The position numbers and the translations under genes are program-made. From NCBI GenBank assembly GCA_030272585.1, contig BSYQ01000001.1, positions 8,013,001 to 8,077,000 of the forward strand: 64,000 nucleotides of DNA, in the 5' to 3' direction. Position 1 is the stretch's first letter; the number at the start of each line of letters is the position of its first letter. Source of the stretch: Bryopsis sp. KO-2023 (Eukaryota; Chlorophyta; Ulvophyceae; Bryopsidales; Bryopsidaceae). This document shows positions 1 through 64,000 of the stretch, piece by piece. The notes below the pieces were generated by a model. It ran no database searches, had not been told where the DNA came from, and was given only the letters and a program-made list of their open reading frames with translations.

Positions 1-547
1 GAAAAGAGAGATGCTGAAACAACAGGAAGAGGAAAGAAAGATGAAATACCAGTTGGCGTTAGCGAGAGAGGAAGACAGAAAGATGGTATGTGTAGAATCA
101 AGAAGCCACGCCGTTTCATTCCTGATTTTTGCGCCACAAGGTTGGGTCTAACTGGCCCACTTGGGTTGCTTCCAGCGAATCAAACGCAAGGCTGATCAAA
201 AGGACGAAGAATTGCGAAAAATGCAGCAAGCACGAGTGGAAGAAAATAGCCGCCGAAGGGTTCATCGCCAGCTTTTCCAGTCGCTGAGGCTCGACAAAGT
301 AGACGCCATGCGGAAGATGCAGACATACCAACGGCAGCAGCTTTTCGAAACGATCATGTCAGAGAATCAGCGTGTCGGGGCGCTGTTGCACCAGAGGGAA
401 GATCTCCAGCACAAGAGGAAGATGGCCAATATGCATGCCTCCATGCAACGGCAGGCGATGAATGAGTTGATGGACAAGTTGAAAACTTCCAAAAACTTTG
501 ATGGCTCGTTGACACTCGACCAGCTAACCAGGCCGAACACAAGATGA
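1..547 (+). CDS. Coiled-coil protein, C-terminal part (two exons)
   Basis: Partial gene entering from the left edge. Exon 1 runs to 85 (frame starting at base 2) and exon 2 from 176 to the TGA at 545-547; the 90-bp intron 86-175 has GT...AG ends and phase 0. The visible ~150 residues are almost all charged helix (KQQEEERK, REEDRKM, RIKRKADQKDEELRKMQQ) with no gaps for globular domains, so an extended coiled coil is expected. No catalytic motif is seen. The same style of highly basic/acidic helix occurs in the gene at 2706-4613, and a p25-alpha gene lies between; a cytoskeletal or flagellar role is possible, but that is inference from neighbours. The family is not recognised. Confidence 0.7.
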
Positions 548-1159
548 ATCTTTCACTGAATCGACGCTTTTTTCTGTCTATTTAGAATGGGATATCAAAC
601 ACTAACAAAAACGTGCTGGATGTATGATAAAATGGCTGTTTTAATCCACGGGACTATTCTCATCCCAGGCAGTATGGTGATGTAATTAGATGTTCGTTTC
701 CGGTATATATGGTCAAGAAATTATTACTTTGTCCAACCACTGAAATTCGCTCAAGTTTCTTGCGTTGCTTTGGTGTCCCATTCTGGCGGGATCAGACACT
801 TAACCGACCCAACCTCCGAAAGCATGAGTCAAGTAAGACCCCATGAAAAGCAGGGCGTGCAACGCTGGGGGTATTCCCCCAGTGGTGGTGCCCCCACAAC
901 CCATCATTTAGGGTTTATCGACGTCCCTATCCAATATTCCAAACGAGTCAACGACATTCAGCAAACAGCAAATCACCCGTGGCGGATTTTCAACAGAAAA
1001 TCTATTCGTCGTCGCTGGAATTTCGAATCTTTGTTCGATGAGCACACTATTGATAGTGCTCAAGAATCTAGTTCCGACGACTCTGGAAATTTTATCCCTA
1101 TAGAACCAGCGATAAAAGTGCAACGCTTCAAAATTTAACTGTTTTTCCGCACTTTTCAG

Positions 1160-1966
1160 GACCGAGAGCTGCGCATTTTGTTCGATAGTTTCTGCAATTT
1201 TGGTACTCGCCAGGTACTTCTAATCTCTTTCCACCTGCAGATGTCCGGTTTGTGGTGCTGGAATCCCCGTCCATGTATGTTTCTTGTGATCGCCTTGACC
1301 TCAATAAGCTAAGTTTCCTTTGCATGCTTCCCAGCTAGTGGTTGAGCTAGATGGGAGCAAATTCACGAAACTGTGCCGAGACTGCCATCTTCTCGGCGGG
1401 AAAACTCTAACAACGACCGATGTGGACATCATATTTGCGAAGGTGTGCTGTGCATCCTTCCGACGCTTCCTTTCGGATTTCAGTTAGCTTCAGTTTAAAT
1501 CGCATCCAAATACCAACGATCCTTCGCAGGTGAAAACCAAGGGGACGCGGAAGATAAACTTCCCGCAGTTCCTTATGGCGGTGGACTTACTGGCAGACAA
1601 AAAGGTACTGGCTCTTGACATACTCAGGTCAATGACACCACAAAGTCTGTTGTGGTGTCGAGTTGAATAGTTTTGGCGACAGTGGAAAGATGTGTAGCCA
1701 CGAAGCAAGTTTTCAGCCGGATTCTGGTTATGTAGGGAATGGCGCCAGAGGGGCTCAAAACACTGCTGTTATCATCTGAGGGTCCTGTAGCAAACGGGAC
1801 GAAGGCACAGTACAACAAGTTCCATGACGACAAGAATTTATACACGGGGATGTACAGGAGAAGATCGCACGGTGGGGAAGAAAGGGACAATGTGCAGGAA
1901 GGCTCCTCTCAAATTTTGAGATTTGATAAGATTTTTGCAAAGAAACCAACCAGGGGTGATAGATAA
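1160..1966 (+). CDS. p25-alpha / TPPP-type tubulin-binding protein
   Basis: Four exons fit the p25-alpha (TPPP, apicortin) fold in order and phase: 1160-1213 (LRILFDSFCNFG), 1335-1442 (ELDGSKFTKLCRDC, then TTTDVDIIFAK), 1530-1604 (VKTKGTRKINFPQFL) and 1736 onward (GTKAQYNKFHDDKN, YTGMY). All junctions are GT-AG and phase 0. p25-alpha proteins promote tubulin polymerisation and are typical of flagellated eukaryotes, where they bind microtubules. The first exon is uncertain: an open stretch 770-1117 with a possible donor at 1118 would give phase 0 but a 42-bp intron, shorter than any other here. The C-terminal end after YTGMY, drawn to the stop at 1966, is also weak. I see no doublecortin domain, so this is nearer a TPPP-like protein than a complete apicortin. 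Confidence 0.75.
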
Positions 1967-2705
1967 GGATAGCTCTTTGGGCTGTGGGGCTTTAGTTTAG
2001 ACGAGAGTAGATCAGGTATCAAGCGGGCTTGGGTGGTTTGGAAATGTATGAACGGGTGCTTGAAAAGGGTCAGGGGTGGGAAGGGGGAGAGGTGTAAAAC
2101 ATGATGTACCACAGCGGTTAGACAAACAGACCCCTTTTTCGACTGGGGAAAATTCACTGGGGAAAATGAAACGATCAATTCATGGGAAAGTCATCATATT
2201 GTGGGTCCATGAGATATGTGTTCCTCTTCAATCGAATCTCCACACCATTATTAAGCACGTGGCCGACTGGACATAAAACTTCAACGGGTCGCTTAAGAAA
2301 AGAATTGCACCAATTCATCAGCGAACAACCCAGAGATAGAACATCCTCGCAGTACCATTGGGATTTATCTGTTGTAACAACGCAGTTGGTGTTTATCTGT
2401 TGTAACGTTCCTTGTTGGGCGGTTGGCAACATGGCTCTCTGTTGCAGAACAGTTGCATCCTCCAACCGTTTCGCCGGCGCAAAGACCTCGCAGAAGAGAG
2501 TTCTGAGCTTTTGTTTTATTCCCAGAGATAAGCCCTCGCAAGTTCCGAGGTCTCCTGCAAAAGTTCAAACTCGGGTTCTAATTCTACCTGTCGAAAAGAG
2601 GTGGACAAGTGTTCGAGAAACGAACTACTGTTGCGTGCAGCATCGGAGCGCATCACCGAGATATCAATTCAATTTGCGATAGAAAGCTAGGGGAAATGCA
2701 ACGCA
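1967..2705. other. Intergenic, upstream of the 2706 gene
   Basis: No family-level coding signal. An open stretch on + (2182-2682) is rich in Cys/Ser/Thr/Arg with no domain likeness and is judged accidental. The stretch presumably holds the 3' end of the p25-alpha gene and the promoter of the next gene. Confidence 0.4.
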
Positions 2706-4613
2706 ATGGAGGCTGACGATCAATATATCAACGGAAGCGACACGACTGTGCAATTCACGACAACAGTGATAGAGTACGGGGCACAAGGGTCAGAGACTTC
2801 GACACAAGGGGGATGGAGACACGAAAAAGCCGGGGGAAGTGATACAAGAGCTCAAAGAGCCGTGTCAAGAAGGGGGGGACGCTCAGAGACATCTAGAAGT
2901 AGACATGGGGCGGTTGATGATCAGGGACGGGCAACGAACAGGGCAGAGCGTAAAAAACGCGGCTGGGTTAAGTACACGAGTCCTGACTCTCGTTCACATT
3001 CTCCTGCTACGAAAAGAACAGTGAGTCGGCCGACTAGGGAAGAAATTGCGAGACGGAAAGAATGGAGACTTGAAAGGAAAGAAGATGAGCAAAAACGCTT
3101 GGAGGTGGACCATGCGAATTCGAAAGAGGGGGCTAGGGATGGAATGAACTGGGAGAAATATTCCGGTCCAGCGAAAAGAAGGCAAAAAACAAAAGGGGCT
3201 GACAAAAATCGGTGCCAAGCTCTTGTCACACGGCCGTCCACAGAAGAAAAAGAAAAAAGACGGCGGTGGAGATTGGAGGCCAGGGAAGCACAGGCAAAGC
3301 GTTACCGGGGACTGATGGTTAAAAAGGAGAGGGAGGAACGGGCTGAGAAGGAGCGGTTGCAAGCAAGGAGAGAGCAACACAGAGTACAAGTCATGGAGAG
3401 GTTCCAAAGACGTCGAAACGTGCTTGATATCGATGCTGCAGAGCGGGACCGAGCGCACGAAAACTATATTGCGCTGATGGGCAGCCTGAAGGAGCGCAAA
3501 CTCTTGCACCAGCGACTTCGCGAGGAGTACGAACGGGTGTCGAAATTTATTTCTCTTTTTTGCGTCTTTTGGACGTGGATGTAGTTGCGCCTTGCTGATG
3601 CTCGCTGGCATTCTGAAGTTACTGAACCTTGCGCACCTCCAAATCTCAATAAACGTTCTGTGTTGCAGGAAGCTGCGCGCGCCAGCGACGAAAAGAGGCA
3701 GATCTACTACGAGACATTGCACCGCTACCGTTCCTTGCGGCCGAAAGAAATCCGATCGACGAACGTGCTTTCGACCCTTCAATCGGCACAGGGATACAGC
3801 AACCACGAACACACCCGCATAAGCAGAAGCAATCCCAATCCTGCCAGGCAAGGTGGCGGACTCAATTACACGACACCCAAAGGCGGCTACTCCCGGAGTG
3901 TCGGAGCCTCGCCACTGCCTTCCAGGGCGCAATCGCCCCAAGTTAGAGTTGTTGAGGGAAAAGCCTCAAAGACACAGGCGGGTACACCGAAAGCGACCAT
4001 TTCCAACCGCTCTGGGACGGGCATCACAGGAAATGTTTCAAAGCAGCGCTCCACCCCCCTAACGAGCAAAGGAACCTCTCGCGTCCAGGCCCGTGACTAT
4101 GTCCACAGCCCACTGGGGGAAAGAAATTTGAAATCAGCGGGAGGGAAGTCTGTGGAAAGCTTGAGGAATGTGCAGAAAATCAGATCGGATGGCACATCGA
4201 CTGTGAGCTCGAAGAGGCTGATTGCATCCAAGTCGAAAGCACGACAAAAGGAGAAACCTGTTGAAGATGTCAGCACCCACAGGGTAGGAAAGAAGCCAAT
4301 CCCTAAAAGCAAACGAGAGATGACCCCGAAAGGCAAACCTGGCGGCGGCGGCGGCGGCGGCGGCAGTGCAAAGCCAGTAGTCACTGTTCCCACGCCACCC
4401 AGGTCAACCATGATGGAGCGGGAGTTGTCTGAAGAGGAGTGGAGGGAAATTCTTGAAAGAAGGGAGAAAAAGCGGAAAGAAAATGCTGTCACAAAGCAGA
4501 CGGCTGCAGAGGACGTTCAAGAGGAGGGTGCTCTGAAGGAAATTCTCACAAAACGCCAGGAGGAAGTGTCGCGACTCAGTCATCCCGCGAAAGAGATCCA
4601 GGAGGAGGAGTAG
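2706..4613 (+). CDS. Charged coiled-coil protein with poly-Gly tract, unknown function
   Basis: Two exons, 2706-3536 and 3669-4613, joined by a GT-AG intron (3537-3668, acceptor TGTTGCAG) in phase 0, give about 591 residues. The N-terminal half has several Arg/Lys/Glu-rich helices (RRKEWRLERKEDEQKR, KRRRWRLEAREAQAKR) and a region around residues 240-275 (AERDRAHENYIALMGSLKERK) that looks like a long coiled coil. The second half is basic, Ser/Pro/Thr-rich and probably disordered. It has an eight-residue Gly run coded by pure GGC repeats (about 4342-4365) and ends in another charged helix (ELSEEEWREILERREKKRKE). No enzyme motif. Similar in style to the gene at 1-547. A cytoskeletal or ciliary role is possible but unproven. 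Confidence 0.75.
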
Positions 4614-4946
4614 ATCGCACGCACGGTAGCGTCACCTGGACGCCAGAACTGACATTGCATTTGGGCAGCCAGAGAGAATAACCTTTCCGCAAGTGCTCAA
4701 CACATGTGTTTTTGGGTGGGTGTGCTATTGTCTGTCAGAACAGCAGGCGGTCAAGAAGATGTTTCCACAAAGTGCCCTGTACAATTACAATTGTCTCGAC
4801 AGGCACCACAAAGTGTTTTGATGAAAAATAAATATGGAAGGGGGTTGGATCCAACAACGATCCAACAATACTCGGAAAGCCATATCATCCTGCTAATCAG
4901 AAACGAAAGCACAAGCCTCCTAAATCGGTCAGTTCCACTCCTTCTG
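4614..4946. other. Convergent 3' region
   Basis: Between the stop of the coiled-coil gene (+) and the stop of the IPT9-like gene (-). No coding signal seen; expected to hold both 3' UTRs and polyadenylation signals. Confidence 0.4.
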
Positions 4947-7900
4947 TCAAGAAGTACTGCTCCCCAATCTCTCTTCCACTGCTTTTTTTACCCAATCCAG
5001 GACTGGCGCTCTAGAAGAGGGGTCGTCATGGAGTTTGGCGACAAAGCACTTGATGGCTTTCAACTCGTCTTTTGTCAAACAATGATCTCCAAAGCCCCCT
5101 GGGAAAATGCATCGACAAGCACTCTCACCACCATTCACAAAAATGCTTTAACAGAGGCTGCTTTCCTATGGCACAGTATACATATATTACATTATGCATT
5201 CCAAAGAAAGGACAAAGAAGAAAAGCATCAAGTGCTACAGAACATCCAAGGTAAAATGCCTGGTCAGTGCAGTGCTCAAATCGGGAAAAAATAGCCCACC
5301 ATCGTGTTTCGGCTTGTTGTATTCTTGAATGATGTGTTCTGCAACGTTGAAGGCTTCGTTGGATATGTCCACGAGCTGATACAGCCCATCTTTCTTGAAC
5401 CAAGTGGTTTGCTGCTTCACCAACTGCCGGGTTGCACTCTGGATATCCAGGATCAGTCGCTCCAACCCTTCCTCTGTGACTTCACTTTCACCCCGGAACA
5501 GCGGCTGTGGCATGAAATCAATCATTATGTCAGCTTTCGCTACAAAAACTATGAACTTGATTTTTTTTTAGACTTTTCGATTGCAAATACGATACGATGT
5601 CCAAGCAGACCTTTCTTGTGAATTCTCACAAGCGGCAAATTATGCCACTAATGGTTGCAATTTTCGTCATTTTTTTTTAATCTACTGCGAAAACGAAATG
5701 GGATGATATCGGATCCTGAAGTCTGGGACGAAGCCAGCTCGATTGCTGAAAAGTTTCAAAAGCATGTGTTGTGCTTGATGGAGGCGTCGGAAAACAAAAA
5801 GAACCGTGGATTGGGGTTTGACTCGCCTGTAGATATTCCATTGCTTGTCTGTACCCTATGGCCCGAGTAGCGCAATTTTGACTTGGCTCGAGACCTTCGT
5901 CAAGCATCATTGCGGCCTCTTCCAATATCCCATTTCTTACCTGTCAAAAAAAGAAAAAAAATAACAAAAAATGCACTTTCAAAATAAAGGCCAGAGATGA
6001 ACCTGGCCCTCAGCTTGGGAGCAAGAGAATCCAAGAAAGCAGATAATTTTCCCCAGTAATTTTCCTTTACTTTTTGCTTTTTTTTTAAATTTGGAAAAGA
6101 GTTCCTTTGGAAAGACTCAAAAACCTATGAATCCCCCCCCCCCCCCAAAAAAAAAGACACAATTTGAGAAGAAAAAAGACAATTTGCGCCCATCATATCG
6201 TTGGCTTTACCCCACCATCTGTTCACACCTTCTCCCGATCCTATCGAAAAGTTCCAAGCGAGGCCTCGACAAGAAGAAGCATCGAAAATCGTAGTCGAGT
6301 GAACTCTCAAAATTGATGTCCAATTCCGACATCACTTTCCCCGTCCCAACCACAACCTCCAATGCTCGCATCAGACGATAATAGTTGTTTGTTTCGGCCC
6401 CAATCCTTGAAAATAAAACACACACTCTCAGCATCCTGGTTTCGGACGGTTGTCAGGATATGTACAGCCCTTATATATATGTATAAGAGTTAGTATAATA
6501 TATATAATAAATGTAGATATATATTCGATCTGAATTCTTCCATTGATTTCAGAATAACACAAGAGGCAGAAAGAATTTCTCTCCAAAGCCAGAACTTTTA
6601 ACGAAAGAAAGGGAAAAAATGACTCATTGAATCTGAGACATGATGCTGCCAAGGTCAGCAGAGTTTTGAAAAAAAATCAAAAAACAAAATTTTGTTGTGT
6701 TCTTTGATGGGATTTTTGTGAAAAAGGCACCTTTTTGCAGCTTCGGGATCCCCTGCTTGTTCAAGCAGTAAAATTCCTTCTGTCCATTTTTCCTCTTCAC
6801 TCAGTTCTGAACCTTTCACCAGCTCAGCAGAAGCCCATGCCTGTCACAGTAACACCAAACCTTGAATGCAACACAAACACAAACACAAACTTGGCTCGTA
6901 TACAAAAACTGTGGCATCTGGATAGATGTTTATTTTTCTTCCTGACTAATACAAATCTTTTGACAAAAATATCTACGAGACGTTCATATCCTGGGTGCAC
7001 TCCTGCTCAGAATCATGGACGCAAAAAAAGCAATCAAGGAAAAAATATAGAAATGCGTTGGAAAGAGAGGAATAGCAAGATCAAACCTGCCTCCTGCAGC
7101 CGATTCTCCAGCATGGCTTTCAACTCGACAGATCCATCCTTCGTGGCGGGCTTTCCATAAGTGAACCATTTCAAATAGAAACCTGTTCCTCCCACCACGA
7201 TTGGGGTGTGCCCACGCTGAACACAACGATTTGTTGAGGACTAAGTTGAATTCATTAGAAGGCATTTGGGGGGGGGGGAGGAACTCAAGGAGAATTATCG
7301 TATCTAGAAAGACACAATTAAATTCCAATCCACAATGGAGTGGAGAACTCCGGTTCTTTTTAACTTCAAAAAGGAAGTTTGAATGCAATCGAACAATCAG
7401 TGCATCCGAGTTCGTTCATTTGCAACAGAAAATCCTGGAAAACAAAAAATAATTCTGTTGCCGCTTCTACTTCGAGGATGAAAATAGTCTTGCAAAAAAA
7501 AAACAAAAAACATTTGTAATGACAGCCCAATTAGTGTACTCTGGGATCTCCACTCACCTCCAGAATTTCCTCCGTGAGCTGTCTGGCCTTGTCATAGAAC
7601 AGCCCAGCAGAGAACTCCTCATGTCTGTCCAGCACATCGATCATGTGGTGCACGATACCTCTCCGCTGTTCAACAGGAATCTGCAGCAAAACAGAAAAAA
7701 AAAAATCATTTTTTAAATTATCAATTTTGCAAGGAATGGATGTGGGAACATTCCCAAATTTAATCCTTTTTTTCAAAAATCTTATTTTGGGACTGGGGAA
7801 AATAAGGTGGTGTCCTGTCACCAAGGACAAGTTGAAATATATGTTCAATTGAAAATAATTCCAACGGCGGCCCCACGCTACCACCTCCAACTTTTCCCTG

Positions 7901-8175
7901 ACCTTATCAGAACCGACGTCCAGTCCTCGGTAAACTTGCACCGAATCCGCGCTGATGATCTCCCCATTGAGTTGCTCCGCTAGAGTTAGCGAGAGGTCAG
8001 TTTTCCCCACTCCCGTTGGCCCTGTGACTATCAACACTTTGGGTGGATTGGTTGCTTGAACTGCGCCAGTGTCAGCCATCGCCGACGTCCATGTGATCTT
8101 TGCCAAACGCTGCCGAGAGGATCCAGAAGAGCGCACCAAAGGCCGAGAAGCTAGAAGCCCCGTTCTCATCAACAT
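4947..8175 (-). CDS. IPT9-like: tRNA dimethylallyltransferase, IPT9-like
   Basis: Transfers a dimethylallyl group to A37 of UNN-decoding tRNAs (MiaA/IPT family). Eight exons in perfect phase: 8175-7903, 7680-7558, 7216-7087, 6812-6731, 6405-6216, 5940-5827, 5504-5300, 5098-4947, giving 422 residues. Motifs in order: P-loop GPTGVGKT (about residue 52), [81 protein letters not shown] and [15 protein letters not shown]. Order and spacing match plant IPT9 rather than the zinc-finger IPT2 class. The chosen start (8175) begins an Arg/Ser-rich leader suggesting an organelle; an in-frame ATG at 8331 would lengthen it and one at 8079 would remove the leader. The intron after exon 6 appears to use a GC donor (CAG/GCGAGT). 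Divergent from the metallopeptidase at 8408. Confidence 0.9.
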
Positions 8176-8407
8176 ACACAGCTGTATGCTTGCGCGTTTT
8201 CTTTTGGCGGAGTGTCGAACGCGCTGTGGGTTTCTGGAGTGGCAGTCGGTAATAAACGCTGACAGGACAGTGCGGACGTCTCGTATGTCCGTCTTGGCGA
8301 CGCAGAACAGAAACTGAGGATTGGGAGTCACCAGTTTTTAAAGGAGCGAAGGTGTGGACACTGGTTCTTGCGCTTGCAGCCTAGGTTGGAGTAAGAAGGT
8401 TGCAACC
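8176..8407. promoter_or_regulatory. Bidirectional promoter, IPT9-like (-) / M16 peptidase (+)
   Basis: Only about 230 bp separate the two divergent start codons, so both promoters and both 5' UTRs must share this stretch (less if the IPT9 start is at 8331). No clear TATA box. Inferred from layout only. Confidence 0.45.
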
Positions 8408-11400
8408 ATGACGGAGGCCGACAAAAAAATTGTGAAGTCCCCAAAGGATAAAAAGACGTACAAGAGGATACAGTTGCACCACGGCCTGACTTGTTTGTTG
8501 ATCCACGATCCCGAGATCCAACTGGCGCAGGGCGAAGAGAACGACTGCGACACCGAGGTATTCGCCGGTAGTTGCCTTTTGGATGGTACAAGCACTCTAG
8601 ACGAGAAGCAGCTTCATCATTTTGTGCTGGTGGCGATGGTGATTGTGCAGGAGGGCAGCAATGACGAGTCGTCCGTGGACGAGGAAGAGGAGGAGGGGGA
8701 GGAGAGCGACGAGGAGGACGGCGATGCTCAGGCGTGTGTGAAAAAGGTGAGGGCATGAGTGGCGACACAAGGATTTGAATTTGTGCTTTTATAGTTGAGG
8801 TGTGCAGGGCACTGGACTTCGAACAGCTCTCTTTGTCCGACATATAAACAATTCCACACTGAAGAAAAGATAGTAAAAAATAAGTGATGATATTCAGAAT
8901 GGGAACAAAGAATCAATACTGTCAGTTGGATCGTTTGTTGTTGTTTTTTAAGCCAGAATGGAGCTTTGAATCTGCTTCATAAGCTGATAAAGGACTTTAT
9001 TCAGGGGTCAAAAGATTTGGGGAAAAATTAGTGAGTTTTGAGGTTTTGCATGCAGGCAGCAGCTGCCATGGCTGTTGGAGTAGGGAGCTTTTCGGATCCA
9101 CTGGAAATGCAGGTAGACTTTCGACAATTGTTTCTCGCTGAAAACCAAATTGATGTGTATTTAATAAGATCCCTCAGCTTTCAAACGCTACAGACGTATG
9201 CACATATGATTTTTTTAAATTTCTTGCATTAATTTGTCAGCATTTTGATGGCTAGGAGCATAGATATTATTAAAGTTTGCAGTGGAAGGGGAAAATTTTG
9301 GAGATGCCTGTTGTGTTTTTTTGCCAGTGCGATTAGTCAACAGACTGGTTCTAAAATTATCGTTTCGGTTGGATGATTGATCGAAGGGGCTCAGCCACTA
9401 TTTGGAGCATATGTTGTTCATGGGGAGCGAAAAATTCCCGGACGAAAACGAATATGAGGCTTACCTGACAAAGCATGGGGGCTTTTCAAACGCTTTCACA
9501 GAATTAGTAAGTGCAGCTTTCTCTTTGCTCTGTTTTTTTTTTTTGGATGTGTTGCGGCTGAAGGCCTCACCCAACCCGAAAAGGAGTGTTATGGTCTTGC
9601 TTTCTGAGAATAACAAAACCTTACTACAATCCTCAACATGATGTTTGTCTTGCATATAACAAAAATGGTATTAATAATAATAAATAGATAAACATATTTT
9701 GATATTCAAATTCTGATACACATATATGTATGAAGAGTTGGAGGAGTCGGGGCGATTAATTGCTCACCACATTTTATCCCACATCATTTCCCATAGAAGT
9801 TTTTTTTTTACTTTTTCTTTTTCCTATGTGAATATCAAAGGGTGGGGAAAAAAAGATAATCCAAAAACCTCGTTCTCAAAAAGTGGGTATTTCTCGTATT
9901 TCCAGGATTACACAGTGTATCACTTCGATGTGAAATCGGAATTTCTTCACGGTGCCTTGGACCGATTTGCACAATTCTTTGTGGCCCCCCTTTGCAAAGA
10001 AAACTCACTGGAGAGGGAGGTCGAATCTGTGGACAGCGAATTTTCATCGGTGCTCCAAGATGATGACTGCAGGGGCTACCAATTGTTGTTCCACACAGTA
10101 AGCAATTGTACAGCAATCGTCTTGAACATTATATGCGACTGTCCGGAAAGTTGGTGAGAAGGGGGAAGGGTGATTTCTTTTATTTATTTTTTCCCAATTC
10201 CATCATTTTAAAGGGAATGGCAGCAGGTAGCCCTGTCCAGCTAGTTTTGGAGCTTTATTTGTTTTTTTTCTTTGGGATGCAGTGCAAACGCGGGCACCTT
10301 TATGATAGGTTCCAATGGGGAAACAAGAAGAGTTTGTGGACGGAGCCCCGGGAAAAAGGCTTGGACATTCGATCCGAGTTAATGAAGCACTACAAGTAAG
10401 AGCGCAAGAAAACATGTACCAAAGAAATCGAAAAGCCGAGAAACTCATTCTGCAGATTTTGACCCTTTGGGGACACACCCAACATGGAATCAACTGATTT
10501 TCTCCTATTGGGGTAGAATTATTTCGGGGGAGGGAGGGATTTGCTGTTTTTATTTCAGAAATCAGTTGGCCGGAGTCGAAGAAATATGTTTCTTTCCCAG
10601 ATTGAGCGACAAAGTTTGAATATTATTTTTTTAACCATAGCTGAAAATGTGTTATTCTGCACTTGGTGGCAACAACAAATCCAAAAAAACCCGAATTTGG
10701 TACCGTGTTTTTTTTTAAAGCAAATCCTGAAGCAAGTGTTTTTGTTTTAGAAATGAGTATGGTGCAGAAAGGATGTCGCTGGTGGTGTTGGGTGGAGAAT
10801 CCCTGGAAACCTTGGAAACCTGGGTGAAAGAAATGTTTGAAGCTGTGCCTAGGGGGATTGGGCCGATGGTCGACAGAGCAGATGCTGGTTACCCCTTTGA
10901 GGTGAAAAAAAAGGAGGCTTCCTTTCTTTGAGTACTTTTTCTTTTAAAAGGGGGAAACTGGCACTCAACAGACCGTTAACTTCTTTTCTTCTTTAATTTT
11001 CTGGTTCAAAGATGATTATTCCTTTTGGTAGAAATTAGTGTTAAAATTTTCTATTTGGTCAAATTGGCAGGGTCAGAAGATGTACATTGTACCATCCGTG
11101 AAAGATCAGCATCGAATAGGGGTGAGCTTTCAATTGCCCAACATTGGAAAGCTGTACAAGAAGAAGGCGGAGGACTACGTTTCCCACTTGGTCGGCCATG
11201 AAGGTCCCGGATCTCTTCTTTCAGCCCTCAAGGTCAGTCAATCACACCAAAAAGCCAACAAAAAATCCAAAATCACAGGAAAAAAAAACACCAGCAAAAA
11301 AGAAGGGTGTAATTTTCCGCTGAGGACATATTCAGACAGCTACCTGGCAGCACTTTTTACAGGGGTGTTTGTTTTTTTTCTTCACGATTAACGCTGGGTC

Positions 11401-14400
11401 ATTTTTTTACTTTTTTTCTCTGTAGGCGAAAGGGTGGGCTGTGGAGTGCTCAGCTGGCATCGAAGACTCCTGCTTCAGCATGAATTCTTGCGTCAATATT
11501 TTTGAGGTTTCCCTCACATTGACGGATGCTGGCTTTGCGGCCGCCCCAGGCTTAGGGTTGGCTCCGGTCAAGATGCTGTTTCAGTATTTGGAAATGCTGC
11601 GACAAGCAAAGCCCCAGGCTTGGGTGTATGAAGAACTGAAATCCATCGGAGAAATGAAATTCAGATTTCAGGAGGAGGGGGATGCAGCCGATTACGTCAC
11701 TCGGCTGTCCACGGCACCCTTTTATTTCGATTCGGAGCACACGCTGAATTCAAGCTATATATATGAAGACTGGGATCCAGAATTGGTCAGTTTTGATGAT
11801 TTTTGTTGGTTTGTTTCTGTGCACTTGGGCTGGAGCAACATCTTTGCATCAGTTTTGAGGATTTTGCCGGGGGGTTCTGAGAGAAGAATTGAATGGCTGG
11901 TTGCATGTGCTTCCCTTGCACATTGTATGGATTTTCATTGCTTGAGGTTTCAGTCTGCTTTAGTAATTCATCTATTTATTCATTTATTTGTTATTTGTTT
12001 GTTTTATTTTATTTTTTTTGGGGGGGTGTGGTTCTCAGGTTGAGGACACATTGAGCAGGATGGATGCCAATGCCATTGGGTTGCGGATCGATTTGCAAAC
12101 GAAGCAATTTGAAGAATCAAAGGAGCTGGCAAAGAAGGTTTTCGACGGAAGCGAATTGGGACACGAACCTTGGTTCGATTACAACTACATGGTGGCCCCC
12201 CTGAATGAAGAAATTCGAAAATCGTGGATGGAACCCACCATCCCGGATTGCTTGACTCTCCCTCCAAGGTAAGCCAAATCACCCCACAGATGTGAATGCC
12301 TTCCTTTTGAATCTTATCTCCATGTGTTGATGCATCATATGCATCTGGGAAATAAATTTGGATTCTTCCGTCATAGAAAGGAAAATTAAAAAAATTAACA
12401 TATTTATTGAAAATTTAATGCGTCTGCCCTGTGTGCATTGTAGAGTGGTGGTGGTTATTTTTGGATTAAATAATGAAAAGCCGTTTTTTTCAATGAGAAT
12501 TTGTCGCAGCAGGAATCCATACATTCCACAGGATTTCGCTTTGAAACATCTTCAACAGGAGAATGGAGAGGTGGTCGAAAAGGGCAAGGTTGAAACGCAG
12601 GCTGTTGATGATGAAGGGGCGCAACCCGGCCCGACCATCTTGATCCCATCATTGCTATGCGACGAATCAGGCACGCATATTTTCACCATCAACTTTTTGA
12701 ATTTTTTTTTTTGTTGAGTTTCTTCAAAAACGTTTCTGTGTGGACATGAGGATTCATCTTTTCAGACCTTTGAAAAGAAAAAAGACAACCAGATGACGGG
12801 GTCTTTTTTTTGGGGGGGGGGGGTTGAGAATTTTTGCATCATCGCTCCTATGTTGGTCAATATCGACACACTCACGAGATCACATCGCTGCATGGTTTGG
12901 CAAAATGCGAAAAAAAAATTTGCTCGTTTTTTGAAATCCTTGCATGTCCATTTACCCATCTGAATTTCACCTCACACGTTAACAAAACTATTTTTTGCAT
13001 CAATTTTTTTTTGCTTTTGGTTAGCTGACTGCACTTTCGCCAGGTGGTTGTTTCAGGTTTACGTGTGTGGCACAAGCTGGATGGGATCTACGAAGCCCCG
13101 AAAACTAACATATTCATCAAGCTGTCTTCCCTGGTTGCTTACGCCACCGCTCGGGATGCCAGTCTGTTGCAAATGATGCTGGGGCTGTGTGCGGAAACCC
13201 TGAACGAGGAATCCTATTTGGCAGACGTGGCAGGATTGCATTCAGGATTTCACAGGCATCCAGTGACGTCCGTCGAGCTCCGCATCAGCGGATACAACGA
13301 TAAGCTGCCGCTGCTCACGATGAGTCTCGTCAAAGCTTTGGCTTCTTTCAAGGTGAGCTTTTTTCTTTTTTTTTTGTTGAAGAAAATTAAAAAAAAAATG
13401 TAGAAACCCCAAATCAAGGAAGCCTTTTTGGCAACCTTTTTTGAGCTAGTAGAAATACGAGTGTGGAAACTTTACAGGTTAAAACCTGGAATGCGGTTTC
13501 TTTCATGCAATGCCGAATTGCTATTTTTTATTTGTTAGTTGTTATTACTATTACTATTATTTTTATTTTTATTTTTGTGAAGAACCAAAAAATAATTTTT
13601 CAATTTGCCACTTGGGGAGAATTATAGCCTCGACAAATCTATAATTTGCAAATAAATCACTCTCCCCCCTTGCTTGGCCGTTCCCAAGACAAAAGTCTCA
13701 CACTTTGGTTTTTCTCTTTGGGTGTTTTCTGAGCAGGTGGACCCCCAAATGTTCTCCACAGTGCATGAGGTGGCTGTCCGGAAGTGTGAGAATATGAACA
13801 TGAGGGTTGATAAACACACCAACTACTTGAGGATTTACACCCTGTCTGCCGACACTTGGGATCACTTGGAGGTTTTGGATGAGCTTCGGAGTCTGACACC
13901 TAGTGATGTCGAGGTGGGTGCCTGGCATTGCCATTTTCGGGTGTTGGAGAATTTGAATTGATGAATGGAGAATAGAAACTGCTATTGTCCAGTGTGTTTT
14001 TTGTCCCCTTTCAAAAAAATAGTCTGTTATTGTTCCCTTTCAAAAAAATAGTCTGTTATTGTTAGTTTCGCTCAATCATGAGAAGGGTCAAATTTATCGT
14101 CGCAAAATTTGAACCTGCAAGTGTTGCAAGAAAGAAGGGATGAAGCTACTACCCTGACTGTGAGGCTCCCCCTCACATTGGATGTGCAGGAATTCGCTGC
14201 TCGTTTTTTGGAAAGTATCCACGTGGAGGTTTTCGTTCATGGAAACACCACAGCAGAGGAGACTTTGGAATTGTCGAGAGATGTGAGGAGCAGTCTGGGG
14301 TCCGGGATATTGGAGGCATCCGAAAGGAGAGTCAACCGGTGCAAAATGCTTTCGGAAGGCACCAGATACCTCCACAAGTGAGTGGAGACAGCAGCCATAC

Positions 14401-15905
14401 CTTTTATTTCCATCGATGATTGGCTGTGCCCAGATAATATCATGGTAGGGTTTTGTTAGGTTGCCATTCTGAGGTGCTAAAATGGTTTCTGGTGTTCAGG
14501 GTGGGGACGAAAAACAACGAAGAGGAGAATTCGGGGATTGAGGTGTATTTCCAGTTTGGTCCATCAACGGATCGAGAGAAGGCTCTGGCGGACCTTGTCG
14601 ACCAAATGTTGATGGAGCCTTGCTACAATATTTTAAGAACGCTGGTATGACTAAAAGAAGAAGATTATACAATTTCTGAGAGGGATTGTGTTGTTGCGGG
14701 GCATCATGGGCACCCCCTCCGTACTGTTCTGATTTTTTTGTTTCTTTTCTATTCGATCCTGGAAGGTTTTGCCTCAATATAGCTCGTCTCACTTTGCATC
14801 ATATCCTTATGCTGATTTATGACTAAGGGGGGATGGGGTTATCTGTAGTCCCTATCTCTTCCTTGCCAGGAGAGGTGTTCTTTGATTTGAGGTTTGAGAT
14901 TTTACGTACTCTGCAGGAACAACTGGGCTACATTGTGGACAGCTGTGGACGGCTTACTTATGGAGTTTTGGGTCTATCATTTTCGGTCATCTCTGAAAAA
15001 TACACGCCGGTCCACCTCGAAGAGCGTATTGATGCTTTTCTGCAACACTTTGAAGAAATGTTGGTATGCTTGGTCAAGTTATCCCCAATTCATAGATCCA
15101 TGAAGTCCTGTTCTCTTGAAATTCAGCTTTTCTGCAGGGCTACATGCCACCTTGGCATCTGTTGTGGAAATTTTGGCCAAAACGTGTCCCATCAAGGCTT
15201 TATTTTAGCCAGGGGGGGGGGGGGCGGCTGTCGACTGTGCAGATGGATTCTTTGCTCGGATGAAATTAAAATAAACTTAAGAAATAAAAGAATCGTGCGG
15301 TGTGCTTGGGCAGAGAGACATGAGTGGGGAGGAATTTGATGAACACCGAGATGCATTGATATCTGAAAACTTGGAGAAAGATAGGAACCTTGGACAAGCC
15401 AGCGTGCGAATGTGGGAACACATTGCATCGGAGCAGTACGACTTCGACACTCGAGCAAGACAAGTTGCAGAGCTCCAATCACTGACCATGCAAGATGTCC
15501 AGGTCGGTCAGGAATGCCAATCCACCCGAGTTTAATCTGAAACCCTTGTTGAGAAGATTTTCAACCGGATTTCTGTTGTTTTGTTAAAGTAAAATTTCTG
15601 TTGTTTTGTTCGTGGCGTAGGAGTGGTATGCTCTGCACCTCAGCCCCAATTCAGTATCTCGGCGAAGGCTGGTGATCGATGTGGTGTGCAAGCAACATTG
15701 GGAGCAAATGGAAACGAATTCCACCCCACCCCCAAGCGAAGCCAATATTGTTGAGATTTCGAATCTGAGGGAGTTCAGGGAGAACCTGCCAGTTCATCCT
15801 TCGCCAGGCCGAAATGTTGCATCGATATCTGGGATACGCAGTGGATTGGCGAGGGCAGCAATGCATCCCAGGGGGTCGTTTGGGAGAGTTATGCGGTTCA
15901 GATAG
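8408..15905 (+). CDS. Nardilysin/insulysin-type M16A zinc metallopeptidase
   Basis: Eighteen exons give about 1071 residues, the length of the IDE/nardilysin family: 8408-8557, 8651-8746, 9056-9112, 9387-9506, 9906-10097, 10283-10395, 10751-10901, 11071-11232, 11426-11785, 12039-12268, 12513-12670, 13057-13352, 13737-13913, 14190-14377, 14500-14644, 14917-15063, 15314-15502, 15621-15905. All phases agree. The inverted zinc motif HYLEH is at about residues 105-109, with the distal Glu ligand in EVESVDSEF (about 186). Other family signatures: [63 protein letters not shown] and SEQYDF. Exon 2 codes an acidic run ([13 protein letters not shown]), a nardilysin feature. These enzymes cleave short peptides inside a closed chamber. 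No signal peptide, so cytosolic. The intron after 12670 seems to start with GC. Confidence 0.93.
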
Positions 15906-16364
15906 CAAGTTGACAGTTGGAAGGGGTGTTAACATGTGGTGTTCTGGGAAATACTCCACAGCATAGTGGTAATATGTCGTGGGTTGCTGTTATGGATGCT
16001 CATAGCGTTTCCAGTCACCGATGGCTCGCCTCGCGACTGTGTATTTCCATTGCAGCTCTCTTTAAAAGTTTTGTTGTTCACGGGCGAAAAACAGAGGGGG
16101 GAAAAGTACTGGGGAGTGGCAGTGATCTGTTGGTGCAAGAAGCCCGGGGCCTCTGTTCACAGTCTCCGCTCTGCACAGCCGCACTGTCCTCCAACCAATT
16201 CGTTGCAATAATACGACCGAAATCCACACCATCTCTCAATGAGACCACATATACCGTGCGCACACTGGATAAGCCCCCAGGGTTGACCAGTCATTGTCTG
16301 CCTCCATGGCACAAAAGACCTCTTAACAATTGCTTTCGAACGCGCGTTCGAGTGGTCCAGTCTG
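15906..16364. other. Intergenic, upstream of the heme peroxidase fusion gene
   Basis: Same-strand gap between the peptidase stop and the fusion-gene ATG. Long open frames here have no family likeness. Presumably the terminator of one gene and the promoter/5' UTR of the next. Confidence 0.4.
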
Positions 16365-19300
16365 ATGGCACCAGTCAATCCTGGGCAAGCGCTGAAGCTT
16401 GTGCTACTCCTGGCGGTCGTCGGCTGCCGAGCATTTGAACACTACTCTTTCGACGGCCGTGGAAACAATCTTCGACATAATGAATGGGGGTGAGGTGGAA
16501 CACACAGAGTCAATACTGCGGTTGACCAGGCTACAGAAACATCCGTGATGACAAGAGGTCGTGTTGCGTGCAACCGTTCACGTCAACGCGCGAAACGTCA
16601 CTTTTTCCCGAGTTATGAGCTCACGTGCTCAGGGAAACGATATCGTGGTCGAACGTTGCCGTGTTGTGAAAAAATTGTGTGAAAGGTGGTTTGCTTGTGG
16701 AGCGGAAAATGAAAAGGCTTCGCGCAGCCACAGTTCTCTTTGTATTTGTGATCCAAAGAACTGCCCAACGGGGCCCTTGGACAGAGTTGTGATGTGTGGC
16801 GGTTGTTTCTTCAAAATTGAAGAGAGGCGAATGTAGTCTGGGCAGCAGTCTGTTTTTTACTCTGTTCCTGTGTTGATGAGCTTGAGACCGTGTGGCGGCA
16901 GTTGCATGTTACTCTTGATGAGAATGGGTGTGTTACACCCTTTGCCAGTGTTGAGTTCCAGCAACGCTGCAGTGGTTTTTTTGAAGTTTTTCTCGAACAT
17001 GTTCGTTGGGGATTAGACACCCTCCGTCAGAGATTTGGGGGACGATGCCCCACCCCCTCATCCCTGATACCCCCATGATTGTAGCGAATTAGTGACAATT
17101 CTTTGGGATGATGAAGCCTGAGATCGGTTGTATCTGTCAGTTTAAAACATATATTTCTGCAACACTGGAATTTGTTCTCAAGATGGAACATCCAAGTGTC
17201 CAAACTCTTTTTAGACACAAGTTTCCCCCACGAGCAACACTCAGGTTCCACTTTGCAAATGAGTAACTTGGGCCTTTATTGAGACATTGGCCTTCCCTTC
17301 ATTCTCAGGTCGGTGGGAATCGACTTTCTGCGCCACCAAGTGAAATCGGTTGCCTATGAGGATGGGGTGTCATCTCTCGCAGTAAGCACACTGGATTCAG
17401 GAAGCTTGTTCATGCTGTTTTCCATCCACAGCACTAAATCAACTTCTCTTCTTTGTTGCACCAAAGGGGGATTCCAGCCGCCCCAGTGCTCGAGAGGTCA
17501 GTCTTCGCCTCTCCCTCCCAGCGTGGGCACATATCCCGACCACACAGGCACACCGCAAACAAACGGACATGGTCACCTACCTTGGTCAATTCTTTGATCA
17601 TGAGTTCGACCTGACGGGTGGTGGGAGTGAACCTGCTGCCATATCAATCCCAAAATGCGATCCGAAGTTCGACCCACGCTGCACAGGAACACAACAGCTG
17701 CCATTCAAGAGATCAGCTTTCAACGAAACTTCAGGAGTGCGACAGCAAATCAACACTGTCACTGCGTTTTTGGACGGGAGCGTCATGTATGGGTCCTCTG
17801 AGGAGGTGGCATACTCTTTGCGTTCATTCTACAAGGTAAAATAACGTTCATTCCACACTGTTTGAGCTGTGGCGGCTGCCGTTGCACAGTTGCAACTGAA
17901 ATGCTGAACAAGACAGTGTGCATGATTATTTTGCAGGGTTTGATGCTTACAGACGCCGGAGCAATGTTGCCAGATAATCACGTTGGCATTCACATGGAGC
18001 ATTTCGCTGAAATCCCCAAGGCTGCTGGAGATGTCCGAGCCAATGTGCACCCCCCCATGCTGGCATTCCAGGTAAAGACCGCTTCAAGTGGTGATGGCAG
18101 TGTGTTATTATTGCCCACAGTTTTATGTTGGACCTGGCACTCTTGAGAATGTTTGGTATGGAATTTGGATTTGTCTGTTTGGCACGTGAAATTGGCGTGC
18201 AATGTGCGTTTAAAGCATGCGAAATATCGGCATACTTTGTATACCAATCGCTGGCTGTGAAATTGGTGCAAAATTCTACCAAAACAAATAATTCCCCATT
18301 CTGTGAACTCTTTCATCTTCCCTTTATTATCGCTGATGGATTGCGTGCTTCCCACAGACGCTCTTCGTGCGAGAGCACAACCGTATGGCCAAAAAATTAT
18401 CGGAAGAAAACCCATCTTGGAATGATGAGACACTTTACAGGGAAGCCAGAAAATGGACCGTTGCGTTTCTACAAGCTATCTGTTGGTATGAATACCTTCC
18501 CTCATTGGGTATTCATGCAGATACATATCAAGGGTACGACCCTGAAGTGAATCCCAGTATCGACAATTTCTTCGCGACGGTCTCATACCGATATGGACAC
18601 AGCGAAATAAAGGAGCTGATCAGAAGAGTAGACGACAAAGGCCATGAAATAGAGGACGGCCACATGCTGTTGCATCAACATTATTTCTCCCCAAAGAAGA
18701 GTTTGAACGCTGGTGAGATTAAGAGCATCGCAAAATATACAGTGCATGGATGAAAGGGTCCTGAGCCGTCATAGTTGCACTCTGACCGAATGGGGAGCGT
18801 TCTTATCCTCCAACACAGCCTAGTCTTGAACAGTGACTTCTTTTTCACAGACATCGGTCCTATATTCCGGGGACTGTCCATGACCATGACCGGCGAAGTT
18901 GACACTTATTTCGCGAGCTCAATTCAACACTACTTGTTCGGTACTCCTGGGCTGGGAGGGACTGATTTGATCGCCTTGGATATCCAACGGTCGAGAGATC
19001 ATGGAACCGCGGACTACAACACAGCCAGGCAGGTAGTGAATGTGGACAGTTTACCAGATATCGAAAGCTGTATGAGCCTAAGGTAAAGTAGGTTTTTCTA
19101 ACTTGGTGCCGTTCCAAATAGGAATTGGGCCTGGAGCGTGTCACGTCCTTTTCCCAAATCACAAGCGACTCTTACGCGCAGAGGGCTATGGAGGTTGTTT
19201 ATGGATCTGTGGACAACATAGATGCGTTTGTTGGAGGAATGGCAGAGGACCCACTGGAGAATTCGAGCTTGGGGGCTCTGTTCTACGCCTCCATGAAAGA

Positions 19301-22300
19301 CCAATACGAAAGAATGAGGGATGGAGATCGATTTTACTTTGAGAACAAGGGAAACAACCTCTTTACCGATGATGAAATTGAGGAGATCAAGGGGACCTCC
19401 CTCAGAGACGTCATTCTGAGAAACACAGAAGTACAAGTACTCCCAGAAAACATCTACATCATCCAAGATCCAACATCTCCTTGGCCCAGAGAAAATGGTG
19501 GATCAGCTCCAGCTCCAGAGCAGACGGGCTCCAGGGGAGAAGTTACTCTGAAGGTCAACACAACAGATAGCACTGCATAGTTTTCCTCCAGCTCATCAGA
19601 AACAGGAATTTGTTCAAACATACAATTTGAAAGTGGATTTCGCCTGAGACATATTTTCGGTTGCAGGGAGATGCCACTTTAGAATACTGGACTGAGGGCC
19701 CTGACGCCCACTTCATAATTAAGGCCCCAGTTGCGGGATGGGTTGCCTTGGGGGTTGAGGGTCCTGGAGGCATGATTGATGCCGATATTATTATCGGAAG
19801 TGTGGATGGAGACCAGGTAATGCACTCGAGCGATACGCCTTCCCCGAATTCCGTGTGAAATGGTGTGCCTTTTTCCATGTTTAACTCTCTATGTGGTAAG
19901 AAGGGTGAGGTAGTGGACACCTGGAGTACAGCCTTCATTCAGCCCAGTCCTGATGTTGATGAAGGGGGCTCGAACGATGTCACCCTGCAAGCGTTTGAAG
20001 AGAAGGACGGGTTTACAAAGATCCATTTCTCCAGGCCACTGGAAGCGACGGACGACAAGGATCGTGCCATAAATTTGGACGCAGAAACAAAGTTCATTTT
20101 TGCCTGGCATGAGACTTCCGATGCACTGGAGTATCACGGGATTGGTAACAGGGGTAAAGTTGCTGTTACATTGTCGGAGGGAGGTGGAAGTGGTGACGGT
20201 GGGGACGAAGGCGGAGAAATTGTCTTGGGTGGGAGTTTGGAGCTCGCTGATGGCGCCTACAAGGTATCCTGGATAGTTGATCAGCCCGCAGGGAGAAAGC
20301 TCTTGCAGGATGGCGGCCAGAAGGTGCACTTTACGGCCACCCTCGAAGGCGAAGGTGTGTTTGTCTGTCCGAAGGTGTTCTCTTTGGTTTCCTGCAACGT
20401 TCGCTTTTCATCCAATACAGAAGCCACATTGCACTTTTGCGATAACAGGATGGATGGGGTTGGGACTTTCTGGAGAAGCCGGAGGCATGATCGGCGCCGA
20501 CATCATCATTGCCACCATGACCCCAGATGGCGATTGTGATGTTCAAGACTACTGGTCCGAGTCTTTCGCGGCACCCGCGAAAGACAAGGACAATGGAGGA
20601 AATGACGATATCACAGACGTAACCTGCACTCGGGACGGTGGCGTGACAGAGTTCAAGTTCTCGCGTCCCGTTGCAACTTCAGATGAGACAGACCTTCCGT
20701 AAGTACTGACCAAATTGCACGCGGGATAAAGTTGTTCATTCAATTTTCTCTCCAGCTTACGAATAAAAGAGTTGTGTTCTATCCACAGATTCAATCCTGA
20801 AGGGATAACTCCAATCATATACGCATGGTCTGGGGATTCCGACAGTGTTGGTTACCATGGTGCAGCGAACCGTGGCTCGGCAGAGGCGGAGACAGTTGCG
20901 ACGGAAACTGGAGGTGGTGGAGAGGGAGGCGGCGGTGGTAGCACAGGGGACCTCGTGTTCGCAGAGGCCCAATTGAATGGAAATTTTGCTCTTTTGTGGG
21001 CGCACGATGGAGAAGATGAGATCGTCATCAAAATGAGACTGAGCCTGGATGCATGGATGGGTATTGGTTTGGAACCTGAGGACAAGGGCATGACGAATTG
21101 CGATATGTATCTTGGGACGTTCGATGGAGGGAGCGTCCACGTTGGAGACTACTGGTCTGCAGGTGGGTGTTGTTTACACTTTGGTTGGCCGCCGGCCTCA
21201 CAATTCAATGTGGCGAATTCAATTCACTTTGGATTGTTGATTTCAGGGTATGCGCAGCCTGGCGACGATGCTTCGGCAGGAGGTAGCAACGATTTGATTG
21301 ATTTTGGGGGGTCGCAGGAGGGAGGAGTGTCAGAAGTATGGTTCAGAAGAAAGATGGACACTGGTGACGCTCTCGATATGACGATTAAAGACGAGTCCGT
21401 CGACTTGGTGTTTGCTTGGGGATCGTCCCCTTCTCTTGGTTATCACGGACCAGCTCAGCGTACCTTGGTTTCGATAAACTTGGCCAGCGCTGATGCCTCT
21501 GTTTCAACACAAGTCGACATTGGACGACGTATGATTGAATCACATGGGGGTATCATGGTGATTGCTTGGGCATTCATTGGCATCGTTGGAGTAGGGATCG
21601 CTCGTTTTGGGAGAGGATGGAGATATTGGCTCAAGGCCCACAGAATTCTGCAGGTGAGTTTGGATTCCAGGAAACGAGCTAAGAAAAAACCCATCATTTC
21701 GTTCAACTTCTTGACGCTTGAGTATTCCTCTTCCACAGATCGGAACCACAGTGGTCGCCCTTATCGGAGAGGTCATCGGATTTTCATACACGAGAGGAAG
21801 TTTCCGTACTGCACACAGTATCACGGCTTTGTGTGTGGTGTTCGTAACTTTTCCCCAAGTCTCTCTTGGGGCTGCGGCGATGAGGAAATCAAGCAATCCC
21901 AATTACAACAAACTCCACAGGGGAACAGGGTACTTTTTGGTGGGGCTGGCGCTGTGGCAGGTGCGAATCGACTTCTCTGTGGAAGGCTCCTGAGAAGAGA
22001 AAGACCTGCGACTCATTTGTCGACAAAGCGGACAATGAACAGTGACGGCTGTTTTTGCAGGTCTGGACAGGGCTCCTGACTCTGGAAGTCGGCAGCATGA
22101 TCAAGAACATGTACCTGACGTGGATTCTTGCGCTGCTCGTTGCTTTCCACTTCTCCTCGACACTTTTGACGCAAAAAGAGGTGGATCTTTTGCTAAAGGA
22201 TGCTCACGCTCCAACTCAAGACAAGAAGCAGAGGAGAAAGTCAGGAGCTAAGCAAATGTCCAGAGGCTCGCGAGGTGAGTGCAGTCGTGTTCTTTTTATG

Positions 22301-25300
22301 CCATCTCCCGAAGACGTGGAAGAGACTTTGCTGTAGCTGAATTTATCTTTCGTTCTCCAGGTGCCGGCGCCCTGTTGGCTGAAGTGAAAGATTTGGAGGA
22401 GGACAAAGACGAGGAATCACACGACGACACCGACACTGAGAAAAAGAACGACAAGGTACACACACACACACACAAGTTTCTGGAAGCTCATCTCGGCCGC
22501 CATTGTGTAGCTAAGAATCACTCGTCATCTGTATGGAAAGAACAGACTGGCAGCGGTAATGCGTTTCCTCTCTGTGAGACTGCGTGGTTCAACTGTTGTT
22601 GTCGGTGCATCAGGCGAAACGCGGCGCGAAATCCTCAAAGACATCCCAGGAGCTGATCGAGCTCCTGATCGACGATCGAAGTTCAGACGACGGAGGCAGC
22701 GATAACGATAGCGACAACAGGTGGATGCAGTTTGAAATCACTTAGGTTGTGACTCTGGAAGGGGTGGTGTCGAGCCTTTCTTCTCACTTAATTCTCTGTT
22801 GTGCAGTGATGGAGCGACAGGATGGAGTAGAACCGATGGGGATGGCAGCATGATGGGGGATACAACGATCACGTCGGAAGATTTCCTGACGGTAAGGATA
22901 TCTACACACCAAAAGAGCTCCCAGAGGGAACAGAGGTTTTGTACCCAATATTGGAATATGGTGGAATCCTATTGATTTTAGTGGTTCGGGTGTTTGAGGT
23001 TAAAGAGCTCCCTGTCCTTGTAAAAACTCTGAGCATCCATTCTACAGTTCATTCTTCAAACTAACAAACATGATCACATGATTCCATTCTTCAGGGCGTG
23101 CAAGAAGGGAAAAAATGGACCATCATCAATGACGTCGTATATGATATGACCTTTTACGTCGCAGAGCACCCAGGTGGCCAAAAAGTCCTCGAGGATATTA
23201 CAGGTGTGCAATTAAAAAAAATAAAAAAACTTTCAGCACCAGATCACTCAATTTGTTGCTCTCCAGTCTTCCAGTGCCCATGGGTTGAAGAAAGATGTTC
23301 TCTTTCAGGAATGGATGGCACAGACTCTTTCCTGGAGGTTCACGGAGGTGACAGGAAGGTCTTGAAAATCCTGCAAGGTTTGACTGTTGGTGATCTGAAT
23401 GATTCAATCGGGATTTTGGACAACGAGGACGACCGAGAAGAGGTGAGCCGGGGTCTGCATGAGCAAATTCATACAGAACTTGAACTTTCCGAGAAAGCAC
23501 CCATCCATGCATGTGTCTGATGGGGATGAAACAAATGGACACTGAGCTGGAAGAGTTGAGACTGGCATACATGTACAGATTTTGATCGGATTTGATGTGT
23601 GTGGTAGGAGAGGAGAGGGTCCCTGCTGCACCGTGCTCGAACAAGTTTGGCAGGGGTGCTTGGAGGAAAGAGCAGGCTGGGAGCTGAACAAGACCCAGGT
23701 ACCCAACATCTTGTCAAAAGCTCTCAGATTCCTTCAACTCACCCCAAACATAGATCTAAATCAGCTCACCTGCGATTTGTCGAATACCTGTGTTACTGCA
23801 AGACCAACACGACTAATTCGCGCTTGTTAAACAAGGCTTTCAGCGGATGCAAGCCATTGAACTTCAAGCATAGATTGAACTGATCTGTGTAAATGCTGTC
23901 CATTTCCAGTACGAACATCAGATGTTGCGATGTTGGGTCCATCCAAAATTCCCAGTGCCATGGAGGATAATACATGGAAGGCGCAGCCCGAACAGCAGGT
24001 TTGGCTTTGCTTGCTTTTCAAGTCCACAAATATTGCTTCTCTTCAGAAACCAAAATTGACGATCATGAGGCATCCATAGTGTTAAAAGCGATTGTTGAAA
24101 TTCGGCAAAGAACACCAGCCCACCTCATTGACCAAATCACGTTTGCATTACAGCTACCAAAATTGAGGTCTCTCATCCCAACTGCATCGGAGCCAGAAGT
24201 CAACACTCCAACAGTAGGACTGGCCAGGAAAGTCTGGAAGGACTTCCCAGTTGTCGACATTACCGAGGTCAATGATGATGTCGTTATCCTCCATGTTGAA
24301 ATTCCAGGTAAATTCCCCTGCCCTCCCCCTCAACATAAGAAAGAATTCAAGAAGTTTGAAATTGTGACAAAAAATGGTTGCAAATCGATCAATAAATAGA
24401 ACAGACGCACACTGGATGGGTTTGCTTGACTTGATTATTGGCTGGGCAACATGAATTTGAAGCTGTTGTGCTTGCGGATTTCAGACTGCCCTGATGTGAC
24501 CTTACCAATCACCTCACACATCATGATCAAGGGGACCGACCCTGCCACCAACAAGGTGGTCAACAGAGCTTTCACTCCCCTCATTCCCGATCAAGACGAA
24601 TATCCTGGACGGATGGATATCCTCATTAAGTGCTACGAAGATGGGAGAATGAGCCGGTACATTCGCACTTTGAAACCTGGTGACTGCATACCGCTCAAGG
24701 GACCCATGAGGGGGGTGGAATACCACAATGGGAAATTTGAGAGAATCGGATTGATCGGAGGAGGCAGCGGAATAACTCCTCTGTGGCAGGTGAGAATTTT
24801 TCACCTTTGGAACCGAAAAATCACTATGCACAAGACATTTCTTGGAGATATCGAAACTGTGCAAAGCTTGCGGTAGATAATCCTATTTTTTTAAAGTTCT
24901 ATCGAAATTAGAGGTGTGAATGATCATCTGAAGGTTTTATGGGATGTTGTGTGAAAAGGTCATTGAAGGTATTCTGAAGAACCCAGATGACAACACCAAG
25001 ATTTCCCTTGTCTACCAAAACCGCTACGAGAAAGACATTCTGCTGAGGGATGAAATCGACGCCATGGCTAGAAAGCACTCCAATCAATTCAGGGTAACAC
25101 CCAACATCATTATCCCAAGGACAAATCTCCCCCAAACATAGCAGAATGAATTCAACCTGAGTTCACCTCATACCCTGTGGACTGTGATCGGGTGTGGTCC
25201 CATCTGAAGCGGGAGGTTTGGTTTTGCAGGTTTGCTACGTGCTATCCCAGCCACCATCTGGATGGGTTGGATTCAGCGGACGTATTAACGCCGATATGCT

Positions 25301-25472
25301 AGCCCAGCAATTGCCACCAGCGCACTTGTCAGGGTCGTACGTGATGGTGTGTGGTCCTCCCGCCATGTGCAAATCTTTGGGAGGAGAGTTCGACGCGAAA
25401 ATCATGGAGAGGGGACCCGGAATCTTGAGCCAGTTGGGCTTCACAAAGAACACCATGCATATTTACGAATAA
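16365..25472 (+). CDS. Heme peroxidase-3xDOMON-cytochrome b561-cytochrome b5-b5 reductase fusion
   Basis: Twenty-four exons (16365-16489, 17309-17381, 17467-17835, 17937-18071, 18358-18712, 18851-19032, 19122-19553, 19667-19816, 19904-20354, 20449-20698, 20789-21162, 21247-21653, 21739-21960, 22061-22274, 22361-22455, 22614-22720, 22807-22891, 23095-23203, 23309-23442, 23608-23698, 24047-24307, 24485-24789, 24959-25093, 25230-25472) keep phase and sum to 5304 nt, 1767 residues. Signal peptide 1-24. Animal-type peroxidase about 25-550: QFFDHEF (distal His ~111), REHNR (~239), YRYGH (proximal His ~315), RDHGTADYN. Three DOMON domains (~558-1045), each with a Met and a YHG His. b561 core with five membrane helices and His ~1065, 1097, 1127, 1161. 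Acidic linker; cytochrome b5 (HPGG, His ~1367 and ~1390); reductase with NRAFTP, GRMS, GGGSGITP and CGPPAM. Inferred role: electrons from cytosolic NAD(P)H across the membrane to an external peroxidase. The small exon 23608-23698 is the least certain. Confidence 0.9.
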
Positions 25473-26055
25473 GTAGAAATTTGGGGAGGGGGATTTTACT
25501 GCTTGGAATTGAAACTGGAATTTATCGGAGGACACCGAGGGGGTGGGAATTTTTTTGTCAAGCTGCTTACTTAAGATCGATCAAGGTATATTTTTCGAAA
25601 CATTCGAAACGACTTTCAAATTGATTCCACCCACCACAAGCCAAATCAATGGAGCAAGAATTTGGAGAAGACGAAAAAAAAATCCAAAATTTTTTAATGA
25701 GAAACATATCATCAATCAATCAATGCAAACCGAGACTTCTGGAAAGCACCACACAGAGGATTTTTTTTCTTGAAGGCAACACGATACAAATATTTAAATC
25801 TTCCCAATTTGTTGCCAGACCCTTTGTCCCACAAACGAATTCTTAAAACATATCCCTCCTCTCTGTGGAGTCTGGGAAGAGCTTTCTTCCTATACCAGTT
25901 TTCCTCGCACACTGCGCGAGCAAACTGACAAAGAATATCATGAAAAATAATCCAGGAACTTCAAAATCCTCTCAGTAACCCCCCAAAGGGTTCCCCAAAC
26001 TTTTCTCCCCGACCCCCCCTTTTTTTAAACTTGGCTCAAAAGTTGGTCAAGATGC
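25473..26055. other. Convergent 3' region
   Basis: Lies between the stop of the fusion gene (+) and the stop of atpG (-). AT-rich with A and T runs; no coding signal. Should contain both 3' UTRs. Confidence 0.45.
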
Positions 26056-27397
26056 TTAGACCTTAGTTCCTTCTGGCAAAACTCGCTTCAGGATGTCAGC
26101 GCTCAACTTGTCGACCTAGAGAAAAGAAGAAAAAAACCACAGCCAGATTTAAGAAACAATTCAAAAAACATACCAGAGATGCTCAAGGAAATTATTCCAC
26201 AACATGACACTGTAAGAGAATAATTGATCGATTAACGCAGTTGACAGTTGGACCTGTATGAGATCAGTTTTGATGATATCCAGAATCCACCCAGAATTCA
26301 ATTGTGCAGTACTGCAGCTGCAGTGCAGAATTTTCACCTGGGCATCGAGAGATGTCATGGCGGCTGCTTGCTCCTTCTCGAGGGCAGCAAAAGCAACCTC
26401 CAATTCGGCATCCACCTCCTGCAGTTTTCCCAAACGAAAACCCTTGAGAATCAATCCATCGAAAAAACACACACTTTCGAACTCCCAAACGAAATCAACA
26501 CCCAATATATCGGCCGTCACACCGACCCCATCGATGTTCTGCACGGAAATTCATCATCCCAGCACATATCCTGGCCATGAAAACTGCTCAGACACCCCTT
26601 GTTCTTTCCCCAAGGTGCTGAATTCATCCACCCCGTTCCTCTAGAGGAAGCAGGAGCTGGTCACCTTTTTGGCAGCATCGAACTTCTCAGTCATCTCAGC
26701 CTGGGCCTCGTTTTTGGCCTGGTTGATGGTGGCCTGAGCTTCAGCCCTGGCCTCCTTCAAAATCTTGGAGGCCTCTTCCTCCAGGGCAGTAATTTCTGCA
26801 GAGTTGTCACCGACAGCTGCCAGCTTGTCCCTGATCATCTTGTCACGGTCGTCCAAGACCTTTCCAACGGGTCCAAACCAACCCTTGTCGAGGTACACCA
26901 TAAGTACAAGGAATTGACCGACCATGTACGGGAGGGTTAAGTTGAAGTCGAAAATTTTTCCAGAAGCGGCGAGGGCAGGCATCGCGAGGAGAGCGTTGGA
27001 AGCGGCGGTGAAAACGATTGGCTTCACAACAGCGGAGAGGTCGAAGCTCCTGGACATCAGCGTACAGTATCGGACTCAGCTGCGCGAAAGGGATCATATG
27101 GAGAGAACTATCAGCCATGCCAATGTCCCCCCCTCCCCAATAGCCCGACACACACGGCGCGGTGTGTGAAGGCCCAACCAAGCGGGTTGACTTTCAACGA
27201 AACGTGCAGTACACAGGCGGTTTGCAGCAGAAGGACGCTGAGTCTCACTTCACGCGCTTCTCAATGGGCTTTGCGGAAGCACCCTTCTCAGCGCGGACAA
27301 CCAACGCGGTGGCTCGGGAGGAGACGCCAGCGTTCCTGGACCTGAGGCCGGCGGCCTGGTGCGAAAGCACGTGGGAAGCAGCGATCATGGACGCCAT
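26056..27397 (-). CDS. atpG: Plastid ATP synthase CF0 subunit II (b-prime), nuclear copy
   Basis: Four exons, 27397-27249, 27049-26665, 26418-26338 and 26115-26056, all GT-AG and in phase, give 224 residues. The first ~48 residues are an Ala/Ser/Arg-rich plastid transit peptide (MASMIAASHVLSHQ..., VVRAEK). A second hydrophobic segment ends in AMPALAAS, the thylakoid-transfer part known for CF0-II precursors. The mature protein starts near GKIFDFNLTLP, has one membrane helix (MVGQFLVLMVYL) and then the long charged stator helix (GPVGKVLDDRDKMIRDKL...). It forms the peripheral stalk of the chloroplast ATP synthase together with AtpF. A nuclear gene for this subunit is a green-lineage trait, since red-type plastids keep it. 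An upstream in-frame ATG at 27475 exists, but the start at 27397 gives a standard leader. Confidence 0.95.
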
Positions 27398-28194
27398 CGC
27401 GGCAAAACGGTGCGTAGGAGACGAGGAAACTGGGGACAAGACGGCAAAATTTCCAGAAGAGCGGAAAGTTAGCAAGTGGCAGGAACGTTATGTAGAGATG
27501 ACAGTCTCGCCCAACATCTCAGCCAGAAACTTCCTAACTTTTTAATGTGCCATGTGGCAGATTTCAGCCCAGTCCATCGTGGCCGATGTACGACGCCTCA
27601 ACCCTTCAGTTTTCCTTTTCCTGAGCGATATGGCGGAGAGAATCGTGAGGAAAGAGGGGGGGAGGGGTTGAAATCTACAAATTGCAAACCCCCAATCGAG
27701 CAAACGGAGGCAAGACTTTCAGGAAGCTTCCAGTGTGACCCTTGTTGGAGGGTCCAAGGCCTTACAGAAAATACCCCCACATCCTGCTTCCAGAAACAGG
27801 ATCCATGCTAAATCGATTCGAGAGAGCATCGTTTTGCATCCACAACAGAACGGCCCAAGAAAGCCAAACCCCCTACATGCTCGATGGCACAAAACTTCAA
27901 AAAGAGCTATTGAATTATTTGTCCCCTTTTCTCAGAACAAACAAAGAAAGCCCAAATCATTCATCCTACAAGTCGGTCCCATCCTCAATCTCTGCCAAAA
28001 TACGACCCATAAGAAGAAGAAAAAAAAAACCCACACACACACGTACACATCTCGTTGCCGTCCCAAGAAATTCAATTCAAAATTTTTTCTAAACCGAACA
28101 TTTAAAATGCCCTATCTTTTTGGATCGCTCGTTCATCACCTCCCCTACTGTGGAGCAAACCAGCTCGATTTAATAAACAAAACAGTCTTGGCCA
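27398..28194. other. Intergenic: atpG promoter and 3' end of the ARID gene
   Basis: Same-strand gap between two minus genes. No coding likeness in any frame. The part next to 27397 should hold the atpG promoter and 5' UTR. The last few hundred bases include A-rich and CACA-rich stretches. Confidence 0.4.
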
Positions 28195-30450
28195 CTACTT
28201 CAATTTTGCAGCTGGTTGGACGAGGAGGGGCTCCATGCCTTTCGCCAGCCTGTCTCTGTTTGTCAGACAGGCTTTTTTCAGCTGGGGGTTGGAGCAAGTC
28301 CGGCACACCCCGCACTTGGGGGTGACGATTCGCTTGCCTGCAGAGTCTGCCAACCAAGTTCTTTTCCCTGTGTTTTTCTTGGTGAACCCTGCCGTGGCCA
28401 GCAGCGAAAAGGGGAGTTTGATGGGCAATGGGACAGGGGGCTTCAACACAGGCGCTCTCAGGCCAGCACCAGGGGGGGGAAATCGCTGGGCATAGTGCGA
28501 GCAAATCAAAACCCAGCGAGCCATCTACATCACCAACCACCACAGAAATCAGTTCAGCGGACAGGAATCCTGGAATCTCAGACTGACAATGCTCAAGGCA
28601 GGGGGGGGGGGCGAAACTTGCTGAAAATTCTGACATTAAATCAAAAGAAATCTGAATTTAGCTGCCATCGCAAAATAAATGAGATGATGATTTTTAGAAT
28701 CCAAAGGAAAAAGTAGTATGCACCTCATCGTCAGACATGGTGACATCGGCTCCACTCTCCGAAGGTTTCCTCTCTGACTCGGCCGCAGCCCCAGAACTCC
28801 CTTCCACAGACTTCTCCATTCCACTCTGGCTGCAACCAGACAGCCAATTCTCCAATTCACTGGGCACATCCAGCCCCACAGGGTCCCGAGCAAGATCATG
28901 CATTAATCTAAGTGATTCCTCCGGAAGATTTTCTTTCGAGAATTTCATTCTCTTTCTCAATCCCGCCTCCTCCGATTGGAAAAGAGAGGTCAACCTGGAC
29001 CTATTTTTCGCCCAATTCAACCAAGTGAGGGCGTCGGTTGGACTACTTGGTTTGGGGGTGATTTCTTCCAGTGGCGACAAGTAATACATATACACTTGTT
29101 GCAGGCATTCCCCCAGCTCGGAATTTGCCTGCAAGCTTTGGCCGAGGATGGGCCAATTCTTCGCTTGAGTCACCCTCTCGTGGCCACCCATTGAAACAAC
29201 CTGGACACGCCACCTCATTCTTTTTTATTTTTTGCCCCTCCACCATAAATTAGAAACAGTTTCTAATGCAACAATACAGTCCCCCATCGCTTGCGACTGG
29301 AATTTTCAAGTTTTTTTACCTCTGTGAACAGCTTCTCCAGATTCAGCAGCTCCGAGGTGCTTGACAAAATGGGAAGGCTCACACTCCTCTGCAAAAATTC
29401 TTCCAACGCCGCCACAAACGGCCTCTGATCTTCTGGAATTCTATCGATAGATACAGTTGGCACAAACTGGGCCACTCCACCCATCTGCATCGAAAAACAT
29501 AATAATATTGCTTTTGGGAAATCTTGCTCCACATTCTCAACATCATCCCCCTCAAAAAAACAAAATGAACACAAAATCCCACATATCGATATGCAGCCAA
29601 CTTTGCTGGAGAGTTCTAGTTTTCTTGGTGCGATCCAGAGCAACCATTGATTTGCCAGTTTCGGAATGCTGGCCAAAATGGAATGCCAACCGATAAATAA
29701 AAATCCCAGGCAAAGCTTCGAAAGGACAAAAAAAAAGCAAGAAACGAAGAACCAATGACATCCATATAATGGATTAATATTATAATATAATATATAATGG
29801 AATTCAATGTATTATCCAGTGCATGTAGCGGAGCTCACCTCTCCAGCGACAGGATCTCCATCAAATTTCCCGAAGGATCGCATTCCACCCCCACCCACGA
29901 TGCTCCTCCAAGCTTTCGCACACATCGGGTCCCCGCCAAGAGTGAAAGGAACCACCCCTTTTCTATCCGGTGGCAAACACACCCTCTCCAACAATCCATG
30001 CCCCCAAGTTTCTTCGAAAGGATTTTCGCCCCCCACCACAAGCCGATGCTCGTTTGCTAATTTCAACAAAGAGGCCTGAGTCATGCACCTCAAATCCACC
30101 ACATTTTCCAGAGCTTTTTCCACCGATTTTCGCCGAGCATCCCCCCCACAGTTCTCCTCTTCCTCCCAAGGATTCGCAATCAAAGGTCGGGGCTCGACCA
30201 CGGGGACCGTTTCTTTCCGTGCCCGCTTTTCCCCGCTCCTGTAAACCCGATACGCGCACTTTTGCTGCTCCAAGCTGTCCCTTATTTCAGCGTCGTCAGG
30301 CCGACATCCGGTCACGTGGGTCGCCTGGGAGTTGCTGTTCAGAGGCATTTGTTGCCCAGGGCGTTCGTGAGAATTGACCTGGCCTCTCCATGACAACGGC
30401 TCGCCAGTCAACGGGGCTGCGCGTTGTCCTCGGACGTTCACTTGCACCAT
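28195..30450 (-). CDS. ARID-domain protein with C-terminal CXXC-like zinc finger
   Basis: Four exons, 30450-29839, 29484-29320, 29200-28724 and 28485-28195, all phase 0, give 514 residues. Residues ~215-310 form an ARID/BRIGHT DNA-binding domain split by intron 2: the helix with FVAALEEFLQ, then LNLEKLFTEV, then VVSMGGHERVTQAKNW and a closing helix with CLQQVYMYYLSPLE. Near the C terminus, KCGVCRTCSNPQLKKACL (~residues 475-492) has the Cys spacing of one half of a CXXC-type zinc finger, followed by a basic tail. The first 200 residues are not recognised. ARID proteins act in chromatin remodelling and transcription, so a nuclear DNA-binding role is likely. The true start could be further upstream, as the frame stays open close to 30450. 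Confidence 0.82.
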
Positions 30451-31944
30451 CCCTGCGAACTGTTTTCGAGTCTAGAAAAACACCACCGACGAGCTCCCGC
30501 ACAACTACTGCTCCGAAAGGCCCTCTCCAACGCGACAATAAATCCAGACATCCACCTTCACGCAACGAACTCCGCGCGGCGACTACTCACACAACAGCAA
30601 AGTTACGGGAAAGCACTCGCCTCTGAACGCGTCGACGGGAAGAATCTCGCTCAAGAAAAGTTGAAAGTCAAAACGGTTGGGAGCGTCAAAGCCCCCAGGG
30701 AAAGCGTCAGATGGCACCAACGAGGAGGTGAGAGCGCGAATTCAGGGAAAATCTTTGCCATTGCTCACCGAGTCGCTCCACGCCTCGAAACCACAAGTCT
30801 AGGAACCAACGACCAATTCCGTTCGAGAGCAACACAACACGGCAGGCCACACAGGAGAAAAAAGAAAAAGCGAACTCGACTCTCCGAACCAGGTGGGGAC
30901 ACAGGTGTGTGAGCGAGCCAGACCAAACCCCTGAGACTGACCCAAGTCGGTGTCAATTTTTTTTTGGTTTGTCGGAAACTCGTCTTGGAATTGGGTGCTC
31001 AACAGGGATGGCCCGCTTTCTGGACGTTGGGAAGGGAGTCGCACTCCGACTGAAATGAACGAGCCTTGTACGGACGAACACAACGTGCGCCCCACCCGTT
31101 TCAATTCTCTTGCATCGATTTTGGAAAATGGAGGAAATTTTTGAGAATTTGGAAAGAGGTCTTTTGTTTGAAAACACGGCTCTTGTCTTGGTTCGCTGCG
31201 ACCCTGGATTCAAAATTTTGGGTTATTGTTACACTTCACATTCGTGTTTTTCTGAGGTGGTGGCCGCCTTTTGCTGTAAGCCTTCTGCGCATGTAATTTT
31301 TGGTTTGGTTTGGTTTTGCTGTAAGCATTATTGGATTCTATCAACAGGGAAGCGTCTTAGGAAGCTTTCCTGGGACCATTTCATTAAAAAAATGCCATTA
31401 TGGGGTGGCATGTTGGGACACTCACCACTGGGAAGGTCAAAATCGATATTTGAGAACTCACATAACTTTATGTGATGCAAAAAACACTGCTGTTGGTGTT
31501 GCTGCAGACAAGATTTTTTTTTCGGGAATGCTGGAATGGAATGTTGCGATTTCCTGATCAGGATCAGCAAACTCTAAGCATCCTCAAAGTGAAGCATTTC
31601 ATCTTTTGATAAAGAAAAGAGCTGAGATGTTGTTTTCACAAAATGCGGGTCACTCTTGGACGAGAATTCTATTGTATTTTTATGTGTCCCCATCAGATGA
31701 GCTAAATCAGTTCTGTGGATGGGGCTATTTCAGTTGGTTGAGTTGCTGTGCAGTTTGTACATATAGGACTCCGCGTTGTGGTATTTGAAGGGACTTTGGT
31801 TGGAATAGGGGTCGTACATTTTACTGTAAAAATGTAATTTTTCAACAGTTTCCAAATTGCATTAGCACGAAAAAAATGACAAATCGGTCAGGAAAAGGTT
31901 TGCCACACCAGTTTCTGAGGAGTTTTTCCTGGGTTGAAACTTCC
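30451..31944. other. Intergenic between the ARID gene and the TE nest
   Basis: About 1.5 kb with no exon chain that I can support. Open stretches on both strands show no domain likeness. The first few hundred bases are GC-richer and should contain the ARID promoter; the rest is T-rich host sequence leading to the first MITE. Confidence 0.4.
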
Positions 31945-31952
31945 ATCACGGT

Positions 31953-32418
31953 CAGAGATAGGACTTGGGCCAAATTTTTGGTCCGGCTACGGTCCGGTCC
32001 GGTTACGGTCGGTTTACGGTTCCGTATTACGGCCGTAACTCCGTACCGTAACCGGAGTAATATGTTGTTTTTACGGTACGGAACAGGTACGGTATAGCTA
32101 CGGTAGCCCCTAAATCATCGTGAAGTAGTGTGGTTCAGTGCTAAAGCGTTAGGCTGTAGTCTATAAGGTCGTGGGTTCGAATCCCCTTGGGTTCCTTTGG
32201 GTTCTCGGGACCCTGCGGGGGTTACTATTTACGGTTTACGGTTGGTACGGTGGTTACGGTCGGTACGGTCCGGTACCGGAGCAGTACGGAGTGGTACGGT
32301 GGTCCGGTTCCGAGCACGAAAACCACTCCGGTCCGGACCGTAACTACCGTAACCGTAAGTGACCGGAGTGGGGTTACGGTACGGTTTACGGTACCGTAAC
32401 CGGAAAGTCCTATCTCTG
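31953..32418 (+). mobile_element. hAT-like MITE, copy 1
   Basis: 466 bp bounded by 14-bp terminal inverted repeats (CAGAGATAGGACTT / AAGTCCTATCTCTG) and an exact 8-bp target duplication ATCACGGT at 31945-31952 and 32419-32426. TIRs starting CAG and 8-bp duplications define the hAT superfamily. The arms are filled with TACGGT/GGTTACGG motifs in both orientations, resembling subterminal transposase sites. No open frame for a transposase, so non-autonomous. The centre carries a tRNA-like module. It sits 44 bp outside the R2 element, in host DNA. Confidence 0.9.
32115..32195 (+). other. tRNA-like pol III module in MITE copy 1
   Basis: A box-like TGGTTCAGTGC and a perfect B box GGTTCGAATCC (32174-32184) at tRNA spacing. 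The acceptor and anticodon stems do not pair, so it is tRNA-derived rather than a working tRNA gene. Same module in all four MITE copies. Confidence 0.6.
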
Positions 32419-32461
32419 ATCACGGTGGGTGCCTTGTTTGTTCTGGCTCAACTGCACGTCG

Positions 32462-32723
32462 TATAATAACGAGACTTTCCAACTGATTCGTGAATGGGTA
32501 CAACACACAGAGAACACACAGTCTTGGCCCAGAAGGGACTTACAAGGATATTGCAACTATTTCCACCCATCAATAAATATCTGTTCCCGTCCTGTACTGC
32601 CTCATTACTCACAGTACCTCTTCCTTAGTACTGCCTCTTTACAATACATATTCCCGTACTTTCCTAACCCATCTTCCTATCTCTTGCGTCATCCACCTGA
32701 CTCCACCCTCTCAATCCTTTACA
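32462..32723 (-). repeat. R2 3' LTR
   Basis: 262 bp; matches 49208-49469 along its whole length as read. On the minus strand it begins TGTAAAGG and ends GTTATTATA. The integrase stop (32745) lies only about 20 bp upstream, with a purine-rich stretch between. Confidence 0.9.
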
Positions 32724-32744
32724 CGCTTCCCCTGCGCTATCGAT

Positions 32745-35270
32745 TTAATATTCCCACATCGACAACCGACATGGCTTCACGAAATCAACATGAGTCAAAA
32801 ACTTGCTTTGGTCTGGATCATTAACCACACACCTGTGCCTAGACACATATCCATCAAACAGACACGGTCCATACCAAAATGCTTTCAACTTTTCCCCTTC
32901 AGACCTCATTCGAGTGTGGTCGTAACACCAAACCCACTGCCCAACCTTGTAACTTTCCTCCACGAACTTTTGTTTGGATTGTCTTTTCTGTCGACCAAGT
33001 GCATCTCGGAACCAAGCAACGCCGACATCATTTCTCCATTGTTGATCAGAAATCGGCTTATCCCATATATCTCTCCTTTGCATCAGCTGCCTGGGAGGAA
33101 AACCGGTAGCATCATGCGGCATTTCTTGGATCAACTTTTCGGCTTCCTGGACTTGCTGAGGCCACTCCGTTATCATCTTGTCATCAGTCATGCGCTTAAT
33201 GCGATCCTCCAGTGTGCGGTGGTACCTTTCAATCAATCCTGCACTCTTATGGGAGTATGGAGGCACATACTCGTGCTTGATCCCAAACTTCTCCATTACA
33301 GTCAAAAATCGTCGCGAAGTAAACACAGCAGCATTGTCAGTCATAACAACCTGAGGCTGCCCATGTGATAGTATCCAAACTTCCAGGGCTTGACTCACAG
33401 CAACAGCATTTGCACTTGGCACAGGCCTTGCTTCAGCAAATCGGGAGCAGTGATCAATGGTGGTTACCAGATACATGGAGCCATCAGTCCCCTTTGGGAA
33501 AGGCCCAACCACGTCCATGCTGACTGCTTGTCCAGGCCACCCCCCTCGTTTCGTATCTCCCCATGGTGCCTTCTCCCTTGGTCGCTCATATTTTTGGCAG
33601 ACGACACAAGCGTGCACATAGGACTCCACAATAGGCCGAGATATTTTTTCTCCTCGCATTCGCAACACCTTCAACATTTTCGCGACGCCAAAATGACCCC
33701 TGTGCGCTTCCTTAAGAAGTTGGTTTATTCGCTGCTTCCTTTCCTCGTCAACGTGGTATAGAGTCAGCTTTGCTCCTGTCTCATGACTCGCCCAACGTGA
33801 AAGTAAGTCGGCAAGCACATTGACTTTACCTGGCGAGTGCGTAAAACGAAGATTGCCGCCGACCGTGTAATTTCCTGTGATATAGCTGAGCAGACGCAGC
33901 ATCCTTAGATCGGTATCGTCAGTCAAACTCCCCGAATTAAACTTTTTAGCCGACCCTTCGGAATCGGTAAAAACCTGCACATTTGCTCCTCCCGTAATCC
34001 ACGCTACTTTCTTTAGCGCGCGAACAATTGTTTGCGCTTCACCTAGGAAGCTGGATACTGCCCTTTTGCTCGGAGAATTCAAATGTGATCCCAAAAACAC
34101 AAGCTGATCACCTTGCGTTAACGCATATCCCCCGGCGGCCGACGACCAATCCGTGTACAGTTGGAAGTCCTCCCCTGGCTGCTGCATCCGCATATCGTAC
34201 ACTGCACTGAGAACGTCCGCCACCACTGTTTGGAAACGTTCGTTGACGAGATCCCAATCCGCTTCTCGCCCTACAGCCGATAATTCTTCGTACATAGCCT
34301 GTACTTTCCTCGCAAACCCAGGCACGTGTCCTTTTACTACGTTCAGCATTCCGAGCGCCTGTTGTAGTGTCTTACGCCCTTGTATTTTTGGTAACCCTTC
34401 ACGCAGCTTTTGGCAGTACGGTTCCAAGCTTACTGTCCCTTGTGAGACCTCAAATCCGAGGAAAGTGACTCGGCTTTTCTTCAGCTGAGCTTTCTCCTTT
34501 TTCACTTTAAATCCGAATCGGTCCAAGATTTGAAAAAGGGATTGTAGCTTTCGGTCGTGTTCCCACTCATTGCGGGCTCCGATGATAAGATCATCAATGT
34601 AAACCTCGGCGTCCAAATCGGGAAATATCTTCCGAGCTTCTTCCAGTACACGAGTGATAATAGAATGAAAAATCAGTGCGCTCCCGTTAAATCCTTGCAC
34701 TAATCTCCGAAACCTGTACCGCTTCTTCCCCATGCTGAAACAGAAATATTGGCTGAGCTCTTCGTCAATTCCCAGATTAAAGAAACCATCCTTGAGATCA
34801 ATTACCGAAAAAACCCGGTATTCGGGGTTCAGCCGCGATAGAATGGTTTTTACGGGAGTGAGAGGAGTTTTCCAAGTTCGGAAAAGCTTGTTGATTCGCC
34901 GACAGTCCAACGTGATTCGTACCGCTGTGCTCCCTGGTTTTTGGAAAACCAAGGGCTGTGAAAACAGTCCGCGTTCATCCCAACGCAGCTCTTTGACGAT
35001 CCCCCTTCGTTCGAGGGATGCGATCTCGGCTTCGGCTGCTCCTTCCTGTCCCATGGACAACGGCTGCCAGTCACTGGAAGCGCTAAAGCTCGCAGTTCCG
35101 ATTTGTTCTAGGTCAGACATCGTGATAGTGAGAGCGGCCATATCACGTGATAACCCACTCGAATCTGGTGACAAATCAAAGACTCGAGGAAATCTTTGCA
35201 TAAGTTGAGACAGACACTCATCGTGACTTTCAGGTTCGAATAAGTCGTTGCTCAGAACTTCTGCGTTTAC
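32745..35270 (-). pseudogene. R2 pol segment: reverse transcriptase, RNase H, integrase
   Basis: Open for about 840 codons from the hAT-like insertion to the stop at 32745. Reverse transcriptase motifs include RITLDCRRINK, FSVIDLKDGFF and the catalytic EVYIDDLI. RNase H shows YTDWSS and VFTDSEGS. Integrase has the HHCC zinc finger (HRGHFG ... CVVCQKY) and the DDE residues (SMDVVGPF, VVMTDNAAVF, GLIERYHR). The tail ends with a basic GPY-like region. No chromodomain, unlike G1. The segment is intact inside, but it is cut from its upstream part by the 2.2-kb element at 35279-37459; the frame is continuous across that insertion. Confidence 0.9.
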
Positions 35271-35799
35271 ACCACGAGCAGACCTGGGCGCCAACCCGTT
35301 GGACCGGACCGGACAGGACCGGCAACCACTTTCTGGACCGGATTTGACCTTTCTTAGACAGGTCAAATCCGGTCTGGAAAGGTCAAATCCGGTCCAAGAA
35401 AGGTCAAATCCGGTCTAGTAAAGGCCACCTTTTCTAGACCGGATTTGACCTTTCTGGACCGGATTTGACCTTTCCAGACAGGTTGTCGCCTGTCTAGTAC
35501 GGTCATACTCGTGTGACCTGTTTTAGACCGGTGTGACCCTGTTTTAGACCGATGTGACGCCCAATATGACCTGTTTTAGACCGACTCCAAGTCGGTCTGG
35601 ACAGGTGGGCCGCCTGTCCAGACCGACCTGGCACCTGTCTAGAACAGGTCACACAATTAAGCACTTTTTAATGTGTTAATCGACTGAGAACTGATTCAAT
35701 GGATTAAAGAACAAAGTATTATTTATTATATATATTTTTAATGCATGAATGATGTGAGCCAAGCCCACCAGCCACCGACTAGAGGGAGTCGGTCGACTC

Positions 35800-35880
35800 G
35801 AGGAGGATTCGAACCCGGGTTGGCTAAGCCCGAGTCGAAGACACTATCGCTAGTGGACCCCACCACAGGGACGCTCAAAA
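35800..35880 (-). other. tRNA-like module, left palindrome arm
   Basis: Reverse-strand B box GGTTCGAATCC (complement at 35815-35825) and an A box-like TAGCGATAGTG about 35 bp away. Mirror copy of the module at 35957-36035. Confidence 0.55.
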
Positions 35881-35956
35881 GGGGGTCGTTACTTTTAAGT
35901 ACCCGTTTAATTTTGGAAAATTAAACGGGTACTTAAAAGTAACGACCCCCTTTTGA

Positions 35957-36035
35957 GCGTCCCTGTGGTGGGGTCCACTAGCGATAGTGTCTTCGACTCG
36001 GGCTTAGCCAACCCGGGTTCGAATCCTCCTCGAGT
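35957..36035 (+). other. tRNA-like module, right palindrome arm
   Basis: B box GGTTCGAATCC at 36016-36026, with an A box-like TAGCGATAGTG near 35979-35989. Stem pairing of a true tRNA is not convincing; a tRNA-derived pol III promoter is the likely identity. Confidence 0.55.
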
Positions 36036-36240
36036 CGACCGACTCCCTCTAGTCGGTGGCTGGTGGGCTTGGCTCACGTCATTTATGCATTAAAAATGCA
36101 AATAATAAATAATACTTCGTTCTTTAATTAATTGAATCAGTTCTCAGTCGATTGATACACAATTAGCACGTTAAAAGTGCTTAATTGTGCGACCTGTTCT
36201 AGACAGGCTCCAGGTCGGTCTGGACAGGCAGCCCACCGGC

Positions 36241-37102
36241 TGGCAATTAATTATGCCGCCGAATGCTGAATTATGGCGCCGAATGCTGAATTCTGCCGCC
36301 GAATGCTGAATTCTGCCGCCGCCCGACTGGCAGCCGCCCCTGGCGGGATGTCGGTCGACAGGCGACGCGCCCGACAATTCTCTCATTCACGATTACTCAC
36401 TCACCCGCACTCAATTTCGCTGTCGCTGTCGGTAACGCTGCCGCTGCAACCGCCGCCCTATCGCTTTCGTTTCCCTTAGTACTTCGCACTCTCCCACCAC
36501 AGTCCAAACGCCAACTCACTTTAAAACAATGAACTCTGGAATGGAGCCGTCGATTTCCATCCCAACACAATCCCCTTCCCTGGGTTCATTTCCGTTTTCA
36601 TATTTTGTCAATGGAAAGTCTGCTGCAGAGTCCTGGTCGAACTCCAGCCACTAGTTACACCTGCATCCCTGAACTCGCCCACTCGCTTGGCGCTCGCCGG
36701 TCGCGCTAACCCTAAACCCTAAACCCAACCCCCCCTTTTTTTACGCTGTTTGAACATAAGCTTTCTGAGGGGAGAGAAAGCCCTAAACACTTTCCTCGGC
36801 GTGATCCGGGTTCCCATTTTTGGAGTCGACGGCCACGGCTCCAGAGTCGACGGCCTCGCCGGCGCGCCGGTCTACTTCGCGCTTGTTTAGCCCACTCGCT
36901 TGGCGCGCGCTGGTCGCGCTAACCCTAAACCCTAAACCCAACCCCCCTTTTTTTTGGTCTGACATACATACGTGGGTCGCCTGTCGACCGACATCCCGCC
37001 AGGGGCGGCTGCCAGTCGGGCGGCGGCAGAATTCAGCATTCGGCGGCAGAATTCAGCATTCGGCGGCAAAATTCAGCATTCGGCGGTAAAATTAAGTTTT
37101 TG
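36241..37102. repeat. Second inverted repeat pair with GCCGAATGCTGAATT units
   Basis: About 36241-36373 is inverted at about 36971-37102. Each copy holds three to four tandem ~17-bp units around GCCGCCGAATGCTGAATTC, followed by a shared GC-rich block (CCCGACTGGCAGCCGCCC). Between them lie unique sequence and the telomere-like patches. Confidence 0.75.
36703..36945. repeat. Two interstitial plant-type telomere-like patches
   Basis: CGCGCTAACCCTAAACCCTAAACCC followed by C and T runs occurs at about 36703-36738 and again at about 36914-36955, in the same orientation, inside the palindromic element. Only about two to three CCCTAAA units each, so too short to be former chromosome ends. Confidence 0.7.
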
Positions 37103-37467
37103 CCCAGCCCACCTGTCCAGACCGACCTGGAGCCGGTCTAAAACAGGAGAACAACCCTGTCAAGACAGGGTCGTTCCGGTTTTAGACAGGTCACATCGCC
37201 GGTCTAATAAAGGCGAAATGTGGGTGTGACCTGTCTAAAAACGGAAAATCTGTCAGAAAACCGGTCCAGATTTCTGCAGATTTCCGAGGTTGACTGGACC
37301 GGAGTGGACAGGACCGGACAGGTCACAACCTGTCCGGTCTTGCAAGGACCGGCGTTTTTTCGTTGGACCGGACAGGACCGGACAGGTCAGCCGGTCCATG
37401 GACAGGTTGGACCGGACCGGACCGGTTTTTCGCTGCCGGTCCGGTCGGGCCCAGGTCTGACCACGAG

Positions 37468-38531
37468 TCTCCCCCTGGACATCCCACTTTCCGTATCGTC
37501 CCCACTTAGAACGCCGAACATCCCAAACTTTTGTTTCACTCCGCTCTGTCCCTCTTTGTTCCTCTTTTCGCCGAATCCAACTTCCTTCCTTTCCATGTCC
37601 TGTAGAACTTCGCTCCTGTTGCCTCCAGTCAGTCTCTGCTTTTCGTATATACGGCTGTTCAGAAGCACTACGTCGAATTCTGGACATCGCACATCGACCA
37701 TCAATGTCAATCACCTCCTGTAAACGTCCTGGTATAAACCACGCCCTTGTCTTTGGGGTCACGTGCTGTATTTCACGGCTATCATTGACGAGATATCCAA
37801 ATAAAGTGCCCCCCACCCGCTGTTTCATCACTAATCTAATCCCCTTTGTATTAAGACAGTCAATAATAGGTCCCCGAACGCCTTGAAGCTCATAAGGCAA
37901 ACTCAAAACTGCAACCTCCCCTGGTCCCAAAACAACACTTCGGTTAAGATAAAAAACGACCACGTCCTTGTACTGTTCGGGATAGTACTTGTTACAGCCG
38001 TCGGGTCTTTGGTGAGACTGGCGGTACAGTAGTACCACAGGTCAGCTCACGAGGAAGTGAGTGGTAACACGTGTGTGTGAAGGGTCCACTCTGGTACGAC
38101 TGAAGGGACCTTGATAGGTGTTGACAGGTGTTGATAGGTTGTATCAGGGGACTACTTAAGGGGCTTTCGCGCCCACTATTGTAATTCATTTTCCACGCGA
38201 ACAAAAGTTCCAGTGCGTATCACCAGTGGTCTCCACCACTGTTTCAGTACTCCACCTCCTGAGTTAGCTGGATTCTTATGCCTTCCTTGTTCGTCCTACC
38301 ATCGTTTCCTGAATGCACGGACGACTCGCACCCAGGACTCCTTTTTTTGTATCTTCTTGAGTACAGACAGCGGGCTGCACTTTGGCTTTCTCCAAAAAAA
38401 TCGCCGTGGCCAGCTTGGCTCCCTTCTTAAGCAGGACTGGACAACTTCGCTCATTGTCCACACCAATGACGATAGGCTCTCCTTCTGTGGGCCCAGCAAC
38501 CAGTTGCGAATGCACACGTAACCCATGTTTA
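37468..38531 (-). pseudogene. R2 pol linker region between protease and RT (interrupted)
   Basis: Two coding blocks of R2: 38531-38252 (GLRVHSQLVAGPTEGEP, NERSCPVLLKKGAKLA) and 37984-37468 (VVFYLNRSVVLGPGE, GPIIDCLNTKGIRL). Both resemble the beta-strand-rich spacer that precedes RT in Ty3-type Pol. The solo LTR 37990-38246 sits between them, and the frame is restored across it. Upstream, the frame shifts at the 7-T run 38342-38348, the only coding lesion in R2 not caused by an insertion (or a base-calling error in a homopolymer). Confidence 0.75.
37990..38246 (+). mobile_element. Solo LTR of a third LTR family
   Basis: 257 bp beginning TGTTACAG and ending CTGTTTCA, with a 5-bp duplication GTACT at 37985-37989 and 38247-38251. 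No internal coding region, so it is what remains after LTR-LTR recombination. It has no visible likeness to the R2 or G1 LTRs. Orientation is not known. Confidence 0.75.
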
Positions 38532-38539
38532 TCTGCGTG

Positions 38540-39004
38540 CAGAGATAGGACTTGGGCCAAATTTTTGGTCCGACTCCGGTCCGGTCCGGTTACGGTCGGG
38601 TTACGGTCACCGTACTACGGCCGTAACTCCGTACCGTAACCGGAGTAATATGTTGTTTTTACGGTACGGAACAGGTACGGTATAACTACGGTAGGCCCTA
38701 AATCACCGTGAAGTAGCGTGGTTCAGTGCTAAAGCGTTAGGCTGCAGTCAGTAGGGTCGCGGGTTCGAATCCCCCTGGGTTCCTTTGGAATCGCGGGACC
38801 CTGCGGGGGTCACTTTCTACGGTTTACGGTTGTTACGGCCGTTACGGTCGTTACGGTCCGGTACGGAGCGGTACGGAGTGGTACGGTGCTACGGTTACGG
38901 CCGTAAAAGTACGATTTTCTGACGAAAATTGTACTCCGGTTACGGTCCGGTTACGGTGGTTACGGTCCGGTTACGGTGACCGTAACCGTAAAGTCCTATC
39001 TCTG
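38540..39004 (+). mobile_element. hAT-like MITE, copy 2
   Basis: 465 bp with the same 14-bp TIRs as copy 1 and an exact 8-bp duplication TCTGCGTG (38532-38539, 39005-39012). Inserted in R2 between protease and the pol linker; the R2 frame continues across it. The TACGGT-rich arms and central module are as in copy 1. Confidence 0.92.
38705..38785 (+). other. tRNA-like pol III module in MITE copy 2
   Basis: B box GGTTCGAATCC at 38762-38772 with the A box-like TGGTTCAGTGC upstream; nearly identical to the module in copy 1. Confidence 0.6.
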
Positions 39005-39012
39005 TCTGCGTG

Positions 39013-39176
39013 TACGTTTCGCGGCTTAACAGCCAGAACCACATTCCCGTGAAGAAAGCATCGAGCAGAGGAAACGACTTGTGTAGTTCGTCCAGGCCCC
39101 AATAAGGTGTCATTTCCTAGAGGCAGTACACATTCTCCTGAGTCTGCTTGGGTCTCCTTTTTTTGCCCTGCTGATG
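39013..39176 (-). pseudogene. R2 coding segment between MITE copy 2 and G1
   Basis: About 55 codons of R2 (reads ...QKKETQADSGECVL...) that join the protease part (46676-47096) with the pol linker (38531 down) once G1 and MITE copy 2 are removed. It has no recognisable motif of its own. Its continuity is the evidence that R2 pol is one interrupted frame. Confidence 0.7.
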
Positions 39177-39181
39177 CTTCC

Positions 39182-39609
39182 TGATACCAGCATGGGTCCC
39201 TGAGACGTCAAGGACGTCTAACAGACATTAGGATGTACACACTCGAGGTAACCACCACTACTGCCGCCGCCACTGGTCAGAACTGAAAGGTTAACGTTCA
39301 GAGCAAGAGAAAGAGAGTCAAGGAGGAAAGGTTCAAGCTCTAGAGACAGCTGGGTTTGCTGGAGGCGTTGTATCAGTGGACAGTGAATGGGGAGTGAGTC
39401 AGTGGGATCAGAACGAGGAAACACCTCGGGTTATCGAACTTTAAAAGGAGTGAAGTGAGGGGACGTTTGTAACTGTTCTTGCTTGGCTACTCTGTGTGCG
39501 AACTGTGTGCGTTCCAAGTGCGTGTGAGCGTGTGACCCCACAAGACCCAGCCGAACTCGATAAGGAAAGTCGTCGACGAAGACGTCACAGTCGTCGTCTG
39601 GCGGTATCA
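39182..39609 (+). repeat. G1 5' LTR
   Basis: 428 bp from TGATACC to GGTATCA, a 7-bp inverted end pair. Matches 46243-46670 throughout as read. Confidence 0.93.
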
Positions 39610-39612
39610 GTT

Positions 39613-39624
39613 TGGTTTCGGAGC
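39613..39624 (+). promoter_or_regulatory. G1 primer-binding site
   Basis: TGGTTTCGGAGC three bases after the 5' LTR; complementary to a tRNA 3' end GCUCCGAAACCA. The same 12-mer lies next to the R2 5' LTR (49196-49207, minus). Confidence 0.75.
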
Positions 39625-39991
39625 TAGAGAAGTTCGAGCTGTGGTGTTCTGGAGTCAACCACAGAAAGGTTCGCTGAGGTGTGCGTTGAGCGCCACCCAC
39701 AGTTGCTAGGCACGAAAGAGGACGAGGAAAAAAAGGCTAAGAACGCACCAGGAAAAAACAACACTCGCTAAAAGTTCGAAAGAAAAAAAAAGAGTGTCTG
39801 GTGGTGGCGACTGAGTGTGATAGAGTTTCAGGAGAAAGCTTCGGCTGTAACTGTTACTGCTATCAACCAGCGCAGACGTTAGTGGGAGTTTCGTTCGTGT
39901 TAAGGGAGTTCTGGAAGTGAGAAGCGTTGGGTAGTTTTGGCAGGCGGTAGTCAAACGGTTATAGAGTTGACGGTCAAAGGAAGTCAACACT

Positions 39992-42214
39992 ATGGCGCTC
40001 GTTCCAGCAAACACAGACGGCCCTATCGTGATTCACGACGATGATGAAATGGAAGCATCGGCGTCCCTACAGCCACATTCCCATGTACAGATACAGAATA
40101 TCCAGATCAACCATCAAGAGCAGTCTGGTGCACCACATCAGTTGCAGCAGCAGCTTGATGTGTGGCGAAGTACTGTTGCTCATGATATTCAGCAATCGCT
40201 GACGGATTTTCGTGATGCTATGAATACAGCAATTGTATCGACAATTGAATCAAAGTCATCGTTGCACAAGGAAGTGCATCAGCAACAAATGAAACAGTTG
40301 CATGATGAATTGCAATTAGTGATTCATCAGAAACAAGAACAGACTTCTGAGCTCCTGGCAGAAGCAAAGGTAGTCATGGCTGATCAGATAAAGAGCAGTC
40401 AAGAAGAGCATCTAAAGGAGATGTTTGAGGGCTTTATGAATAATCAGATGTTCGAGATAAAGGCGCATATGACCCAGTTGGGGAAAACGCAAGCTCAGAA
40501 TATTGCTCTGTGGCAAGATAGTGTTGTCCTCGAGCAAAAGAAGTTTCAGGAACATCAGGCCGCACTGAAACAGAAGATGGTGAATGATAGCAATCAGCAA
40601 CACATGCTTGCTACCAATAAGCTCTCAGCTATCTTGCAGCGAGTAAGACAATTGCAAGAGCAGTTGGGGCAGGAGAAAAGAGAGAATGTAGATCGGTTCA
40701 CATCAATGAACAAACGACTGCAAGAGGTTCCTTATCCGGAAGTGATTGAAAGGATGATCAAGGAACATGTGATGCAGACTCCTATACCACCTCAGATTGT
40801 CCCCGTTCATATGGTTAGGACAGAGGTGGAAGAGGAAGAAGGGGAAGTACCAGTGCCTGCCGTGAGTGCAGTTGAAATGCCTGGTCCATCGTCAGCACCA
40901 CTTCATGCTGTTCCTCATTTACCCCAAGTAGCGGTTTTAACACCACCTGCAGCGCCTATGATGCCACCTTCATTAATTCCATTTCAATTCCCTGTTCAGC
41001 CACAGATACAAACACAACTGGGTATTCCAGTAGGGGTGACTGCACGACCCTCTGGAATGGGAATCCCAGCTAGTAATCCCTTTGATCTTCTCACCACAGG
41101 CCAAATGGGGTCTGGGTTAGGAAGTGGAAATCAAGGGTCAGGCGGGAGATCTGAAGAAGACCCCAATAGACCTAATGGCCCTGAGGGTTCAGGTGGACCA
41201 AATGGTTCAGGGAGACCTGGTGGCGAGGGTGGATCAGGAGGACCTGGAGGGGGACCTGGAGGGTCTGGAGGAGGACCTGGAGGACCAGGAGGAGGACCTG
41301 GTGCTCCAGGAGGTCCAGGAGGTCCAGGAGGACCTGGTGCTCCAGGAGGTCCAGGGGGTCCAGGTGGACCTGGAGACCCCCAGAATCCGATTAACTTAGT
41401 TAGCCCACGAGGAAGCGGTGGTCGAAAACAAATCAAACTCCAAGCACCAGAAAAATTCAGTGGTGACGAGCGTGTGTCTGCCACTGAGTGGGTGCTTGCG
41501 ATGAAACGTTGGCTGATTAATCAGCATATACACCAGATGGATTGGCTTAGCTGTTTCCAGTCCAATCTAACCGGGGACGCTTTATCGTGGCTCAACCTGA
41601 TGGAGCTACAAATCATGAACGCGGAAAAGCTCGACTACGCCAATTGGCAGTCGTTTACAAAAGAGTTACGCGAAGTGTTTGAGCCCGTTTCATTGGTAGA
41701 AAACGCCAGAAAACAGCTTCGTACACTGAAGCAAACAGGTGGAGCTACTGGCTACATCAAGTTGTTTCGGAAACTTATGTTTCGTTTGCCCAACTTGCCG
41801 GCAGAAGAACGTTATGCGGCGTTTGTTGATGGCCTGGCGGATAAAAATTTACAGGCTCAGGTGATGACCTTATGCGACGGCGATCTCGATAAAGCCATCA
41901 TAACTGTGCAGCGCCTGAGTGCAATAGTTCCTAACACTCGGGGAGGCTTTTCGTTTCGGGGTCGTGGACGTGGTCGAGGGGGTGGACGTGGTGGCAAACC
42001 AACCCAGGCCGCCAGTGTCACCCAAATAGAGAGTCCAACACAAGCAAATGCTATACAGCAAAAAGGTCAGCTTAACACACAGAATAAGCGTGGCCGAGGG
42101 GGTGGACGCCCCTCAAACTTTAAGTGTTATTTGTGCGGCAAAGCTGACCACGGGATTCGGCAATGCCCCCAGCTCCCAAACGCTCAGAAGCGAGCGTTGG
42201 AAAAGGGAAACTGA
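39992..42214 (+). CDS. gag: G1 Gag with collagen-like Gly-Pro region and zinc knuckle
   Basis: 740 residues. Residues 1-270 are Gln/His-rich coiled coil; then a Pro-rich stretch; then a ~90-residue Gly-Pro repeat (GGPGG, GAPGG units, about 41200-41385). The retrotransposon Gag domain follows (ATEWVLAMKRWL, GDALSWLNL). An [11 protein letters not shown] basic patch and one CCHC zinc knuckle (CYLCGKADHGIRQC) precede the stop at 42212-42214. It forms the particle and binds RNA. The Gly-Pro block is unusual for Gag. The stop lies directly behind a frameshift heptamer, so Pol is probably made as a Gag-Pol fusion. Confidence 0.95.
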   Translation: MALVPANTDGPIVIHDDDEMEASASLQPHSHVQIQNIQINHQEQSGAPHQLQQQLDVWRSTVAHDIQQSLTDFRDAMNTAIVSTIESKSSLHKEVHQQQMKQLHDELQLVIHQKQEQTSELLAEAKVVMADQIKSSQEEHLKEMFEGFMNNQMFEIKAHMTQLGKTQAQNIALWQDSVVLEQKKFQEHQAALKQKMVNDSNQQHMLATNKLSAILQRVRQLQEQLGQEKRENVDRFTSMNKRLQEVPYPEVIERMIKEHVMQTPIPPQIVPVHMVRTEVEEEEGEVPVPAVSAVEMPGPSSAPLHAVPHLPQVAVLTPPAAPMMPPSLIPFQFPVQPQIQTQLGIPVGVTARPSGMGIPASNPFDLLTTGQMGSGLGSGNQGSGGRSEEDPNRPNGPEGSGGPNGSGRPGGEGGSGGPGGGPGGSGGGPGGPGGGPGAPGGPGGPGGPGAPGGPGGPGGPGDPQNPINLVSPRGSGGRKQIKLQAPEKFSGDERVSATEWVLAMKRWLINQHIHQMDWLSCFQSNLTGDALSWLNLMELQIMNAEKLDYANWQSFTKELREVFEPVSLVENARKQLRTLKQTGGATGYIKLFRKLMFRLPNLPAEERYAAFVDGLADKNLQAQVMTLCDGDLDKAIITVQRLSAIVPNTRGGFSFRGRGRGRGGGRGGKPTQAASVTQIESPTQANAIQQKGQLNTQNKRGRGGGRPSNFKCYLCGKADHGIRQCPQLPNAQKRALEKGN

Positions 42215-45200
42215 ATATGGGAGCAGGCGTTGGGTCAGCCGTGTTCCCAGAATTACAATCTAATGTACCCACAAGCACATCTGCCCTACTAAACGAAGAT
42301 GTGTTAGAGACACCGATCTCTGCAGCCCCTATTGTAGAGAAGGCAGCTTTTGCGCCAGATGGGGTAACTCTGGGCAATTCTATACAGCAGTCTCATTCGG
42401 GGATAGAGGGTGGTGAAGAGGCCACTTTAGCACCTCCTATCAGAGTGGAAACCAGTGATGGATTGGTAGACACAACTCAGAATAGTGAAAGCAAGTCTGT
42501 AGCGCAGGCTAATGCACATTACAAGGGCTATGAGTTGTTGGGAGAGATAGGGAAGAAATCAGCAACGGCCTATATAGATTCTGGTAGCACAGCAAACTAC
42601 ATCAGCTTAGAAACGGTTCAACAGTTGGGCTTACAATATGAACCGAGGGAAAACACAGTCAAGTTTTTGGATGGAACGGAGAGCAGGTCCATAGGCAGAT
42701 GCCATGGAATTCAATTCACTTGCAACAGGATCAAACTGCACTTTGATGCAGATGTACTGCCCAAAAGCGGGTATCCCATTTTATTGGGTTTACCATGGTT
42801 GATCCATTATAATCCAAGAGTAAACTTCAAGACTGGGGAGATAACAATAGAGAAAGGCAAGCATACCGTGAGACTTCCCCTTTCAGTCATGCCAGAGTAT
42901 AATCTCCAGGCATCAGGGAAGACTGAGCTATCTTTCTGTTCTAGCACAAGGATTCAGAAACAACTGGAAAAGGGAAAGATTAGTCACGTGGTAATGGTTG
43001 TCATCAGACCAGAGGATGACACCAAAAGGGGTGTGGAAACAGTTCCAGAAGAGAGAACTGGAGATGATTTAGACAAGCTCATCAATCCAAACATGGATCC
43101 AAGAATTCAAGCAGTTCTAACCAAACACAGAAACGTGTTTGCTAAGAACCTCCCTAAGGGTGTGCCTCCAGTGCGGCTGGGGCATGAATTTCGCATTGAT
43201 CTAGAAGAGGGGACAGAGCCTATGTACAGGCCTCTGTATAAATTATCCCCTATGGAACTGGATGAAGTTAAAAGGCAGATTGATTATCTGCTGGAGATGG
43301 ATTTCATTGAGCCATCTCAATCCCCTTTTGGGGCTCCTATTCTTTTTGTTCCTAAAAAAGACGGAGGCCTCAGAATGTGCCTGGACTATAGGTGGTTAAA
43401 TAAAGCCACCGTGAAGAATAGATACCCCCTTCCTCTACCAGAGGAAATGCTTGACAGAATAGAGGGGGCTGGTATCTTTACGAAACTGGATTTAAGATCA
43501 GGGTATTGGCAAATGCCCATGAAAGTAGAGGACAGGCCTAAGACAGCCTTTAGAAGCAGGTTTGGGCATTATCAATTCAAGGTCCTTAGTTTTGGATTGA
43601 CGAATGCACCTGCTCAGTACATGAACATGATCAACGATATCTTCAAGGATATGTTGGATCTGTTTGTGTTGATCTTTATAGATGATCTTCTGATTTACTC
43701 GCAAAGTATCTCAGAGCACGTGGAACATCTAGACGCTGTTCTAGGAAGACTGGAAAAGTTCAAACTCTTTGCTAAAGGGAGCAAGAGTGAAATCTGTGTG
43801 ACGGAGACAGATTTCTGTGGCTTTTGGCTTAGTTCCAAAGGCATCTCAGCCATGGATGTGAAAGTAAAAGCAATAAAGGACTGGAAGCCTTTGAAAACGG
43901 TCACTGATGTCAGGAGTTTTCTGGGCATGGTCTCCTTTTATAGGAGATTCATCCCTGAGTTTGCAAAGATTGCTGGCCCACTACATGATTTAACTAAGAA
44001 AAATGTCATGTGGGATTGGGGTCCAGCTCAGGAAAAAGCTTTTCAAACACTAAAAACGGTGTTAATGAGGAAACCAGTACTGATTCATCCTGATCCCAAG
44101 GGGGATTATACGGTGATTAGTGATGCATCAGGAGATGCAACTGGTGGGGTCCTTTGTCAAGACCATGGACATGGATTACAACCCATTGCGTACTGCAGCA
44201 GAAGGTTATCCCAATCAGAGCAGAAGTATTCGGTATATGAAAGGGAACTGTTGGGTATCGCTTACTGTCTCATGCAATGGAGACACTATTTAGAAGGGTG
44301 TCCAGGGGCGGTTACAGTCCTGACTGACCATCAGCCCCTCACAAATTTCATGGATCAAAAGCACATGACAAGGCCTCAGGCGAGATGGCTGAGAGCAGGA
44401 CATTTCCTAAGCATCAAGCCCAAGATTCACTATATTCAAGGGAAGTTGAATCTGGTGGCTGATGCCTTATCAAGGAGTCTACCTACCTCTACTGAATCTA
44501 ATGTGATTAGTTCAGTTAGACCCAGTGAAGAAGAAATCACAGTGTGGAAGCAAACGCTACTCACTGATGATGAGATTAAGGATCGATATCAGCAGCTACT
44601 ACAGGGAGATCAGATAGCTGGAATGGGATTGAACGAGTTTGGTTTGGTGATCTACAAAGCACCAGATGAACTCATGAAATTATGGGTTCCTCAGGAGCTA
44701 AGGCGAAAGATATTAGCAGAGGAACATGATCATCAGATTGCAGGTCATTTGGGCATGGACAGAACCTATGATCTCGTGGCAAGGAAATACTATTGGCCTC
44801 AGATGAAGAAAGACATCCGAGAGTATGTCAAAACCTGTGATCAGTGTCAACAAATGAAGCCTGAGTTAAAGGCTCAGAAGGGATTGATTCAACCCCTTCC
44901 AATCCCCACCAGGAAATGGGATCATATCACAACAGATCTAGTGACTGATCTGCCGGTATCAGAAGGATATGATGCTGTAGCAGTCTTTGTTGATAGACTG
45001 ACGAAAATGGTGAAGTTCATACCGTGCACAAAAACGATTGATGCAAAAGGATATGCACAATTGTTCTTTGATAATATCTTCAGGCATTTTGGAGTACCCA
45101 GCACGATTATCAGTGATAGAGACACAAGGTTTGTGTCTAAATTCTGGAGAGAATTAATGAATTGTTTGGGGACTCAGGTGCGAATGTCTACGGCATTCCA

Positions 45201-45993
45201 TCCCCAAACAGATGGGCAGAGTGAAGTGAGCATAAGAACGCTTGAAAACTTCCTCAGGCCATATGTTGAACAACATCCAGAAGAGTGGGTGCAAAGCTTG
45301 GGGGTATGTGAGTTTGCAGCCAATAATGCAGTGCATTCTGCAACTGGCTACAGCCCCTTCTATTTGATGTATGGAACACACCCCCAAATGCCTGGGAATC
45401 TACTGGCGGGAACTTTGAACATGGAATCACAAGCTGTGCAAGAAATGTTGGAGGATATGCAAACAACACTAACAGATGCGAGAGAGAAATATCAGGGTGC
45501 ACAAGACAGGATGAGAGAACAGGCTAATAAGAAGAGGAGAGATGTGCAATTCAGAGTAGGGGATAAGGTTCTCTTAGCGACCAAAACCTTAAACCTGTCC
45601 CTACTGAAGCACATACCCGTTAAGATTAGAAGGAGGTTTATTGGTCCCCTCGTAATCTCTGCGGTAATTAGCTCGGTAGCTTATAAGCTAGCTCTGCCTG
45701 ATACGTGGAAGCTGCATCCAGTCTTTCATATATCGAAACTAAGGCAATTTCAAGAGAGTGTCAAGTTTCCTAGAGAAGTGTTAGCACCTCCAGCAATATT
45801 AGATGATGAGGGTGAACCAGAATATGAGGTAGAGGCTATTATTAGACATCGATTTGCTGGTAGAAGAAGAAGATATTTAGTTGTTTGGGTAGGTTACCCT
45901 TTGGCAGAGGCCACATGGGAGCCTGAAAACCATCTACTAAATGCCCCTATACTCTTGGCTGAGTACAAGAAAAGAGTTGGTATCAAAGGGTAG
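42163..45993 (+). CDS. pol: G1 Pol: protease, RT, RNase H, integrase, chromodomain
   Basis: Open from 42124 (after a TAA at 42121) to 45993, overlapping gag by 91 bp in the -1 frame; the first ATG is 42163 (1276 residues). Protease: AYIDSGSTANYIS. Reverse transcriptase: RMCLDYRWLNK, FTKLDLRSGYWQ and the catalytic FIDD. RNase H: ISDASGDATGG, YERELLG and TDHQPL. Integrase: HHCC finger (GHLGMDRTYDLV ... CDQCQQMK), DDE residues in TTDLVTDL, IISDRDTRF and GQSEVSIRTLE. A GPY region (FIGPLVISAV) is followed by a C-terminal chromodomain (RYLVVWVGYPLAEATWEPE) that may steer insertion to marked chromatin. No stops or shifts seen. Confidence 0.96.
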   Translation: MPPAPKRSEASVGKGKLNMGAGVGSAVFPELQSNVPTSTSALLNEDVLETPISAAPIVEKAAFAPDGVTLGNSIQQSHSGIEGGEEATLAPPIRVETSDGLVDTTQNSESKSVAQANAHYKGYELLGEIGKKSATAYIDSGSTANYISLETVQQLGLQYEPRENTVKFLDGTESRSIGRCHGIQFTCNRIKLHFDADVLPKSGYPILLGLPWLIHYNPRVNFKTGEITIEKGKHTVRLPLSVMPEYNLQASGKTELSFCSSTRIQKQLEKGKISHVVMVVIRPEDDTKRGVETVPEERTGDDLDKLINPNMDPRIQAVLTKHRNVFAKNLPKGVPPVRLGHEFRIDLEEGTEPMYRPLYKLSPMELDEVKRQIDYLLEMDFIEPSQSPFGAPILFVPKKDGGLRMCLDYRWLNKATVKNRYPLPLPEEMLDRIEGAGIFTKLDLRSGYWQMPMKVEDRPKTAFRSRFGHYQFKVLSFGLTNAPAQYMNMINDIFKDMLDLFVLIFIDDLLIYSQSISEHVEHLDAVLGRLEKFKLFAKGSKSEICVTETDFCGFWLSSKGISAMDVKVKAIKDWKPLKTVTDVRSFLGMVSFYRRFIPEFAKIAGPLHDLTKKNVMWDWGPAQEKAFQTLKTVLMRKPVLIHPDPKGDYTVISDASGDATGGVLCQDHGHGLQPIAYCSRRLSQSEQKYSVYERELLGIAYCLMQWRHYLEGCPGAVTVLTDHQPLTNFMDQKHMTRPQARWLRAGHFLSIKPKIHYIQGKLNLVADALSRSLPTSTESNVISSVRPSEEEITVWKQTLLTDDEIKDRYQQLLQGDQIAGMGLNEFGLVIYKAPDELMKLWVPQELRRKILAEEHDHQIAGHLGMDRTYDLVARKYYWPQMKKDIREYVKTCDQCQQMKPELKAQKGLIQPLPIPTRKWDHITTDLVTDLPVSEGYDAVAVFVDRLTKMVKFIPCTKTIDAKGYAQLFFDNIFRHFGVPSTIISDRDTRFVSKFWRELMNCLGTQVRMSTAFHPQTDGQSEVSIRTLENFLRPYVEQHPEEWVQSLGVCEFAANNAVHSATGYSPFYLMYGTHPQMPGNLLAGTLNMESQAVQEMLEDMQTTLTDAREKYQGAQDRMREQANKKRRDVQFRVGDKVLLATKTLNLSLLKHIPVKIRRRFIGPLVISAVISSVAYKLALPDTWKLHPVFHISKLRQFQESVKFPREVLAPPAILDDEGEPEYEVEAIIRHRFAGRRRRYLVVWVGYPLAEATWEPENHLLNAPILLAEYKKRVGIKG
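42205..42211 (+). promoter_or_regulatory. Probable -1 ribosomal frameshift heptamer GGGAAAC
   Basis: In the gag frame the codons read AAG GGA AAC TGA, so G GGA AAC fits the X XXY YYZ rule exactly and abuts the stop. Slipping back one base enters the pol frame, open from 42124 to 45993. Downstream RNA structure was not assessed. Confidence 0.75.
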
Positions 45994-46224
45994 AGTTCAG
46001 TTAGCATTTGGGTTGTCTAGCCACGAGACACTGTCTTAGAGGCTAGGTGATGGACTGGCTAAGGGAAATCCGTGGGTTTAGTAGCAGAAGAGAGCATCTG
46101 GGTGTATGGGCACTTATGGGTACTAACTTTTGTGCTAAGCTAGGGATTGCTGGTATCCTAGCACAAGGCTGTAAGAGTCAGCCTACTATGCAATTGAATT
46201 TTATTCTGGTGAGGGCACCAAGTC

Positions 46225-46242
46225 ACCCCGGGGGGGAGGCAT
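46225..46242 (+). promoter_or_regulatory. G1 polypurine tract
   Basis: GGGGGGGAGGCAT-type purine run directly before the 3' LTR (46243); expected plus-strand primer. Confidence 0.65.
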
Positions 46243-46670
46243 TGATACCAGCATGGGTCCCTGAGACGTCAAGGACGTCTAACAGACATTAGGATGTACA
46301 CACTCGAGGTAACCACCACTACTGCCGCCGCCACTGGTCAGAACTGAAAGGTTAACGTTCAGAGCAAGAGAAAGAGAGTCAAGGAGGAAAGGTTCAAGCT
46401 CTAGAGACAGCTGGGTTTGCTGGAGGCGTTGTATCAGTGGACAGTGAATGGGGAGTGAGTCAGTGGGATCAGAACGAGGAAACACCTCGGGTTATCGAAC
46501 TTTAAAAGGAGTGAAGTGAGGGGACGTTTGTAACTGTTCTTGCTTGGCTACTCTGTGTGCGAACTGTGTGCGTTCCAAGTGCGTGTGAGCGTGTGACCCC
46601 ACAAGACCCAGCCGAACTCGATAAGGAAAGTCGTCGACGAAGACGTCACAGTCGTCGTCTGGCGGTATCA
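46243..46670 (+). repeat. G1 3' LTR
   Basis: 428 bp, same ends and sequence as the 5' LTR; followed by the duplicated CTTCC. Confidence 0.93.
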
Positions 46671-46675
46671 CTTCC

Positions 46676-47096
46676 TTAGTAGTAGCTGAAAAACAGATTA
46701 TTTCTGCCTCTGTTTTTTTGTCTACCAAACGATCAGTCCCTGGGTCTATGATAAAGCCTAATATCCCGATGGCCTCTTTTCCCAGAATGCTCCGTCCATG
46801 CCCTTCCAAAATAGTGAACTGCAGCTCAGACTGGTTCTGCCCGACTTCGACCATTGCTGTGGTTGTTCCGAGTGATTGTACACTGTCCTGCGTGATGCCC
46901 TGAATAGACATCTTTCCTGGATGAAGTGGAAGTCCAAACTTTCGTAACGTCTTCTCATAGAGAATACTGACTGCAGCTCTTGTGTCAATCAAGAACTTGA
47001 CTTGCTGTCCTTTGATAACCCCATTGACATGCATAAGTCTTCTGTTCTGTTGGCTGCCATCCGAAGCATTCCCCACCCCCACATATGCTTCGTCTC
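46676..47096 (-). pseudogene. R2 protease segment
   Basis: Retropepsin-like region (VKFLIDTRAAVSILYEK, then EGHGRSILGKEAIGILG). The expected catalytic D-T/S-G triplet reads D-T-R, so the protease may be inactive or divergent. Cut from Gag by MITE copy 3 and from the rest of Pol by G1; the frame is continuous over both gaps. Confidence 0.8.
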
Positions 47097-47104
47097 CTTC
47101 CGAG

Positions 47105-47579
47105 CAGAGATAGGACTTTACGGTTACGGTCACCGTAACCGGACCGTAACCACCGTAACCGGACCGTAACCGGAGTACAATTTTCGTCAGAAAATCGTAC
47201 TTTTACGGCCGTAACCGTAGCACCGTACCACTCCGTACCGCTCCGTACCGGACCGTAACGACCGTAACGGCCGTAACAACCGTAAACCGTAGAAAGTGAC
47301 CCCCGCAGGGTCCCGCGATTCCAAAGGAACCCAGGGGGATTCGAACCCGCGACCCTACTGACTGCAGCCTAACGCTTTAGCACTGAACCACGCTACTTCA
47401 CGGTGATTTAGGGCCTACCGTAGTTATACCGTACCTGTTCCGTACCGTAAAAACAACATATTACTCCGGTTACGGTACGGAGTTACGGCCGTAGTACGGT
47501 GACCGTAACCCGACCGTAACCGGACCGGACCGGAGTCGGACCAAAAATTTGGCCCAAGTCCTATCTCTGCTTCCGAGTC
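47105..47579 (-). mobile_element. hAT-like MITE, copy 3
   Basis: 475 bp in inverse orientation to copies 1, 2 and 4 (its tRNA-like module reads minus). TIRs as in the other copies; exact duplication CTTCCGAG at 47097-47104 and 47580-47587. Inserted between Gag and protease of R2 without loss of R2 bases. Confidence 0.92.
47325..47405 (-). other. tRNA-like pol III module in MITE copy 3
   Basis: Reverse-strand B box (complement GGATTCGAACC at 47337-47347); same module as in the other copies, in the opposite direction. Confidence 0.6.
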
Positions 47580-47587
47580 AGAATTCA

Positions 47588-48431
47588 TCCACACCGTGCT
47601 GACAGTGTTTTCTTCTTTCGTATCCACATGCTTGACTGGCTTTCCTGCAGTAACCCCCTTCCCAGACATAGGCTTTCCTGTCAGTGGTTTCTGCGAAGGA
47701 CCCCCCCCCTCCGTCTGCGCATTGGTGACTATGTCAGTAAGTCTTTCGGCTAGCCAGGGATTCCGCATGGCCTTTTGGACTGTTGTCAAGAGTTCGTTCA
47801 TGCGCGAAAGCTGAAGTGGGAACGTTACCAATCCTTTGCCGTTGATCGGAAATACTTCCAGTTTGTCTTCACCCTCCATATAACTCTCTGCCGAGTGTAC
47901 TTTTGCTTCCTTGTTTCCTGCGAGGCCCAAAGCTTCCCAGTCGCTGGCTAGCGAAGTGGCGTCTTCAAGCGTGGTCGGCTTACGCGTTTCGACTTGAACG
48001 CGAATATGGGGGTGAAGTCCCGCCAAGTAGTGCCCAACCAATTCTTCCTCGCTAGCTTCTGGTATTCTGACGGCCAGTTTGCGAAACAGAGCGTTGTACT
48101 CTTGGACGCCCTTCGTTCCTTGAGAGCAGTTGCGTATCAGTCTTCGAACCCTTGTGTTGTCATCCTTCCTTGCAAATTGACTCTTCATCTTTTCTCGTAG
48201 CAGCTCAAAAGAGAGAGTCCGTATGTCAGTTCGTTCCAAAAGAACCCTGTACCAGCTTTTTGCGAAACCACGCAACATAGTCCCGACAAAGCGCACCCGC
48301 GCAGTCTCAGAGCTTTCACCTATCAACTCAAGATATTCGTGTATTCCGAACCACCAATCCTGGAAGCTTTCGTCAGGTTTTTCCCCGGTAAAATATTCGG
48401 GCGTACCAAACTTTACTTTGGCCACCGTATG
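47588..48431 (-). pseudogene. R2 Gag, main part
   Basis: Contains the retrotransposon Gag domain (FQDWWFGIHEYLELIG, GFAKSWYRVLLER, LRREKM-type helix, VQEYNALFRKLAVRIP, HYLAGLHPHIR). No zinc knuckle was recognised before the protease. Bordered by MITE copies 4 and 3, which break the frame; the codons join without loss once both are ignored. Confidence 0.85.
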
Positions 48432-48439
48432 GTGACGGA

Positions 48440-48903
48440 CAGAGATAGGACTTGGGCCGATTTTTTGGTCCGGCTCCGGTCCGGTCCGGTTACGGTCGGG
48501 TTACGGTCACCGTACTACGGCCGTAACTCCGTACCGTAACCGGAGTAATATGCTGTTTTTACGGTACGGAACAGGTACGGTATAGCTACGGCAGGCCCTA
48601 AATCATCGTGAAGTAGTGTGGTTCAGTGTTAAAGCGTTAGGTTGCAGTCTGTAGGGTCGCAGGTTCGAATCCCCCTGGGTTCTTTTGGAATCGCGGGACC
48701 TTGCGGGGGTCACTTTCTACGGTTTACGGTTGGTACGGCCGTTACGGTCATTACGGTCCGGTACGGAGCGGTACGGAGCGGTACGGAGCTACGGTTACGG
48801 CCGTAAAAGTACGATTTTCCGACGAAAATTGTACTCCGGTTACGGTCCGGTTACGGCGTTACGGTACGGTTACGGTGACCGTAACCGTAAAGTCCTATCA
48901 CTG
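48440..48903 (+). mobile_element. hAT-like MITE, copy 4
   Basis: 464 bp; right TIR has one mismatch (TATCACTG). Exact duplication GTGACGGA at 48432-48439 and 48904-48911. Inserted within R2 gag. The arms and central module are as in the other copies. Confidence 0.9.
48605..48685 (+). other. tRNA-like pol III module in MITE copy 4
   Basis: B box GGTTCGAATCC at 48662-48672; A box-like TGGTTCAGTGT upstream. A few substitutions from copy 2. Confidence 0.6.
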
Positions 48904-48911
48904 GTGACGGA

Positions 48912-49195
48912 CCCCACTTTCAATTGATGTTCCGTTTCTTCTTGCTTCACGGCCACCTGGGCTGGGTACCGTAAAGACCTCTTCATATTCACTTTCTGGT
49001 GGAATGGTTACCCGTTCTGGGGTTGGCCTCCGGCCTTGCGAAGCCTCCAGTGCCGACATGCGTAGTTCCAACTGCGAAAACTCTTCCCGTAGGCTTGCTT
49101 GAATAGCCCTCACAATTTCTGACTCCATGGCGGTTGCCTGCCCCAGTTGTGAGCCCTCCGCCAAAATCTCTCCAGGTTCTCCAGGCTCATTCATG
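48912..49195 (-). pseudogene. R2 Gag N terminus
   Basis: Starts with an ATG overlapping the end of the primer site (about 49193-49195; MNEPGEPGEILAEG...), followed by a helix (AIQASLREEFSQLELRMSALE). Runs in frame into the main Gag part when MITE copy 4 is ignored. Confidence 0.8.
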
Positions 49196-49207
49196 GCTCC
49201 GAAACCA
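49196..49207 (-). promoter_or_regulatory. R2 primer-binding site
   Basis: Reads TGGTTTCGGAGC on the minus strand, directly touching the 5' LTR. Identical to the G1 primer site. Confidence 0.75.
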
Positions 49208-49469
49208 TATAATAACGAGACTTTCCAACTGATTCGTGAATGGGTACAACACACAGAGAACACACAGTCTTGGCCCAGAAGGGACTTACAAGGATATTGC
49301 AACTATTTCCACCCATCAATAAATATCTGTTCCCGTCCTGTACTGCCTCATTACTCACAGTACCTCTTCCTTAGTACTGCCTCTTTACAATACATATTCC
49401 CGTACTTTCCTAACCCATCTTCCTATCTCTTGCGTCATCCACCTGACTCCACCCTCTCAATCCTTTACA
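49208..49469 (-). repeat. R2 5' LTR
   Basis: 262 bp, looks identical to 32462-32723; flanked by the duplicated CGTCG at 49470-49474. Confidence 0.9.
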
Positions 49470-49530
49470 CGTCGCATGGCCACCCTTGTGCTTACTTACC
49501 CTTTCATGTAGTTTGCCACCCCAACAAATC

Positions 49531-50580
49531 TCAGAATGCACAGTGCAGCCATTTCTCATTTGGCGCCACAATCACACGAATGCACTCATCTCCAATGTTT
49601 TTTCTGGAGGGAAACCCGTAATGAAACCTTGCAATTTCCTTGGCGTTTGAGATTGTGTTGCTGAGAATTTTGTCAACCGCATATTGAATTTTTTCTTTTT
49701 TTGTCGTTTGCCCTCTCCATCGAAAAGGTCACGGACCCTGCGCATTCGAGCCGGTGTGGGAAGATCATTCAAAAATGGACCGCAGCAAGAGGGTGCTGCC
49801 GTCTCCCCTGTGCGCCGCCAGCTTGCGAATCCTGCGGACGAAGACGCTGTTGGCCTGGGATTCACGACGATCCACGCTTAGGAGAGGTGGTAGACTCTGA
49901 GGGCAAATGTAGAGGAGGACCAGAATTGGTATCCTAACCATAGAAAGTTCTGCAGAACTACTCCAGCTGGAGTAGACCTCAAAGAAGCGCCCTCTTTTTG
50001 ATCTCCCCATTCTCTCGGTTTGCAATGGAAACATGCATCCACAGGTTTGAAGATCCGGATGCCTGTCCTGTTCACATCGTTTTGAAACGCTGCGGTTCTG
50101 CCATCATGTTCGGCCACACAAGAATCGAACTTGGTGTTGGTGAGAAACATGAGGAGGGGTTTGAAACTTAAAAAATGAAAAAAATAAAAAAATACTGTGG
50201 CTTGACAGTTGTGGAAGTGTTTAAGAAGATCATTAAGCTTTTGAAAAAACAATCGATGCCATCGATCGGTATATATAACACATTAATGGTTTGGCAGTGT
50301 TGACACCTATTGTGCGATTTCCCCTCCGCCCTTTAGGAAGTTCGACTCAGACTACCGTTTTTTGCATCCTCTTCACGGTGCTGCATGGACGGTGGGTCAA
50401 GCTTTGGATTTGAGTTTTGCGATGTTCGAGGCTTTCACCCTGTTCATCCCTGTCTTGCTGATCGATGAGACTTAATGGCTGAAAGGAATGATGGTCGTCC
50501 GAACCCACATTTTCATTTCGGCAGCCTTTTGAGGACACCCTTTCGGACGACCTTGGCTGGTGCTGCAACTTGAGTTTTCA
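49531..50580 (-). CDS. Unresolved multi-exon gene, unknown function
   Basis: Several open pieces on the minus strand have splice borders whose phases fit. A last exon ends at the TGA 49531-49533 (NTISNAKEIARFHYGF, DECIRVIVAPNEKWLHCAF). Before it comes a piece around 49770-49850 (RIRKLAAHRGDGSTLLL) and one around 49970-50165 (FKPLLMFLTNTKFDSCVAEHDGR, GIRIFKPVDACFHCKPREW). A more upstream piece is near 50350-50570. No family is recognised. R2 is inserted about 60 bp beyond the stop, so it would lie in or near this gene's 3' UTR. The exon chain is tentative; the gene may extend further right (short open pieces at 51493-51726 and 51746-51937). Confidence 0.35.
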
Positions 50581-52445
50581 TGGATTGTTAGGCTAAGTGT
50601 AATAACAGGGGTTTGGGGATATCCAGAAGTTCTTTTGCTGTTGTTTGTCCTCCCTCTTTTTAAAAGGAAATGAAAGAACATAGGTAGGTCGAGTTGAGAG
50701 GGAGAAAGATGATGCAAAGGGAGGTCGTTTTTTTTTGGTGGCCAGTCCGATCCGCTGTTTTTTGTTGTGGATGTTTCGAGAACTTTTTGTTCCACCTTTG
50801 TTTGTGGAAGGTGGATATTGTACATGATGGTGGGTGGGGGCAGCAGTTGGCAATTCCCTCCCAGTTTTTTGTTTCTCCATTGCTGGGGCATGAGTTCAGG
50901 ATCAGAAAGTTCCCTAGATTGTTTCCAGAGGGCTTCAAATAAAAAACCTCAGCTCATCACTTGCAGTTCTGCTGCCCAATCGAATCTCCACATGATGACC
51001 CACCTCTACTGCATTGTGAAATCAAAATGTGAAAGTCTTTGGACACACTGATAAAATTCAAAATACAGCAAGTGTAACCACCTTGCTGACATCTATTAAA
51101 AAAAAAAAAGCGAATCCTCCCTTTCGTTTCCCCTTCAATATCCATGCGGATTCACTCCAAGTTTGACGCAAGCTCCAAAATATTCAGCCAACAATGCAAT
51201 GAAAACTCAAAGTCGTGAAAAAAAAAACATGCGAAGAGAATGGGCTTTCATCAGAGCCAAAAAGAAATGATCAGTTTGGATCCACGATTAGGTTCTGCTG
51301 CCAATTCATGTTTTGTATTCACTCTTTTTTTTTTTGGACTACATGAGGAAGGACACTTGTCTTCAGCTTTTTCATTCGCTGAAAGCTGAATTCAGACTGG
51401 GCTGTTCGCAGCCTGGTTCCTTTGCAACCAACACAAACCCCCCGACATGCACTTTGCTGCTGAGTGTATACATTTTTCCACATCATGTTACATCAACTTC
51501 TTTCAAATATCAAATGTCCTGAAATCAACCACCGAAAAATCCCAAAATAATAATACCCTTTGTAAGAATAAAACAAACACTGCCAATGTGATCTCCTATC
51601 TTCTGTTGTCTTTTCATTTTCAGCGGTTGATACACTGGATCCATTTGTCAAGGACCCCTTCCGACCCCTACTGACAAACCTATCAATTCCGGCCGTCACA
51701 AAATCCTTCACGTAGATCCTTCCCACCCATCCGCCATTCGGTTTTTTAAGAATTAAAAAACCGAAAAAAATACACCAAAAAATGAAAAACTAGAAAACAA
51801 AGACATGCCACAATCCGATCCTTGTGCTTCATATCATGACTAATTTCAAACACTCCTGGAAAATCGTTCCAGGAATTGCTGCTGGGATCCTTTGTTCGAT
51901 GAGCTTGATAGGTGGCTGATGCTTTCTTTGTATCCAATGGTAATATTAATTATTATAAGAGGAAGAGGTGCATCAGAAAAAGGGTGGTGCTACTTCTACT
52001 CTTTTTTGATTTATTGGGTGTGACAGGGGGGGGGAGATGAAACCTAATTGAAGTATATCTGTCTGATTCACGCAGTATCCCCCCCCCCTCTCCTCAGCGC
52101 CCCCGAAAAAATTGTTGAATGAAGTGACAACACTAATCAGACCTTAATCAGAGTGCAAATTCTTGCAAGCGCTTTGGGGAGCACCAGACAAGCAGCATGC
52201 TGTCGAGTCGAGCGACAATGCTGTCCTTTGGGATTTGGCAAATGAGAATTTTGAAGTGCATTCCAAAAGTTTTGGCTGGGAAAGTCGAAAAACTGAAAAA
52301 AATAATCAAGCAACGATTCTTCGCGATAAAATTTTGCGATGCAACTCCAATTACAATGTTTCGACAAGCAATGCACCCTGATGTCACTGAAAATAAAATA
52401 TCAAGCGAACAAACACACTCATATCGCCACTTCATATCTCCCGCA
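50581..52445. other. Region without a supported gene
   Basis: Nearly 1.9 kb of AT-rich sequence with homopolymer runs. Short minus-strand open pieces (for example 51493-51726, GRIYVKDFVTAGIDRF) could be exons of the gene to the left, but no chain or family supports them. The right end should hold the 3' UTR of the SET gene. Confidence 0.4.
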
Positions 52446-55023
52446 TCACCGACCGGCAGTTTTCGGTTGGGCATCGTACAGCCATTGCAATTTCACCATG
52501 ACCTCTTGCATGTGGATTCTCGCCAAAAAGAGCCACTCCCTGGTCAGTCTCTTTTGTTCAGCCCTGTAAACCAAGCACGACCATTGCCACCCCTCCAACT
52601 CTTCTTTTCGAACCTCTTCCATTTTCTTGATATCCTCCTCCAAGGACCCCGTCCCATCCACCCCCTCCAACTCGGCCATTTTCATTTCCAGAAGCATGAC
52701 TAAAGTCGTCACTTTCGCCATGTGAACTCCGGTTTCCTCCAGTTTGCTACCGGAGCGTCCCTTCTTCACCCCGCTTTCCACCGCTCTACGTTTTGCCTCC
52801 AGCTCCTTCGGCTCCACCACAAACGCTTCCATGATGTCCCAGATTTCGGGAGGGAAAACGTGCATGAGGCCTTTATCTTTCGGGTTGATCTTTCCTTTCA
52901 CCGCCCGGCGTTCCTCGAATTTTTGAGCGGCGCGTTTGGCTTCCTCCAAAGTTTCCCCACCCTCCAAGAAAAACTGAGGTCGCAGACCTTGCATTGCCAG
53001 AAGCTCCAACCTCATTGGAAGCAACTCTTCCCCAGAGTTCTCCACGATCGGGCAATTTATCATCAGCCTTTCGTTGGGGTTCATGTCGATGGTGAAACCG
53101 TGGGAAAACAACAGCTCTTCGTTCGACTTGTCCCCGTAATTGATGAACAGTTCTTGGTCGGCGGGGGGGAGCCTCTTGTCGACCACCAAGTCGATCATGG
53201 ATGCATCGAAATCCTTACGCTGGCCATTCGACGTTTTCTGTAACATCATTTCTGACTTAGTAGACTTCCTTGGTGGTCTCCACCTGAAAATACAGAATCT
53301 GGGTCTTTCACGATGAACGAACTCGCCGTTTGGTTTTGACCTTGGGCCAAAACTTGTTCGACACTAACAGGATTCTTCTTGCGTGGAAAATTGCCGGGGT
53401 CAAACCGATGACCGGCTACAAAAAGATCAATTGGTTCATGGGTTCGATTTTTGTTTCGAGAACTGGTGAAAATTCACCAAAGTGTGTTCTCTTAACCTTT
53501 GGTGGCTTAGTCTGTTCACCTTGCATTGGGCTCCTGGGAATGATTGCAGAAATCCAGGCCAGGAATCACACAGTTTCGTTCCCTCCCATCCCCGTTTGGT
53601 ACCGCAACAGCACGCGACCAATAAACTAACCCAGCCCAGAAAAAGTCTGCAGCAGTGGGCATCTTTGAGATTCCTGCCTGACATAACAGCAGGGTTACGG
53701 TTCATTCACAATTCTTCTCCACACATGCAACCATCATCCAAAACCAAAAAATTGCATGGGAAAAAGAGATCGACAGCATCAAAAACCTAGTCCATGAAAA
53801 CCTTTCCTTTTTTGTGTACAAAAGGGACTTTCAAAACCAAAAAAAAAGAAAAATGGTAGCTTGCTGGGTTTCAGGTGTGTATATCATCAAACCATTTTCA
53901 TTTTGTCAAAATCTTTGAAAAAATGCTTATCATATCACCAAATTGCAAGATGAATTTTTTCTGCGGTGACCGTCATGGTTTCACCTCTGAGCAAATCGTT
54001 CGGCACGGCTCCTCCAGGGATTCCCATTTCGTGTTGAGCATATTTTTCTGAACGATGGCTGCACTATGTAGTGTCGTCCCTTTCAGCTCCTTCAGGGCAA
54101 TTTCATCGTACAAGACTGGCACTTGGAACTCTTTCGGCAGCAGCTCCACCCACTCCTTCCACTGCGAATCCTCCCCCAGCAATTTCTGAAACATGATGAA
54201 CAGAATCGCCGTGGTTTCCGCATCCACTTCTCCATGTCTGACGAGGGTCTGCAGGTAGGGCCCCAGTCTGTCATCATTGCATGCCACGATTGGACAGATC
54301 GACATGCTCAGTGGGAAAGACGCCATTCGGAAAGTGGATTGCCGAAACAAAACCCAGTCGAGCGCATGGGAGAAAACGCTCCGGCTGGAATGCCTTTTCA
54401 CATCCTCAGATGTACAGAGTCCAAAGCCCCCCTCCTGCAAATCCATCAAATTAAATCCACTGGTTTAAACCAGGCCTGAATCGATGGAATTTTGGCATTT
54501 CGATCGAGCAAGAGATTTTTAGAATGGACATGTTTAGAATTGTTTAGATGTATGTGGCTACTTGAGTTGTTTTTTTCTGTTCTTTCAGTTCTTTTTTTTA
54601 TGATTGAAAAATTGGGGGTGCCCTTTTATGACAGAAACTCGCGCACTTCCGACGAACAGCTTGTACCTTGGACTCGCAAACCTCCACGGACTCGACGTCC
54701 GCCCCACGTTGACGCATCCACTCTTGGAACTCTCTCTGCCGCTTCTGGTCCGATCCGGGTTCCCTTCCTTCCGCGTCTCCAAGACGACCATCCCAACAGA
54801 ACGCACCCAAGCCCAGAGCACAGGTCGCACTCCATAGCGCCACAGCCCAGAGTTGACTCGACCCTTCCCCGCGTTCTGACTGCGCATCGATCAAAGTGCT
54901 CGCCGCGCGATACGCATCAGAACTCCGCGCGTTTAGGGTTGTCGTCCTGGGGGGTTGAAGTCCAGGGTGAGTCAGCAGCGTCGCGTTCGCTCGGCGAAAA
55001 GCGTCTCGCAGGAGCGTCGACAT
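52446..55023 (-). CDS. SET-domain protein methyltransferase (Rubisco LSMT/SETD3-like)
   Basis: Four exons, 55023-54667, 54434-53985, 53677-53520 and 53283-52446, with matching phases, give 600 residues. Residues 1-60 are Ser/Thr/Arg-rich and start like an organelle presequence (MSTLLRDAFRRANATLL), with a possible membrane segment (WAVALWSATCALGLGAF) near 65-80. The split SET domain follows: EGGFGLCTSEDV, the long insert helices, then FWAGLVYWSRAV, the cofactor-site signature GLDFCNHSQEPNA, and ELFINYGDKSNEELLFSHGF. The helical C-terminal third corresponds to the substrate-binding domain of the Rubisco large-subunit methyltransferase class. It should methylate lysine or histidine on a protein; the substrate is not known. 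Divergent from the MICU gene across 300 bp. Confidence 0.88.
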
Positions 55024-55323
55024 CGTGGCGCGACAGCGTAGCAGTCACGGATTTTTGGCGACCAAAGAGGAACGACGGAGCGTGATAACGGTGCTGAATC
55101 CATCGCGAACCCAACAACTACAATTCCACAGATCACGGACAGATTTTGGATTGGTTCAAATCGAGCCCAAAAGACGTCAAGATGTCCCCTCACACGACGT
55201 TGAAAAATGTCCATCTTCTCATTTGGACTCGTTGATTTTCTGGCACTCCCCACCCCCCTTCCGTCCCACAGCGAAGGCTGACGTTTTGCGCATTTTTTTT
55301 TTCTTTTCTCACCACCCCTCAAC
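55024..55323. promoter_or_regulatory. Bidirectional promoter, SET gene (-) / MICU gene (+)
   Basis: 300 bp between two divergent start codons; GC-rich near the SET side, with a T run just before the MICU ATG. Shared control is inferred from layout only. Confidence 0.45.
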
Positions 55324-57927
55324 ATGCTCCGCTTCACGTCCCGCGCGATCGAAAGGGCTATAAGAGGACGCCCGACTTTGACAGCCACGGACGCAGCCGC
55401 CAACCTCTCATTAGTTAGGTTCGCGTCCGCCATCGGATGTCAATATCACCATGGCCACGGAGGAGAAGACCCCAGGAGTTACTCCGTAGCCGTTGGTTTG
55501 TTTGGGATGCTGGGACTGGCCTACGCGTCGCGCAGGGAGGGTTTCGCGGATGGAATCGTTGGACATGACACCGCGCAGGCGGATGACGACAACGTCACGG
55601 AAAGCAAGAGTTTTCATTTGTTAGATCTGGAGACGCGCAAGCGGACATTTTTCAAGTACGAGAAGCGCATCAGGACGCTGAGCACCCCTGAGAAGATATT
55701 CGAGTATTTCTCCTCGATCGAAGTGGAAGGCACCAAGAGCATGTCGCAACTCGATCTCCTGTCGGCCTTGGTGGCGGTGTACCCTCCTGAAGGGTCGACG
55801 ATCGAGCGCGCTGGTGCTCTTTTGGGTAGGTTAACGTCGCTTAGCTCGACGTCTTTTCCGCGCCTCTCGACGCTTCTGTCCGGCGTTGACTCATCGCTAG
55901 ACTACAATCACGGGAATTTCCTCTTGACGGCAGGCCAAGTCTGTGCGATAGAGTCATTCAATAAAAGAACGTCCAAAACGAGCAGGAAGCGGAGTGAATA
56001 TGAGTCAGAGGATGAGTCATGCATCTGTACAAACAAGGAAAAAAAACCCAGTCAAGGATGATTTTCTGTTTGCTGTGGAATGTGTTGACCAGGGGAAAGA
56101 ATCCCAACCAGACAGACCGAAGTCGGGGACCTGATGGCATTCATAGACATGGATGGAGACAACAACATTTCGTATGCGGAGTACATGCTGGTCATGACCC
56201 TGATGAGCATCCCTTTGCAAGATGCAGAATTGATTTTCGACATCGTGGATGTCGATGACAATGGGGTGGTAGACTATGATGAGTTCATGACCATCATCGA
56301 CCAAATCCAGAGTCAGACGCCCCAAGCCAAGAAAAATCGTGGAGGGATGAGGACTGGGTTGAATGTCGGAGATTTGTGAGTGTAGATTCAGGATGCCTCC
56401 CCCCCCCCAAGAAACACACACACACATAAAAATAAGTAATTGTTACATTTCTTTTTTTACTGTTTTTTTCCCTGTCTGGGGCTGTTGCATTTTCATTTTC
56501 TTTTTCTATTGCATTTTCATTCGGTGTGCGTGAAGGAACATGGGGGGCATGTCTGACTGGTTTTGGTTTGATATTAGACTTGATATTTCACCGTTCAGCT
56601 GATTTTATCCTGATGGTTTAGAGGTGTTTCTGATATTCAATTGTAGGTCATCTTGATCGAATCAGTGAGTGTTTATTGAACCGGTGAAGTGTGATTTCTA
56701 GGACAAAGCCGGTGGGGATTTTGGCCAGATTCTTCGGAGACAATGGCAAGAAAAAGCTGTCGCTGGCCGAGTTCAAGTCTTTTTTGAGAGATCTGCACGA
56801 AAAGATGATCATGTTGGAGTTTGCGCATTACGATTATCAGAGCAATGGAGAGGTCTGTGGGTGGGATTTCGCAAGGAGCATCTGCTGCTCTGCGGACATT
56901 AAAAAAGTGGATGCATATCTCAACAAGGCAAGCGGACGAGCAAAAATCGGGGGAAAAAAAAAAAGAAAAAAAACCGTCGAAAATACGTATTGTTTTCATC
57001 GATAGATAGGCACACACCATCCATGCACATGCACTTCAAAAAGGTGGGTGATTGTCTTTTTGGGCGCGTCGCACAAGGAGGGGAATTTTTGACTTCGTTG
57101 TGCAGGTTTCGGAAATGGATCCAACCCTGGGAAACCACCAGTTCACGTTGAAAGACTTTCAAGATTTCCACTCTCTGATCAGTCGGCTGCAAGCGCTGTC
57201 CACCGCCCTGAGGTCAGCCGAACAAGGTTCTTGCCCATGGATGACTAATATTTATACCTATAATAATAACATAATAATATTTATATTTATATATTTTTTT
57301 TCTTCTTGCAGCGTTTTTATATGTCTCAAATCAACATTCCAGGCATTCATTCATTCATTTAATCACTTCCCAAGCCTGCAGTCGAAGTAGATCCAGCAAC
57401 ACGATGCGGATGCTCGATTTTTGAATGTTTTGGCTGTCATTCCAGGTTTTTTTCTTCGACCCAGGGGTACGTCGGCCGTAAGGAATTCAAGACTGTGGTG
57501 CGAAAGGTGGCGGGCTGCGATTTATCCGATGTGTTGGTGAATATCGTGTTTTATATGTTTGGAGAATCAGAGGGTAAGCTCAACTGCAATGCATTCGTGG
57601 ACACCTTCTCCAGACGCCGCACTGCTCAATTTCTGGAGGTGGGGTCGAAACTGAATTTCCTCTTCGATTTTCCCTGTTGATTTTCCCCTTCTTTTTTTCA
57701 CTTTTTTGTTTTCATTCCATTGCAGAAAACACGAAATAGAGATGACTACTTAAAGCTGTTTTTCAGCTTTATTTATATTATTTATATTTTTTTTCATTTT
57801 TTCATTTTATTTTATTTTATTTTTATATATTTTTTTATTTTGTTTATTTTTGAATTTGTGGGTGCAGCGTTCCGGTGGGCCCATGAAGAAGTCCCTCATC
57901 CAGTGCCTTCATAACTGTTTGGCATAG
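55324..57927 (+). CDS. MICU-like: MICU-type EF-hand regulator of mitochondrial calcium uptake
   Basis: Six exons, 55324-55938, 56116-56375, 56702-56927, 57106-57212, 57446-57638 and 57868-57927, give 486 residues, the usual MICU length. An N-terminal Arg-rich, acid-free leader (MLRFTSRAIERAIRGR) fits mitochondrial import, and a hydrophobic stretch (VAVGLFGMLGLAYA) follows. Family motif FFKYEKRIRTLSTPEKIFEYF. Two complete adjacent EF-hands: DMDGDNNISYAE (~216-227) and DVDDNGVVDYDE (~250-261). Later LARFFGDNGKKKLSLAEF ... MLEFAHYD matches the central MICU lobe. MICU proteins gate the calcium uniporter from the intermembrane space. The exon 1 donor (after 55938) is weak, and residues ~165-205 fit the family poorly, so an extra intron is possible. 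Intron 3 uses a GC donor (AAG/GCAAGC). Confidence 0.87.
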
Positions 57928-58650
57928 AGAGAGAAAAAGAAAGAGGCATTCCAATGGGGCAATGTAGAGTAAAAGTAACGCACATGTGTACAGTATCTCA
58001 TACAAAGCCTGGGGATATTGATTGATATATCTTTATATTCTTGATTCCGTCATGCTGTCAGCATGGCAGATCTACCATTTTTTTTTTTTGTTAAAAGTCA
58101 CAGTCCATTTGTGTGAGACTGGAGTTGTAAGCTAGCCATTCAAAGAACACGAACTGGCCACACTGATAAGTGCATGTACCCGTACGTTTCTTTCGTTTTA
58201 GAATCCTGAATGCGACCCTGTTCATCCGGAGAGTAAAATAACACATAGTGGTTTTTGGAATATGGAAACACGACAGGGGAGCAGATAGCTCTATTTTGAT
58301 GGCATTTTTATTTTTGCAAACGGGAGAATCGCCTTTCCTGTTGAAAGATTTTGGGTTTCTGGAAAGGGTAGCTTGTGGTGGTGGTGATTTGTGGTGTTTT
58401 TTGGAGCAACATTTGATTTTGAAAAAAGACTTACACAGTTCCAGAGTATGTGAAAACGAAACAAATTGAACGAAACGAATCAAAACGGAACCCCAAATCC
58501 CATCACAAACGTGCCAACAAATAGAACCAGAGATAAGACGTCGTCAGCGCCTTCGGCCTGGACTCCAAAACTCCCCACAGAAAAGAAAAAAAGAATTCGA
58601 GGGAAAACGATCAATACAAGAACGGCATACTTGACAGCTTTGCTGTGTTT
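57928..58650. other. Convergent 3' region
   Basis: About 720 bp between the MICU stop (+) and the phosphatase stop (-). No supported coding piece on either strand; should hold both 3' UTRs. Confidence 0.45.
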
Positions 58651-61300
58651 TCATTTGGAAACACCAGCTTTGTCCTTGACCGATAAGAACTCGGCCAGAG
58701 ATGGAACGTAGTAATCTGGATGGATCTTGTTTTCGTCGCTCAACAGAGTCTTTTCAGTGGTTACACCTGTGCAAGCATTCCGAACAAATCAAATTTTAAG
58801 AAATCCACCTCACCTGGGTCTCGGGGCACAGATTACAAAATTATACATTATACATTAATTTATTTGTATTTATTTTCATATTTTTTTTATTATTTATTGC
58901 GTTTAGACAATTGTACACAACGAGTTAGCCGCTTTCAAAGGTCAAATCATGAACATTTCCTGAAAACAAATCCAGGACCCAAACGACACTACGATTGGGG
59001 GGGGGGGGAATGAGAATAGTGTAAAAAAACGGAAGGGGAAAAATTGGGGGGATGAATGGATGATCGACTACTCACCAGAGAGCACCAAGCAGGTGGCAAG
59101 ACCACCGTTTCGTCCGAAAAGAATGTCGGTGTCGAGTCTGTCGCCCACCATGCAAATCTCACTCTTTTCCAGACCGAAGCTTGATGCGATGTTGTCCAGC
59201 ATAAAACTGGCGGGCTTTCCAACCACCACAGGTTCCCTTTGGCAAGAACCCCTACAGCAGAAAAAGACAATCACTGATGCCATTAGAAACACCCCTGCAT
59301 CCATTGTTCGTTCATCGCTGTTGTCATTTCGCTTCCTAAAGATCAGAAAAGGACCCCAACACGGTAGATATATCGAAATATATCATTTCACAAACTGAAA
59401 GTTTGATGGGCGTCGTTCTAAATATAGAATGGCCTCCACTGATTGATTTCGTTAATCCTGTCGGAAGGTTGCTGTGCTGTTTGTTCTAAATAACACATAC
59501 TTGAGCGCTCCAACCATGGTCCCACCACCAGCCCACTCCTGAACATCGGTGAGATGAGTCACAGCATCCGTGTTTGTCGCCACAAACAAGCATCCCGGGT
59601 TTTCCCTGATGCACAAGGTTGCATACTGCAACTTGTAGTAATTGATGTTTCTGTCGAACCCAACCACCACCGCACCCACCTGAATAGCGAAAATTGATCT
59701 CAAATAAATAAATAAATTGATGTCATGCTCTCACCCACCAACACATGTTTGACACTTGCTAAAAAAACTCACCAAAAAATATTTAATTTGCTTAGATATT
59801 AAAGAAGAAATGCACAAAAGTCAACAGGGAAAACCAGGGCAAAGCTTACATCAGCATCATGTGGCATTTTGACACCCTCTCCCAATACAATTTGCTTATC
59901 CTTGTCTTCGGGGCCACCGGTGTGTGTGAATCCCTTCAAATCCAGCTCCTCTTGGATTCCAATTTCTCCAACAACATACACCTGTTGGAAAAAACACATG
60001 TCTGTTTTCAAACACAAGCAAGCATCTTTTCCACAGAATGCTGTGCAATGGACCTCAAGAAGATATGACCCGCTTGTCACGATTTTCAAGAGATTTCAAT
60101 TTCGAAAGGGACGAAGGGCAGTTTGAAATGGAGCGTTTTGAGTGTCGATCTGTGTCCGCAGAGAAATAGCATTTTATCTCGTCAAAAGATGGCAAAATGG
60201 ACCTCCACCTTCTTGTTCTTGTCAAAATCGATGGATTCAAGGTAAGCAGCTGCAGCATACGAGGATGAGTAAATCTCCTCCTGGAATCGGCGACACAGCA
60301 TCGTTCAGAAATCCTTCAGCAGCTTCCTTCCCCCCCCCCTTTCAAACTTGGTGCTCCTCCTCCAAGGGAAGAACGATACATGCATGCAACATTCTTACCG
60401 GAGTGATGCTGAGGCCCAGGCTGGTGAATTTTTTGACATATCCTGCCCTGGACTTGGTGGAATTGTTGGTCACGAAAACCAATCTCTTGCCCTGCAAGCA
60501 TCACCGAAAAAGATTCATTTTTGACCTGCCATTTCGAGCCATCCATTTTCGAGGACCAGCATCCATTCATCCATTCACTCTCATATTTCCCCCCAAACAA
60601 ATCTTTAGTTCAGTTATTGGATTTGGTGTGAGGAACTTACCATTGCTCTGAGGAGATCCAGGGTCTCAGGAATGCCATCGATCAATTTGTCACCCCTCCA
60701 AATCACACCTGCAACCAACACCCAAAGTTCTCTAATTTCAGAGAACAAAAAAAAAAGAGATGAACAGAAACCACATCATTTACCTTTCAGCAACAACAAA
60801 GTTCAAAATCTGATCAGCCGTTCTGCAGTCATGCTTCAGATTACGATTCCAATGTACATGTTTTTCAATTGGGGTCGATTGAGCTCTGGATGCACCGAAC
60901 TGACCGTCGCAGTCGAAAATGAACGCTTGAACCTTGTCCAACAAGCTGACGATATCGTCAGGAGAGGCCTTCACAGCTGTTACAAACACGCCCCCATCCG
61001 TCAGCCAACGATACCCACCCTACGACTTTCAACACCCGTCATAAAACAGGCACAAGCGCTCAACACAACACCCTCTCCACATCAGCTGCTTTGGTACGCG
61101 ACCCACTTACGTGTCGCGGAGCCGTTGGTCCCATTGCCGCTCGACATGGTCGCTGAGACGCGCGCGGAGCGTTTCTGCTGTCTGGGTGCTTGGAGAGGAA
61201 GGACAGTGGTGCGAGACGAGAATTTGACGACGGGGGATCTGTGGACAGAGCGTTGAGACCTACTGACGCAGTTCAACGATCGAGACAAGTTAGCCTGCAT
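58651..61300 (-). CDS. PGLP1-like: Phosphoglycolate phosphatase, plastid
   Basis: Dephosphorylates 2-phosphoglycolate made by Rubisco oxygenation, the first step of photorespiration, in the chloroplast. Nine exons in full phase agreement: 61300-61111, 60976-60905, 60708-60641, 60491-60399, 60280-60209, 59981-59850, 59679-59501, 59251-59076, 58766-58651; 365 residues. The first ~55 residues ([18 protein letters not shown] ..., RSARVSA) are a typical transit peptide. HAD motifs: FDCDGVIWRG with the nucleophile Asp, [11 protein letters not shown], the Lys in VVVGKPA and [11 protein letters not shown]. Also [13 protein letters not shown] and [10 protein letters not shown], typical of plant and algal PGLP1. 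The frame stays open upstream to an ATG at 61393, but 61300 gives the best leader. Activity is assured by context only in the sense that atpG in the same window also points to a plastid. Confidence 0.95.
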
Positions 61301-61814
61301 GTTGGCAAGGTCGTCACAGGAAACGCAGAAAGAAAGGCCCAGGGGTTGGGTGAAGGGTGGGCAATTGGCTGGATGGGTCATCGTGTCTGACATAGCGCTG
61401 ACTCACGATCATGTCCCAAGTGATTTGGTGGGCATCTTCGAGTTCTGTCTTTGTTTGTGCACCAAGGCGTTTTTTTTTCCGAATTCAGGAAGCTTTTTGC
61501 TGGTTTGCAACTGATGTATGAATCGCCATTGGCGTTGCAAAGATGATGGACTTGGAGGGGGTCAATTTTCAGAACTGTCCTTGATGCTGGTGGCTTTCTC
61601 AAAAACAAAACAAGGAATGCGCAGCCAACCTTAACCCCCTTCTTGTTCTGCCTATTTTGCAGGGAAAAAAATCATGTGAAAGCTGTAAATGATTGGGTCG
61701 TTTACAACAAAGCAGCCACCATGTTTTTGGCATCAAAACTTACAATGTTTGGTGTACAAGAAGCATCATATGATATTTTATCTATTGAACAACAAGGAGT
61801 CTACCCGTAAACAT
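61301..61814. other. Intergenic: phosphatase promoter and 3' end of the small gene
   Basis: Same-strand gap of about 510 bp with no supported coding sequence. The left part should contain the phosphatase promoter. Confidence 0.4.
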
Positions 61815-62686
61815 CTAGCTCTTCAAAATCGGATTCCCTTCTTTGTCCAGTGGCCAAGGATTTCCCTTCACATCCACCTGAAAAAAAACGAAGCATTTTA
61901 GCAGAGTTGACAGAATAAACTTTTTTCTTTTCTTTCGCTAGTTTAATGCTTTCTGGGGGCCTTGGAGCACCCCTCTGCAATTGGCGCATCCCGATTTCAG
62001 CACGTAAATATGTCGGCATGGAGGGTTGGCTTATTTTGGAGGCATGAATTTGCTATGTCACACTGTGCTTCTGTTCTTACTGGCGCTTCCAGTTTCCTGA
62101 GCTGCGGAGTCGACCACGGGAATTCTTTCACCATCGCCCACTCCACAGGTCTACCAAAGTTTTTCTGAACCATTGCGGGAAGCACCGTCAGTAGCCTCAA
62201 TTGTACCCGTTTAACTCAAAGCCAAATAAGGGTGGGCTCCGTCACCTTGAAATTTTCCGTGAAAGTGCGTTGAGCATCTTTGAACTCGGGCGTCGAAAAA
62301 CTTAGCCGAGGGTCTTCGTTTTTCCTCATGTCCTCCAACTGTTCATAAATACCAAACACTTAGGCAGTGCTCAACTTTCAAGCTGTTCCTAAAAATCAAT
62401 CTGTTTTCAAACTGGTGGGCTTTCGAAACACAAAAGGAGCCTTCCACCGTTACCTTTTTCAAATGTGTTTTCATTTCCTTAAGCAGCTCCTGGTGCTCCT
62501 TGTTGTCTGGGTCGGACCTCTTCTCAAAGTCGGCCTGGATGGCGGCATGGTGGGCACTTCAATGAAATTTTACGCTTCGACCACCACCTCTCATAACTCC
62601 CTTCTGCCTCCGTTAACACTTCAACACGACAGCCCTACCAGTCTCTCTGAGGTTTCTTGGGCCTGCGCCCCCACATATGTCGACAT
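61815..62686 (-). CDS. Small 122-residue protein of unknown function, five exons
   Basis: Five short exons, all phase 0 with GT-AG borders: 62686-62639, 62534-62454, 62338-62246, 62164-62081 and 61877-61815. The 122-residue product is highly charged. The first half is helical (ADFEKRSDPDNKEHQELLKEMK, LEDMRKNEDPRLSF); the second half is Trp/Pro-rich (FGRPVEWAMVKEFPWSTPQLRKL, then GNPWPLDKEGNPILKS). No signal peptide, membrane segment or cysteine. I do not recognise a family. The consistent phase and protein-like composition make it more than chance. A small accessory subunit of a larger complex would fit the look, but that is a guess. Divergent from the WAP-domain gene. Confidence 0.6.
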
Positions 62687-63266
62687 TCTAGCGCGTTCTC
62701 GAGAGAATCGGGATCGTGACTGCTTGAATTCTGGTTGACCTCTTCTGTTTGAAACTTGTTTGAAACTTGTTTTGCTTGTTTTTTGCGAAAAGTGTGAAGG
62801 ATACGTGGATGGATATTTCAACATGAGTTTAGATGTGGAAATCGGTCGATTGGTGATCATTGTGCGCGAATATTCTTCGAATGGTCGAGAGAAATTGGTG
62901 TTGAACACTTTTTCGAGCCATTCTCGTTTCGGATCCGTCGCGCACGCGCACAACCTTCGATCAAGGCACCTTGTTGTGTTGTTTGTTTCAAAGGTGTGCA
63001 GTCGGGCTGCAGCACAATGGCCACACGAGGCGGCGCCAATCCGCGCCGCAGCAGCACCATTGGAACAGGGGGAGGATGTCTGAAATAATATCGATACACT
63101 GTCACGTCTTGGGGAAGCCGGTCCCATCCAGAGGCCGCTCAAGCAGCGGCCCACCCCTCCTGAAAAGCGGTCTGCTGCGCCCAGTGCCCAATCCACGCCA
63201 GGTTCTTACAAATTTCAGGGTGTTGCTGGTCACCGCTGGCCTCTGCCAACAGAATACCCCTGCAGG
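62687..63266. other. Intergenic, divergent promoters
   Basis: About 580 bp between the small unknown gene (-) and the WAP-domain gene (+). Open frames here on both strands have no family likeness. Should contain both promoters. Confidence 0.4.
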
Positions 63267-64000
63267 ATGGCTCGATCGCTTTTTATCGCAGTTTGCGCTG
63301 CCCTCATCGCGTGCTCCTTTGCGCTGACCGCGTCTGAAGTCGGTGGGTGGTGCCCAAGGATAATCCTCGACGTGGGAAACTGCATTGCAAATCGCCCGAA
63401 GTTCGCTTCGGGAGGGGCACCTTTTGATCGGCTTCGCGCCATGCAGGATGCGATGGATGCATAGAGGGAAAATGCACTATTGTCAGAGACGGAAAGGTCG
63501 TAAGGTGCACGGCTTGCAAGGCAGGCTTCAATCTCCAGCGTCTCGAGGATAATATCAGTCGAGTCTGTGTTTCAGGTGCGCCAACTGGATCCAGAGATTT
63601 GAGCTCGATCGTGCTATGCAGAATCCAGGTTCGATTTTAAAGTGGATGTGTGTCGGGTTCGTGTCCAGACGACGATACCGATGACGATGACGATGAGAAG
63701 CCAGGCGAATGCCCCAGCGCTGTCTCCGGGTCCTTTGGCTGCGAGAAGACATGCGAAGAGGATGATGATTGCGATGGCGAGGCCAAGTGTTGCAACACCG
63801 CGTGCGGAAAGGCATGCGTCCCGCCAGGTGCTCTTGGACGAAAGGCATGATTATTCGGGTCCGATTTGACACTAGCCCAACCAAGCAGGAAGATTTTGAA
63901 TTCTATTTCCTTGTTTGTCAGAGGGAGCCACCGAATCAGCGACGGACACTGGGGCCACCCCCGAATCAGCGACGGACACTGCGGCCACTCCAGAATCAGA
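63267..64000 (+). CDS. Secreted WAP-domain (four-disulfide core) protein, partial
   Basis: Four exons so far, 63267-63342, 63447-63575, 63669-63827 and 63922 to the right edge, all in phase. A clear signal peptide (MARSLFIAVCAALIACSFALTA) is followed by a Cys-rich segment (GKCTIV ... CTACKAGFNL ... RVCVS). A poly-Asp linker leads to a WAP domain with all eight cysteines (ECPS, GCEKTC, DDDC, KCC, TAC, KAC). The last visible exon is a Thr/Ser/Pro/Glu repeat that runs off the window. WAP domains in animals act as protease inhibitors or antimicrobial proteins; here only secretion and disulfide folding can be claimed. The Thr/Ser-rich tail could be glycosylated, as in algal surface proteins. Confidence 0.85.
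63922..64000 (+). repeat. Coding tandem repeat, TPESATDT unit
   Basis: A 33-bp unit coding for an 11-residue Thr/Glu/Ala-rich repeat (about GATPESATDTG) begins in this exon; two full units and part of a third are visible before the window ends. Near-identical at DNA level, so copy number may vary. Confidence 0.8.

Follow-up and report, generated by a model that had tools for sequence, protein, structure and literature searches.

An animal-type heme peroxidase joined to a DOMON, b561, cytochrome b5 and b5 reductase chain in Bryopsis: a possible NADH-driven trans-membrane peroxidase

A single gene of the green alga Bryopsis is predicted to encode an animal-type heme peroxidase followed, on the same chain, by three DOMON domains, a b561 membrane core, a cytochrome b5 and a b5 reductase. 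Each of these modules is known; the combination and its likely wiring are not. Judging from the sequence, it is a serious, though still uncertain, possibility that the product is a single-chain trans-membrane peroxidase driven by NADH. The evidence for the gene, its residues and its relatives is given below, and other readings are weighed in the Discussion.

Results

The window analysed is a 64,000-nucleotide stretch (C1:8013001-8077000) of the Bryopsis sp. KO-2023 genome (91 Mb, 28 contigs), Bryopsis belonging to the order Bryopsidales. Rebuilt from the DNA and supported by homology, the predicted gene spans 16365-25472 of the plus strand, on which all features below also lie, and has 25 exons separated by 24 introns, all GT-AG. 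Donors and acceptors were picked by eye, then checked by script. The coding sequence is 5286 nt including the stop, for a product of 1761 aa. The initial annotation had likewise placed the start at 16365 and the end at 25472, but counted 24 exons and 1767 residues; its claim that phase is kept over all exons is borne out, the frame holding through the 24 introns. Intron lengths are not a multiple of three in 16 of the 24 cases (remainders 0, 1 and 2 modulo 3 occur eight times each), and since the frame is kept across introns of such mixed length, the open frame is no trivial read-through. Scans of the whole window with Rfam (gathering threshold) and for tRNAs gave no match.

The public model BSKO_01713 (1662 aa, Bryopsis sp. 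KO-2023) shows 100% identity over 94% of the query. It joins exons 3-25 and starts at Met100 of the rebuilt protein, within exon 3, so that the signal peptide and the beginning of the peroxidase, encoded by exons 1-2, are missing from it. Residues of these two exons (FDGRGNNLRHNEWGS and YEDGVSS) are aligned by the solved peroxidase 8s6c, and their N-terminal motif is also present, behind a leader, in the algal proteins P0003 and P0021. Homology backs their probable membership of the gene. The likely signal peptide (MAPVNPGQALKLVLLLAVVGCR, 16365-16430) was recognised by eye and by hydropathy, and resembles the leaders of P0003 and P0021. At exon 9, two tandem acceptors allow one Lys to be gained or lost, and BSKO_01713 has the extra Lys. 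That this is one gene, as first proposed, is supported both by the joining of exons 3-25 in BSKO_01713 and by the EukProt protein P0002, which aligns with 52% identity over 94% of the chain.

A Pfam scan of the protein returned An_peroxidase, three DOMON, Cytochrom_B561, Cyt-b5, FAD_binding_6 and NAD_binding_1, in the order that had been read from the DNA (signal peptide, peroxidase, three DOMON, b561, b5, FAD/NAD), the b561 call being below its cut-off. The peroxidase (PF03098, residues 28-520, exons 1-7, 16446-19442) scores 451.1 bits against a cut-off of 25 (E 6.5e-135), and its assignment also draws on PDB alignments and a residue table. The three DOMON stretches (PF03351, E 2.3e-63 for the whole protein) were placed by Pfam and alignment at residues ~558-690 (19667-20152), ~726-872 (20258-20882) and 904 to ~1035 (20976-21455). 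Behind them, PF03188 matches residues 1091-1181 with 20.1 bits (E 8e-4), under the 23-bit cut-off. We accepted this weak b561 call because of its place behind the DOMONs, the five hydrophobic stretches and the four conserved histidines, H1065, H1097, H1127 and H1161. The core so defined by Pfam, hydropathy and alignment covers residues ~1062-1212 (21534-22171). Hydropathy gives five stretches between 1066 and 1212 (overlaps merged) plus the N-terminal leader, and one marginal stretch within DOMON 2 (760-778). With five helices, b5 and its reductase would lie across the membrane from the peroxidase and DOMONs, in agreement with the initial annotation.

An acidic, presumably cytosolic linker (exons 14-18, 22172-23100) leads from b561 to b5; it is preserved as coding sequence in P0002, where 43 of the 110 residues aligned (39%) are identical. 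Cytochrome b5 follows at residues 1345-1408 (23101-23397; E 4.6e-13), with Pfam and alignments placing its axial histidines at H1367, within HPGG, and H1390 (residue 1389 is Val). The reductase module (24244-25376) is made of FAD_binding_6 (1514-1614, E 8.6e-16) and NAD_binding_1 (1624-1730, E 3.2e-27), and is best likened to NADH-cytochrome b5 reductases (PDB 2eix, E 3.3e-48). Such enzymes have the motifs RxFTP, GxGxGIxP and CGPP; RAFTP is found at 1562, GGGSGITP at 1626 and CGPP at 1722. Of the NOX-type ferric reductase core (PF01794, PF08022, PF08030), the protein has no Pfam match at E 0.1 to PF01794 or PF08022, and PF08030 reaches 18.5 bits, under its cut-off of 22.2; EF hands have no match at E 0.1 either. 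Sequence searches of the PDB with the DOMON and b561 parts gave nothing meaningful (best E 0.33).

For the heme ligands, the Arabidopsis CYBDOM protein HYP1 served as reference. It moves electrons outward over the plasma membrane from ascorbate, its ligand pairs, modelled and partly tested, are H245-H314, H211-H278 and M90-H174, and the H211L/H278L substitutions abolished transport, so that the outer b561 pair is needed (PMC10784544, in part). Each of the three Bryopsis DOMONs has a Met and a His matching M90/H174 by motif (M593/H685, M771/H864 and M942/H1032), and the four b561 histidines are spaced nearly as H211, H245, H278 and H314. By position and motif, these are candidate heme ligands. 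The residues expected of an unbroken heme path are thus found as candidates at each heme step. In an alignment of the window protein with 10 relatives (P0025 left out), the last DOMON has its Met in all 11 rows and its His in all but one, and the four b561 histidines are kept in 10 rows; the exception for these, P0041, shows one of the four in a model without a complete b561. Inspection by eye gave no unambiguous counterpart of the HYP1 ascorbate-site residues in the window protein.

In the domain alignment, the peroxidase keeps Q107, D110, the distal H111 (codon 17599-17601), the catalytic R223, the proximal H315 (codon 18598-18600) and N409, the partner of the proximal His by homology only. 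In the peroxidase-cyclooxygenase superfamily, the distal motif is XGQXXDHDX and the Glu of RXXE forms a second heme ester (PMC4420034, in part). The window protein reads LGQFFDHEF, the last Asp, a Ca2+ site, being replaced by Glu112; this Asp is present in P0003, P0021, P0022 and P0023. R223 of RXXE is retained, and the heme-ester Glu is replaced by V226. Wherever a green row extends over the distal half (six rows), this position is Val; in the cut models P0024/P0025 it is Gln. A sponge protein, P0040, has Val there too, so the loss of this Glu is not limited to fusion proteins. Distal His and catalytic Arg are found together in six of six covering green rows (window, P0002, P0003, P0021, P0022, P0023) and the proximal His in eight of eight; P0024 and P0025, being N-terminally cut models that start near the Arg site, show no Arg. 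The closest sequences to the domain in the PDB are the bacterial and Dictyostelium peroxidases 8s6c (E 1.6e-109) and PoxA 6erc (E 1.7e-86). Unlike the window protein, they are not attached to a membrane chain and they keep the RxxE Glu. The missing Glu marks the window peroxidase as an odd member of the superfamily and not as a different fold. As judged from MPO variants, its absence suggests an enzyme less fit for halide oxidation, which also fits one-electron feeding.

Three protein searches with Pfam scans yielded 11 other proteins in which a peroxidase precedes a DOMON, from green algae and chytrid fungi, and the idea that the architecture is unique to Bryopsis was rejected. Because only ~8000 candidates (those sharing most words, within a length range) were scored, absence elsewhere means little. 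The named sources are Chlorophyta (Cymbomonas, Edaphochlamys, besides Bryopsis), Streptophyta (Chlorokybus) and Chytridiomycota (Geranomyces, Physocladia); database entries with this layout mostly carry no functional name. Cyt-b5 and FAD domains exceed the cut-off in six of the 11. The order is tight in three of these: P0002 (EukProt g480.t1, alga-like), with the full peroxidase-to-reductase order behind an N-terminal Spt4 piece that is likely a wrong join; P0022 (Cymbomonas), with b5 and reductase conserved; and P0077 (source code lgn), with the end of the peroxidase only (39.4 bits) and then the rest. It is looser in the remaining three. P0041 (Physocladia) is partial and has no b561 call. 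P0065 and P0066 (Geranomyces) have an SH3 domain after FAD_binding_6 and no NAD domain call, their DOMONs score 31.8 and 27.4 bits, under the cut-off of 32.7, and in P0066 the second b5 His is missing.

As for the other five, P0021 (Cymbomonas) ends within a weak b5 match of 19.8 bits, under the cut-off of 23.7, and four had no match to b5, FAD or NAD domains behind the membrane part: P0003 (Chlorokybus), P0023 (Edaphochlamys) and P0024/P0025 (Tetradesmus). The Pfam b561 call is over its cut-off in P0023, P0024, P0025, P0065 and P0066, under it in P0002, P0022 and P0077 as in the window protein, and not made in P0003, P0021 and P0041. All three chytrid copies keep the proximal His and have lost the distal one; none shows the catalytic Arg, the P0041 model having a gap there. 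The loss of the distal His parallels that in DUOX, where two rows have Ser. A family with DOMON, b561 and b5 reductase but no peroxidase was also sought, and was rejected: a profile search with the C-terminal half gave P0077 only, itself peroxidase-bearing. This search was weak: it scored the 7995 candidates that had most words in common with the query, and it missed P0065 and P0066, although both fit its length limits and P0066 was part of the query.

The AlphaFold model of P0023 contains a beta-sandwich DOMON and five long helices, with a mean pLDDT of 66 and a pTM of 0.47; the peroxidase-DOMON arrangement read from it is not reliable. When this model was used with Foldseek and VIA-align, the best 50 matches listed in each were peroxidases and cyclooxygenases, with no DOMON or b561 structure among them.

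The Bryopsis genome has at least 12 loci matching PF03098, by our own grouping. A DOMON stands beside the peroxidase at two of the 12, the window and contig C25; at the other 10, no DOMON match was found close by. A simple pattern located the RXXE motif at nine loci and had no match at three. Its last position is Glu at five (L033, L035, L037, L038, L044), Val at three (window, L034, L045) and Met at C25; over these loci, loss of the Glu is typical of fused proteins and not confined to them. On the minus strand of C25 (27.8 kb), tblastn matches follow the same order, with peroxidase exons, four DOMON units, b561 and b5; the reductase would be situated past the end of the contig. Around the proximal His, C25 has SEYSQ in place of YRYGH, and both heme ligands are missing from one of its four DOMON units, so the C25 peroxidase is probably not catalytic. 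At C6, a peroxidase of the same type as that of the window, with the motifs GDVRANV and YRYGH, has no DOMON or b561 match in the ~12 kb downstream.

Trees of peroxidase domains were built from the window protein and 76 others. Of these 77, 68 passed a coverage rule, which P0077 failed, and 27 of the 68 were removed manually; most of these were peroxidasins nearly identical to others or long proteins from bacteria or insects, and P0025, a near-copy of P0024, was also removed. In the resulting 41-domain tree, a branch with support 95/89 sets apart the seven algal fusion domains. Physocladia attaches to them (95/84), whereas Geranomyces groups with DUOX (93/70), and algae, chytrids and DUOX together are split from the bacterial, peroxidasin, insect and sponge rows (99/93). 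Constraining algae and chytrids together in this tree was not rejected (p-AU 0.351). A rerun without the three chytrids, P0010 and the sponge united algae and DUOX (98/97); another, without the four DUOX and the sponge, put the seven algal and three chytrid rows on one side (99/95). These trees are midpoint-rooted and contain long branches, and their proteins are ~940 aa or longer, a limit that leaves out MPO, LPO, peroxinectins and short bacterial enzymes. For these reasons, the nearness of the algal peroxidase domains to that of DUOX is a lead, not a result.

Discussion

In the mechanism that we favour, NADH would reduce FAD, and electrons would then pass to b5, to the inner and outer b561 hemes and to the DOMON hemes, which would re-reduce the peroxidase after its reaction with H2O2 on the outer side of the membrane. 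Cytosolic NADH would in this way serve to remove or meter external H2O2, together with the radicals made by the peroxidase. Cytosolic b5 and b5 reductase, supplied in cis, would replace ascorbate, the donor of HYP1, and the four relatives without a b5 or reductase match after b561 may still use a soluble donor. We infer the flow of electrons into the peroxidase from the sequence. Since HYP1 takes electrons from ascorbate, the hemes should lie at positive potential, which would favour the peroxidase intermediate over superoxide as the product. Ascorbate-reducible hemes are weak reductants of O2, and we rank H2O2 consumption above H2O2 production on this ground.

Known systems resemble parts of the protein. 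HYP1 shares the signal peptide, the DOMON and five-helix b561 with the same heme-ligand pattern, and the outward electron flow, but, as far as PMC10784544 describes it in the part available, has one DOMON and uses ascorbate, without peroxidase, built-in b5 or b5 reductase. The DOMON-bearing ferric reductases of Naegleria and oomycetes (eFRE) have an FRD-type membrane domain, and their available description, which is partial, mentions no peroxidase, b561 or b5. DUOX likewise combines in a single polypeptide an extracellular N-terminal animal-type peroxidase, a trans-membrane heme chain and, on the cytosolic side, an FAD/NAD(P)H module; its peroxidase domains (Family 7 of the peroxidase-cyclooxygenase superfamily) group with the algal ones in our trees. 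The window protein, however, uses b561, DOMON, b5 and b5 reductase in place of the NOX core, has no EF hands, and keeps the distal His where both DUOX rows compared have Ser. The initial view that it mirrors DUOX from unrelated parts thus applies to the electron-supplying half and not to the peroxidase, which belongs to the same superfamily and groups near DUOX. Bacterial di-heme cytochrome c peroxidases also supply their peroxidase heme from a second heme on the same polypeptide; they are of unrelated fold, periplasmic, and not known to be driven by a trans-membrane NADH chain in cis.

Two adjacent genes may have been wrongly joined, and in favour of such an artefact are the four relatives without a b5 reductase behind b561 and the probable misjoin of the Spt4 piece in P0002 itself. 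The join nevertheless recurs in BSKO_01713, P0002, P0022, P0077 and, as far as b5, at C25, and the linker across it is 39% identical to that of P0002 over 110 aligned residues. Its presence in other species and at a second Bryopsis locus makes an artefact very improbable. It is also hard to believe, though a little less so, that the DOMONs are mainly sugar-binding wall anchors, the peroxidase being merely tethered to membrane and wall. Both heme and sugars have been named as ligands of DOMONs (PMC3591440 and PMC10784544, both in part), and one C25 unit lacks both heme ligands; against this, Met and His stand at the expected places in all three window DOMONs, and the last-DOMON pair is nearly invariant among relatives (Met 11/11, His 10/11 rows). 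Another scheme, like that of DUOX, is that the chain turns outside O2 into superoxide or H2O2, which the peroxidase then uses on its substrates. This we find improbable, given the lack of PF01794 and EF-hand matches in Pfam at E 0.1, the poor reduction of O2 expected of ascorbate-accepting b561 hemes by analogy with HYP1, and the six-coordinate state that Met/His-ligated DOMON hemes would have.

A stronger competitor, which we regard as unlikely but well worth considering, is that the fusion merely puts two activities at the cell surface, the reductase, b5, b561 and DOMON modules serving to reduce metals or quinones, and the peroxidase acting alone on wall phenolics, tyrosines or halides. HYP1 does reduce ferric and cupric substrates (PMC10784544, in part). 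Several findings in the relatives favour this reading and tell against wiring. The chytrid proteins keep the reductase side without the distal His and C25 keeps the order without the proximal His, so the chain is kept without full peroxidase catalysis and the reductase half seems useful alone; the C6 peroxidase, of the same type and from the same genome, stands without DOMON or b561. Further points against wiring are that Geranomyces has no NAD call, DOMON scores under the cut-off and, in P0066, a missing b5 His, that P0041 has no b561 call, and that no b5 reductase is present in the models from Chlorophyceae and Chlorokybus. On the other hand, Chlorokybus, Bryopsidales and chytrids all share the peroxidase-then-DOMON order, a constraint beyond what co-location needs.

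No description of a peroxidase joined to DOMON/b561 was found in searches of the open-licence PMC literature; in the parts available, PMC3591440, PMC4855317, PMC6411640, PMC9524095, PMC5080974, PMC9137787 and PMC4420034 do not describe the fusion. The initial statement that no protein with this order had been described stands for that literature; the order itself is present in database proteins. With more doubt than confidence, we propose that these proteins form a family, not described before, of trans-membrane NADH:hydrogen-peroxide oxidoreductases ('wired peroxidases'), older than the green algae/chytrid spread, that their peroxidase domain is the sister of DUOX's, and that DUOX and the chytrids independently lost catalysis and kept the chain.

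Animal-type heme peroxidases are pictured as drawing electrons from any substrate they meet. If the NADH-driven reading is true, the enzyme would be hard-wired to the NADH of the cytosol by a chain of as many as six b-hemes (three in the DOMONs, two in b561 and one in b5). That would give cells a new route to act on external H2O2, and DOMON domains would gain a defined downstream partner. The DUOX peroxidase domain lacks needed residues (PMC6411640 and PMC4420034, both in part) and is inactive and of obscure function (PMC4420034, in part); to the question of its role, the Bryopsis protein would bring a related algal domain, with catalytic residues kept, that is likewise joined to a trans-membrane chain.

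Gene boundaries and relatives

The window gene (16365..25472, + strand) is preceded on the same strand by the end of an M16-type peptidase, seen as a PqqF-like C4 match at 14827-15063 (E 2.3e-11) and a second stretch at 15281-15532 (weak match, 0.004). It is followed, on the minus strand, by an ATP synthase CF0 B/B' subunit (26644-27075, E 1.2e-15). Within the gene, exon 9 is entered through a tandem acceptor, TAAGAAG (19897-19903, + strand), and the extra Lys that it can supply is kept in the public model, BSKO_01713, and absent from both the rebuilt model and the alga-like protein P0002.

In the gene model of P0002, residues 18-91 are a Spt4 zinc finger, where the peroxidase N-terminus would be expected; this model was probably joined wrongly to a neighbour. 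In the Geranomyces (chytrid) relatives P0065 and P0066, the reductase module contains an SH3 domain, placed after FAD_binding_6.

Peroxidase loci in the Bryopsis genome

At a second locus (C25:570-13339, minus strand) the domain order of the window gene recurs as far as b5: a peroxidase comes first, then four DOMON units, then b561 and b5. The reductase part of this locus would lie past the contig end. The proximal His of this peroxidase is replaced, and one of the four DOMON units lacks the heme ligands. The peroxidase at C6:6052451-6055150 (minus strand) carries the signature of DOMON-fused peroxidases, GDVRANV and YRYGH, and the approximately 12 kb downstream of it gave no DOMON or b561 match. 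Genome-wide, the DOMON search found nothing close by at 10 of the 12 peroxidase loci. Animal-type heme peroxidases thus counted make up a family in this green alga that is spread over at least 12 loci.
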